Assembly (NCBI GenBank): GCA_038093515.1
Contig: JBBPSI010000135.1
Coordinates: 1 to 64,000 of the forward strand
DNA length: 64,000 nucleotides
Source: Butyriboletus loyo
Lineage: Eukaryota; Basidiomycota; Agaricomycetes; Boletales; Boletaceae
Direction of reading: 5' to 3'
Shown: positions 1-64,000 of the stretch, piece by piece
Layout of the letters: the number at the start of each line of letters is the position of its first letter
How positions within the stretch are numbered: the stretch's first letter is position 1
The notes under the pieces: model-generated
Database searches by the model: none
What the model saw: only the letters and a program-made list of their open reading frames with translations
Told to the model about the DNA's origin: nothing
Program-made: the position numbers and the translations under genes

Positions 1-1
1 A

Positions 2-673
2 AAGTCTTCCAACACGCTCGCCGGAGATTTCACACGTGCCGCTGGGAAATCACATGCCGAAGTAAAAGAAGCGTTAGAAGAAGCTAGAAAGCGCATGGTA
101 TCGCAGGCCGATAATAGACGATCGGATGCGCCCGATTACAAAATTGGAGATAGAGTGTGGCTTTCCACGGAAAACTTGAAGTTGCCGTACACCGCACGGA
201 AACTCACACAGCGTTGGATTGGTCCATACAAGATCAAATCACTCAAACCCAACGCAGTAGAATTGCAGCTGCCGAGCAGCATGCGCATACATCCGGTAGT
301 TAACATTTCACGTGTTAAACCTTATCGGGAAACCCTTCCAGGGCAACCGGTTTTACGTCCTGACCCAGTCAACGTCACGGACGAAGGATACGTGGAATTC
401 GAAGTGGATTACATCGTCACTTCCCGGATGAAACGAAAGCAATTAGAGTATCTAGTGCACTGGAGAGGATACGACGAAACGGACCGCACATGGGAGCCCG
501 TATCAAATCTGGGTAATTCACAAGACGTCATTCGTGATTACCACCAGGCCCACCCATCCGCCCCTCGTCCTCTTCGAGGCCTATCTCTATTGGAATTCTC
601 TTCCTTATTTAAGGAATTTGGTCCGGAACACGGAACCTCTTATTCAGGAACTCGTCTGGAATACGAGTCCTAG
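2..673 (+). CDS. Ty3/gypsy chromovirus polyprotein, C-terminal end (integrase tail plus chromodomain), 5'-partial
   Basis: The reading frame is open from base 2 to a TAG at 671-673, so the true start lies upstream of the window and the Met at 95 is internal. The segment with GDRVWLSTENL, then RKLTQRWIGPYKI and HPVVNISRVKPY, is the C-terminal domain of a Ty3/gypsy integrase. It is followed by a chromodomain (VDYIVTSRMKRKQLEYLVHW, then RGYDETDRTWEP) that keeps the aromatic cage residues and the WEP end. Chromodomains on integrases direct insertion to modified histones in chromoviruses; that role is family knowledge. No stop or frameshift is visible here, and a polypurine tract and LTR follow directly. 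The rest of pol and the 5' LTR are outside the window, so whether the element is active cannot be judged. Confidence 0.93.
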   Translation, partial: KSSNTLAGDFTRAAGKSHAEVKEALEEARKRMVSQADNRRSDAPDYKIGDRVWLSTENLKLPYTARKLTQRWIGPYKIKSLKPNAVELQLPSSMRIHPVVNISRVKPYRETLPGQPVLRPDPVNVTDEGYVEFEVDYIVTSRMKRKQLEYLVHWRGYDETDRTWEPVSNLGNSQDVIRDYHQAHPSAPRPLRGLSLLEFSSLFKEFGPEHGTSYSGTRLEYES

Positions 674-684
674 GGGGGGGGAAG
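672..684 (+). promoter_or_regulatory. Polypurine tract (plus-strand primer of the retrotransposon)
   Basis: An uninterrupted purine run (A, nine G, then AAG) overlaps the pol stop codon and ends exactly where a TGTTAT LTR start begins. This is the expected position and composition of a Ty3/gypsy polypurine tract. Confidence 0.8.
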
Positions 685-1077
685 TGTTATAATCATAACA
701 TTTTATTCGTACACTTCGTACACTTTCAATTCGGACTTAGTCGTTTTCACTTTCAAAGGTCACGTGACATAGCGCACGTGATCGTGGGAACTTACATGTG
801 ATCCATTGCTGACTAAGCATATGATGTCATGGCCTAGACCAGGCCTAGACTCTATGACGTCACGACACATGTATTTAATCTCCGTTTACTTCTCTTCTTT
901 TTGATCCCCGCGCCTCGTGTGGTTAATCACCGTTGCGCTTCTCTTCTTTAGTCTATCCATGTATAGTAGTTCATCTCACGCACAGCATGGTCTGTGCGCA
1001 CTTCTGTACAATATATAAAGGCTCGTGGTTAGACTAGGATTCCCTAGTTTTAACCACTTGTCTATTCGCTGGCAACA
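685..1077 (+). mobile_element. 3' LTR of the Ty3/gypsy element (right end inferred)
   Basis: The LTR starts with TGTTAT right after the polypurine tract. It contains a TATA box (ATATATAAAG, 1011-1020) and, just downstream, a hairpin with arms 1025-1031 and 1051-1057 plus an inner stem 1034-1038/1043-1047. The right end is set at a terminal CA (GGCAACA) by inference only. The 5' LTR is not in the window, so neither the end nor a target-site duplication can be confirmed. Confidence 0.65.
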
Positions 1078-1489
1078 GTTGAGGATTAAGTTGAAGCTCC
1101 TTGATTCCATCTTGCCAGGTCTTTGTGTAGACCTGCAACTGTAGTGGGACCTCGTGTGAAAGGGTACTACGTGCTAGCATTCGACTGCGCGTTGCCTCGC
1201 AACAGTTTGATGTGGTTGCAGTATGGACTATGCATGCTTGTCTGTCAGACCAATGTTGAATGACTTGTGTCTCCTTATCATAAGTGATGGTAAACTCTCT
1301 GGAATTGGTGACATGGACCTCATTGACCATGGTGAATTTATGTTTGTGTCCTGCATCATTCATGTTAGCATGGGTGCATTGAAAGTGTTGTGCATAAGTA
1401 CGTCGACGTCGCCATGCACAATGTGTTGAATGTTTATAATACATAGGCCAATGTGGCCATACAGAACGTGACTGTTGATGATGGAGATA

Positions 1490-2685
1490 GCTTTCAGTGG
1501 CTGTCCAGTAGCTTTCACCCTCATATGGAAGTAGCTTTCTGTGGCTATACAGTCTCTTGACTAATGTGGAAGTAGCTTTCTCTGTGGCTGTTCAGTAGCT
1601 TTCTCCCTTATATGGAAGTAGCTTTCAGTGGCTGTGTATTGCCCCCTGCACATGGTCACCATTTGTGTACATATACTTGGAATAATAGTCCAAGTGAATC
1701 AAGTTAAATTTAGGGGCTATTGTGCATGGCAATGTCAATGTTGCCATGCATGATCTTGACATTACTTATTGGATGTCTACACTATTGCAGTGGGTATAGA
1801 CTAAAACTAGAAGGTGTGGTAGCTTGCATAACATGTTGATATTACCATGCAAGGATTGGAGCATAGGCTGCATAACACATCGACGTCACCATGCAAGGTC
1901 AATGATACTCTTGGTGCTTTCCAAGGACAGTGTGACATGATCCCAAAGTGGAAGTAGCTTTTGTGACATGACCCAAAAGTGGAAGTAGCTTTTGTCACAC
2001 AATCCCAAAGTGGAAGTAGCCTTTGTCACACAATCCCAAAGTGGAAGTAGCTTTTGTGACATGACCCAAAAGTAGAAGTAGCTTTTGTCACACAATCCCA
2101 AAGTGGAAGTAGCTTTCTGTGGCTGTCCCATAGCTTTCAGTGGCTGTGTATTGGCCCCTGCACATGTCACCATCCATATACCCTTGGATAATAGTCCAAG
2201 TATGACCTAGTGAGTGAATCAAGTAAACTTAGGAGCTACCATGCATGGTGACATCGATGTCACCATGCACAATCTTGACAAGTATAATGAATGTCTCACA
2301 GTTTGGGACTTGGACTAGACAGGTGCAAATATACTGTAGGCCAGGATACAGCTGTTGCAGTGGAGCATAGACTAAAACTAGAATGGCAGCTTGCATAACA
2401 CATCGACACCACCATATACATACAAAGATTGGGATGTTATGCTATAGTGCTAATACTGGCTCACATCAATGTTGCCATGCATGACAGTGTGACACAAACC
2501 CAAATGTGGAAGTAGCTTTCGTGACACAACCCAAATGCAGAAGTAGCTTTCGTGACACAACCCAAATGCAGAAGTAGCTTTCGTGACACAACCCAAATGT
2601 AGAAGTAGCTTTCGTGACATGACCCAAAAGCAGAAGTAGCTTTCTGTCACAACCTGAATGGGGAAGTAGCTTTCTGTTGGAGCTA
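1490..2685. repeat. Minisatellite field of GAAGTAGCTT units with a higher-order duplication
   Basis: About 15 copies of the word GAAGTAGCTT recur in units of about 30 nt, often paired with CACAATCCCAAAGTG or CACAACCCAAATG. The clusters lie near 1525-1625, 1940-2120 and 2505-2680. Between them a longer block is present twice (for example CTAAAACTAG at 1801 and 2372; the CTGTGTATTG..CCCCTGCACATG stretch at 1632 and 2143), with offsets of about 510-570 nt. Short inverted repeats around CATGCATGG..CCATGCA are scattered through it. Minus-strand open frames across it encode only repeated S/Y/F-rich peptides and are by-products of the repeat. Confidence 0.88.
2242..2269. repeat. Perfect 28-bp palindrome
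   Basis: The left arm TGCATGGTGACATC is the exact reverse complement of the right arm, with no spacer. A related imperfect inverted repeat with 10-bp arms (TGCATGGCAA) lies near 1728-1755 in the earlier copy of the higher-order block. Confidence 0.9.
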
Positions 2686-2689
2686 CGCC

Positions 2690-3205
2690 ACCTAGTCCCT
2701 GGTTTAGAATATTAGGGACCCCTTAGTAAGCGGCCACCCCCGGCTTTCGGCGTGAGAAACCTAACCGGCTATACCCGGGACCCCCGGCCTTCGGGCCGTG
2801 CGGAACCAACCACGTGATGTGGCGTGGGAATAGTCCGGCATCCGGCAACTCGGCCTTTTAGGCAACCGAACACCGGTCGGCTATTGAACCGGCTACTTCG
2901 GTTAGGATTATCAAGCGGCCACCCCCGGCATGGGGGTTACCGCCGGCCCGAAGGGGCCGAGGGTCTAGATCATGACGTCATACGGCATGTCGGCCCGGAG
3001 GTCTAGAACCGCGTAGTAAGCGAGCGGAAATTAAACTGATTGTCACCCAGGCAACCAGGTCCCCGTGTCTTCTCGTGAGACCGTATCCCACGCAATGACG
3101 CAATGCTCCAGATACGTCCTTACTTTCTCTCACACTTCGTAATAATATGCTTGGTCCGTGCACCGTATCGCTAGATATATAAACGGTGCGTCGGCTTTCT
3201 GACGT
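2690..3205 (+). other. GC-rich, hairpin-rich stretch leading into the ribozyme pair
   Basis: No protein-coding signal is seen. There is a 17-nt direct repeat (AAGCGGCCACCCCCGGC at 2728-2744 and 2913-2929) and several compact hairpins: a 5-bp stem closed by TTCG at 2785-2798 and a 6-bp stem with loop GAAG at 2944-2959. A TATATAAA box lies at 3176-3183. The stretch is much more GC-rich and structured than the minisatellite before it. It could be the untranslated part of a non-autonomous retroelement; that is inference. Confidence 0.55.
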
Positions 3206-3210
3206 TCACT

Positions 3211-3293
3211 ACCACCAAGGTCTGATGAGTCCCGCTGGGGACGAAACAGGATGGATTGACGGCTTGGATGCCCTCAGTCCTGTTACCTGTGGT
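3211..3293 (+). ncRNA. Hammerhead ribozyme, type I (first of a pair)
   Basis: All conserved core elements are present: CUGAUGA at 3222-3228 and GAAA at 3243-3246. Stem II is GUCCC/GGGAC with a GCUG tetraloop (3229-3242). Stem III is ACAGGA/UCCUGU (3246-3251 with 3278-3283), topped by a 26-nt insert that folds into a further small stem. Stem I is AGGU/ACCU plus ACCAC/GUGGU with a two-base bulge (3211-3221 with 3285-3293). The cleavage triplet is GUU, so self-cleavage is predicted after 3284. With stem I open-ended the topology is type I, and stem III looks long enough for cleavage of a single unit. Function is inferred from structure alone. Confidence 0.9.
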
Positions 3294-3418
3294 AAATCCC
3301 CACTCACGCAGTACTAATCACCGCAACTCCTCGCCTTCGGCTCGTCGTTGCTCCCTCCTAACCTAACCAAGATTGCGCCTATAAAGCAAGGTTCGTGCCT
3401 ATTGATCGTTTGATGACC

Positions 3419-3493
3419 AAAAACAGATCTGATGAGTCATATGACGAAACAGGTGTGAGGTCCTAAGTAAAGACCCCACTGTTATCTGTTTTT
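3419..3493 (+). ncRNA. Hammerhead ribozyme, type I (second of a pair)
   Basis: The core is CUGAUGA at 3429-3435 and GAAA at 3446-3449. Stem II is GUC/GAC with an AUAU loop. Stem III is ACAG/CUGU extended by UG/CA and GGUC/GACC around small internal loops. Stem I is a perfect 10-bp helix of AAAAACAGAU with its complement at 3484-3493. The triplet is GUU, as in the first ribozyme, with cleavage predicted after 3483. Outside the core and the ACAG/CUGU base of stem III the two ribozymes differ, so this is not a simple recent tandem copy. Double cleavage would free a 199-nt RNA (3285-3483). Confidence 0.9.
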
Positions 3494-3525
3494 TTACAGC
3501 TCTCAGTTTTCAATACCTCATATCC

Positions 3526-3552
3526 AACAAAAAAAGCTTCGCTTTTTTTGTT
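3526..3552. repeat. Perfect 12-bp hairpin with TTC loop
   Basis: The arm AACAAAAAAAGC pairs with its exact reverse complement across a 3-nt loop. It lies about 30 nt after the second hammerhead and could mark the end of the ribozyme-bearing element or act in 3' end formation. No function can be shown. Confidence 0.6.
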
Positions 3553-3589
3553 TCCTCCTAACTCTGCTGCTTGTCATATCGGTGCATTC

Positions 3590-4246
3590 ATGAAGGCCTG
3601 CCAATTACTCAAGGAACTCTACGAGAAGTTTGATCAGGCACCTGCAGACTTCAAGGACTTACAGCCAGAGTTTCCACACCCTCGCTGCTACACGAGCTTG
3701 GATGGGGAGAACCAGGTGTGTTTCAGGTACATCCGTGCTCTGGAAGCTAGCGAGCTGCTCTTCATCGTGAAGACGGATGCTGGCAAGCAACTCTTCAAGT
3801 TTGTGCGGACATACGCTCGGGCGGTGCATCAGCAGTGCGCAGACTGGGGAATCTCACCATCGCTAAGGGGACTCGATGCCGTCCCAGGAGAGTGGCACAT
3901 GGTCGTCATGGATCTTCTCGAGGAATACGAATGTCTTCAAGATGTTAAGCCCAGTCTCTCCCGCGAACAGAAGGATAAGCTGAGAGACGAGCTTAGAAGG
4001 AAGCTAACAGATCTTCACCAGATGAATCTGGTGCATGGAGATGTACGTGATGCGAACGTGATGGTTTCGACGGACCGATTGGGATGGAGGTTGGTCGACT
4101 TTGACTGGTCGGGCAAGATTGGCGAGGTATGATACCCCATGAACTTGAATCGTGGACTGGGTTTGCGACGACCGGAGGGTGCGCTTGATGGCGAGTTGAT
4201 TCTCGCTGACCACGACATTGAAATGTTAGACTATTTATTCCAGTGA
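3590..4246 (+). pseudogene. Protein-kinase-like (fungal PKL) gene interrupted by one in-frame TGA
   Basis: Translation gives a kinase-fold protein with the catalytic-loop motif HGDVRDANVMV and a DFG-like DFDWSG, as in the protein-kinase-like family that is expanded in Agaricomycetes. After GKIGEV a TGA occurs at 4130-4132. The same frame then continues as YPMNLNRGLGLRRPEGALDG and HDIEMLDYLFQ to a TGA at 4244-4246. Family members read GE-x-RYP at this place, so the stop most simply replaces an Arg codon (CGA to TGA, one transition). The N-lobe is short and no upstream exon is evident, so the gene may be truncated as well. A sequencing error, or a splice donor at the GTATGA covering the stop, cannot be excluded, but the downstream frame argues for a nonsense mutation. 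Confidence 0.7.
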
Positions 4247-5016
4247 CCAGTGACTTTGGGCTGTCGACTCGCTGGACGATGTAAACAAGCTGACGCAAAT
4301 AATTCTATAAAGTTTTTGGTAGGCTGGTTCGGGCCATACTAGCGTTTTTGTACCATATCAACAAATGTCACCACGAAAATGTCCGCATTGATCAGCGTCA
4401 GTAAAAGCCGTTACGCCATAGCCTGGTACGTTCTACCACGTTTCTTGCTATGAAGTCAGCGAGTGTGGACTGAGCGGCCGATGCCACGTTTCGACAGGCT
4501 TTCCAGCAAGCAACGCATCGCGACTCTACGCTCCCCCCCGAGTTCAATGCCACCGCAAAGGGTGCGCAACCCTTCTTCGGTGTTATTCGCGACTTTGTGT
4601 TTGGCTGCCCCATGACTCCGAAGATTCAGAATGCCTCTAATCTACGACTGCATCCGAAACACCCTCCACCCAATCCTCTGCCTACTCGAACACATCGCTT
4701 TGAATGGTGACCCTCCACAGCTCCCGCTGGTCGGGGCCTCCCGCCACCCCTTCATTTCCGGCTTCCACATGCTCGAGGTGGCCAAGACGAACCCCAAACT
4801 TACTGGCATTCGTGAGTCTACACTGGTCCCTTGACACTCTCGCCAGCTAGCATTACATGACCCGGGAACATGTCTACTACGTCAGCCCCCTTTCATTGTT
4901 TCCGTTTTATTTTTCGTGCCCTACAAGAACGCTCATTAACTCAGCATATCACCCAAGTCCAAGACAGAACAAGCAAAACCGTATAGAGGACATGTCCGAC
5001 GACATCAGACGCAACA
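4247..5016. other. Intergenic, no gene recognised; right part is duplicated permease 3' flank
   Basis: Short open frames occur on both strands (for example about 4460-4700 plus, 4398-4613 minus), but none matches a family I know. From about 4890 the sequence aligns with 10,690 onward (shared GTTTTATTTTTCGTG and AGAACAAGCAAAACCGTATA), so it belongs to the duplicated permease block. Confidence 0.5.
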
Positions 5017-8000
5017 TCACCGTACCTCCACAGTCTTCACCTCCACGACCCCTTTTACCTTATCCACTGAAGAACTCCCGCTCGCATTTCCTATAACATC
5101 ATCGTTGTCCACGTTCGCCACAGGCCCAGTAAACCAGTGCACACCACCATACACGGGGAAGTAGTACCAGATGAGTGAGAACGAGAGGACACCGCCCAGA
5201 ACGACCACGGTGTAGTTCATGCTCGTCGTGCTCGCGTGTGGCGTACTAGGGAAGAAGAAGACGATGTCCATGAACGCCATGAAGCTGACCGAAATAACGG
5301 CGACAGGCAGACTCTGCAAGGACGTGTCATCAGCTGTCTGTCGTTCGTAACATGGGAGGAGGGACTGACAAATATGCCGAGATTGAATGGCCCGGGCTTG
5401 AAATCGTTTTTAAAGATGAACCTCGCTGCGATTGGGATTGAATATGCAATATAGAGCCCGGTGACAGAGAGTGCAAAGACAGCATTGATGGCTTGAGGGC
5501 CCGCGAGCGCAAGAAGGCCTAGGAGGGTAGAAACTGCAGCGACGAACCAGACAGTATTCACTGGTGTGCCAGTAAAATTGTTCATGCGGTATAGGATACT
5601 TGAAAACGGCAGAGCACCATCACGAGCGAACGCAAACGATTGACGCGACGCAGCAAGGAGCTACGGAAAGGTATCAGTGTGCAGAATATGTATGTGCGCA
5701 ACTAGCGAAGAAAGATTCACCATGCTGGATCCCATCATATATCTAATCATAATACAAGCGTAAGAGTCTGGATATGAATAAACAGTCTTAACGAACACTC
5801 ACTGCACGATGACGACGAATGACCATACAACCAGGGTGCCCTTTTGTCCAAAGCTATTCAAGAAGATCTGTGCCATAGGTTGGGGGCTGTTGACGAGGCT
5901 TGTAAGGTCGGTTCCCATGCAGAATGCAATAGAGACGTTGATGGCTAGATCCTTCACCGTCAAGACGCGAATAGTTGCGATCGGATACAGAATGCCCACC
6001 CCAGCCAAGTATACTAGCGATACCAATTGCACTGACCTACACGAATTAACGCAAGTCACGGTAACTAGAGGGTATACTTACGATTGCCCACGGCACGGCA
6101 GTCGTTGCATTAGCGGCTTCCTCACTAATGTGCACACTCGAGTCCAATGAACCTAAAAGATCGGGTCGCTACGGTTAACACGCCCATATGTGGAAAGGAA
6201 CAGATAGAGAGTGGTGAACACACTAATCGTCCAAAGAGGAGCAAGGAAGGAGAGGAAAAACGCATAACCGTTCGGCCAGCCACTGACTAAGCGACCGGAA
6301 TTAGACAAAGAGGAAGGACTGACAAGGAGGACAAACCATTAGAGAAGTTCCCGAGGGCGAAGCTGGCGGTATTCATGTACTCCTTTGGGGTAGCAGCTGG
6401 AAGACCAATTATGACCACCAAGCACAGGCTGATGACGTAGGTCAGTACCCTGGCTTTACACACAAAAAAGTCGAGAATGCCATACAACTCCCACAAGGAC
6501 GTTGGGAATAGATGGGAGGTGCAGGGAAACATAGGGTACTAGAGACTGCTACCCGATACCCTAATTGAAACACTTACCAGATATTAAGAATGATGTAGAG
6601 ATTTTGCAGTCTCGCGAGAATAGCGGTCCCAAGTGAGCAAACGAAAGCATGAGAGAAGACTACTGCCACATAGATCCCGCTGCATAAATGTCAGTAAGGC
6701 GAGAAACAGAAGAGGGATAAACACCAAGGACACATGATAAGATTCCTCGGGACGGAGGACGACATTTACCAGCAGGAATGAAAACGTACAAGGTCTGTGC
6801 CTGTGTAGCAACAAAGTTCTGGTTGCTGATATTAATTGCTGCGGCAATCTGGACGGCGCAACCCCAGTCGATCGAGGCTGGAAGTGGCGTACAGCACAGC
6901 ATGAAATACAACATGATGAAGTCAGCCGAGACCATCCAGCATGGAATGGGGGTAACCCACCGACTGCTGAAATACACCCTATCGTATCCGCATCTGATGG
7001 GATGATAAACTGGCAGTAAGGGATATCCTGCAGTTTGGACCTACAACCGACGATCCAGGAGAGAAGATTTCGGCAGCGAGGGGATGACAGAGAGTGAGTC
7101 CAGAAGTAGAGCTATATCACATATCGTTCATCTCGTGGGGCCGGGGAATGTGCCATGATGTGACTCACACCACCAGAGGTAGGTGCTGCGGAACCAAGCT
7201 CTGCCATGGACATTCCGACACACAAGATAAAAATGCTTGCGACTGCCCACTGGAGGGAAGCGGATATAGATCAGAGCGAGTTAATAAAAGTTGTTGAAAA
7301 ACAATCAGGGCGTGAAACAAAGCACTGGATACAGAAAATTGGTACGTACGCCCCATACCATCGCGGAAGGACCACCATTCGGAATGGAGTAAAAGAGGAC
7401 GGAGCTACGCGCCGCCGTCGGGCTAGGTGAGTTGCGTGGGTAAAGGTGCGCTCAAGTAACTCACGCGATTGACGGAAACAAGCCAATGATACTGAATGCA
7501 ATTCCAAAGAGCTGCGGATGCAACTCGATCAGTAGTGTGCAGTAGAGGAAACGATCTAATCACTTCTATCTGAGTGAAGGCCCTCTTAAATTCTTGTTTA
7601 TATCCGAGCTCGGCGAGGATCCGTTCGTCAGCTTCTTTGATTCCCTGCTTGCGATCCATGGCCATAGACGAGCGATGTGGGTATGTAACCAGTGAAGGGT
7701 GCGAGGGCACGGAGAATGTCAGCGCTATGTATGAGGAAACGTATTTATTACTGCTATCGCGATGCAAAAATCATGTGCCGCATGGGAAGAAGATAAGTAT
7801 CGGGTACTTATAATAAGACCCAATAGCTCTGCCGACGAACCCGTGCTACAGTGGCCGGTGGGTACTTGCGTACTTCATTTGCGACAATAGTGATCGGCCA
7901 CCAATAGCCACGTGAATAGTAGAGGTCGGGCGGCGTTCTGCTGCCAGTCCAAGCGGGGGGCGGGACCAGAAATGAGACATCGTTCATGGGAGGCATAGAT

Positions 8001-8110
8001 TTTTTGGCTTGGATGATTGTGCAGTGACAACTATTTGTGCACTTGTGATTATTGTGAAAAACAAAACAAGCAATATAGGGTCCGAGTTACACGGATTATA
8101 GCTATTCAAT
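4890..8110. repeat. Segmental duplication, copy A (permease gene with both flanks)
   Basis: This block aligns with 10,690-13,990 through exons, introns, 3' flank and the region upstream of the start codon (for example CTGCCAGTCCAAG and ATCGTTCATGGGAGGCATAGA in both). The offset is 5,826 bp at the stop codon. Exons and some introns are nearly identical, whereas the upstream flank is clearly more diverged. Limits are approximate. Confidence 0.85.
5017..7659 (-). CDS. Amino-acid/GABA-type permease, copy A (APC superfamily), intron-rich
   Basis: This is a predicted plasma- or vacuolar-membrane transporter of about 12 helices from the fungal amino-acid/choline/GABA permease group. Exons read in order: LAELGYKQEFKRAFTQIE, LFGIAFSIIGLFPSIA, YSIPNGGPSAMVWG, WAVASIFILCVGMSMAELGS followed by AAPTSGG, LYFWTHSLSSPRCRN, DWGCAVQIAAA, then the hallmark SSVHISEEAANAT..VPWAI, GTDLTSLVNSPQPMAQIF, GALPFSSILYRMNNFTGTPV, and a tail ending KTVEVR with TGA at 5017-5019. 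The start at 7659 (MDRKQGIKEAD) is conserved in copy B; an in-frame ATG two codons upstream at 7665 is not. At least nine short introns are present and I saw no disabling change. The substrate cannot be told from sequence; family members carry amino acids, GABA or choline. Confidence 0.85.
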
Positions 8111-10680
8111 GTTGATTTGGATCGTCAATTTCGACGCGGATTTGGATACAACTTAAACTGCAAATTCCGCTGTGAGCTTTGAAGTTCACCTGGGCGAATC
8201 CCACAAGCTCTCAGCTCCGCATTGATTCACTCACCAAGCACAGACCAAGCGATATTCCCGTAGCATATATCCTCACCCTCGACGAACTCTGGAGTCAACA
8301 GCCACCTCGCCAATATTGTAGCGTTGAATCCCGGAGGACTGAGAATTCGGATGACTCCAGCCTGATCAGGTGATGTATTGAACAGGAAGTTCCGAATTCA
8401 GAAAGAGGCGATGACGGGACCTGAAAACTACTTACTCCCCAATCATCAAGGACAAAGAAAGTCCAATGTATATTGTGGACAAGCTTCAGCGCCGATCCTA
8501 ACGCTTCAAGCCACTGATTCGAGAAGCACTAGCTGACTGGATATCTGAGAGTTGTTCGTCACGAACGCCTGCAGAAGGTGGCTTCAGTGGGTGGCAAACC
8601 ACACAATATTGACCAGTTGCTCGTACCTTCGACTTGTTCACATCGCTACCGTCATCGAGCACTAACTACGGCCTTCCTGGGATGAACAACCTGCCAGGGA
8701 CAAACATTAGCTGTAACACGAGCGAGTGGATATTTGCTTACTGGTATGCCTGACCCAACTCCTTCGTACCAGCACCTTCAACAGGGCTGATTGACAATTG
8801 ACAATTCGCTCCCGAGACATTGACTTCATAAACTAGTTGATTTGATTTGATGAAAGCACCAAGGGACCGTTCATGATGGTATTTCCATCAGCGCCATTTG
8901 TAACATTCCACTGTAAGTCAGAATTAGCATCACAGAGAGAGTATAAGAACGAGCCCATCACGAACTATGGCGGAAGCCCCGGGGTCGATCGCCTGATTGA
9001 TGACCTCAGGTCCACTTGCAACGAGGCAGGGATTACCTTTGCGGTAGCTACGAGTCTTGTGCTTCCCGTTGCCCACGATATTGTAAGCCGAATACACCTT
9101 GGAACTCGCAAGGCCAAAGAAGGCCACCTCGGTTCCGCATGCATCCCCGAAGCCCTTGACCCAAATCGGCCCTCCTCTTCGCTCAGAGAGTTTTCTAGTG
9201 TGGCCGTTAATGAACTCTGATGTCATGAGAAACTCAGCACCATGAAGATTAAATTCGTAGAAATTCATACATTGATAATCTGCGACCGAGCTCCCACCCG
9301 TATTTGCTCGAACCCACCAAGGAAAGCATAGTGTGTCTAGTAGAAGGGTCAATCTTTCCTGCTTTCCCTGACGTAGAAGAAGCACTTGCTCCTAACGGTC
9401 TCTGGATCCTTCAATAACGTACTGGAAAATGGTATCGTATCTCTGAAAGATGTCGGCAGTGTTCTTGATACAAACTCCACTACCACTTACCAAGATGCAA
9501 GACAGAAGAACGATGTGGATACTAAAGAGAGATTGGTCATTCATAGGTTAGTCAATCCCTCGCAATGAAACCGGGACGTACTCGAGCCAATCACCATCCT
9601 TGATCGTAAGGCTTAATAGAATTCTGTTCCAACGGTAGCCCGCTCCCAACGTCGGTCGCTGGAACCCCGAGCTTTGTTATACAGTTCTCGAAAGTCTGAC
9701 ATATTGAAGGCGTTTGCTAGAGAGTTTCTTCACGAACTCGAAGTCCCCAATTTACCAGTAGCATCCATGTTCACCCTATAGTAATACGAAGCATCTTGCT
9801 GTGTGTGGGGAGTTAAGACAAGGCGATGAGAAAATCATGTTGCCCACTCACGATCATATAGTGCCGAAAGCCGTTTACAGCCGGCCAGGTCACGAGGGAA
9901 TGGGTGATCCGTCAACCCCTCCCAGGCGGATGTGGATCCCTTGATGAGGTCTTTGATATAATCATAGTCAGCATTGCCTTGTGCTGTGAACCCGAAAGCC
10001 GTAATTTTATGTTGGGTCCTACGAATATTAGTAGGACATAGCTGATATATGAAAGAGAAGGGTGCATACCGTGAATCGACGGTTGCATGTGCAAGCGCCA
10101 GTGCAATACGGCTGTGTAGACCGAAGCGCGGGGGCACTGTCAAACTCTGCGAAGGTCATTGCGATTGGAATAACAAACTAGGAGAGCGTCGGGATGCGCG
10201 GGTCGGGGAGAGGGTGCCCTTTATACGGGGAAGGGGGGGGTGATCGCTAGCTGATCCATTCTGGCAAGGTTTGATGCAAGACTAGTTTTTTTCTCTTCCC
10301 AATCCTCCCCACAGGAATACAATGGACCCTGACGTAGCTGCCCGCCCACCGAAGAAGCGACGGAAAGGGGATGCCAAGTTGCTGGTCCTGTGGTTGACTG
10401 TCACATTATGGAGGCACGAACCTCACTCGCCGCCAGATCATACCATTACCCTCAGGAACATTCACAGAATATGGGACGACGTGCACTCTCATGGTTGGGT
10501 ATGAGGTGGTCTAACCAAACGTGGTCAGTATCGTGCTGTCCGGGTGATTGTAGCATGTTACAGCAATGCCTCATCTCGTGATCACCTTTTTTTTACAAAG
10601 GTGCCGCGGCAAGTTCGTGCCTCATCTCGTAGTGAAAATGTGGGATACGCCGACACGTGACACTAGGTTGTTCAAAGCCT
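8111..10680 (-). other. Spacer between the permease copies; unrecognised, possibly coding on the minus strand
   Basis: The minus strand carries open segments that look protein-like and are flanked by plausible splice sites: near 9870-10020 (HKITAFGFTAQGNADYDYIK), near 9600-9660 (LGAGYRWNRILLSLTIKDG) and 8930-9290 (EFLMTSEFINGHTRKLSE). I could not join them into one frame or match them to a family. They may be an intron-rich gene or a decayed one. The stretch 10,200-10,680 shows nothing. Confidence 0.35.
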
Positions 10681-10689
10681 CCTTTCTTC

Positions 10690-13600
10690 ATTTTGCGTTT
10701 TATTTTTCGTGGCCCGCAAGAACGGGCTCGATGATGATCAACTCAGCATATCAACTCCCCAACTTCTAAGGCCGCAGAGAAAATCCAAGAAAGAACAAGC
10801 AAAACCGTATAGAGGACATGTCCGACGACATCAGACGCAACATCACCGTACCTCCACAGTCTTCACCTCCACGGCCCCTTTCACCTTATCCACCGAAGAA
10901 CTCCCGCTCGCATTTCCTATAACATCATCATTGTCCACATTGGGCACAGGCCCAGTGAACCAGTGCACACCCCCGTACACGGGGAAGTAGTACCAGATGA
11001 GTGAGAACGAGAGGACACCGCCCAGAACGACCACGGTGTAGTTCATGCTCGTCGTGTTCGCCTGTGGCGTACTAGGGAAGAAGAAGACGATGTCCATGAA
11101 TGCCATGAAGCTGACTGAAATAGCGGCGACAGGTAGACTCTGCAAGGACGTGTCATCAGCTGTCTGTCGTTCGTAACATGGGAGGAGGGACTGACAAATA
11201 TGCCGAGATTGAATGGCCCAGGCTTGAAGTCGTTTTTAAAGATGAACCTCGCTGCGATTGGGATTGAATATGCAATATAGAGCCCGGTGACAGAGAGTGC
11301 AAAGATAGCATTGATGGCTTGAGAGCCCGCGAGCGCAAGAAGGCCTAGGAGGGTGGCAACCGAAGCGACGAACCAGACAGTATTCACTGGTGTGCCAGTA
11401 AAACTGTTCATGCGGTATAGGATACTTGAAAACGGCAGAGCACCATCACGAGCGAACGCAAACGATTGGCGTGACGCAGCAAGGACCTAGGACAAAGTAT
11501 CAATGTGCAGAATACGTGCGCAACTAGCGAAAATAGATTCACCATGCTGGATCCCATCATATATCTAATCATAATACAAGCGTAAGAGTCTGGATATGAA
11601 TAAACAGTCTTAACGAACACTCACTGCACGATGACGACGAATGACCACACAACCAGGGTGCCCTTTTGTCCAAAGCTATTCAAGAAAATCTGTGCCATAG
11701 GTTGGGGGCTGTTGATGAGGCTTGTAAGGTCGGTTCCCATGCAGAATGCGATAGAGACGATAATGGCTAGATCCTTCACCGTCAATGCGCGAGTAGTTGT
11801 GATCAGATACAAAATGCCCACCCCAACCAAGTACACCAGCGATGCCAATTGCACTGACCTACACAAATTAGCGTAAGTCACAATAAGTAGACGTCTCGAT
11901 ATACTCACGATTGCCCACGGCACGGCAATCGTTGCATTAGCGGCTTCCTCACTAATGTGCACACTCGAGTCAAATGAACCTACACAATTCGGTTGCTACG
12001 GTTAACACGCCCACCCGCGGAAAGGAGCAGACAAGGAGTGTTGGAAACACACCAATCGTCCAAAGAGGGGCAAGGAAGGAAAGGAAAAACGCATAGCCGT
12101 TCGGCCAGCCACTGACTAAGCGACCGAAATTAGACAAAGAGTAAGGACTGACAAGGAGGACAAACCATTAGAGAAGTTCCCGAGGGCGAAGCTGGCGGTA
12201 TTCATGTACTCCTTTGGGGTAGCAGCTGGAAGACCAATTATGACCACCAAGCACAGGCTGATGACGTAGGTCAGTACTCCGGCTTTACACACAAAAAAGT
12301 CGAGAATGCCATACAACTCCCACAAGGACGCTGGGAATGGATGCGAGGCATGGAGAAACATACAGAGACTGCTACCCGATACCCTGATCGAGACACTCAC
12401 CAGATATTAAGAATGATGTAGAGATTTTGCAGTCTCGCGAGAATAGCGGTCCCAAGAGAGCAAACGAAAGCATGAGAGAAAATTACTGCCACATAGATCC
12501 CACTGCATAAATGTCAGTAAGGTGAGAAGCAGAAGAGGGATAAACACGAAGGACACATGATAAGTGCCCTCGGGGAGGACGGCATTTACTAGCAGGAATG
12601 AAAACGTACAAGGTCTGTGCCTGTGTAGCAACAAAGCTCTGGTTGCTGATACTAATTGCTGCGGCAATCTGGACGGCGCAACCCCAGTCGATCGAGGCTG
12701 GAAGTGGCGTACAGCACAACATGAAACACAACATGATGAAGTCAGCCGAGACCACCCAGCATGGAATGGGGGTAACCCACCGACGGCTGAAATGGACCCT
12801 ATCGTATTCGCATCTGACGGGATGGTAAACTGGCTATAACGGGTATCCGCAGTTTGGACGTACAACCAACGATCCAGGAGAGAAGGTTTCGGCAGCGAGG
12901 GGATGACAGAGAGTGAGTCCAGAAGTAGAGCTATATCACACATCGTTCATCTCGTGGGGCCGGGGAATGTGCCATGATGTGACTCACACCACCGGAGGTA
13001 GGCGCTGCAGAACCAAGCTCTGCCATGGACATTCCGACACACAAGATAAAAATGCTTGCGACTGCCCACTGGAGGGAAGCGGATATGGTGGATCAGAGCG
13101 AGTTAGTTAACCAGAGACTCAAACAAGGCAGGTACAGGAAAATGGTACGCACGCCCCATACCATCGCAGAAGGACCACCATTCGGAATGGAGTAAAGGAG
13201 GACGGAGCTACGCGCCGCCGTCGGGCTAGGTGAGCTGCGTGGGTAGAGGTGCGCTCAAGTAACTCACGCGATTGACGGAAACAAGCCAATGATACTGAAT
13301 GCAATTCCAAATAACTACGGATGCAACTCAGTCAGTGTGCAGTAGAGGAAACGATCCAATCACTTCTATCTGAGTGAAGGCCCTCTTGAATTCCTGTTTA
13401 TATCCGAGCTCGGCGAGGATCCGTTCGTCAGCTTCTTTGATTGCCTGCTTGCGAGCCATGGCCGTAGACAAGCGATGTGGGTATGTAACCAGGCGAGGGA
13501 ACGGAGGATGTCGGCGCTATGCATGTGGTAATGTATTTATTGCTTGTATCGCTGTGCAAATACCCTGTGCCGCATGGGAAGAAGATAAGTATCGGGTAAG

Positions 13601-13990
13601 GACGATAAGACCGCAACTAGTAGCTCCACCAACAAACTCGTACTATAGTAGCCGGCGGGTACCTACTTATGTCCTTCATTTACGAGGAAACCGGTCACTG
13701 ATGGCCGCATGAAACACAGCGACCGGGCAGCGCTCTGCTGCCAGTCCAAGAGGGGGACGTGGACAAGAAGTGAGGTATCGTTCATGGGAGGCATAGACTT
13801 TTAGCCCGAATGATTGTCAGTGGGTGAATGATTGGCTCCAGTCGTGCGATAACTGATCAATAGTCGAGCCACCATCACCCATCACCCACCATGCGCAGTA
13901 CTTGTGCACTCGTGTGATCGTTGTGGCGTTACCACAAACATGAAACAAACGGGGTCCCAGTTACACGGATTGTAGACCTATTTTCTTCTA
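10690..13990. repeat. Segmental duplication, copy B (permease gene with both flanks)
   Basis: This is the partner of the block at 4,890-8,110, in the same orientation. Homology fades near 13,990, after the shared GTTACACGGATT. Confidence 0.85.
10843..13459 (-). CDS. Amino-acid/GABA-type permease, copy B (APC superfamily)
   Basis: This is the paralogue of copy A with the same exon-intron layout, starting MARKQAIKEADERILAELG and ending KTVEVR at 10843-10845. The APC signature SSVHISEEAANATIAVPWAI is intact. In the last 100 residues only about five positions differ from copy A (for example PQANTTS for PHASTTS, GPVPNV for GPVANV). Elsewhere DANTIGSISAV replaces DADTIGCISAV. No stop or frameshift is visible, so both copies look functional. 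The -2 codon start of copy A is absent here, which supports the downstream Met as the real start. Confidence 0.85.
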
Positions 13991-16459
13991 CCTGCATGTT
14001 TCTTGAGACACGTCGAGGAGACGTAAGTAGAACATCTCCGAGCTCTTATCTCTAGCCCCACGTATCCATTCCGACGCGAGGAAATTGATTTGTGCAGTGA
14101 TTGGTAACACGTGCATCATACAGCGTCGATCGTTCACGGGGCCAAAAGCATAACGGTAGAGAAAACCGCCCGCATAATATGATGGCGTCCTCGTCCGTGT
14201 TCCCCTCTTTGTCTTCCTGATCTACGTTTTCCAGCCAAGACGCGTTTTGTCTCTGCGAGCGGTACTCCCGCGGTTTTCTATATCATTCATATACTCACAC
14301 CGCTCGAGTGCCTCTGGTGTGGAGAGATAATACCGTGCGCGCATTGGGAAGGCGCGCACGAGTTGCAGAGTGTGCCCCCGAGGTCAAGAATGCCGGTCGT
14401 GCGCCGCATCACGTCGTATATATGCGTGGTGGCGTTGACAACGACACCGAGTGTGTTTGACATGCGGACGCCTGTGATCGTTGGACGTCGTCAGCGGCTC
14501 GGCTCTCTGGATAGGAGGCCAAGCGACGAGGGTGAAGTGCTGACCTTTCTCATTTCAGGCAAGCACGCCAACGAAGTCGTACCGGGCCCCTTCAAGGCCG
14601 GGGACCATCCATGTAATCCTGGACGCAAGACTGACAATGAACGTGTTATCGCAGATGCTGCGCGAACTGGATATGATTCGTCGGTAGGTGCCAACCTGGT
14701 TTCGTACGCTCCACCGAGTCGGAGGCAGGAGAAGGGTCAATGTAACTGTCACATCGTCCATACACTTACAGACGTCACGCATGTCTCACGACGCTGTCAG
14801 AAGGATGTCATGTTCGAGGACGACGATTGCCATGATAGTGCCTGTTCTCGGATGGAATGGCGCCTTGTTATCTGACCTGAAATGATTCCCCACTTTCTGG
14901 GAGAGTGATGATTGAGCACACAATTGATACTGATCGACGTACCTGGCGACCAGATGACCTGCAGCGCAGCAGCTAATGGGTCTATGATACTCCCATTTGG
15001 TCGCTAGCTGCTGCGGAGACTATCCAATCGCGTGTTTCCTTTTTTTGGCTTGTTTTTCGCAACCAGTTATGCACTGCCATGTGGACGGGCCTTGGAGCCA
15101 TTTCAAATGGAGTATGTCCGAGTCGGTCGAAGTCGAAGCGGCAAACAGAGCGTTTCCATGGCAGCCTACAGCGAAAAGCTCCACACACACCCTGTACTGG
15201 GGCCAGTGACTCGGTTGGCATCATCACGCGCAAAGTCACGTGGCGCCATCACTTTCTCTTGTCCTTTCACTTTCTTCGCAACCGTCGTCGGTATTGGTAC
15301 GTTCACTCGGTCCACCTAGTTTGCTGCAAAGGAGACTCAGCTGCCCTGTACAGACGCCCCAAGGAATCAGCGTCATGGTTGTCCGAGGTCGCGATCTCGC
15401 CAACTCGTTGCAGTTGGTGGATACACCTGCAAGGCAGACAGGCTAATCACTTCATCGAGGTCGACAGCGCTGTTAGGTACACTAATTACAACAACATTAG
15501 GAATGGCTATATCCGTGGTCCCCACGGAGATTGGATCCGTCGATGGAAACGATTCGTTTCTGGAATTCACACCCCTCGAGATTTGTGCGGTTCAGAGTGT
15601 TCAGTTGTCGTCCGTGCACAACTTATCATCTACCCATTTTTGACTTCGACAGGACTTGCGTTCCTCGTCCCTGCAAGCCCAGGAACACTTCATCGACTGG
15701 TTTGGAAAGTAGGATGCGGGCCGGTCGGTACTCGATGTCAGTATTCTTCTCGTGATCGTTGAACCCTCTTCCGTCGACGACGGTGCCAAAGCCGTCCCTC
15801 GTTCGGTGCGGTTGAGCGATATTCCAGCTATTGCAAGCGACGAGTCTAGAATCATCAATCAATCGCCATCACCCGCGTGTGCTTCCCGGATCGAACCCCT
15901 GGCCTCACTCAGTGTTCCCATGCACATCAAATGGTGACTGTAAAAAAACCGCAAGATTATAAAATAAGACAAAGACGTTCCGCGGGTCGCTTCATCGCAC
16001 GACACACATGTGCAATCGTTCAACCGACGTTCAGTGCACGCAACCAGAACCAGCTAGCATTCCCGTGTCGTGATGCGGCATACTCTACATGATACGCTCG
16101 TACGGGTTGCACCGCGGGCTCAAGTGCTCATCCTTGTCTCGAATTCAAGGCCCCTCTGCAGTGGACGGGAGAGAAATTGGATTATCGTTGCACCGGCAGT
16201 CTCCTCTGTCAAGAATGCAACGGATGATTTGATCGATCGAACAGTATATATATACATCATGTTACACACAGGCTGGACACGGACGTCAAAGAATGCAGAG
16301 AAAAACAGTAAGCAAGTTCGTACATGGATGTAAACAAGCAAAGCATTGCAAAGATCGTCGTTCAACGTTCAACGTTCAACGTGGAGCATCCCAATCACTG
16401 GCATCCCATCATTTGTCAGTCGTACGTCATCAGTGCTATCTCTTCAAACCTTTTGTTCG
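13990..16459. other. No confident gene; scattered coding-like segments
   Basis: Plausible exon-like pieces appear on the minus strand near 14390-14480 (NATTHIYDVMRRTTGILDLG) and 14950-15000 (SIIDPLAAALQVIWSP), and on the plus strand near 15480-15590 (TTTLGMAISVVPTEIGS) and 15750-15935. They do not join into a recognisable protein. A 7-nt tandem repeat (TTCAACG, three copies) lies near 16360-16380. Confidence 0.4.
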
Positions 16460-17516
16460 TCAGCCTTGTTCCGCAGGGGCGACAGCCTGCTTGGCACCGA
16501 AGGGCCAGAGCACGCCCAGCTCCACTTGAACACCAACCAAGTTATGGGGTAAAACCGTCAACCCATTGTGATTGCGAACCCGCGATTCCCATCCCTGAGG
16601 GATCTCTTCCTTGCGTAAGATCACCTGAAGGTCGTCCACCCGGCCACCAAAAATAGTCCAGAGGAACGACGTGCTATCAACGCTCGTCTGTTATAGAGCA
16701 AGGAAAGTAGATGACGGACGACGTACTTGGCACTGCTAATGAGTTTATGGTTGAACGAGAGGGTGTACTGTTTGTTCGTCGCTTTGCATTCGGCCCGGCG
16801 CTTCCACAAAACACGAGAGAGATCGTAGAGAGTGAAAAGTGGGTTTCCGGCGGTGTCCTTTCCAGTAGCATACGAAAAGACTTCGTCGATGAAAAGTGGA
16901 TGCGGCACTGCTTGGTCGGGCTGCAGCGCTGTATCTTGTCCTGATTCGAGTGGGGTGCGTCAGCGATCACATTGGCCGAGTAACGGAGACGTTATTACTT
17001 ACGAGTCAGCGAAGCGTCGTGTTCGATCCCGTTGTGCAAGCTCATTTCCTCCAAATCAAACGTATCCTTATCATAGTCTTTGTTCAGCATGCCGGCAGCG
17101 ACGTGGAGTATAGAGGAGGAAAGCGTAGAGCTCAAGTTGAACGTCGCAACAATTCGCTCGGAAGCTTCGGTGAACTTGATGCCTTTTCCATCACGTGGAA
17201 AAATTCCTAAACACATTTGAGCGAACAAGTAACGCGATGAGTGGCGAGTTGAATAGCACGGCGGTCGTCGCAAAGTGTAGACATTAGACATACCATGGTT
17301 GGCCATTGCGTTCAAGCCAGGGCAGGCAGATCGACTGTCTCCATTTTGCAGAGCCTTGTAAGCTGGCCAATGTCCTCCGTGGCCTGGTTGACCCTCAGGT
17401 GTGACGCTTCCAACAGGGCGGCTAGGCAGAATAAAGTTTCCCAATGTCAGAACGACGTCCCAAATCAGGGTGCGCAAAATGAAGAAAAGATTGGAGATGG
17501 CAGCAAAAAAGCTCAT
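16460..17516 (-). CDS. Short heme-thiolate peroxygenase/chloroperoxidase-family enzyme with N-terminal membrane segment
   Basis: Unspecific peroxygenases use H2O2 and a cysteine-ligated heme to oxygenate or halogenate organic substrates. Exon 1 (start 17516) encodes a hydrophobic stretch (residues about 3-30), then HGGHWPAYKALQNGDSR and SACPGLNAMANHG, whose Cys is the expected heme ligand. After an intron, GIFPRDGKGIKFTEAS completes the family signature. GIEHDASLTRQD carries the EHD acid-base motif found in short-type enzymes and chloroperoxidase. Further exons give HPLFIDEVFSYATGKDT and ATNKQYTLSFNHKLISSA, then TIFGGRVDDLQVILRKEEIP and a C-terminus ending VAPAEQG. The motif is ACP where PCP is usual. 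The N-terminal segment resembles a membrane anchor more than a cleaved signal. No stop or frameshift was seen. Confidence 0.87.
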
Positions 17517-20500
17517 TCTGGAGTGCGGACGCTGGTCAGACTTGGGGGCTAGGGAAGACGAATCACGCCAGAACTGAATAACCGGGGCCGTTCTGATAAA
17601 CGTGTGGGGAACCGAGCAATCGTGCAAACGGCCAAGTTTGGATAAAACGGTCATCGGTGTTTCTGAGGAGTTGACGAATCTGAATGGAAGAGGTTACCAC
17701 ACGCCGCAGAGAAATGGTGATAGAGAGCACTCGGTATGGCAATTTTACGGCGCAATATCTCCTTTGTGTGTCGCAAAGGTTGATCGTGGTCCTAGAATAT
17801 ACACACCGCCTTCAGAATGCCGTAGACGGAATGGTCAGATGACTCCGAACCAGGAGGCACTGGTAGCTTCGCATCGGCAATGCAACCGTTCATAGTCCAT
17901 TGTCGCTACAAGCCGTCATGCGGGCTCTTTGTCAAATTCGAGACGCTGGGCGCTCAGAACATACCTCTCATCTTGTTGCTGTACTACCCGACCACTTGTT
18001 TTTCGGACCTTTTGTAGCCCCGATCGTTATCCGATAGGGTAGGCCTTTTGGTGTGAGTACGTACAGGTATAGGGCTGTGAAATGAATATGAAGCTTCATT
18101 AGGACTACAAAAAACCCGCTCACCACCGCAGTGGCGCCTCGATCAAGGATCCTGTCTCATTCAACGGCATTACAATGTACTGCGCCAGGCACACCAATAC
18201 AAAGAGTTCACACGCCTTTTGTTCTCGAACGCTCCAGATGAACGAGTGTGTCGTCCAGATCTTCCGAATATATCTGACGAGCGCGAACAGGGGGAATGTA
18301 CCGTTCTCTTTCAATACTCGCTTCAAGCTAATGTCCACGTTCGGGATCAGACGCTGGCGAACTGGCACGCGAAACTGATCAGCCAGCCTTTTGAATGAGA
18401 CGATGAAATGATGCAGGTTCTTCCCGGCAAACCTGAACCACAGGGGTGCCGATAGACCTCGTGTCCCGCCCCCACACACACCCCAGCCTTGGCGACACCT
18501 TTAGGGCTAGATCCGAAATGTTAGATAACTTGCGCCCATGTTCGACTCAGCTTACCGGACAGAGTTCAGACTTTGAGTGTGTGGCAAGCTGAATAGTAGG
18601 AATGGTGCTGTTTCAAATGTCCGGTAAACAAGGTCAACCCGAAGCCGCAGTGTGTGGTTCAAGTTGCTGTAGATTCCAGAAAAATGGCATGGCGAGGGCG
18701 GGAACCGGTTCGATAAGTGTCCGAATGGCGTAAGTACCGAAGCACAGCATCACTCCTTATCGGAGTGTTCTGCTTATCGATTTTCACAGGACGGCCCGAA
18801 ATTGAATTCATCGAACCGACGAGTTAATGATGGGGGATAGCCCACTTTTCAAGCATGGCGATGATCCTCGGGAACCTGTACTTACCGGTGGAAGTGAAAC
18901 TTTGAAGTTTCTGAGCGCCGAGAACAAAAAGGCCGTTTGCAGTGGGGTAGAAAGTATGTTCTGAGATGATCCAGTGTCACATCTGCCGGTCAGTGACCGC
19001 AGGTCACAGTCATTGCATGCGACTCGTGGGAAAATCGATGAACTTCACCATCGTTTGGTTGAACGTGACTTTCACTACAGTTTCCTGGCAATACATACAT
19101 AGCCCTTATCAATCTATCTGATTCTATCATCTACCACAACCATCATTGTCCCGGCTCCCGAGCCTGAACCACTGGCACTCCAAGCTCTACAAATCTCAGC
19201 CTCAGTCTCAGCCCGCTGCCCGACTCGGAGTCTCGAACGCAATGATGACGACTACTAAAAAGCGTTCGACCAGAGGATGGTGGTGGGGAACACTTTATTG
19301 AACATCCAGGATATGCCAAAAAAGAAGAAGCCTCAACGTCTAGCGGCAAGGCAAAGGTAATATGTACAATGATATATCAGCAACACATCGCTCGTTAGTG
19401 CGCACTGGATGAGCAGCAAATACGTGCGGGATTGAGGGATTTACCTAGAGATGATGCTGCGATCACGGGCACTCGTAAGTCAAACATAACATTCCCCCTC
19501 AGGCTGACTTGGACATACAGAGGACTCGCAAGCCAATCTCCAGCGTCAAAGCCTGCTTGTACTATGTAGACTCCCTGTATAACCTGACCATCGCCGTGTA
19601 CCAATTGGCCAATCAGCTTTGATTATATAATATCCAGTTCCGACTTCCGGCACTGCAAACATTCAGTGCATCTGCCTTCATGGGAAAGTTCACCGGTGAA
19701 TGTTCCCTGACCCCAATGAACGTTCCCTGATCGGCAGAACACTGGAAGAAATGCTCGAGGGCTATAGGGACTTTCCTATCTCCGCCAGTTCGTGTTCGTC
19801 CCTCCACCTCAGCTGGCAAGAAGGCGGAACGACGAATGTTTACGAGTCGCTTCGCTACCACTGTAGTACTATGATCGTCGTGACATCGCTACTGGTTTCA
19901 AACCGACTTTTCACCGTGATTTTCGGCGTCACCACCATTGAAGATATCTGCCCTCGACGACGGTACTACAACGACACTAGACCGGCGGCTAGTAAGTAGG
20001 ATATCCCATCCCTTGACATTTTGCGTTCAAGTCAGAATACGAATACCCCCCGGGCCTTGGCGGCCAAACCTTTCTTCTTCTGCTTCTTCTTCTTCTTCTG
20101 TGACCACTGCAAGTCGTCATCTTCATCTCCACGTACATCATGATACTAGGACACGAATCAAACTTGGGCTATTGATTGCCTACTCACTTGAATGCACAGC
20201 TGCTGCCGACATGACCTGACCGGACCCTGTGGGACGGGATTGTACATCAGGTCGCCGCGATATTTGGCCAACAGGAGGAATAATGCGGAGCCGTGGCCCC
20301 TCACACACTTCACATGCATGCCGGCGCGTGAACTCGGTCACCAAAAGTTCGCTTCCTCTCTGCGTTAGCCTCGGCGCTGTTCGTTGGTATGTATGTTTGA
20401 CTTTGGTACACGTGTATTGTTTAGAAAACCGGGACGTTTGAGAACGTGATGTGACATCCAACGGCTGAACTGTGAGTGGCATCGAGGAATCAGATGCCAA

Positions 20501-20805
20501 TCAGACCTCGCTGAGATGTGGATCCGAGTCCCCCATGCATGGCGAACCCACGTTTGTAATTTCCTGACCCTGGTCGACTCGACGCACATCAGACACTTAG
20601 TCCCCTCACTCTGCGCGTTCTATACCAGTGCTTCCGATTGTAAGACCTGTCACCCGCCACCATGCGATTTGGACCCAGTGAATTTCGACCGACGACGACG
20701 GAAGCAATAACAATCGTCAGGAAAAGTCAGCATGCAACCTCCACGGAAAAAAGACCCCACCACTCCACTCCTGTTGCTCATCGACAGTGCCGACTAGATC
20801 CAACC
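17517..20805. other. Long stretch without a confident gene
   Basis: The best coding candidate is a minus-strand open frame at 18120-18479 containing KNLHHFIVSFKRLADQFRVP and an aromatic, Lys/Arg-rich tail; I do not recognise it. Near 19395-19620 both strands have open frames with plausible peptides (plus: ALDEQQIRAGLRDLPRDD; minus: DAGDWLASPLYVQVSLRGN), but phases do not join. A CTT/TTC microsatellite lies at about 20071-20100. The remainder shows nothing. Confidence 0.45.
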
Positions 20806-23800
20806 TCAAAATATCCCCACCAAGCTTTCCTCCCCGTCCGCCGCCATCTCTTTCAAAATCTCTCGCACATCCCGCGCCGGACGCGAAATCGCAGGCCGCT
20901 CGTTCGCCGCGCTCTCCTTGACCTTGAGCGCCACGCTACGTAATACCCCTAGTTTGACGAACAGCGTATCTTCGGACTGGACCCGCTCAGCAGCGTCCTC
21001 GGGTCGGAGGACCGCGAGGATGGTGTGAGACGATAACACTGACGGGGGCGTCCCAGAGACGAGATAGGCGCTAACGAAATGCGATCAGATGGTCGTATCG
21101 TCATGCAAAACGAAGAAAAACCTCACTTTACGACCGACTTGAGTGACCGTGGGTTCGTGGACAAGGACACGACGAGACTCGCCATCGCCTGGACGTAGTG
21201 ATCTGTGCACACATAAAAAACGCATGAGTATCGATGTCAATGATCGAAAACCCTCCCCCGCTGACCTTCATGCGTCCCGCGGAACGCTTCATGTACCAAT
21301 TCAACACAGGTCTCCCTGGCCTTGTCACCCACCCCGCCGTGCACGACCGCGTTCTGAACGACGTGCGACAACGCCAACACAAAGCTCGCCGCAATCTCCT
21401 CCTCACTCCCTCGCGCACCCCCGACGAGCTCCGTCACCACCGGGTCCACGCGCGGCTGACTGCGCATCAAAATGCCAAGCGCATCCGCAGCGTGCGTGCG
21501 CACAACAATGCTCGACGCATCACTAAGAGACTTGACAAACGTCCGCTGCAGCTGTGGGAAGAACGGCTTGACGTGGTTCGGTATCTTCCCCAGCATCACA
21601 GCGAGCGCAGACAGAATCGCAGTCTTGACACCAGGTGGGTAGGTCGTCGCTTGCGTGGCAACGCGGATAAGCGGACCAGTGAAGGGAACGACGAACGCTT
21701 TGATGGCAGATTCGTCAGTGCGCTTGACGAGGTCTCCGATCGCGTAGGCAGCGTTTTCGCGTTGTTCGTTGCTGCCCGTGGTGAGACCTGCAATAATGAT
21801 GGGCACAGTAGGTGCCACGCCCTTGGGTAAGTTAAATCCAGGCACGGTTCGTCCTGGAGCGCCCGTCCCTTCGATCGTCCGGCGAAGCGGAACAACCAAA
21901 GGCTCCATTTCGTCCTTGGGAACAGACTTGACAAACGTATCAAACGCTTTCCACGCCGCAGTATGAACGTTGACCTCGAAATCGTCAAACAGGGAAATCA
22001 GTTGTCGAACCCAATCTACCCGGTACAAAGACGAATCGAGCTCCGATTCCTCGCAAAAGACGGAAAACAGTTCACAAGCGCTAGCACGGCGCGTCGGTGC
22101 ATCGCTCTTGGTCCTATAACATCCCCAAGTCAGACGATGGTGACAAAAAAGAACGCGTCATCGAGACAGACGCGCGTACCATCCAAGCAGTAGTAGCATC
22201 AACGTGTTCAACCCTTCTGGATCCCCGATCGATCCAAGCAATGCACGCAATGCCTCGTCAAAAGCACCAAGCAATTCTTCGTCCTTTTCCTCCTCCAGCA
22301 CCTTGACCAACGCATTCAAAATGACTGTCAGACGTTTGCTGAGCGCGTTGCCAGCCACGGTGACGAGGGACGCAAGCGCGCGCGCATTGAACACCGTCAT
22401 TGGAGTGGCAATCAACGTAGGGATCAACACGGGGAACACCATCGCCGCCCGAACCTAGCGCATACACGCATCAGAACGCTAGTCATTTTCTCCTCGAGTT
22501 CATAACTCACCGACATGACCTCCCGAAGTGCCTGGAGAGCAGTCCCAGAGCTCTCACCAGGTTGACGGAGAGCCTCCAGTAGCGTAGGTATCGTCTGATC
22601 GATGGCCTTGGTCCCGATGTGCTCCTGGAGCGTGTCAAAGGCTTTTGCCGCAGCTGCCCTAACAGTCGCATCGTCATCGACAAGCGAGGTCCGGACCATA
22701 TTGATAATCTCGGTCTCATGGCCCTCGCGCTGCGTATCAGTCGTACTCTCCCTGTTTAAAAATCATCAATAGAGAAGAAAATGGCATATTGGAGGTGAGG
22801 GATAGACTTACATGAAGTCCGACAACATGATGCATACGCCATGACGGGTACGTGCATCAGGCGACGTGACAGTATTTTGCAAAATCGGAATGATCTCTCC
22901 CAGAAGCTTTTCGCCAAACTTGCGACACAGCTCAGCGGTCGTACGCGTTGCAGTCTACGCTCCCAGCAGATGAGAAACACGCGATCCGGCGAGGAAAAGG
23001 AAAGGAAAAGGACGGTACTGACCTCCTGCTGCTCAAACTCGTCGTTCGAACACAACTTGACAAGCTGACCAACCAACTCGGGCAAAATCTCGCGAACTAG
23101 GAGAAACATGAGCATGAACTGGTTCCCCTTCGTTCACAGTAATTCATACCAGTTCTAGGCGTGTTGTGCACGAGCGCCTTCCAGATATGGACGGACGACT
23201 GACGGACGACGTTGACGGCGTCTTGTCTTGCCAGGTACAGCGCTGACAAAATACGATCCCGTCGTTCAGCGCCCAACACATCCGTCAACGCGCGACGCGA
23301 GGACTCCGCCACAGCAGCCTCAGCCACCTCTTCATCGTCCCCGATCTCAGGCTTGTTCGTAATCCCAGACACCTTGAACAACAACTCTCCCACCAACGTA
23401 ATCGAGGATTGCTAGAGAAGAGAAGAAAAAAAAGTATGATGGTGATCAACGCACACGCGAGAGATGATGATCAAGAAAACCCACCCGGATCCGCCACCCA
23501 GGATCGAACATCCCTTGCTCCAACTCGGGCAACAACAAATCGATCGCCCTGCTCGAATAATTGGTCACGATCATCCTCCCCGCCCGCATCGCCGCTTCCC
23601 TGACGTGCTCCTCCGTATCCGACAGCCCACTCAAGATCGGGGCAATGATCTTGGGTAAATGTGGCTGGAACCGGTTCCCAAACGTCGCGGGTAGATAAAC
23701 GAGGAGCGACATGAAGCCTTCGCGCACGGTACTCCGCGGCGACTGAGCGTTCGCGATAATGTCTGGCAAGAGTCCCTCGAGGCGGTCCATACCGAGTCCA

Positions 23801-26800
23801 GAAAGGACCTCGCCCAGTCCTTGTGCGGCACCCTGTCGATCGACCCCGGACGTCTCCGTCTTGAGCGTCCTCAACAGGCCAGGCACGAGATCTGGGAAAT
23901 GGACCTCCCCAAGTCGCTCGACGAGCGTGCCAAGAGTCTTAGCGGCAGTCGCGCGTGCCTCTGGAACTGGGTCGACGAGTACGACGTGGACCATGGGCAA
24001 CAAGCTCGACAGGTACGGCACAAAGTCCTTTGAATCCGTCAGCGACGCCAAATTGCCCACGATCTGCGCCGCCTTCTTCTTTCCCTCCGCACCACGTTCT
24101 CTCAATCCCCGCTCGATGATCGGAATGACCTACGGAGCGCGAAACGTCGTTCCACAACTCGCGAAAAGAGAGAAAACGAAAACGTACGAGAGCGAGCGAG
24201 GAATGATCGATGTAATGCATAAACGACGTCCGAAGTAACGCCGACAACGCATTCGTCGTCTTACCCGGATCCACGAGCGCCTTGAGCAACGTCGGCACCA
24301 ACGCCTGAATCTCTGGATTACTGATCACCTCTCCAAACTGCTTCAAACTCTTGTTGGCAGACGTCTTGACCTGCGCGTGCGTGTCGGTGAGCACCCCAGT
24401 CAGTCGTGGTATCACGATCGGGAGCGAGAGCGAGAGTTGGCGGGGCGAGCAGTAGGCCATCATGCCCAGCAACTCGATCGAGCCTTTCTTGGACCGCCAC
24501 TGTTTCTCGTCCAATCCGGAGAGCAGCGAGGGCAGGATGAGCTTGACGCCATACCCAGACATATTCCCCATGATGACCCGCGCCGCGTCTTGTGCCGCCT
24601 CCCGCACGTCCGCAGTACCATCTCCAAACGCCGTCAGCAGCATCGGCAGGATGAACGTAATGTATGGCTCAAACAGTCGTCCGAGCGTCGACGACAACGT
24701 CTCAAACGCAAACATGGCCCCTTGGCGCAGCTCGAATCGTTTCTTCTCCTCGGTGGCGACACGCAGTTGCTCAATCACAGCGTACCGTTTCATCGCGCCT
24801 ATCCCAAGCCCCTTGATCGCGCCCGCCAAACCATACGCTGCACCACGCCGCGCAGCATACTTGGGCGCATCGAACAACGTCTTGAACAACCCGTCGATAA
24901 ACTGCCCGCTCCGATCCTCACCCATCAGTGTCACGAGTGGAACGAGACAATCCGACACGGCCATTTGCACCTGCTCCGACGGCGTCTGAAGAGCCTCCAC
25001 CAGGCGGTCCACGACACCCGGGATACGTGCATCGGATGCAGCCAAATGTCGCGCGGCGCGACCAAACAGAATGACGACGGCCTCTTTGATCTGGTCTCCC
25101 GTCTCGTTTGCCGGGCTCGGCCCAGCGAGGTGTGTCTCGAATGCGGAGAGAAGTCCAGCGAGTTGGGACGCCCCGTAATGATCGATGACAGCCGCGCCGG
25201 CGTGCAACATCTCTCGTCGTACGTCCGGCGACCGATCACCCAGCGCCTCGTCCTGGATGAGAAACTTGAAGAATGGTTCAATCTGCGTCTCGGGGAACGA
25301 CGGTGCGAGCCGTACGAACGCCAACGCGATCGCAACGCGCGTAGGCCACGGATCCACGCGATCCAAACTTTGTGCAATGACCATCCCCTGTGTGTTTTAA
25401 GTTCATTTTCATCCTTGATACTTTCAAGCGGTGAATACGAGGTACCCACGTATTCATCGAATTCGGGTGCGAGAATCTTGGCCTAATAAATTGCAACAGA
25501 CAGAGAGAAGGCAATCAAGACGTGACCAACCGAAATAAAACGATGAGCCTCACCTTTTCTCGATACAATGCTTGCAGCGAATCGATCGTCTTGCCGCCCG
25601 TCTGTGGATGGTGCTCGACCGCATCTGCAATCGCAGCCGCCGAACTCGTCCTCACGTACGCGTTTTCGTGGCCTAATCAAACCGTTCCCGCACAATCGTA
25701 AGCGGTGTGTCAAAGGGGAAGAGAAGAAAAAGAAAAAAAAGTATGTACGACCCGGGAAACGACGCGACACACCCAAGAAAGTAAGCAAACCCTCTAGGAA
25801 CCCCTCCGATACGTCCAACCCATTGTCCTCCCACAAATGACTCGCCAACCGCGCATTCTGCTCGTCTTCGTCGTGACACGCGACCCACAGCTGAGGTGAC
25901 CAATCCAACTCGGTCAAGTCAAATGGCTGTCACGTTCGTCAGAAAAATGACTGCTCTCTTCTCGGGTCGATGGCCTTCTTACCTGAAGTGCTTGCAAACA
26001 CGAATTCCGTACGTGCGTCTCTTGGAGAAGCGTCCCGTCGATCAACACCGTCACCTCTTCCCGCGTCGTATTCGCCTGGATTGCCTCGGCAAGATCGGTG
26101 AGGAGCGACGACGCATCCTTGGTCAACCGCGGTTGCGTCCTCACTACGTGCAACATGTGTTCGAGCGTCGTCTGGCGCGGAAAGGCAATATCAGAGACTA
26201 GACATGCAGAGACTTGGTTGAGCGGCACATGATTACGAGGCACGCGAGGATGACAACGTACATTCGCTCCGATGAAACCTGATCACGTCCAACACGAGCG
26301 CAACCTGCTCGAGTGCCTCGTCTTCATCCTGCTCCCCTTGCTTTCTGACGTCCACCCCACCTGTACGCGCAACACGCCCGAGCAAGAAGAACGCAAACGA
26401 AAACGTCGCCGCATCGAATGGCGCTTGTTCCGAGAGCGTCCGGAGCCTGTAAAGCACGCGAAGCACAAGTGCTAGCCACGAACATCAGAAAGAGATAACA
26501 GCGTCGAGAAAGAAAAAGAAGACGAACAACTCAACCCTTCCGCTGCCTGCTCCTCGGGCATACATCCCACCTCCAATGCTCTCAACACCGCCACGCCAAC
26601 CCACCTCCTCAAGCCTTCCAATCGCTCCGAACAACACCGCGTCAGGCTCACAAACGTTTCAAACGGCCCCTCTCCTCCTTCCCCAACTAGCCGTGCACAA
26701 TCCTTGCTCATCGCCCCCTCAAGCAAACACTCGGCCATAGGCCTTACATAGGCCTTCACGCTCGCCCCCCCACCGTCCACGACACTCCGGACGAACGCCA

Positions 26801-29800
26801 GCCCACGCAGAAGTTGCGCTCGGAGGGTACCGACCCGTTCGCGGACGACAGCCTCCTTCGCGAGCTGCGCCTGCACCAGGGCGTGCGCTTCCTTGGAGAG
26901 CCCTCCGGCAGCACTGGACTTGGCCTTCTTACTCGCGAGAGTTTGACGCAGTTCGGCGTCCCATCGCGCCATCTCCGAGCCCTTTCCCTTTTGCGGTCCC
27001 TCGTCCTTTTTCCTTGTCACGAGCACTGATGAGGCGGGGAGGGTGGGTTGAGTCCAACACGGCGGCCGCGAGCACAACGGGACACTCACCATCAACGTAC
27101 GTCGACCCCTCTGGCGTTTCCCAAATCCCAATATCTTCCTCCGTCAACGCATTCAACGCCTTGGCATCAACGTCCACCCGAAGCTGATCCATTACGCGCG
27201 GTAACACGACGTGTGGTGCTATAAACGTCAGCGTACCGATCGCACGGTAGCTTGCTTCAGCGAAACCCAACTACGCGCCAAAGCAGAACATGGCATAAAT
27301 GAGATCAGTTCAGCGGTCGCAACACATATATTCAAACGAACAAACAAAGCGCACCTTGGGGTCCGTCATCGACGCCTCGAGTACATGTTTCATCGCCAAA
27401 TCGATGTGCCCACTCAAGACCTCGAGCGGGTCCATACCTGCCCTCTGACATAGTTCGATCCACAACATGCGCGACGGCCCGCCTGTGAGCCATCAGACCC
27501 AATTACGTTCATCACAACCTCAGCATAGACAAAGGACATACAAATCGCGGGGTGGTGCGCCAACACCACCCAGTTCACGACCAACACCTCCCGCGCTGTC
27601 TTGTCCAACTGCCCTCCGTCCCCAAAACTCGCACAGGTAAGCAAGACTGCAGCATACCGCCCTCGCTTGTCCACCACAGGTTTCTCCTGCTCGTCGCCTG
27701 GCGGAGAGGAGGACGCGGGTGGCCCAGTCGGCTTGCTCGATGCAGCAATTTTGGTGAGAGAGGCCGTAAGTGCATCGCGAAGCAGCTCATTTAGAAGCAG
27801 CGGTCGTCTCGTCACCGCTTCCGCAAGCACCTGCGTCGTCGCCCTTCGTACGTCCGCAAACGTCGTCTGTACCGCGAGATGCACAAACACGGCACCAAAC
27901 GTAACCCTACAACACGTTCACAAAACGCATTCCCAGCTAGAAGGAACGGAGATGGAACGCGGCGTGCGACCACCAAAAGACGTACCTCTGAAATTGGTGT
28001 TCGAGTAGCTCAGATTCAAGTCTGGGCACGGCGAGATGGGCAGCGCGGAGTAGCCAGAGGGAGTCTTCGGGTTCGCTGAGCTTCTGATAGACCTTATCCC
28101 AAATAAGGAAAGATGGTTTCGTCGACGTTCCCAGCAAGACGTCGGCAGTCAAACTCCGCGAAACGATATCATCTACAAAAATGAAAATACAATTAAAAAT
28201 AAAATAACGCCACCATCAACGCCAGCCCAAAAGATAGCTGAGACGTGACGGAAGCGACGTGACCGAAATGAAAATAAAAATAAAACTTACCGAAGACACC
28301 AGAAGCAGTCAATGAAGCGAGCAGGATGGCCACGGCGACGTACCCTTCCAATGGACCCGCAGTCGTACCGAGGGGATTCGCACTCACCGTCTTGATACAT
28401 CCCTCCAACGCACCAGAGATCGCCGTCGCAAAGGCCTTGGTGGCGTCGTTGATCGATTCAGACACCCTCTCGAAACCCCACAACGATGTGCCGGCAACGC
28501 TAACGAACGCTCGCTTCATTAGTGGCTTGGCACTATTCATTTCCTTGGCGACAAGTGTGACAATGTCAGGCGGTATGGGAGTGTTGCATGCGAGCAGGTG
28601 ATTCAGGTGGATCGGAAGCGTGCGCACGAGGAGAGACGTCGCGATGTCGTTGGTTTCTTTGACGATCAGTGTTGGAAGGGCATTTACAAGCGTCATCGAC
28701 GCGACGTCGTGCTTGGGGGCCATCGTGAGCATCGTGTACAGCGTAACCCTGTGATCGACTCCTGTCGTCTTTCCGGTCAGTGGGAGTGTTAGTACTTCGG
28801 AAACGGCTGTCTCTAGGAAGTCTGGGGGGAATCTGGATACCAAGGCTTTGAAGAGAGCCGAGGCATTCGTGCGCACATTGGGGTTGCTTGACTTGGCGGA
28901 ATTGAGAGAAGCGTTGAGGAGTTTTTTCAGCGCAGGGTCATCGAGGGGGTGTGAATAAGCAAGCACAAAGTCGGCAATGACTGGAAAACGTCAAGGATGG
29001 AACAAATGCCGGCGGCGCGGGCGAGATAACATACCGCCGAGTGAGTATTCTGGAGACCGGAGTAGGGCTTTTTCCATCGTCGGTAGGATCGATTCGGAAA
29101 GGTCATCGGGACCGATGTTCGTACGGATAAAGTCATAAAGGGCGTTCTGGAGATGATGAGTTGGAGGGCGAGCCTTGGTGAAGAGACGTACGGAAATGTG
29201 TGCAGGGACTGTCGTTTTGGACATGAGGACGTGAGTCGTATATAGGTTAACGATACCTTCCTGAGCCAAATCATGTAGGAAAGTCTAGAAAAATGCACGA
29301 TGGGCACTCACCTTGACGGATGGAGGAATTTGCTTGAGAGACTCGTCGTTGACGTTTTTGAGGCGGATCGTGACATCGACAGCTGTACTTAGAAGAGCGA
29401 TGTAGACGAGCGGCGTTTGGCTCGACTTTGCATGAGTGACCAGCGTCGACATGAGCAAGTGAAGATGTTGTGGGGCAGATCGGAATGCCCTGCGTGTGCG
29501 AACGAGCGCGCTTTTCTGCATGGTGGGTTTTGATCGTGTAGAGGGATTAAGCTGGAGATCGAGGAGGGTAGCGAGGATTCCAGTGAGGACACGCCATGCG
29601 TCGGACGAAACAAAGTCAGGGGAAGTGGAGAGACAGGTGGTGTAGAGACCACATGACCAGTTCAAAAGGACAAAAATGTCAGCTGCAGCATAGGAACTTG
29701 AGAGAGAGACAGCTCAATAGATGGAGAACGTGGATGCGGAGACGGGACGAACCTGGGCGTTGGTCTGGATATGTGGGCTACTTCGTTTGTAAGCCAGCCG

Positions 29801-30192
29801 AGGACATGGTCGAGGATGCCAAGTTTGGGCGCGTCACGGATGGATTCGTCTTTTTGGACGAGACGCATTCCAATCTGCTCTACGGCATCGCGTGATGGAG
29901 TATCGATGTAGCGAGGATAGGTCTCTGTGAGAAGTTTGAAGACGTCCAAGAGCTGTGTGAGGATGAGATCTGGAGGGCGTCAGCGAAGCCGAGTGGGAGT
30001 GAATATGGACATGCCTCGGTTGGCGAGCCATGTGAGGTCGTCACGGAGGAAGGAGAGGCGTGTGTTTGTGCTGGTGGAGAGCAATTTTGAGTGTGCGATC
30101 TGGATGGCGATCTCCCAGTTGCCAATGACATGGTCACGCCAGGGTGTTGGATGACGATCGTCGTCGTCGTCGTCGTTGTCGTCAAAGGGCAT
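20806..30192 (-). CDS. GCN1: GCN1, ribosome-associated activator of the eIF2-alpha kinase GCN2 (HEAT-repeat giant)
   Basis: GCN1 binds stalled or collided ribosomes and hands uncharged-tRNA signals to GCN2 in general amino-acid control. The coding span of about 9.4 kb with many short introns fits the roughly 2,600-2,700 residues usual for the family (my estimate). The N-terminus (MPFDDN followed by an Asp run) leads into HEAT repeats. The middle has the typical IWETPEGSTYVDV segment followed by a charged KKKDEGPQKGKGSEMARWDA stretch and ALVQAQLAKEAVVRERV. Downstream come the eEF3-like and GCN2-binding HEAT region (VREGFMSLLVYLPATFGNR, GLSDTEEHVREAAMRAG, IDLLLPELEQGMFDPGWRIR). The protein ends PARDVREILKEMAADGEES then LVGIF with TGA at 20806-20808. 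The first intron needs a GC donor. I did not map every splice site. Confidence 0.93.
29970..30014 (-). other. GC-AG intron (first intron of GCN1)
   Basis: Exon 1 is 178 nt (59 codons plus one base) and ends ..CCGAG. The next bases are GCATGT and the acceptor is CTCCAG. Splicing here gives ..TWLANR-D-LILTQLLDVFKLL in frame. The only nearby GT (GTCCAT) would shift the frame into an early stop. Confidence 0.75.
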
Positions 30193-30394
30193 GACAGACA
30201 GTCGTAAGTAAATGACGGACTATCAAAGTGTTGGGATTCGCTTGGTGATGGCCAGAGCGGCTAGTGCTGAAAAGGGTTGGCTTCGAAGTCGAGAAGAGAA
30301 GACGACGGTCTTGTTCGAATATAATATTCGGGTCCATCTCTCGCTTTCTCTCTCACTCGCTTTTATTTCTTCTGATGACTCTCGTGAGTTAGAG
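30193..30394. promoter_or_regulatory. Divergent promoter between GCN1 and the PPxY membrane-protein gene
   Basis: Only 202 bp separate the two start codons, which point away from each other. The stretch includes a CT-rich tract (30331-30360) before the plus-strand gene. No clear TATA box was seen. Confidence 0.6.
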
Positions 30395-31003
30395 ATGCCG
30401 TTCACCGAGCCAACCGCCGTCCCCTCATCGCCTCCAACGTACTCCACCCCATCCCACTCCGACCTCGCCGCCGTCGCCGCCACCGTCTCCATCGTCGGTA
30501 TCCTCATGGCACTCCTACTCACCTGGCTCATCCTTCACCTCCGTCGCGCGTCTCTCGCTCAGTCTCAATCCATCCCCATCTCTTCCCGCCCCCCCTCATC
30601 CTCCTCCTACACCTTCCGCCCCTCCTTCGCTCCCTCAGAAGCGTCTTCCAAGTTCAGTTTCAGTACGTTTCTCTTTCCCATATCGGCCTATACTCTTCTC
30701 ATTCGTATGTGATCCCCAGCTTGCAAGCCTCTCCGTCTCCCCCACCGGCCACAAGATGGCAGCTGGGACTTTGCTGATCCCGATCCCTCCCTCCATTTAA
30801 AAGAGACCCCGTTCGACCCCATACCCTCCCCAAAACACCGTCCGGAACCGCCCACGTCGGTACCCGCATACACCCCACGTGCACACCGCGCCAGCACACC
30901 CACCACGCCTAGCACCCCCGCTTCCATCGACGTTGTCGAACCACCCCCGCCAGCATACCGTCCAGAGGGCCCCTCGCAGCCACCCTACCTTCCACCCTCC
31001 TAG
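30395..31003 (+). CDS. Small single-pass membrane protein with two PPxY motifs (183 aa)
   Basis: Joining 30395-30662 to 30720-31003 across a 57-nt GT-AG intron gives 183 residues. A short N-terminus with PPTY (residues 13-16) precedes one transmembrane helix (about 24-49, LAAVAATVSIVGILMALLLT onward). A Ser/Pro-rich cytosolic-type tail ends with PPPPAYRP (PPAY at 166-169) and QPPYLPPS. PPxY motifs bind the WW domains of Nedd4/Rsp5 ubiquitin ligases, and yeast single-pass Rsp5 adaptors have this layout. A role as a ligase adaptor is therefore a reasonable inference but not shown. I do not recognise a named family. It is transcribed divergently from GCN1 and convergently to UTP20. Confidence 0.75.
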
Positions 31004-31976
31004 GCCTTCTCTGCTTCTCGCACGTCGTGTACTGTAGATACCACCCGGACGCTCTTTGCATTTGTTACAGATCCATCGGATATGGAACCGGACCCTCGAC
31101 AACAGGATGCCATACGGCGCACAGTCTATCCCTCGTCCGAGGTTCATGCACACAGGGGCCCCTGCCATCGCGTTTTTTTTCAAGACAAACCGTTTCCCCC
31201 TTTCCTCTACACATACCAATTACGCAATGGTAATGGTCCGTCTCTGGTTCATCAACCTGCTGCAGACATGCTTTCTTTCTTGACGACGTGCTTTGCTTCC
31301 ACTGATAATTTACCGTCTTGTTTTCCCTCTCTTCTCTTCTCTTCTCTTTACACTTGTCATGTAATAGTATCTATCCCCAGGGATGGCAGCGTTTCCCTTC
31401 CTATCTAGGGACCGGACATGCGTGTACCACTTGTAGAATAGGCGAGGTGAGGCCGCGGCGGGGACCGGACGGATCACAATCACGGTGCTTCTTCTGGTTC
31501 TGATTTATATCTACCAGGCGTGGACGGAGATGCCGAGCATCGCCATGCCAATATGCTCCACCAACACGCATCGTCGCATCGTGCCATCAGCGTCCCAAAG
31601 ACGTGTTAAACAATGCTCCGCGGCGGAAGACCACGGTGCACCAGAGGAAACCGAAACTTGGGGACGAAAAAAAAAACCTTTAATTGCAAGAGTGAGACAT
31701 ACGAAAAAGATCAACACGTAGGAACGATATAAGTTACTGATCCGCAAGAACGACGAGTCATCACGAGGCAAAAAAAAAAAAAGAATACCGAGGACAGCAA
31801 GCACGCCACCTCGAAGAGACCCAAGAAAAAAAATGCGCATACACACTCTCGACGCGAGAAAACTTGTGTCTGAGATCTCCGGTACGTCAAGGTGATCCTC
31901 GACGACGTTGAAACACCTCTCGATAGGGTTGGGCTTTCAGACTTCCCGCAGCCTCTTCACACGGCCTCGGCTTTCA
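31004..31976. other. Convergent 3' intergenic region with homopolymer A tracts
   Basis: No gene is recognised. The region lies between the ends of the PPxY gene and UTP20. It contains a TCTTC repeat near 31327-31350 and runs of 9-12 A near 31667-31676 and 31770-31782, likely in the 3' untranslated regions. Confidence 0.6.
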
Positions 31977-34900
31977 CTACACGATGGAGAGGTAGGGGTG
32001 AGTCCAACACGGAAAAATAAAAAAAGCAACGAAAACGCACGCAAACGCCCTATTCTTTCGTTTCCGACTCTCCTTTTTCATCACGTTCCTTGCCAATTTA
32101 CGTTTCGCAGCTGCCTCGGGGTCCGTCGTCGCCTACGCCAACGCACAACATCGTATGATGTTCATGAGAGAGGGGGCAACGAACAGACGACGTACCTTGA
32201 TTACCCGTGCGACCCGCCGCGCCTGCTGCACGCCCACCACCCCCTGTCGGATCCGATTATACGCGTTCGCAAACACCGTCGTGCCCATTTTGGCTTGAAC
32301 GAGATCCTGCAACTCGATCGCGGTCGTCTTGAGTTCCTCTATCCAACAGGGCTGTTAGCCATCCCGCGGTGTGATGATGAGACGCCAACGTACCCATCCC
32401 CGAATCCCGGATGGTGTCTTCCTCAGTGATACGATAGACAGGCGTGAGGATGTGTGGCAAGAATCGCTCCAGCTGCGTCGCATCCATATGCGACGTCATC
32501 GCCGCGAAGAAACGCAACACCGACAACGGCGAGAGCGCCCAGTTCGCCTGCAGTCGATCAGCGAAACGCCAGTCAGACGCAGAGTCGAGACAACGCACCG
32601 GAGCAGCCGATCTGTTCCGTCGCGCGATTTGAGCAGACCGGGCTTGATAGGAGAGCTTGGAGAAAAGCCAGGGCAGCGCGTCCGCTCCCCCGTCCCGCTC
32701 CCCGTCATCACTGCCACTTTCGCTCTCTTCAACACCCCCCCCACTCCGGTCCGACAACCGCGCCACGAACCACTTGCCCACGAAGAACAAATTCTTCACC
32801 ACCTGCAACGCCACGGGAGCCTCCACGTTCGGACTCTTGAGCAACGCACCCAACTTGTCCGCCACGTCCCTCATACCCGCGTGCGTCAACACCCCCTCAG
32901 TGCCGGCATCGTCCGCCGCCATTGCCGTCGTGGATGCCGCAAAGAGCACTCCAAGCGACCGACACGCCGCGCTCCGCACCCACGCATGTGGATACACGAG
33001 CAACTGGACGACGGCCGTCCACCGTACCTTGCCAGGCTCTGTCGTCACCTCCGGAAATACCTCCAGCACTTTGGCCAACCCCTGTAGCGTCTGATAAGTC
33101 GCGTGCCACTCCCCGTGTCCATCCACGTCCATCTCGCCCTCGCCCTCCTCGCCCAAGGTTCCCTCTGAAAGCAACGCACAACTACTCTCCGAAACGGCCG
33201 CAAAGTCTTCCAAAATCGTATCGAGATACGGCGCCGCCGCACGCTGCAACGCATCCACGACGAGTCCATACACCTGCACCGCGACGCTTCGCAACGACCC
33301 CTTTTCCCTCTGTACCACCCACGCATGCAAATGTGCCATCACCGTCCGCTCTAGTAGTGATTGTTGCTGTTGCTGTTCTCCCTGCAACCGCCTCACGAGC
33401 ACCTGAATCACTTTCGCAGCAGCCACCCGACACGGTTTCTCCGCATCGTTGGCCACACACAATACGAGCGCCACAAAAAGCATCTCGGCATGTTTCGCCA
33501 TCAGACCCATGTCAAACTTGGTGACGAGCGCGTGGAGGAGCTCGAGGACGCTCGATCGGCCCGTAGCGTGCTCGTACGACAGGTTCCGTGCAAAAAAGGC
33601 GAGCGTCGTCTGCAAACGTCCCGCACCCTGAGGATAGTCGAGCAAGAACTGGAGGAGGAGCGACCGTGCGGATTCGCGCGTGTGGGACGACTGCGAGGCG
33701 ACGAGGATAGACGACACGGTCGTCATGAGGTCATATAGCTCGGGCACAATAAGCTTGCGCACGACGATCGCGCGTAGCAGGGCGAACACGCTCGCTTGTC
33801 GACTCGGTTCTTCGAGGTCGGGTGAGAGGAGTTGGAGGAGGAACAGCAGATCGTCTTCCTTGACGTTCGAGGTTGGACATTCCCGCAGGATCGTCGCGAG
33901 GGATTTGAATGCGGTTTGAGCTACCTCGGACTCGGCACTCCCGACAGAACGGATGATGGCAAGAACCTGGCGAGATATGAGCGGCGCTGACGAGGGAACA
34001 GCCTTCAAGGGACATTGGAGTATACAAGGAGCGGCCTTGAGAGCTGCAATGATGACACCCTCTGATTCGGCATACAGCGTGTTCCCGATCAAGTTCACGA
34101 ACGGTTCCAATCTCGCCAACAGCTGCGCATCGTGTAGGTCAAACCGCGACCGTCGATAGGCAGTCGCGAACAGTTCGAGTCCAAACACAACAAAACTAAT
34201 CCCCCCCAAAAGAGAAAAAATCAGCCCCAAGCGCATCCACGCAGCCACGACACAGACCAACATACCGATATGCATTATGAGCATAATGATCGCTGTTGGC
34301 CACGATCTTTCGTTTCGTCTGAACGATGTGGTCGTCTTTGCGCCCCCTACCTTTCGCCGGCGTCGTTGTTTTTCTCTCCGCCTCCTGTAAAAACTTGGCG
34401 TTCTGACTGACGAGCGTATGACACAGTACCAACAATTCTGGCGGGCCCAGACGCGCATTCGCATTCAGCCCATTCGCGATCCGCCGAAGCACCTCGTCCA
34501 CCTGCTGCATGGACTTGATCGAATTCGTCACCTCCATCACAGATCTGAGCGGCAGCAACAGCGCACTGATCCGATTCGGCGATACGTAGTGCGCAGAGAG
34601 CGCGAAACAATCCAATCCCTTGGAAGCGCTTCCCTTGACCTCGCGCATCTTGGTCTTGAAATCCTCGTGCTGAACGTCCTTGCCCGACTCACCGAACACG
34701 ACTTCAGAGGCGACGTGCGCAATGTCGTCGATGCACCCGTCGAGATCGTCGAATGCGGCGTCGGCGCGGTCGGACGAGGTGACGTGGGTTAACAATGCAT
34801 GCGTGACGTAGGCGAGCACGTGGAGCTGCGGACCACGCAAGAGGGCTGTTCGGAGCTCACGGAGGGCCAATGGAAGATACGCAGGACCCAACAGAACGGC

Positions 34901-37900
34901 GATCCGACACATCGTCTCACGGACGAGGTCGCGTGTCTCTTGAGATCGACTGCGCAGCGCCTGACTTAACACCGTCAAGAGCTTCCCGATCTGCGCTTCT
35001 TTCGCACTGGCTGGGAGATGCAGAGCGACGTTGGCGATCCCGAGCGCGACGGGGATGCGGAGGCTGTCCTCGTTCTCGTCTCGGTTCTCCAGGTAACCGA
35101 GTAACGCCGGGAGGAGACGTACGTTGACGGCGTCGGATACCTTTTTCACGTCCGCAGAGGGAACGACGGGTGGCGGTGGTGGTGGTGGGTGGATCTCGGT
35201 CGCATTCTCGGTCGCATTCTCCTCCCCTCCTTCTAGCGTCTCGCCGTCCGCGGTGACAACCGTGTCCATTTCCTGGACCGCTTCCTCCATCGAGAAATGA
35301 AAGCTTTCGAGAATGGCAACCAGCGTGCGCACGTGGACGCGGACGGCCAAATCCTTTTCCTTGGAGCTCCGAACATATTTTTGAACGAGAGTGTAATACG
35401 CCGACCACTGGAGGTGCTTCGCGATCCGGCCCAGCGTATTGATCGCCTCGGCTACGAGTAAATGGTCGAGCGATGTCGTCGAGACAATGTAATGCTCCAC
35501 GAGCGGCATGAATACCTCTACCAACGTTCTGCCTCGCAAGTACCCTTCTTCGCACTGTTCGCCGAGCCGTCGAAGTGCCCTCGTCCGTCGGTGGATCTGG
35601 ATGTGGTGGATGTTGGTGAAGAAACTGGCTTCGTCGTCGCCGCCTGCGAGCAAGGGCCGCATTTCCTGAAGGGACGCGATGCGTTCACACTTGAGTACGG
35701 CATGTGCGATGACGCCGAGGGCTTCAGCACGGACGAGCTCCGTCTTGGACCGCAACGCATTCTTGAGTGCAGGGAGGACAGAACGCGTGAAAATGTATTC
35801 GGCTTCGACTGCAGATGGTGCATCAGAGGCCACGACGCTGACGAAACGGCGGAGCGTAAACGCGGCGTTGTTACGAATGGCGAGTTCCTCCGGGTCCTGA
35901 ACGAAATGCAGCGCGTTATACAATACCGGCAACCAATCGCGAGTAGAAAGGGTGACATAGCGCTCCTCGTTGAGCGTCGCGAACGCCGTGAGTCGACGAT
36001 CGAAATCCGGTTCGTTGACCCGTTTCGTGGAGCATGCGTTGAGCGACTCCAATAGCGAAGCGAGATCTTGAAGACTCGGGTGGACGATCGCGAGTTGCTT
36101 GAACGTCGACGTGAGCGCGGTCCGTGCGCCGTTTGAACGGAACGTGAGGAACAAGTGAGACAGCAGCTCAAAGACTCTTCCAAAGGTCGGCGATGCCGGA
36201 TCCGATAACTCGGGTACGAGCGTAAACAGATTGTTCAAGATCGTCAGCAGGTCGACCTTGGTCTTCTCGGGGACCACTTTTCCTGGCTTACGCAACAGGG
36301 GTGAGAGCAACCCCACGAGGACGGGCGCTTGCGCGGGGTCGGCGATGTGATGTGCGACTTGGGATAGTACGCTGATCTGACGCTGGGCGAGGGGACTGGA
36401 CAAGCGTTGGTCGCCCTTGGTCCGCTCGACGAGCGTCGTGAGATTCCCAAGCAGGATCGAGAGATGCGGCTTCACGATGCTTTGTGCGATCATGTCATCC
36501 TCGGTGGAAAAGGCGAGCAAACGGTCGACGATATCAAAGATGTGCGTCAACACGGCAGGCTTGACGTTGGTAGCGACCAAGCAATCCAAGACCTTGGGCA
36601 ACACGCGATCGTCGTAATCTACCAGATAACGGACGTACTCGGGTCGCGACGCCCACAGGTAAAACACATCGAGCAACGCCGACGGCGCTTGCGTGTTCTC
36701 TTGGTCGAGGAGAGCAAGCCGTGGCGAGATGATAGCGTCAAAGGATGCCCGCAAGTACGGCGCGTAGTCGAAAAAGACGGGATTGCGGAAAAAGTCGGCC
36801 AGTCGCCGCAGCCCGAGTTGTCGAACGGAGCGCATCATCCTGGCCATCGAACCCTCGTCAACGGTTACATCAACCTCGGCATCAGTATCTTCTCGATCCT
36901 CCCCCTCTTCTTCCCCTTGGACCTCACTAGCATTGCTTACCGCGTGCACCTCCATTTGCTTCGACGCTCCTAACCGGGCCTGTGCGGATGCAACGAGGTT
37001 CAGGGCAGTTCCAAGAAGGGCAGGCCAGTGGGTTATGACGCTCGGCCCGAGGTGCCTCAGCACTTCGCCCAATAGATTCAAAAATCCAACCTGCTGCTTT
37101 GGGGACACGCTCAAAGGCACCTCGGCCAGCACGAATTCCCCCCCATCCTGGCCCGCTCGACTACTCGACCCCATTGGTTTCAGCATCAGATCGACGAGCA
37201 GTCCGAGCTCGTCCTCCGAACACACGGAGAGCGCGCCGAGCACCGCAGTTCTTCTGTCCCCTCCTCTCGTGCGTCCTTTTTTCTCGAGCATGATACCAAA
37301 GAGGAGACGAATCGTAACGTCCACGAACATGGGTCGATCTGTGGCGTCCATGGAGGCCAAGTCGAGGTGCGCAAGTTCGTCCCGCCATAACGTATCGTCC
37401 AGGAAACGCCGAAGTGTCTCTTCATGCCTCACGAGGTTGGTTGGCTTGTACGTAAATACACAGCTAAGCGCTACTGTTTGCAGTGCGCGATCGGGGTGAG
37501 ATAGGAGGGTGCGGTAGAGGGCAAAGAGTGTTTCTGCGGAGTGGAGCGCCTTGGGGTTGGTGAATTTGCTAAATAGCGTGAGCCATGCGTTCAGTTTGTA
37601 GCGGGGAAGACCCGAGACTGTGTCATCGTCGGCCGCCATCGACAGGAAGAAAGGGACGAGTTCACGGTTGTGTTTCTCTGCAAGCGATGAGCATTGTCCA
37701 AGTGTCAACAGCAACTGCGTCTCGAACGAAACAGGATCGAATCGGTCAGAGGGCTTTTGATCCTGTTCGGGGGACGAAAAAAAGGCGCTGAACATCGTTA
37801 CCTCTCGGAGGACGCGGAAATACCACACTTACGATGATGATAGTTTTCCGGTCATGGTTTTGATCCAGCCAGCTCGAGATCACACATCTCATTCTATGTG

Positions 37901-40641
37901 CAGCACCGTCTCTCCACATCCGTTCCTCTTCCCAAGGATCGCCGTTCGCGTCCTGTTCGACGTTCTCGTCCAACCATTCGGGAAGTCCGCGCGTCTTTTC
38001 CATTTTAGTAACCGCCCGTAACTCGTCAAAGAGGCATGCCCAGACAGAATCTCCGAATCGCTTGGCCAAGGACGAGAGCGCCTCGGCAGCCGGCGACCAT
38101 AATGGTCGCAGATTGACCTTCAGCTGGGCTATACAGAAAATGTTTAAGCGAGCCCGAACGGAAACGAGATGGAAACCCACAGATCAACCATCGGATACAA
38201 AGGTCAGTGGCCAGTGGTTCGTCATCCTTGATCACCTGTCCAATGCGACCGATTCGCAACACCCGTTCGCGCGCTCCCTGCATGTCCAGGGAAACTTCCT
38301 CACCCTGCAAACACCGTTTCAGTACGTCTTGCTCGCCCGGAGATGATTTCACTAGCTTCGAGGAAAGGATTTTGAGTGCGCTCAGACGCAACGATCGCGA
38401 ATGCGATATGATGCACGTCCGTAAATGTAGGTATAACTCCGAGAATGACAAAACGTCAGGTATCTGTGGGCTAGCGAGAATGGTCGTGAATATACATATG
38501 CCTTGTCCGGAAAGGAGGGCCTCGCCTTACCTCGATTGTACGAGACTTAATAAACCGGATAGGGCACATTGAGACCACGACCACCGTTGCACGACTGTCC
38601 TAGTCCACCCCGCCAAATCGACTTGTTGTCTCCACGATACGTTCTTTGACCCCGCAAGGGCGTGCATACATGTCCGTAAGACCCAGGCTGAGTTTACATG
38701 GGACATATTCCATGAGGTCTCTGGGTTAGGCGCATCTAGCATGCGTTGGACCATCCCTGCCAATAATTCCGGTACCTTCTCGACGTACACCGATAGCGAC
38801 AGAAGGTTACGCAACTCATCTACACCGTCCGGGCTAAGTTCCCAGTGAGACAATCGTTCACAAGCCCAAATATCGATGGTATGTCTCCACACGACGTCCA
38901 CCTCCCCGATTTTGTCGGAATGTCTGAGGCTTGCAAACAAGCGCAATGTTTGCTTTGGCTCTGTAGCGAGAAGATCACCAGTGGACCTAGACAGGGCAGG
39001 GAGAGCAACATGTTTCCAACCTCCCCAAGACAGCTCAGCGAGAGCACCGAGAAGCGAAACTCCGAACTTGTGTGCTTTGAGAGCTTCCGTAATGAATAGA
39101 CGCCCAACGCTCATTGCCATGGATATGTCCCCTGCTGTAAGGACCGCGATCGAAAAGTTGAGGAGCGCTCTCTCAATTGGTGGACAAATTTGGATATTCG
39201 GTAGAACAGAAGCTAGTTGTGACAATTGTTGTGCTTTGAACGCGGAACCGATAGTAATTAGACGAGGCAAGAAAAAGACAAAGAAACTCACGAGACAATC
39301 GAGATCCTTGACGTACGCTACAGACGACACTGATCAGTTGTAATATACGGCGGAGACGTTCCACTTCTGCATCATTTGATGGCGATTGACTGACGGTGGT
39401 CAAAAGTTGAGTTGTGAGTATCTCAGCAATTCCAGAGAACTGCTCAGCACCCTTGCAATGGTGGATCATAGAAGTGAGTGTGCGCCGTAGAAGTGTATAC
39501 AGTAAATCGGGATTTTCGCAGCTCAGATAGCAGTCGATCAGCGGCCCCATGATGGGAGGTGAAGTTGTGTGGAGGGTCGAGGAGACAGACTGCATGTGAC
39601 GGGAAGCGCGATCAGTATATTGGAAGCGCAGAAAGCGAGGTATGCTGACTTTGCAAGCAAACACAAGCACCCAAGCAGCGGCAACCTCCACACCGTCAAG
39701 ATTGTTAGCCATGAGGAGAACTGCCTTTTCCCGTGCAGAAGTCTTTAAGCGGCGAAGTACAGACGCCCAGACCTCGGCGGCAGCACGCTGTACTTCGGGA
39801 CTACAACTTGGTAAGACAGCATGGAAGGAAGACCACGTTTGCTGCAAAAGATTCAAGTGTATGGATGGCACGAGAAGGTATCTAAAGAGTCCTGACAACG
39901 TTGCTAACAACGCCGTCAGCGCGGGGGTTGCTATGGGACGGGGAAGAAAAACGAGGAGCTTGGCTAATAGGTCAGCATAGACGGGCGACAGAGTTGTACG
40001 AAGATCGTGTGCCAGTTTCTGGAGAAGGCTGTGATCCAGTAAGCGGGGAGAATGAGAGAAAACGAAGGTTGGCATACTCGAGAAGTGCCCGTAACGCCTC
40101 GTCATCGGCAGTATCTACTGCGGTCATCCACAACTCAACTATGTTTCTCCAGTTGTGTAAGAGGAGAGGCATAGAGAGGGAGAGAGAATCGGCCTTGTTG
40201 GCGAATTGGATGAACGACGGAGATAGATTGAGCTGTCTCCATTGCTGAAGGGACACATAAAAGTGTGACTCGTTGTCCTGAGTTGTGTACGTGACATTTG
40301 AACACGAGTTGTACAGAGCAAGAGAAAACGGGATCAAGGGGGGAAACACACCGCTATATCATGGTCAAACTTTGTGAGGTCGAGGGCAGACGGCAGGTGA
40401 ACGTCTTTCAATGACTCTGTGTACGATTGATGCTAGGAGCAGATGTCAGAGTTGTAGAAGAGATTGAGAGACGAGGACCGACCTTGAATCGCTTCACCCG
40501 ATGTACGACTTCATCTGGATCCAAGACTGGGGGGGATTCCATATGGGATCTGGTCAAGTTGTATGGTCCGGTGACAAAGGCTTGCCTCGGCGAGTTGGCG
40601 TCTGTTGGACCATCCAACTTTTCGTATCGCTGACTAAGCAT
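31977..40641 (-). CDS. UTP20: UTP20, U3 snoRNP/SSU-processome component (HEAT-repeat giant)
   Basis: UTP20 acts in the nucleolus, in the SSU processome that matures 18S rRNA. The start at 40641 gives MLSQRYEKLDGP..VHRVKRFK, spliced to a HQSYTESLKDVHLP-like exon and then QQWRQLNLSPSFIQFANKAD, as in fungal UTP20. The body is nearly continuous HEAT repeat, including a single 1,210-codon open stretch (34196-37828), with an acidic insert near 36,900 and a Pro run near 35,170. The last exon gives DPEAAAKRKLARNVMKKESR then KRKNRAF, the basic nucleolar-type tail, before a stop at 31977-31979. That exact stop is uncertain because a further terminal intron is possible. About a dozen introns are present and the expected protein is about 2,600 residues (estimate). 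Confidence 0.9.
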
Positions 40642-41264
40642 TCATAAATGGCAACTTTGAATCTGTACAGTACCACCTAACACGGAATACTAATAGTCCA
40701 TATCTAGTGAGCTATTTATCTAGGCACGGTAAGTAGACTGCTAACGAGTGAATATTTGAATACTGAATGACATAGCGAGACGACTGTGGTACTAAAGGAA
40801 GCCAGTGTAAGGTGCGAAGGCATTACCTTATCTCCGACTCCCACGATAATGGAGGAGCCTCGGTTTTGTCCGCAACAAACGGTCAGGCACGTTGCAGATA
40901 TTCGTGGGATAAATATTATGTAATTGACTATAAACTGTAAAGATTGGGTTTGCCTGGTGGTGTGTTTCCGTATCATCACAGTGCGTTCGTGAACGAAGTC
41001 ACCGGCGCTGTGAAAATGCGTATGTTGCAACTGTATTCACTTGATGTCTCCAATTTGCAACTTCCTGAGTGGACTGTTTCGCCCGATGTCCTGGAATACC
41101 ACTTGCCCTCTGAGAATCTACTCGAATGCTGTGATGTGTCTGAGTCCAAAAATATAGGACTAGAGCATGGCGAAAATATCATGCATATGCTCATTCTTCC
41201 CAAACCCGATTCTTTCGAGACCGAGAAAATATAGATATAGAGACGTAAAAACAAGGTCCTTGCA
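40642..41264. other. Upstream region of UTP20; no gene recognised
   Basis: A 96-codon plus-strand open frame (40944-41234) has no recognisable domain. On the minus strand an ATG at 40643-40645 starts a three-codon upstream ORF (Met-Asn-Ala-stop) that overlaps the UTP20 start. Confidence 0.45.
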
Positions 41265-41750
41265 GTGGCTTGTCGTCACCAGGAAATGGTTCCGCAATCT
41301 GTTATTCTCGCATGTCTTGACCGTTACTACGAAGCTTTGCAATGGAAAACGCCTCCTGTGTGCTGTGTTTGTGGCCAATACAGAGGAGACTGCAAGCCCC
41401 ATGAAGTTACCAAATCCTTGATCAAGTTACTGGAAAGATTGTGTTTCAAGGATGAATTCATTGTTCAAAGGTGTATTGTTCAGAATGTATCAGCCCGATT
41501 CACGTTCCCTCAGGCCGGACTCGATAGGCTCATGCTCTCATAGCCGCTGACGGATTGACGTTAAACATTTGCTGTGATTGTTTCCCCACAGGAAAACCCG
41601 GCAGCCTAGCAGCACCTACTTGCAATAAGCTCAAGGTTCGTGAACTTGTAGCCTTCTTGTTTCGGATATCCATCCTGTGTTCACTTCCACGCAAGGTCCA
41701 CGGCGGGCGCGAATTCACAGATCTGCGATACCATTTCAGGAAATAAACGA
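41265..41750 (+). pseudogene. Helitron-like protein, N-terminal fragment with a frameshift
   Basis: The frame from 41286 reads MVPQSVILACLDRYYEALQW then KTPPVCCVCGQYR, the paired-cysteine start seen in Helitron-associated proteins of Agaricomycetes. It stops after AGLDRLMLS at about 41543. The expected continuation (AADGLTLNICCDCFPTGKPG, then REFTDLRYHF) is in another frame from about 41535 to 41740. No helicase or Rep domain follows before the dynamin gene, so this is a small decayed piece. The family match is from memory of motifs and is moderate. Confidence 0.5.
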
Positions 41751-41754
41751 CTTC

Positions 41755-41931
41755 AAGGCAGGCATTATCAGCATTGCCAAGTCGCTGGCATGCAGTAAGC
41801 CAGCGGCTGTGGATACATTGAAGAAATACAACAAGAAGGAAGCTCTAGGATTCGGACCTGGCAACATCTTTGTCTGTGGTACAAAGGGAGTCACCCAGTC
41901 TCGACAGCGGGACCTCGTTGGTACAGGGTAG
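41755..41931 (+). other. Orphan coding-like segment
   Basis: An open stretch reading NDFKAGIISIAKSLACSKPA and ending VTQSRQRDLVGTG looks protein-like but has no recognised family and no clear start. It may be a relic of a mobile element next to the Helitron-like piece. Confidence 0.3.
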
Positions 41932-42097
41932 TACTGACTCGTGTCACGGAGATAAGGTCGATTTCCTCCTTGTCCCTTGACGGTGACACATAGCAGCTGT
42001 GCTACTGCGCAACGTGGGCCTGCTTCGTGCACATCCGCAAACGATGTCGAGCCACAGCAGAAGTATCTCGCCCACAATACAGCTTCGTTTGGTCCAT

Positions 42098-42109
42098 TAA
42101 TATATAAAC
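42098..42109 (+). promoter_or_regulatory. TATA-like box of dynamin copy 1
   Basis: TAATATATAAAC lies about 70 bp before the start codon at 42174. The second copy has no equivalent box at this spacing. Confidence 0.5.
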
Positions 42110-42173
42110 CCCCTCGCGATGGCTCCCTGCCGCTGTCGAACCCTCCATTCCAGACTTCTCACCGCCAGTCGTC

Positions 42174-44972
42174 ATGAACCCTCCCATTACTCCAAAGTTC
42201 AAGACGCGAGCCCGACAGAGCAAGGCGGGCTCAACCTCATCCATGTTTACGGCAGAATCAGAATCGTCTGACTCCGTTCCAAGCACTGGAGTCGGCTCTC
42301 CGTCAGTCACCGTCGATCATCCCAATGGTGGTGAGGTGGCCGTAGGGCTCTTAGACCCCGGCAACACTAGCAATCGAAAAGCGATGCTTCAATTAATCAA
42401 TCGTCTGCGCGATACTGGGTACGGACCTCTTTCCTTGAAACTACCTTGGAGTGTCCATGACATGGGTTCGGCAGCGTACAAGCCGACATCGATTTACCTA
42501 TGATCGCAGTCATCGGGAACCAAAGCGCGGGAAAATCCTCTCTCATCGAGTCCATCTCTGGCATCAGGTTGCCTCGCTCATCTGGAACCTGTACCAGGTA
42601 AGTTGTTTGTCTTCAGATTCGGCTATATGCTTACCCTTCTGCAGATGCCCTACGGAGTGCAAGCTCTCGCACTCAAATTCGCCCTGGAAATGTGTTGTAA
42701 AACTCCATTTCAGTACTGATGCCAGGGGTGTACCAATCACGGTCAAAGTCGTTCCCTTCGGCGGTCCTATCACCTCCAAAACCCTGGTTGAGGATCGCAT
42801 TCAGCGCGCCCAGCGAGCTATCCTCAACCCATCCAAGGACCCTAACACGTACCTTCACCAGAATAATCTGCCAGATGAAAACGAAATATCGTTTTCCCAG
42901 AACTATGTTTCGTTGGAAATCAGTGGCTCAGAACTCACGGACCTCTCGTTCGTGGATCTCCCTGGTCTTATTGCCAGCGTCGGAGCGGGAGGCAATGAGC
43001 GTGACATTGAGCTCGTCAAATCGTTGGTCTTAGCATATATAGAGAAGCCGAGTTGCGTTATTCTACTCACAGTTGCGTGCGAGAGTCAGTGTCTACGGTT
43101 TGTTTTGGATTTCAGACGTCTCATATTGTCGTTCCACCAGCCGACTTCGAGAACCAAGGCGCACATCATCTCACAAAGCAATACGACCCAGATGGGAAGC
43201 GAACCGTCGGTGAGTCCATATCGATCAAGCGTTCCTCCTTTCTCACACAATCACTCATTCATGCTTCAACAGGTGTCCTCACCAAACCCGATCGTATTGA
43301 GCCAGGTAATGAGTCAGCTTGGCTCAGGATGCTCCGAAACGAAACCGAACCTTTGGTTAACAACTGGTACTGCGTCAAGCAGCCCTCTCCGCAGGACGTC
43401 TTGAATGGAATTACGTGGGCAGAGGCGCGCCGACAAGAAGACCAATGGTTCAGCTCAACGTCACCGTGGTCTTCTCTCGAGTCACAGTACCAAAGGTTTT
43501 TGAGAACGAGCTACCTATCGGAGAGGTTGAGCCTCATTCTGTCGGAGCTAATCGCAAAGAGGTAAGTTGGCTATCATCCGCGACCGTAGACAATGACGGA
43601 CTTTCGAAAACTTAACAAGGCTCCCGAAGATACAAGATGAGCTGATGAACGCGATTCAGGAGGCAAACACAAAGCTAGGCGCGCTCCCGAAAGCTCCGTC
43701 TACAGATCCTGTCGGTGAAGTGCTCCATGCCCTCAGAACTTTCGTCCGAGATCTAGAACGCCGTGTCGAGGGTACTCCCGAGGAAGACGGACTTTTGCAG
43801 ACTATTCGTCCGCACCAAGAAGAATTCAGGCGTGCCATACGGCAAACCGCTCCTAACTTTGTCCCTTGGGAGAAGACAGTGTCCAAGGAACTCCCAAAGG
43901 CAGCATTTTTGGCCAGCGAGGATGGAGATAACGATCCATCGGGGGTGGAGGAGTCCCATGCTGGCCAGAAGATATATGTCGACGAAGTCCTAAAGCGGGC
44001 GCAAGAGTAGGTTTTCTCCTCTAGTTACTCCTTCCGATGTCACAGCTTGATGGAAATTTGTACCAGTGCACGTACGCGTGAACTTCCGGACAACTTTCCT
44101 TTCGTGGTCCAACGCGCCTACATCATGCAAATCACCGACCAATGGAGTGGGCCAGCAATGGTCCTTTCCGAAGAAGTTTACGCGATTCTGAGAGTCGATC
44201 TCGCGAAACTTGTCGACCTCCACTTTGAGCACATGGGCAACGGGAACGCGAAACAAGCTGTGCTGTAAGTTATGTGTGCCCCGCTGGTACTGTCAAGGCT
44301 CACCATAAAATAGGATGATCATCAATGATCACCTCGACGAAGCTGCTGACAGAACCAAAGAAAAGATCCAATGGCTACTCGACCTCGAACGGAACCCAAC
44401 TACCCTCAATACGCACTATTATGCCGACTATAAAGACAAGTTCATAGCGTACTACAAATCCACTCGGGGTGAAAACGATTTAGTGGTGAAGCTCCAACGG
44501 GACCGACGAACTTACGAGGGCTCGATCAACAAGGTCCTGTCTGGCCTCCAAGAAATCGGGATACGGGCACAAACCCATGACCTGCCCAAGCTGCTTCCAC
44601 CCGATCCCAAGGAGGCGGCATGGAACATCATGGCGAGCGTTCGGGCATACTTTCAAGGTAGAGTCGGCCCCAGTCCATAACAATGGCGTGAACATAATCA
44701 TGTTGACTCACACGGCGTGCATTTCCGCAGTCGCCTATAAACGTTTCGCAGACATGGTCCCGATGGCGATCGACCACGAAATCGTACTCGGTGTACAGCA
44801 GGGTATCTTCAAGGCGCTCCAGGAGGGACTTCAAATCACTGGACCGGATGGGTACAATCGCTGCAAGGGCATGTTGGATGAGCGCATCCACATCGTATCA
44901 GCCCGTCGAGAGATTCAGGAGAAGCTGCAGAGGCTTCATACTGCGCGTCAGGAATTGAGGCGATTGATGTGA
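42174..44972 (+). CDS. Dynamin/Mx-type large GTPase, copy 1 (778 aa)
   Basis: Dynamin-family GTPases self-assemble on membranes and remodel them. Nine exons (42174-42418, 42475-42597, 42645-43084, 43141-43209, 43273-43561, 43620-44006, 44067-44264, 44314-44657, 44731-44972) join to 2,337 nt without a stop. The G domain has the P-loop [13 protein letters not shown] (residues 96-104 core), the Thr of SSGTCTRCPTE, DLPG (227-230) and TKPD (296-299), with the family CETDFENQGA segment. A stalk follows, and the C-terminus has a GTPase effector domain ending [13 protein letters not shown]. No PH or proline-rich domain is present, so the layout is like Mx or DRP proteins rather than classical dynamin. 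All eight introns have GT donors. Confidence 0.92.
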
Positions 44973-47328
44973 AGAGTGTCCCCAGTGAGGTTGTGATTTC
45001 GTATATGAGGGATTGCTCGCTCTACATCGTTCATCTAGTTTTGTCTTGGATACCCTGTTTCTATCCTGATCGGTTGAGATTGACGGCTCGCGAGCTGATG
45101 CTAATGCACTCTCGTGTGTAGATCCGAGTCACAGGCCTTGCCATCATGGCGAAAGGTGGTTCGGGGACTTGTAAGATTGACACGTCTGGGTGGCATGGCG
45201 GAGACGAACGCCTCGCACACGACGAGCGAAACTTTCTTGTTCGATTCTACCAGACGGGACGGGTAACGAGGTCAGAGTAGGGGATGGCACAACCAGTCAC
45301 TCGACTCGAAGATGACGCGGAATGACACTTCATGGCAACAGGAAGTAATATCGACCGTGTGTAGCAGAGGGAACGAGTAAACGTTGGTGGGTGCCCGAAA
45401 CTGATAGGGTCCTGAAGCTGGTACATAGCTCGGCTGGCCTGTGGGACCACACCTCGTTAATAGGCTCTCGACTCGCCGTTCTCCCCACTCGCTTTCACCC
45501 AAATCTACGCCACCAACCTCACGGAGGGTCGCTGCCTTGTGGCATACCACACTGGTGACTGCTGGTAACATGCCCACTCCCTCTGCGTGCTATAGCCTTT
45601 GGATGTTCACCTAAACGGCTTTGGAAGGGCGGCGGTCGGGGTACCGGTCAAACCCCGTGAGTCTTGACGACAGCTTTCGCAGGCAGGCTCGAAACCGCCT
45701 ACCTATCTTGCACCGATGCAGCGAACAGGACCGACAGCCCAGCTTATCCTCCCTCGCACACAGTCTTATCCTGAGGGGCTTCGCTGCTCCTTGACCTCCC
45801 CGTCAAGTCACGTACATGACTTTATCGCTCGGATTGCTCAAAATCATTCTCGCTGCCCACTCTCACTCCCCCTCTGATCAGCACTTCAACTCTATCCGTC
45901 TTCCATTTCAACGGGGAGGCGACACCAACAACGCCATGACCACGCCATTCCTCGTCGACGCTTCCATCCCGATCATGTGACAATTATCTCGCTCATCTGC
46001 CCGTTCCAAACTTCCCAAATCGTTTGTGCAGGCAAGTTCATCTGAGACCCCGACGTTGACCGTCTACCCTGGATCGCCTCCTTGGGCGCCTCGAGCGTCT
46101 CTAAGTATTTCGGGCGAGTCGGCGTACAAGTCAAGCGCACGATTTAACCCCGCTTACGCCCCTCAGCCGGGAGGGCCTCCGGCGGCGCGGTTTCTGAGGT
46201 CGGCGTGAATTCACCGCCGCATTCCGCGTTGTCGGATCAGGTGCATTAGGGATATGGTCAAGGAGAGTTCTGGACACCGACATTCTGCTAGAGGGGTTGC
46301 GTGGGTATACCCCACCCACACCCTGGTTCGTCCTTTTTCATACGCGACTGTATGCGCTAGGACAAACCTCCCTTCTTGATATTATGTGCAACAGTGGCAG
46401 GTGAGAGTCATATCCCGGAAGCATATGTTAATTCCGCTCTTCATACCTTCACCGGTCTGTCGCACATCTGCGGTGCCCATCATTGGTCCTTTTTTTCTCG
46501 TTTGCTACGTCCTCCATTATATTCAGAGAAGTGTTCCATGCCCACCCGTGACGCCCACCAATGAAGCAACCGGAGCTGAGACTTTCCCCGGGGTGGCCAA
46601 GATATACTGCGATGCCATCTCGCAAGTAAGTACCTCGGGCCGACTCAATGGTGATAACGGCAAGTCATTACCGGTACCCGACCACACAGGACCATTGTAA
46701 CCACCTTAGATCTCGGAGTGCGGGCATAGAAGGCGCATTGATAAAGGTCGATACCTAAATGAGCGAGAAAGGTAGGGTCTTTGATCCGTGGTCGCACCTT
46801 AAAATGAGCGAACGGCTATGAATGCGTTGTATAGATCCGGCCTTGTGCCACACTTCAAGCTTGTCAAGCTTCAAGGCTTCTTGTTATTTACTAAAGGTGA
46901 CAGATATCCTAAATGAAATCACGATTCATGATTTTGACCACGAGTGTCCCGTTGTAGTAGCTGTGTGCACAGCAATTTTGTTCTCTGTACGGCAAGAAGA
47001 CTTTCTATCACTGGCACCCCTCCATTCTGAGGCTCAATCGCGTGTTTGTCGGAGCAGAAGTAACTATTTTATACACCGGGCCAGTATAAGATAGATAGTT
47101 ATACTAACCCGAGACCGTGTAAGCGGCGCACATTCCAGACCATTCTTCCTTTCCCTCGATTCATCGTTCATCACGTTCTGTTTTGTATTCTGAGTGTTCT
47201 GCCCTCGCGGGTGGCTTCCAACCGAACAGCTGGCAACCTCCCTCTCCTCGACTCGGGCCTTCAATCTTTGTTTGTCGTCAAACAGTCATATTCATATTGG
47301 CATTGCTATTTCTCCGTTGGTGCCTGCC
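44973..47328. other. Intergenic stretch, no gene recognised
   Basis: Open frames near 46026-46208 (Pro/Ser-rich) and 46386-46700 lack recognisable domains. CT-rich promoter-like sequence precedes the next gene at 47260-47320. Confidence 0.5.
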
Positions 47329-49150
47329 ATGTCCTCCGACTTACAGTCTACTTTGGAGCATCTTCACATGAATAACTACGTGTCCCGTACGGTCATTTAT
47401 ACCTTCGCCCAATGATCAATCTTATAGACCAGTGCAGTTGTTACTGTCACCGCTGTCGCATACAATTATCGTGAGTGATACTTATGTGCATGCTGTCCTT
47501 TTTGCCCTGAAGTCATCATTGCAATCCTACTACTGCAGTCCTCACCTTTCCGAGAGAGGTACGTTATTTCACTGCTCTCCACATATTTTTTGTTGACCGG
47601 CTTTATCTGAGAGATAGAGTATGTTTGGGTACGAAAGCCGCAATTATCGAGTAAGCGCTAGGCCCCTAACAACCCCACAGTGCCGACCTTGGACCTGGGT
47701 CTCTACCATGTTTATTCCAGTGCGTGTAAAGGCCCAGGGGACATGGGTTACATGTGTTCTCAACTGACAGCTTTGTAGATCCGCTATCTCGGTCTTTGTT
47801 GGGCTATGTAGGTCTATGGCTGCTGAATGCATATCAACTTTCACGATTAACAATGAATCCGCACCCAAGTTTTGATAGCCTTGGTATGTCCAGTATTTAA
47901 TAAGAGGACAGTTGGACTGATCGGATGAGTACATTCATAGATAATTCTACCTTTGTCCCTGGCCCTGTCAAAGTCAGTTGTTCTGCTTTGCACCTTCTGT
48001 CTCGTTAATGATTATCATCTGGTAGACGTAGGCAACTAAAATCTGATTAAAAACAACTGTATTAACAGTTTCTTAGGTGTATGTGGATCGACTTGCTGCC
48101 CTCTGCGTTGTCAGTATTGAATATAGACGTTTCAAAGGTATTGTAATATTGCTGGTAACTGAATGGGTGTTGGGAATATTTTATTATGTTGCGGATTGTG
48201 AGTTATTCCAAGTACACCCTGACCCCTTTCCCTGGACCGATTCAAATTACAGTTGTAATGATCCTGCGGGTGTATGCAATGTGGAATTGTTCCAAAAGGA
48301 TCCTCTGGACCCTCCTGTTCATGTATGTGTCGCAGGTTATTTTTTCCATTGTTTTTTTAGGTATCTACTACAATCCCAATACTTATCTCTCAGGTATGTC
48401 TCGAGCTCAATAGCATGCGTCACTGTATCTTACGGAGGGGTTCTTCTTCACCCTCCAACCACTTATCCAGTCACAGTCTCTCATGTTATCGATTTCTCTT
48501 TTTGCAATACCTCATGGAACACCCCGTTACAGCTTCACGTGTATTCTCTAATCCCACAATTTGTTCTGAGTGGTACACTTTTGGTTCTTGCTGTCATTCC
48601 AACCTTGAAGCAGTCGGTTGAGACATACAGAGCGACCAAGCAATGGCAGCCCAACCAGTACATGCAACAACTCGTGAAAGATGGGATTCTTTATTTCCTT
48701 GTGTACGCCTCGCCTTTCCCTTTCTTTTCCATTCATCACCACCATATCTTCCCACCTATCTTCGATGTTCTTGCGTGTTTCGGGAAAGCTAACTAAACTT
48801 TTAGGATCATGTTTTTCAACATCACGTTTATGCTCGTCAACGCGTCTGCATTAAACGACACTTTGGCGCTCTACCTGAGCATGATTGTCAAAATAACCAT
48901 GTGCACTATGTTACCGCAGTTCATCATCAGCATACGAGAGCTGTACGACCGTGGCCTCCGTCACTGCTGGCAGGGGGTTGACGCCGGATTCGGTGTCTTG
49001 TCGCAACCCAATGCCAGTCAAAACGCGGCCGTGTCTGCGATTGAATTCGCAGATGGCGCGTTGGGGGAGGATCAGGCGGTGGAAGGGGACGCGAACGAAC
49101 CGGGGGCGATTCGACTCGAGACATTTGGAGATAATGCGCGTCAAGTTTGA
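47329..49150 (+). CDS. DUF6533-family seven-helix membrane protein
   Basis: The spliced N-terminus reads MSSDLQSTLEHLH..TSAVVTVTAVAYNY, LLTFPREIEYVW (donor at TGG/GTACGA), CRPWTWVSTMFIP and IRYLGLCWAM. This is the DUF6533 domain that opens a large Agaricomycete family of predicted seven-transmembrane proteins. Later exons add NSTFVPGPVK, MILRVYAMWNCSKRILWTLL, a hydrophobic segment ending YYNPNTYLS, YSLIPQFVLSGTLLVLAVIP and MFFNITFMLVNASALNDTLA. The tail IISIRELYDRGLRHCWQGVD then AGFGVLSQ is conserved at the C-terminus of this family. It stops at 49148-49150. The function is unknown; a receptor-like topology is only a suggestion. Some exon joins are approximate. It lies between the two dynamin paralogues. 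Confidence 0.8.
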
Positions 49151-49756
49151 ACGAGGACTCAATAGAAGCAGGGGAAGAACGCCAGTGCTGGGGGCATCTT
49201 GGGCATTGACGAATGTAGAGGATGTGGTATTTAAGAACGGCGACTCGAATATTCATTTTCCTACCCATATGGCTCGTCTTCTAAGTTTAATGTATCACGT
49301 ATTTCCCAAGATTGCACAATGTAGGCATTGTCTCAAGGGAGCTCCTTTGCACCCAGTGCGATTCGGTTCGGTGCTGCAAACCTTTTAGGACGTATGCAGG
49401 ACGTTTTCGGAAACCAGAACGTTGACTACCTTCTTCGAGGGATACAACGGCGTACACGATATAATCAAACACTCCTAACACCTAGAAAATAGGAGTATTA
49501 CAACCGCATGTCGCGGAACCACGAGCTCGGGCATTCGAAGATTGTGCTGTTCCCACCATGCGCGGGAACAATCCATGGATCCATCACTGTGGGTACACGA
49601 AACGTGTTACATTCATTCGTCGTACTGTCGGCAAGGTGGGCCGGACGCAGGATCGCAATGAAGACAGCGAATAATCCTCGACCCAATACCTACCTAATAA
49701 ACCGCCACTCACCCTGAGATCCGATATAAATTAAAGCCCCCGGGCCATCATTGTCA

Positions 49757-49953
49757 AGAATAAAACGCAGTTCCATGTCCCAGTGGGACCCGAGGGCAAA
49801 CATGGTGATTTGGAGAAGGTGGAACATAAGGCGGACAAGCTATCGAAGGTGATCGTGACGAAACGGTGGTTCCTTTTATTCCCTGGACCTGCGACCACTT
49901 GGTACAGCGAAGCTAGAAAGGAGTGGTACTATGTCACAGATTTCCAATACTGA
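49757..49953 (+). CDS. C-terminal exon of an unrecognised small gene
   Basis: An open exon after an AG acceptor begins NKTQFHVPVGPEGKHGDLEK, continues KVIVTKRWFLLFPGPATTWY and ends KEWYYVTDFQY with TGA at 49951-49953. The peptide looks genuinely coding, but upstream exons could not be joined with confidence (a candidate lies at 49508-49680). It ends only 44 bp before the start of dynamin copy 2. Confidence 0.4.
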
Positions 49954-49997
49954 TGGGCTCCTAAAAGTCAATTAAAAACAGAGCCCATGTCGCACAG

Positions 49998-52939
49998 ATG
50001 GCACATCTCTTCTTCATGTCAACCCCAACAGTTGTTACCAGCTCGCCACGTAGATCCAAGCGCAAGTGGGAGTCGAATTCCCCCTCGTTCACAAACGAAT
50101 TCCAAGTTCACAAGCCTTCGCCGCCGGGAATGAACATCGGTAATATCAATGCTGACGTTGCAGTGGGTCTTTCAGACCCGAGCAACACTTGCAATCGAAA
50201 GGAGATGCTTGAGCTCGTCAATCGTCTGCGCGACACTGGGTACGGAGTCTCTCGCACTTGGTTTCCCCGCTGATTTCGACGCATCTTCAGAGTTCAAACC
50301 GACATCGACCTCCCCATGATTGCCGTCGTTGGGAATCAGAGCGCGGGCAAGTCATCTCTGATCGAGTCGATCTCCGGTATCACTCTACCTCGATCAGCGG
50401 GAACTTGTACCAGGTAAGCTATGAAACTCCAGCTCTGACCATGTGCTCACTTTTCGACTATACAGATGCCCCACGGAGTGCAAGCTTTCGCACTCAGATT
50501 CGCAGTGGAGGTGTTCAGTAAAACTCCACCTTCACACCGATTCTATGGGTGTACCCACTCCTGTTCGCCGTATAGCTTTTGGGACACCTATTACCTCCAA
50601 GTCTCTTGTCGAGGATCGCATCCGACGAGCCCAATGTGCGATCTTGAATCCATCCAAAGATTCCAACAAGTATCTTGACGGGGATAATATCTCAGAGGAA
50701 AATGAGTTGTCATTCTCGAAGAATTACGTCTCATTGGAGATTAGCGGGAAAGATCTTGCAGATCTCTCGTTCGTAGATCTTCCAGGACTCATAGCGAGTG
50801 TCGGAGGAAGGGGACATGAGCGGGATATCGGGCTGGTCAAGTCTTTGGTCACTTCTTACATCGAAAAGCCGAGTTGTGTAATTATGCTCACAATTGCTTG
50901 CGAGAGTGCGTATCTCCCCTCTTTTCCTTGTAGAGGTCTTTCAGAAATTGATATCATCATTCGATAGCCGACTTCGAGAACCAGGGTGCGTACCATCTCG
51001 CAAAGAGCTTTGATCCGAACGGGGAGCGAACCGTTGGCAAGTAGTACAATCGTCACTGCATTGTAACATTCATCCATCCCTTCATAGGTGTGCTTACCAA
51101 ACCTGATCGCATTCCTTCAGGTGAGGAACCCAGGTGGCTCAAGATCATCCGCAATGAGACCGAACCTCTGGTCAACAACTGGTACTGCGTCAAACAGCCC
51201 TCTTCTCAGGTACTTTTCAAGGGAATCACGTGGACAGAAGCTCGTCGTCAAGAGAATGAGTACTTTACAGCAACACAGCCATGGTGTTCTTTGGAGTCAC
51301 AGTACCAGAATTATCTGAGGACGAGCAAACTGATAGAGAGATCGAGTACCATCTTGTCAGAGTTAATCGAAAAGAGGTGGGCTAGCTACCTGCACGCTAG
51401 GTTTGCGCCTCATGCTGACAAATACTTGGTCTTAATCAAGGCTCCCAGAGATCTTGGACGAACTGGAGAACGCGATCCGAGAGACAGAAGCAAGGATCAG
51501 TAAACTGCCGAGAGCAACCTCTAACAACCCAGTGGGCGAGGTGCTCCATGCATTGGATGTTTTCAGTCGGGATTTATCCCGTCGTCTCGAAGGCACCCCG
51601 GATAAAGATGGCCTTCTGCAAACCATCCGACCATACCAGCAAGAATTTAGGCGTGCTATACGCAGCACAGCGCCGAACTTTGTTCCGTGGGAAAAGCAGA
51701 AAAAAGGAACATCACTCCCGAAAGCAAATTTTCTCCAAAATGAAGAAGGTGGTGACGATGGCGACGGCGGGGAAGGGAGAGTTGACGATGATTTGTCAGA
51801 GGAGGAAACCCAGGACTCTGATCGGAACATGGAAAGCACTGTGACGCTGGTGGTGGGAGAGCGTCAAATCGATCCCGCAAGAAAGACAGTATACGTGGAC
51901 CAAAAAATATACATTGACGAAGTGCTGAAGTGGGCTCAAAGGTACGCCCCCCTACCTTGTCGACATATTCAATACGGTGAAACTCGTACCAGTGCATGTA
52001 CCCGCGAGCTTCCAGATAGTTATCCCTTCGTAGTCCAGCAAACGTACATCAAAGAATTCACCAAGAAATGGAGGACGCCAGCAATGGACCTCTTTGACCG
52101 GGTGTATGCCACTTTGAAAGCTGATCTTGACAGGCTGGTTGAAAAGCACTTCGCCCACATGGGTAAGGGCACCGCGAGACAGTCGGTACTGTGCGTCGTC
52201 GGCATATGGAAACGACATCACGACTTACTGTCAAATAGAATGATCGTCAACGACCATCTCGATAGAGCCGTTAAACGGACCAGAATAAAAATCGAATCGC
52301 TTCTTTCTCTTGAGCAAGTCCCGATGACGCTGAATACGCATTACTTTTCCGACTATAAGGACAAGTTCCTGGCCCACTATAGGGCGTCGCGAAACGACAG
52401 TGATCTATTATCAAAACTGAAACAAGCCAAGACGACTCCACACTTACAGTCTTCACCATGCTTCTCGCGTGCCCCGGGACCCTCAGCACAGCAAGATCCC
52501 CATCAAAGCGTGGTTAACAAGGTTCTCTCGGGGCTAAACGAGATAGGTATCTCGGTCAAGGCGACAGAGCTTGCCAAGTTGTTGCCGCTTGATCCAATGG
52601 AACCAGCCCTGAACATAATGGCCAATGTAAGAGCCTACTTTCAAGGCGAGTTTCCTGTAGGTTGCATCATTTCACTGACGAAGACGGTCGTATCCAGTTG
52701 CATACAAACGTTTCGTTGACATGGTGCCGATGGCTATTGACAACGGCATTGTGCTGGGTTTGCAAGAGGGCATTGACGAGGCCCTCCAGGAAGGGCTTCA
52801 TATCACTGAGCCGGACGGATACAGTCGGTGCAGGAGCATGGTTGAAGAGTTTAGTAGGATTTCGGCGGCCCGCCAAGATCTTCAGAAGAAAATGGAGAGG
52901 CTTCAGGCGGCGCGGCAGGAGTTGAGGAGGCTGATGTGA
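49998..52939 (+). CDS. Dynamin/Mx-type large GTPase, copy 2 (836 aa), with two GC-AG introns
   Basis: This is a paralogue of copy 1 with all eight introns at the same places. Exons 49998-50239, 50291-50413, 50466-50905, 50968-51036, 51088-51376, 51441-51941, 51993-52190, 52239-52645 and 52698-52939 sum to 2,511 nt with no stop. The P-loop GNQSAGKSS is at 95-103, DLPG at 226-229 and TKPD at 295-298; the effector domain ends [13 protein letters not shown]. It differs from copy 1 by an acidic insertion of about 38 residues in exon 6 (Asp/Glu/Gly-rich, near DDDLSEEETQDSD) and about 21 extra residues in exon 8. Introns 4 and 8 have GC donors. Introns 6 and 7 are multiples of three without an in-frame stop. 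Start alternative: Met 7 at 50016. Confidence 0.9.
51037..51087 (+). other. GC-AG intron 4 of dynamin copy 2
   Basis: The donor is G/GCAAGT, a classic GC-AG consensus, and the acceptor is TTCATAG. Splicing restores ERTVG-VLTKPD in frame, matching copy 1, where the same intron has GTGAGT. No nearby GT keeps the frame. Confidence 0.85.
52646..52697 (+). other. GC-AG intron 8 of dynamin copy 2
   Basis: The donor is CAAG/GCGAGT and the acceptor is TATCCAG. Splicing yields RAYFQ-V-AYKRFVDMVPM, parallel to copy 1 (GTAGAG donor). The alternatives GTTTCC and GTAGGT give the wrong frame. Confidence 0.85.
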
Positions 52940-53635
52940 TGCCCCCCCAAAGTTTTGTGAGTTCTTTTTCAAGCAAAGCGTACGAGATGCAGACGTCGAG
53001 GGGATAGAATAGACAAGCGGTCCCGTCTCCTGTGCGATCGCACCCATTAAAGTAGATAGCGCAGATGCAACATTTTGAGCCAGAGTCTTGTCCCGCAATC
53101 AACAATCGTTGGCACGTTCCAGACGGCGCTTCCTAGTTCCCGTCCGATGCGTGAGCCCTCCCTGTAGTGCAAAGTTACCTGAAAATTTCTACCAAAGGTT
53201 TGCCCAAGCAGTGTTATAAAGTTGCCAAACTAGAAGGTCCATGCAACTGTAAGGCCCAAGGGCTGGTATGCCAACGCGATGAGAAATGAAATGGGCTGAG
53301 GGAATATATACCAGTTCAACAGTATGCCTGGCGCCAAGTCGAAGGGGATGTTTAGAACCAACGGCTTAGGAGATTCCTCAACCTTTCGATTTGCAGTCCT
53401 CGGACGATCTCTGGCATGTGAACAGGGATGCGCTGACGATGTTGCCCATTGCGTTCAACAGAGCAGGCCGTGTTTCCAGTCAGTTTAATAACCTGTACGC
53501 ATTGCAAGTAAGTTTTTGTTGCTGGCAGACTGGCTACGAGTCGGGCCGGCCGTGGGTAAAATGGCCGTGTAAATGGCCCACCAAAAAAGCAAGAGACCAA
53601 AAAGTTTCTAACTGTCAAGTCTCCATTTGCGAACG
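52940..53635. other. Intergenic region before TIM50; nothing recognised
   Basis: No coding signal of note is seen. The region holds the 3' flank of dynamin copy 2 and the upstream region of TIM50. Confidence 0.5.
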
Positions 53636-55385
53636 ATGTTTTCTGTTGTCTTGCGGGGAGCCGTTCGAACGCACACGTTCGCACCGCGGTCGGTGCGCTA
53701 TCTTGCATCCCAAGTACCACCCAAGGCAACATCCCCGGAGCAGCCACCACCGCCCCCGCCAGCAGCGTCGACGACTTCTTCTCTCCCCAGTCTCGACTTT
53801 GACCCCGCTGAACGCTTAGAACAGACAGAGCGCACGGGAGCAAAGTCTTCCAAAAACTCCCTTTCTTCCATAGAGCGACGCCGAAGATTTCTAGGAAGAG
53901 TCTCGCTCGGTATCCTGGCCATTGGTATTGGTGTGCAAGTGCTCTATCTCGGGCGGGATTGGGAGGCTGATGAACTTGCAAACAAGAAAATTGTGCGGTT
54001 TTGGTTGGTTATAATCCTGCCGTGGTCCTGATGTCTCCTTGGCCGGTTTTGATAGAAGATCGAAGATGCACCTTCAGGTCGGTGGGCCCGGACCAAGGCA
54101 CGATTCACGGATATGTTCGATGTATGTCGTTCTGGATGGTATTTTGCGTGGGGTCTGTATTCACGTTTACTCTCAGTACTTCAACAAGCCTGCATGGACA
54201 GAACTGCTTCCCCCACCCCTTCCGAGTCCCCATCAAAAACCTTACACCCTTCTGTTATCGATGGATGACCTATTAGTAACCTCCACTTGGGATGTAAGTT
54301 CCCAATACCACGATTCCTTGAGCGATAATGTAACACCCTCCGTAGCGACAAAAAGGTTGGCGGACAGCCAAACGTCCGGGCGTTGATTATTTCCTTGCGT
54401 ATCTATCGCAGTTTTATGAAATCGTTATATTTACTACGCAACAGCACTACGTGCGTTCACTCGCTCCACCACTCGCGAGAGCTACAGCTAACCGCGTGGT
54501 TCGTCTAGACTGCCCTCCCCGTAATCGAGAAACTGGATCCTTATAATTTCTTCATCCTCTACAAGCTTTTCCGCGAGGCAACGCGTTTCGTGGACGGCAA
54601 AGTTGTCAAAGTGAGTCCGCTCGTGTGCTACCCTACTCAGGCCTAAACTGTGTTCGCCTAAGGATCTTTCATACCTCAACCGCGACCTTTCAAAAGTCAT
54701 CCTGCTCGATACTCACGAGGAGCATACTTCGACACATCCTGAAAACTCGATCGTCCTTCCTAAGTGGACAGGCACTCCAGGTGACAAGGGCCTCGTTGCT
54801 ATGATCCCCTTCCTCGAGTGTACGTTTCCTATTTCCCTCGTACTGGCGTCAATCTCACGTTCACTTCCTTAGCAATCGGTATTTACAAACCTCAGGATGT
54901 CCGCCCAATTCTTCAGGCTTACCACGGAAAAGACATTCCAATCGAGTATGCCAAAAAGGAAGCTGAGGCGCGTGAACGACATATCTTAGAGTGGAAGGGC
55001 AAATCCGGGGGTCTTTCCTCTGGAGGATTCACCATGAGCTCCTTGTTTGGTGTGAACCCCGAGGTAGGTGTCTCGACTCCCGCTTTCATGCTTCTGTATT
55101 GATCACTCCCAATTTCAACAGTCCTCCCACTCCTCCATCCCGCCAACATACCTTGAACAAAAGCGCGCAGAAGCACAACATCACTATAAGGAAGAACATG
55201 CCTATATCGAAGCTCACAAGGGCGAGTTCGACAAGCTGTTGGAAGAGGACAGACAAGCGATGGCTAAAGAGATGCCTGGGTCGCTGCTCGGTCTGCTCGA
55301 TAACATGGCGGGCAAGAAGCCACAAGATGCAGGGGACTCGAGCAACACCGCTGCCGGCGGCGGGGAGGCGCAGGTGAAGCAATAG
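53636..55385 (+). CDS. TIM50: TIM50, presequence receptor subunit of the TIM23 translocase
   Basis: TIM50 sits in the mitochondrial inner membrane and hands presequence proteins from TOM to TIM23. The ATG at 53636 opens an Arg-rich targeting sequence ([18 protein letters not shown]), a proline linker and one inner-membrane helix ([20 protein letters not shown]). Later exons give [38 protein letters not shown], the FCP1-like NIF domain with [50 protein letters not shown] sequence, [20 protein letters not shown] and a charged tail with [19 protein letters not shown] is at 55383-55385. The usual DxDx(T/V) phosphatase motif begins with Met-Asp here, so the first catalytic Asp is absent, as in other degenerate TIM50 proteins. 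At least seven exons are present, including 53636-53992 and 54056-54121. Confidence 0.93.
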
Positions 55386-55821
55386 TCAATCTTGGTACGT
55401 GCTGGGACGACTCCAGTGCATGGCGGAACAACATAGAGGTACTGTAGTGGTGACAATGCTCGTCGTTATCCGTATAATCTGCTCTCCCCTCTCTTCTGAG
55501 TTATGCATGATTCAATTGAAGCTCCCGCAGTCCATGATGAACAACTTCTTGGGCTACCAGGATAACCGCCGCAACTGCCTATACCATACAATTATTTACA
55601 CGTTACAAGAATCCGAGCACACGGGAAGACTGGCGATCGGGAAATTGGAAGGACGGTAGCATGCAAAACCGACGTCCGCTGATTCATTAATTTCTACGAG
55701 AAGCAGACACATATAGCCCATACTTCGTCATCACTGGGTTCTGAACGTCTCGGCCACGAGTTGCATTTGCCGAGGCTGTTTTACCAACGCATGAGTCGCC
55801 GCAGTAGCACCAGTCAATCAT

Positions 55822-57597
55822 TCAAAAAAAACGCACCTGGTGATCGCCCAACCGGCATCGGAGGAGAGCGATACCGTTCTCGTCCATATGAACCCCTAGC
55901 AGCGGCTCGCCTGACAATGGCGTCAACACCGTCTCTCGGTAAGGCAGCGCCGTTCCTGGAAACCATAACCTGGCAGGTCTCGAACCACATGCGGCCCGGG
56001 TAATGTGTGGCAGAAAAATGACGTTGTTCTTCTCCTCGGAATCGCCGTCCTGACGTTTACACACCAACGGCGTAGAGATCCTCGCGGGATTGAAGTCCAA
56101 CATGTACAAGTCGTATTTCTGCGCTGTGATGCTCCTCGAGCGTCTTCTGCTGGGTCGTCCCAACACCATACGGCTTCCACTCACGCTAAAGAGGAGGTCG
56201 TGCGGGCCACAGACAGTGAACGCTCGCGTGTTCGTAGGTCCCCAGATATTCCAAGGAACGATGTATACCCCGTCCTCGTCTCGCTGGATGTCGGGAAAAG
56301 GCGGGACGTGAGGCAAAAAGATATCGTTCCATATCACGAGAAGACGGCCCGGACCGGTGGTGGCAAGCACGGAAATACGACCCTCGAGAGGGGGTACATA
56401 CGTCGGTCCACGCGAACTGCCACCCTGGGTGTCCACAGAGTCGGGAAAGGGGGATGTATAAAGGTGAGTGGATTCCGGCATGCGAACAGGGAACATAAAA
56501 CGTGCTTGCGGCTGCAGTGGCTTGCCAAAATCCGCGTATGAATAGACTTCAAGGTATCCGAGCGCAGTGAGGACCAAGAGTCTGCCAGAGTCGAGAAAAC
56601 AAAAAGCATGCATGAATGGTCCTTCTTCGTGCTCTCGGAGTGTAAACTGATAAAAAAAGGTAAGATAGACGTTAACGGTGCTTTAACCTCATGACTGTGG
56701 ATGTGCTCACCGTGGTCCTGCCTTCCTTCCAATTCCAGACTTGTAGTAACGAAAAGAAATTGACTCGGTGATCACGGTCAGATTTGAGCATGGCCAGAAA
56801 ATCTCCGTTCACTTCGATTTTACATTCGACAGTTTGAAGCCCGAATATGCCACTGCATGGGGACCCTGCGGATACCAAGGTCCCATATACAGCGAGCGGA
56901 TGAGGGTCTTGATGGGCACCTGAAATTGTTCGCAACTCGATGTGGCATACCGGTTCGGTGCGTATCATCATCCCAACTCGAACGTAGACACACACCAACA
57001 AGTCTTGCCAGACATCTAGGATCGTGCGCTCGAGGGACAAAAAGTGGTGCACTGAGCCGAGCATTTCTCTGGTCCATGCTCGCATCGCCCGTGAGGGCGT
57101 CGCCGTGTTGCAATCGATGAGTTGCGCGGCGCAGTTGTTACGAGATGGATACGTGACACTGAGCCACCCGTCCACAAAGGATATACGAGGTGGGTTGTCC
57201 TGTCGACCGTCATGGGTACCTAACGTCGTAGAGTCCACTTTGCTAACGTCGAGCGTGTCCAGGGCTCGGATCTTCTTTTGCAGAAGCTGATGACGCTCGT
57301 GGACCAATTGGTCGTCGACGCGTAGAAGGCGTACACGATGAGCGACCGAATCTATCTTGCACTGAAGTTCCATCGACGTAGAAATGGTGGTTTGAAGAGA
57401 GCGACATGTCTGGCCAGGCAGGGGTTGAGGTGAGCGGCACGAAACGAACTTCAGGTGGCACCCACCTGAGCGCATCGAAGAATATCTTCAACGGACAACA
57501 TCCCGAATATGCGTAATTGCAGCTCGGAAGGAAGTCCTAGAATGAAGCACGGACGATTATTGTCCTGTACGACTGGCTCGAAAATCGCTGGAAGCAT
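55822..57597 (-). CDS. F-box protein with propeller-like C-terminal region (551 aa)
   Basis: Exons 57597-57466, 57409-56711 and 56646-55822 join to 1,656 nt. Residues about 20-60 form an F-box (ILGLPSELQLRIFGMLSVED then ILRCAQTCRSLQ), which links substrates to SKP1-cullin ligases. Next come a coiled stretch and repeated beta-strand-like segments (VNFFSLLQVWNWKEG, GPFMHAFCFLDSGRLLVLTA, GRLLVIWNDIFLP), resembling the WD-like propellers of Agaricomycete F-box proteins. The protein ends LGDHQVRFF. The target is unknown. It is convergent with TIM50 and divergent from the WW-like gene. Confidence 0.82.
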
Positions 57598-57750
57598 GAT
57601 GGAGAAAAAGAACGGGCAACCTGATGCCGTGGTGGTTAGAATTTAACCACCGAGAGACTGGACAAAGGCCACATTGGAACAAAGGAATGAGTGGCACGCT
57701 TTGTTGATCTGAAAGGTAACTAGTAACTTTATGATCGGATACTAAAAAAA

Positions 57751-57822
57751 TGCCCACTGGCTGGATTGAACAACCGACCTCACCATTACGAGTGGCGCGC
57801 TCTACCACTGAGCTAAACGGGC
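57751..57822 (-). tRNA. tRNA-Thr (anticodon CGU), no intron
   Basis: It folds into a full cloverleaf of 72 nt. The acceptor stem is GCCCGTT/AGTGGGC with discriminator A. The D arm is TAGCTCAGTGGTAGAGC (A box). The anticodon stem CGCCA/TGGTG holds loop CTCGTAA, giving CGU (reads ACG). The T arm is GGTTG-TTCAATC-CAGCC (B box). Seven T on the transcribed strand follow at once (57744-57750) as a Pol III terminator. Confidence 0.95.
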
Positions 57823-57931
57823 ATAGTCCTTTGTCCGAGCCTCTCGTAAAGGTCCAAAGTCGTATAATTACCGTATAAGGACATAGAAGTTGACCCCGCC
57901 TTCGAAACGATCTAAGTCGGCATCTCTTGCC

Positions 57932-60425
57932 ATGAGGACAACGTTGATTCGACGCCTGATCGAGAGCATACGCAACGTCCCTAGAGCTATTCTGCGGCTT
58001 TTTCGTGCCGTTCTCCTCCCATTGGCACTCCGTGTTGCAGGTGTAGTCTTGAAACATTTACACCTTCTCACTAACACCCTCGCGTCCCTGACATCGTCAC
58101 ACGTGGTGTGCGAGGCATCGCAGAGAGGCGGTTGTTCTACTGTTGCCACATCCCTTGCACCACGTTCTTCGACAGAATTGTTACCTTTAGGACTTCGCGA
58201 TGATCCCCCCAACGGTTCGCGCCCATCAATGACTACCAGTAGTGCTGCCTACGCGCCAGATATACTTTTCTCCACGCGACGGGTGACTTCTGTGACCACT
58301 CTCAACCCCATACCAATTGCACCGGAGGAATTCGAAAGGTATCTACGACGCAAACCGATGTGCGTATGTCTATTACTGTCGTTTTTGCCAGTCGTTGAAA
58401 AGCCTTTTGTCTGTGAAGAAAGAAAAAGCCCAACAAAGAAAGTATTAGCCCCGGGAAGATCGACTATTCAGAGTGCGTACATCGATACGGCCATTGTAAT
58501 TCCACTTGCGAAAGGTTTTACCTACAGGAGAGCACCAGACATGTGGGAACAGACTGTGCACCCAGAAGGGGCACGCTATTTCTTCAATCCCACAAAGGTT
58601 CGAGCCTCGGAATTCGGTAGTTTAGTGCGCTGCTCACTGGTTACTCTGCAGCAAGTCTTCACAGACATCGACCTTACAGACCTAAACTTGGTTGAGATTG
58701 ATCGATGTATCGATATTCTGCGTGAAAAGGAAAATCAATTGATTCCACGAGGACCTTTGCCAGCAACAAATACGCAACTCGTAATACAACTCGACGAAAA
58801 GGACGGTGACCGAGAATGGCGCTACTATTTTGTCAACCACGATACCCGTGTGATATTCTGGGTCGACGAATTTCAGACAGAAAAACTGTCAGCATTTTAT
58901 GATCTACAAGGTGTTGAGGCGCCCAGTCACATGAGTGAGTTACTCGAAGCTTCACTGAGTTTTTTTTCGTCCTCTGATGCAAAGCAGGATACGAAATTGA
59001 GTTTCAATATTGGTGAGTGGATCAAAGAGAACTGTTCAGACGAGGATTCATAATTATAGGGTGCATTGCGAGCAATATTCGAACTGTATCACTGTGTCTC
59101 AAGATCAAGTCACCGAGTTCTGCGGAATCATCGCTCATGCTTCTACAGGTTGTTTTCGACACTTTTCGTGGGGGAGATGGTCAATAAAATAGTTTGCTAG
59201 ATTGTAGTACATCGGAAGCACCACTCTCAACACTTGACGAGACTCAGCTTGCAAAGTTGCTCACCCTCGTACCATACCTTCAATGTAAGTCCCTGTCTTC
59301 TCTCACTGATTATACGCAGGGCCTATACTGACGAACTTACCAGCAAGGGTTGGTAGAATCGATGGGTACGCCTTGTGGGTTATAGGCAAGTCTGCAGCAT
59401 CTGACGTATCATCACCTGTCACTCAACCTCTTTCCAGCCCGTGTGATGGGCATTTTTGGTTGGTGGTTTTACTTCTCCATTTACCCATGACTAAGTGGAT
59501 CTTCAGCTCGCGCAAGGTTTTACAATTTCTACGGACAACCGGGAACACGGTTAGAAGCCAACCTATCCGTCTATACCGCAGGTGAAGTTACAGATGAGAA
59601 GTCTGTCCTATTCGTGCCGTTGGATATTGTTCTCTTCTTTACACCATCCGCCCACATCAAGGAGCTCAAGGAGATCTGGGTCGACAATCTCATCAATTAT
59701 GCACGCTGGCAAATTTTCTCAAGCAAGCTCAGCAATGAATGGGGTGGGTTCACGATCTATGTGAGTAGGCCACTCGATCAACATGTTCAGTCGGCGCAAC
59801 GGTGTCTGACTTTGGAACCTCCTGTAGTCCACTGTGATGTTGGCCGTCGACGTCAGCCTTTTAGCCGTGCCAGGGGTCGATAAAGGGGACGTGGGTTCAC
59901 AATCGGTCGCCACGATTGCAACCTACGTGTCTTTGCTGAGTGTCGCTGGTTCTTTACTTTCATCCGTACTACTCGCGAGGCAGAAGCGCGCCCAGGACGA
60001 CTCGGCTACGGGTGCGGTGCGTTGTTCTACATGGTGTTAATTAATTATCAAGTACTCACGAACATCCAGGCAATGTTCATGAGCACCATGACTCGGTGGG
60101 GAGGATTCCAGGTTCTTGGAATCATGTACAGCTTGCCGTTTGCATTATTAATCTGGGCGTACGTATCGACCGTAATCCTGCGTGAACGCACTCAAACTTG
60201 ACGAATTTCAGAATGATTTTCTTCCTGTTGGCGTTATTCTACATCATCTTCGGGTCGATCGATCGTGTCACCTTGGGCGCGGTTGGCGCTGGTGCGATCT
60301 TGGTCGGGCTTCTGACCTCACTACCCGTTTGGTGGGGACAAGACTACAGTGGGTGGTGGGATCGAACAAGAAGGTTTGCGTGTCGTGTGAAAGATGTTCG
60401 TCTCTGCGGTGGCCATGAGGTGTAA
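57932..60425 (+). CDS. WW-like-domain multi-pass membrane protein (Agaricomycete family, function unknown)
   Basis: Exon 1 starts MRTTLIRRLIESIRNVPRAI with an N-terminal hydrophobic stretch and a Ser/Thr-rich linker. A WW-like segment follows (APDMWEQTVHPEGARYFFNP), whose second Trp is missing, and a partner segment WRYYFVNHDTRVIFWVDEF. Then come VHCEQYSNCITVSQDQVTEF, ARFYNFYGQPGTRLEANLSV, VLFFTPSAHIKELKEIWVDN and YARWQIFSSKLSNEWGGFTI. Four or five membrane helices follow (VSLLSVAGSLLSSVLLARQ; LPFALLIWAMIFFLLALFYI; GAVGAGAILVGLLTSLPVWW). It ends VKDVRLCGGHEV at 60425. The overall plan matches an uncharacterised family I know from mushroom-forming fungi. One intron near 59386 appears to have a GC donor. 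Exon joins are partly approximate. Confidence 0.75.
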
Positions 60426-61473
60426 TCTTACAAGTACCGCTAGGACTGATGAGTCGGCCCTCGGACCGGGTACTGAAGCAGTTCGCGAGAGTCTGCTCAA
60501 TGCAATGCGCTGTTACATAAAAATATCCGTCAGCGCTGGTAGTGTTACCAATTGCACAAGCCTGTTTATTCTAAAAGTAGAGACAAACAATCTTTCTGGC
60601 CAGAAAACGGGTCGGGACGCTACATACATGAGCAAGCCATAATTTAATAGATCTAACGCAGACGCTGTTCCCAGGCAGTATTACCAACTTTATCCATGGG
60701 CGAGCCGCGCGCAGCAGGCCAGGAGTCGCTTGCACGTATCGAGCAGAAGCCCATCGACAGTACTCACTCTCACTACTGCATGATCATGGGCAATTGTCTC
60801 GCCTTTTTCTGCTCTCAGAGGTTCAATAAAGCGCGTCGGGGGGTCGCAATTTGCTGTCAGCATGCAAGCGCCAACAGTAGCCATATCGGGTTAAATAAGT
60901 AATCAGCGATATAGCATAATTTCACAGCTGATGTACTGTGTGCCGCGATGATAGCGCCATTCACACCAGCCACAGGTACCTCAAAAATTTCGGGTCACTT
61001 GCCTCAACCCCCTTTCATTATGCATAAGCCCTTCAAAACTTTTGAATGATCTCAAGCAATATCACGAGACATGTGAGCATGAGATACGAGATGTTGACGA
61101 AGTATGCACTTAAGGGAGTCCCTCAGAGTCTCGATCCTTACTTGATACCATCATGATAGTACTGACTAGCTGGCGTGGATGTCCACAGGGATATGGATTC
61201 TACATCTGCAGTACAGACTCGTGATCTAATACGATTTACATCGTCCACAGTTCTTCATTCTAGATCCTGGCATATCTTCCACAATGGGAATCAAGACCGG
61301 CTGACCGTCCTTGGATGCATAGTCATATGGCCCTTTCTAACCCGGGGCGGCATCATAGAAATGATCTGTCGCAAACCCCCCAACCACCGCACACTGCACT
61401 CCCAAGGGGAATAAAGGGACCTGGATATAAACGAATCCCCCATTTCCTACTTTCCCATTCCTCGTACACCTCT
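60426..61473. other. Intergenic; no gene recognised, TATA box for the next gene
   Basis: No convincing coding segment is present. GATATAAACG near 61423-61432 lies about 45 bp before the start codon at 61474 and supports that start. A foldback with AGTACC/GGTACT arms lies near 60432-60473. Confidence 0.5.
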
Positions 61474-62847
61474 ATGAACTCAACCGTGTCGACCATTGCG
61501 TGTGTCATAGGCCGCTGTGATATTGGGGCCTGGGCTCACAAGTGCATCGATAGCATCCTTGGTTATCTCCCGACGTGGACCCCACCCAACAAGTCTTACT
61601 TCCCCGTTGATACCTTGGGCGTGGCAGGCATCTTTGGTGGGGACAACGCTATGTCGGCTATGGCCACTGTCCATGTTTATGAGAACAGGCGGTCGTTCGG
61701 GTGGTACAACTCTCCAGGATCATACCAGGTTGCCAAACGACTAGACCTTCTCTCAAAGTCAAGGTCTTTTGACAGCTCTTTTTGCGGTGTACACACCGAT
61801 CCTGCCACGTTTTTCAACTTGGATGGCTCGAAGCGCCCCAAGTTTACAGCTGTCCACTCGGGTACCATCATCGAGGAGACAGGTCCCTTGGCTGCCCTCT
61901 TCATGAAAGAGTGCACTTCCCGAAAGGGAGAGGTTGTTGAGGGGAGAGAAACAACGCCTGTTGGAGTCACGATTGCCGAGCTCAAGGGTGCCCTTGCACC
62001 TGAGACGGTCCACAAACGCATTAATACGTATTCCCCAGTCGTTGCCGGCATCCCTATCATCACCAGCTTTGCTGCCTGCGTCGTGTGCGGTGTTGTTGGC
62101 GATTGGTACTCGTTCTCGTTGATCCTCTTGGGTATCCTCACGAATGGTATTTCCTGTTGTGTCATCGGCTCAGGAAAGCTGAGGTTCATCCATCCTGATC
62201 CATCCTGGGGAAGCCCTCCTGGCGATGGTATCCTCATCGGTTCAGACGGGGAGGTGATCTTGCTCATGGGCGCGGAGGGTGCCGTGAACTCTCTCACCCG
62301 CGGCAGATTCTCTCTCGATTTCTCCAGCGAGTATAAGTACCAAAGAATCGGATGGTGTCGCACCCTTATCATACTGCAAACCATCACCCGGCTCCTTCTT
62401 GTACCCAGAAGTTCCTTATCTGGCCAAATCATGTTTGCTACTTCACTCGCTGTCTCCTGGTTCTACAACTTGTGGCTGGCTTCGTGGGGAAAGGAGAAGA
62501 TCCAATGGAATATCCTATTTAACAGTGTGCTCAATAAACCGGATTTGGCCAAGTATACCTTGGGCACGTACACGGCCGCGGTGGTCTTCGTCCTTCTCAT
62601 TCTTCAACCGGAAAAAAAGAAAGAAACCCTTGACCGACTTCTCCCCAACGATACCAAAGTCTGGAGGAAATGGAAGGGGAAGATCATAGAGAATCTTCAA
62701 AGGGGGGAGCAGCTCGAGTTTGTTGACGAAGACTCGGCGTTAGATGACTTCACTCAAGCGGAGAGCTTCTTGCTCAAGAACCTGTATGACGATGCTCAAG
62801 CGGGTTACCGTGGCTACACCAAATATCGTGATGCCACTTCCAAGTGA
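61474..62847 (+). CDS. Uncharacterised multi-pass membrane protein (457 aa), intronless
   Basis: A single exon. The open frame extends upstream to 61315, but the TATA-like box at about 61425 and the typical start MNSTVSTIACVIGRCDIG favour 61474. The N-terminal half contains GVAGIFGGDNAMSAMATVHV and SFCGVHTDPATFFNLDGSKR. Hydrophobic segments follow (YSPVVAGIPIITSFAACVVC; FSLILLGILTNGISCCVIG; IMFATSLAVSWFYNLWLAS; LGTYTAAVVFVLLILQP), then a charged tail ending YRGYTKYRDATSK. It resembles a conserved Agaricomycete family of unknown function. It is the only large intronless gene here; low intron number is unusual for the window and could mean retroposition, though this is speculative. Confidence 0.8.
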   Translation: MNSTVSTIACVIGRCDIGAWAHKCIDSILGYLPTWTPPNKSYFPVDTLGVAGIFGGDNAMSAMATVHVYENRRSFGWYNSPGSYQVAKRLDLLSKSRSFDSSFCGVHTDPATFFNLDGSKRPKFTAVHSGTIIEETGPLAALFMKECTSRKGEVVEGRETTPVGVTIAELKGALAPETVHKRINTYSPVVAGIPIITSFAACVVCGVVGDWYSFSLILLGILTNGISCCVIGSGKLRFIHPDPSWGSPPGDGILIGSDGEVILLMGAEGAVNSLTRGRFSLDFSSEYKYQRIGWCRTLIILQTITRLLLVPRSSLSGQIMFATSLAVSWFYNLWLASWGKEKIQWNILFNSVLNKPDLAKYTLGTYTAAVVFVLLILQPEKKKETLDRLLPNDTKVWRKWKGKIIENLQRGEQLEFVDEDSALDDFTQAESFLLKNLYDDAQAGYRGYTKYRDATSK

Positions 62848-63166
62848 ACCTATTTTCTGAAGGACACCATCGAAATCCATCACCTTGCGACTTGCGTTCC
62901 GAGGTTCGCATTTAGCATTTAGTTTTCCCAGACTGCTATCTACACCTTTCCGCTTTCTTGATTCAGCTTGCCCTTCATTTCTTCTGCAGCAGTTTCGCCG
63001 CCCGATATTCGGTGTTGATTTATGACTTCGTCGTGTCCGTAGACAACTACTTGACTCGTACTATCGATTAGTATACGACTTTCTCGTCCATCTATCTAGG
63101 CCGGTAGTACAGATAGTCTCGTGTACATTCGACCGGAGGACTCCAACTTCCTCCTCCATCTAGTTC
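62848..63166. other. Intergenic, CT-rich leader of the next gene
   Basis: No gene is seen. CT-rich sequence (63145-63160) precedes the start codon at 63167, as is common in fungal promoters. Confidence 0.45.
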
Positions 63167-63424
63167 ATGTTCCCTCACGCAAGCCTAACGTTGTTTCTCA
63201 TAACTTGTCTTCTTTCAAATATTGGCGCTTTACCACATGACTCCAAGGTCTGGGAAAGATCATCACCATCGTGCAGGCCCGGCCTCGTATTTCGTTACAT
63301 AAACGATAGCCAAAATTCGTCCGTCCGGAGTCGGGTCTACGACGAGAAGAAAATCAAAATGTGTACTTGGAAAAACATGAATGATCGCTGGTGCCGGCGC
63401 CAACCGGTGATGAGTCGGAGATGA
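63167..63424 (+). CDS. Small secreted protein candidate (85 aa)
   Basis: MFPHASLTLFLITCLLSNIG followed by ALP looks like a cleavable signal peptide (residues 1 to about 23). The mature part of about 62 residues is basic and has three cysteines (PSCRPG, KMCTW, RWCRR), two potential N-glycosylation sites near NDSQNSS, and ends QPVMSRR. Size and signal fit the small secreted proteins of plant-associated and saprotrophic fungi. No family is recognised. It could be the first exon of a longer gene. Confidence 0.5.
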   Translation: MFPHASLTLFLITCLLSNIGALPHDSKVWERSSPSCRPGLVFRYINDSQNSSVRSRVYDEKKIKMCTWKNMNDRWCRRQPVMSRR

Positions 63425-64000
63425 ACGAGATGCGATGTATCACGGAATCAGATCAATTCATACAGCGCTTTGCTTATCGTTTCACATGTAGAAAAGCCTG
63501 AGCGATGTGGATCACTGGCAGCAGGTTCCCTTTGACGGACCGAACAAGTAATCTTGAAGCTGAGCAGCTTGAAAGTACGCAAGCGGCGAGAGACTCTTGG
63601 TGAATAGTGAAGACCAACTTGAACGCCCCGAGTACTAGAGCACGACGAGTTGACCCGATTGGCCACCTCGGTCGCGCGAACCTTCAATCGAGATGAGAGT
63701 AAGCAAACGATGATCTACATGAGCGCGGAAGCAGTTGAAACGAATGAAAGCTAGAATAAAATTGCACTCGTCGTACATCACCCTGGTAGGTACCGAGACG
63801 ATAGAATAATGCAGCATTCGACAGAACTAAGGCGTACGTATCATAATTTAAACCTCCATCAAGGTCCATGGCCGAAGTCATGACTACAATACTTCGATCG
63901 GACGGATATTGTCTATCAAATCGGTCAATGATACCTCCTCGCGAATCCGCACGACGATAAAACTGTCCGTGGCGACTCGCATATACTCTACATGCGACAG
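63425..64000 (-). other. Possible partial gene running off the window (minus strand)
   Basis: Near 63885-64000 the minus strand reads SHVEYMRVATDSFIVVRIRE then EVSLTDLIDNIRPIEVL, which looks coding. An adjacent frame at 63684-63881 (LDGGLNYDTYALVLSNAALF) is also open. The family and exon joins are unknown because the upstream part lies outside the window. Confidence 0.3.

Follow-up and report, generated by a model that had tools for sequence, protein, structure and literature searches.

According to what Gladyshev and Arkhipova are said to have described in 2007, Coprina is a fungal, telomere-associated group of Penelope-like elements. An abstract by Cervera and De la Pena from 2014 reportedly notes monomer-stable hammerhead variants in fungal Penelope-like elements. 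In the Terminons, reverse-complement telomeric repeats follow immediately downstream of a hammerhead and 5'-truncated copies form head-to-tail arrays (PMC6431247). The hammerheads of Penelope-like elements are mostly minimal forms without helix III according to two reviews (PMC6155905, PMC7761336), one of which terms the role of the ribozyme in these elements and in Terminons a mystery (PMC7761336). In two fungal studies, Penelope-like elements are placed at two chromosome ends of Agaricus bisporus that lack telomere sequence (PMC7473861), and a Pleurotus scan is reported to have given five Hammerhead_3 matches (PMC5040776).

The window, a 64,000-nt stretch of the Butyriboletus loyo genome, carries two hammerheads, HHR1 and HHR2, which belong to two repeats designated A and B (Table 1). 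For one protein of the window, the best matches with a name come from Hydnomerulius (53%) and Paxillus (51%), genera of the Boletales, and a further match reaches 99%. The locus is most probably a stack of 3' ends left by 5'-truncated, endonuclease-deficient Penelope-like elements that attach to telomeres and bear a hammerhead in their terminal repeat. HHR1 and HHR2 would be adjacent because the tail ends of two broken elements of this kind settled side by side.

Table 1. Features of the window, with positions counted from its first nucleotide.
Feature	Positions	Strand	Remarks
Repeat D, subtelomere-like, with a 31-bp minisatellite inside	1205-2717	+	adjoins the 5' edge of A
Repeat A	2718-3365	+	3' portion of a retroelement with a hammerhead
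TATA-like box upstream of HHR1 (putative)	3176-3182	+	sequence reading; retained in A copies reaching there
HHR1, type I hammerhead	3210-3294	+	direct sequence reading: CTGATGA 3222-3228; stem II GTCCC/GGGAC; GAAA 3243-3246; triplet GTT 3282-3284; predicted cut after 3284
UUCG-loop hairpin of A	3333-3341	+	sequence reading
A tail CCTCCTAACCTA	3354-3365	+	joined to truncated B
Repeat B, 5'-truncated to 197 nt	3366-3562	+	from the 3' terminus of a Penelope-like element
TATA-like box upstream of HHR2 (putative)	3380-3385	+	sequence reading
GT...AG-ended stretch with the 5' half of HHR2	3391-3452	+	equivalent absent from the long-B 5' terminal repeat
HHR2, type I hammerhead	3419-3493	+	direct sequence reading: CTGATGA 3429-3435; stem II GTC/GAC; GAAA 3446-3449; triplet GTT 3481-3483; predicted cut after 3483
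UUC-loop hairpin of B (A run, GCTTCGC, T run)	3530-3549	+	sequence reading
B tail CCTCCTAAC	3554-3562	+	becomes (CCTAA)n in the C81 and C26 copies
Frame presumed to be kinase-like	3467-4132		presumption from remembered motifs
Kinase-like (presumed) gene relic	3563-4205		84% paralogue on C26, L009 1110-1741
tRNA gene	57751-57822	-	59 bits

Direct reading and a structural descriptor confirmed that the two sites are true type I hammerhead motifs, as the earlier note had claimed, and they are predicted ribozymes. Each has the invariant core, three stems, an open helix I and an NUH triplet. The descriptor, which requires the core, the three stems and the triplet, matched exactly HHR1 and HHR2 in the 64-kb window and gave no match in 12 dinucleotide shuffles. 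Equal or better folding was reached by 0 of 200 dinucleotide shuffles for HHR1 and by 4 of 200 for HHR2. The hammerhead is not the free minimum-energy fold of either sequence; enforcing the hammerhead core pairs costs 4.2 kcal/mol (HHR1) and 3.6 kcal/mol (HHR2) relative to a free minimum that was computed without a model of the non-canonical hammerhead core. Once these pairs are enforced, stem III is closed in both.

Window positions 2673-3560 were used as the query for a search of the genome assembly (30.3 Mb, 420 contigs), and the 46 matches fell mostly into two separate repeats, A and B. Matches to A, with differing 5' edges, were found on contigs C26 (two), C60, C208, C175, C218, C89 and C86. 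The B copy of the window is 98% identical to positions 4805-5000 of locus L018, which lie downstream of a reverse transcriptase (RT) frame. B extends further upstream in L018, as it does in most other copies, whereas the window copy breaks off at 3366, where the A tail is joined. The ends of A and B share one order of parts, namely a TATA-like box, a type I hammerhead, a small hairpin and a CCTCCTAAC tail, and the distance from cut to tail is 69 nt in A and 70 nt in B. As judged from their sequences, most copies are 5'-shortened and stacked head to tail. On the upstream side, positions 1205-2677 of D are 99% identical to L025 1791-3264 (C68), and D also matches C83 and C191; its end, ...GAATATTAGGG, adjoins A in the window, C (a third hammerhead family) on C68 and B on C83.

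A second shared flank, ending ...GAGGTAATATGGAT, was seen joined to B at AGG positions (L015 5280, L013 5693, L021 4555). The final 43-48 nt of B, comprising hairpin and tail, also occur alone (L012 1103-1146, L018 5037-5084, L027 4938-4980), and these pieces resemble extremely 5'-truncated copies. Two other descriptions of the locus were dropped: an LTR retrotransposon bounded by TGTTGGA...TCCAACA near 2673 and 3529, since the repeat edges are at 2718, 3366 and 3562, and a unit whose 5' edge always precedes the cut by 117 nt (5' edges at 3166, about 3170 and 3366), since other copies show many different edges.

A strict core pattern gave 26 matches in the genome and none in its reversed control. 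A looser pattern, CTGATGA-N-GAAAC, was uninformative (237 matches vs 402 in the reversed control). In the 20 fetched stretches and the window, the structural descriptor identified 33 hammerheads on 17 contigs: 8 of A, 22 of B and 3 of C. These counts include a B copy on C128 with an altered GAAA and an A copy on C89 with GUA in place of GUU; the B copy on C89, in which stem II is broken, is excluded. Family C consists of type III hammerheads with a GUA triplet and a UUCG hairpin, found only on C68 (L025, G000:C68, at about 373-430, 1298-1355 and 3607-3664). A CTAACC array is present in two of the three C copies, and no RT was found for this family.

The covariance search suggested in the earlier note had a divided outcome. 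With Rfam models, no hammerhead was detected in the window at gathering level, and permissive mode returned a single 16.5-bit RF00008 fragment over HHR2. Genome-wide, nothing exceeded the cut-off among the 68 of 5706 candidates scored for RF00008 or the 73 of 5712 scored for RF00163; below it were listed an A copy from C89 with 17.6 bits and all three C copies with 18 bits. A covariance model trained on 10 B sequences alone did find HHR1, which is outside the training set, at 30.7 bits (E 5.3e-6); HHR2 scored 97.3 bits but is within that set. As both window ribozymes are missed by Rfam at gathering level, such elements may be undercounted.

The claim that stems have been preserved while the sequence changed is borne out by stem III, which covaries across 10 B sequences. 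These distinct sequences were aligned over 81 columns, and the hammerhead structure was supplied from one of them. In the alignment 93.4% of the cells are paired, 7 cells are altered on both sides and the covariation score is 0.092, values matched by none of 500 shuffles. Three pairs are altered on both sides, which 26 of 500 shuffles matched, and the measure of further pair types was matched by 194 of 500. The changes on both sides are confined to stem III, where pair 47-59 is CG, UA or AU, and 9 of the 10 pairs of stem I are invariant. The shuffle statistics overstate the case for structure, because the B sequences are related and the structure was drawn from one member.

The longer B copies, at loci on C81, C304 and C208, encode a predicted 1240-amino acid telomerase-like RT, which we take to be of the Penelope type from its motifs, and a version of the same terminal repeat precedes the frame. 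The repeats flanking the frame are of the pLTR type, with the 5' repeat visible on C208 and C304 and tandem 3' ends on C81. The earlier note was right to point to Penelope-like elements. Its remark that no RT is nearby stands for the contig of the window, on which none was listed among the 150 of 424 candidates scored, and the A and B copies of the window are truncated and lack an RT; it does not extend to the longer B copies elsewhere. RVT_1 was likewise not found within 5 kb of a hammerhead among the 150 of 424 candidates scored in this genome. Pfam analysis (E<=0.01) of 19 RT members gave RVT_1 as the sole family, in 9 of them; GIY-YIG endonuclease was not detected in the 19 members at this threshold, which a divergent domain could escape. 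The B RT itself (P0001) scored with no Pfam family, gave one row only against PDB by sequence (E 0.33) and had no match among viral contigs; homologues numbered 468. In the 5' terminal repeat of long B, some 0.9 kb of additional sequence precedes the hairpin and the frame, at about 1160-2050 of L012 (G000:C208:41000-43244). Relative to the 3' version, this addition falls between CCTC and ATATCC; among the fetched loci, it matches only C304 and an overlapping C208 stretch.

The distribution of the enzyme bears on the relationship between the two repeats. No RT was found for A, while the 5 RT matches in the genome are all at B-type loci. A may thus be a non-autonomous family that uses the RT of B, with the shared 3' hairpin and tail as the recognition part, and the order of the ends, the tail and the ribozyme core common to both repeats are in keeping with this. 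However, every A copy seen is 5'-truncated or begins at 2718, and a full-length A that was lost or left unassembled could hold an RT upstream. We put this forward tentatively, as a real possibility that falls short of an even chance.

The orientation of the copies was compared with the position of contig ends, which may or may not be chromosome ends. On 14 of 17 contigs (13 of the 16 whose length is known, plus the window) the CCTAA-tailed 3' end faces away from whichever contig end is closer; this holds for 26 of the 31 copies outside the window and for both copies within it. The exceptions are C316, with the opposite orientation, C310 and C335, which are mid-contig, and two of the five copies on C26, which are inverted. 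On 11 of 16 contigs a hammerhead copy lies within 10 kb of an end; such closeness is weak evidence, since contigs also break at repeats. Tails are mostly a 5-nt CCTAA. The genome has four CCTAA arrays, which follow B tails in two cases and C tails in the other two, and the array pattern gave 11 overlapping matches vs 5 in the reversed control. Arrays of four CCCTAA units had no match in the assembly vs 16 in the reversed control, and there was no TTAGGG array. The 16 forward matches of that control correspond to (AATCCC)n. Given the absence of TTAGGG arrays, telomere contact is putative.

Junctions between stacked copies were also examined. Fifteen of 26 junction rows have the tail of a hammerhead element upstream, at 11 distinct positions; the other 11 rows were left out because the upstream piece is not such a tail. 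Four of the 11 positions start at CTAA, a motif that occurs 8 times in the 1284 nt examined (binomial p 7e-6, in a post hoc test). Junctions at CTAA are compatible with repair driven by homology as well as with a tail that pairs to exposed telomere-like sequence.

If the locus consists of truncated, telomere-attaching elements, the following course may be proposed. Transcription would begin near the hammerhead, which has a TATA-like box just upstream. The ribozyme would trim the 5' end of the transcript to a 5'-OH and split a tandem transcript into units. The CCTAA tail of the element RNA could then pair with the G-rich telomeric overhang, and the RT, priming from this overhang, would copy the element RNA onto the chromosome end. 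Erosion would strip the exposed distal 5' side, where the next element would be added. In work on an Anolis element, the hammerhead cut only when protein was present, and ribozyme mutants were without effect on insertion in vitro (PMC11167929). By these results the ribozyme need not be essential. Counted against the preferred reading is the one visible long-B 5' terminal repeat, in which half of the hammerhead has been lost.

Stacking could instead have arisen by recombination or break-induced replication between ends that share CCTAA-like sequence, and not by fresh retrotransposition. Consistent with this, some junctions recur, with A at 2760 on C60, C208 and C175 and B at 4487 on C26, C208 and C316; there is microhomology at CTAA, and a 5.3-kb stretch is 99.9% alike between C208 and C304. 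However, the 11 distinct junction positions, the occurrence of A and B in either order and the identity among B copies, which ranges between about 82% and 100%, indicate repeated additions over time. We consider recombination as the source of the stacks rather unlikely.

The possibility was also considered that the hammerhead core serves at the same time as the 3' portion of an intron removed by the spliceosome, with GT at 3391, a branch-like CUGAUGA and CAG ending at 3452. If so, splicing would strip half of the ribozyme and shield the element mRNA, whereas unspliced RNA would cut itself, so that a given transcript would be either spliced or self-cleaved. Precisely this stretch, 61 nt long in that copy and with AG|GT edges, is missing from the long-B 5' terminal repeat, and A has a matching layout, with GTGCGT from 3186 and CAG ending at 3249. 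However, this terminal repeat is visible on C208 and C304, which are 99.9% alike over 1250 nt and thus record a single event, and the junction left by the 61-nt loss was found only on these two contigs (<=3 mismatches; reversed control 0). A deletion between AGGT repeats accounts for the loss equally well. Moreover, with the TATA-like box so close upstream, transcripts would start too late to include the donor; in the old copy on C335 the donor GT has been lost, and the spliced form of the A junction had no genome match at <=3 mismatches. Taken with these points, an intron is improbable.

The reading of the earlier note was weighed as well, with the two hammerheads as the bounds of a retrozyme-like unit of 199 nt, to be cut out and closed into a circle. 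Both ribozymes are intact and on the same strand, and double cutting would release 199 nt; such a product may arise from the window locus, provided that the locus is transcribed and that cleavage occurs at both sites. However, HHR1 and HHR2 terminate two distinct repeat families, and many loci have B without A. The A-to-B spacing is 199 nt here, 512 nt on C26 and 360 nt on C60, the only other A-to-B neighbours in the fetched loci, and the B-to-A distance on C89 is 186 nt. Across the A/B arrays neighbouring hammerheads are 159-694 nt apart, a variability which indicates that 199 nt is not a unit, and there is no constant-size unit bounded by copies of one ribozyme, as a retrozyme would have. 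The spacing follows from the point at which B was truncated, A having joined a B already reduced to 197 nt, and it seems accidental rather than the mark of a designed RNA circle. A unit of this kind is very improbable. Nothing was seen in favour of the domesticated processing unit that had also been suggested, and it is hardly credible that the host employs the pair as a processing unit for the kinase-like gene relic, since, although the presumed kinase-like frame does lie downstream, the C26 paralogue is on the opposite strand to its nearest hammerhead and hammerheads track with repeats.

The fungus thus has two closed type I families and one type III family, all upstream of CCTAA-like tails. 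Neither the type III family C nor the hairpin between ribozyme and tail was found described in the openly licensed literature searched. With hammerhead families and an open RT frame in one genome, the link between self-cleavage, the tail and addition to chromosome ends becomes testable. The elements resemble Coprina, as that group is reportedly characterised and likened here by description, in the fungal host, an undetected endonuclease and a telomere-like tail.

Among described systems, the closest comprises the Terminons and other telomere-associated Penelope-like elements of bdelloid rotifers, which share with this locus an endonuclease-deficient RT, a hammerhead near the 3' end, telomere-like reverse-complement repeats downstream of the hammerhead and head-to-tail, 5'-truncated copies (PMC6431247). 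In contrast to them, the cut here lies about 70 nt before the tail, with a hairpin in between, helix III is closed, the elements look about 5-6 kb long vs up to 40 kb, and no accessory genes were seen, the latter two within loci fetched to 10 kb or less (PMC6431247). As in Penelope-like elements with terminal-repeat hammerheads, the ribozyme lies inside a repeat flanking the RT frame; unlike the mostly minimal hammerheads described for them, helix III is closed and covarying (PMC6155905, PMC7761336). Plant and animal retrozymes likewise carry their hammerheads in repeats, at intervals of a few hundred bases, but here there is no constant-size unit between copies of one ribozyme, and the hammerheads are tied to an RT-encoding element (PMC7761336, PMC7229834). 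The kind of element is therefore already known, and the elements described here are new members of it.
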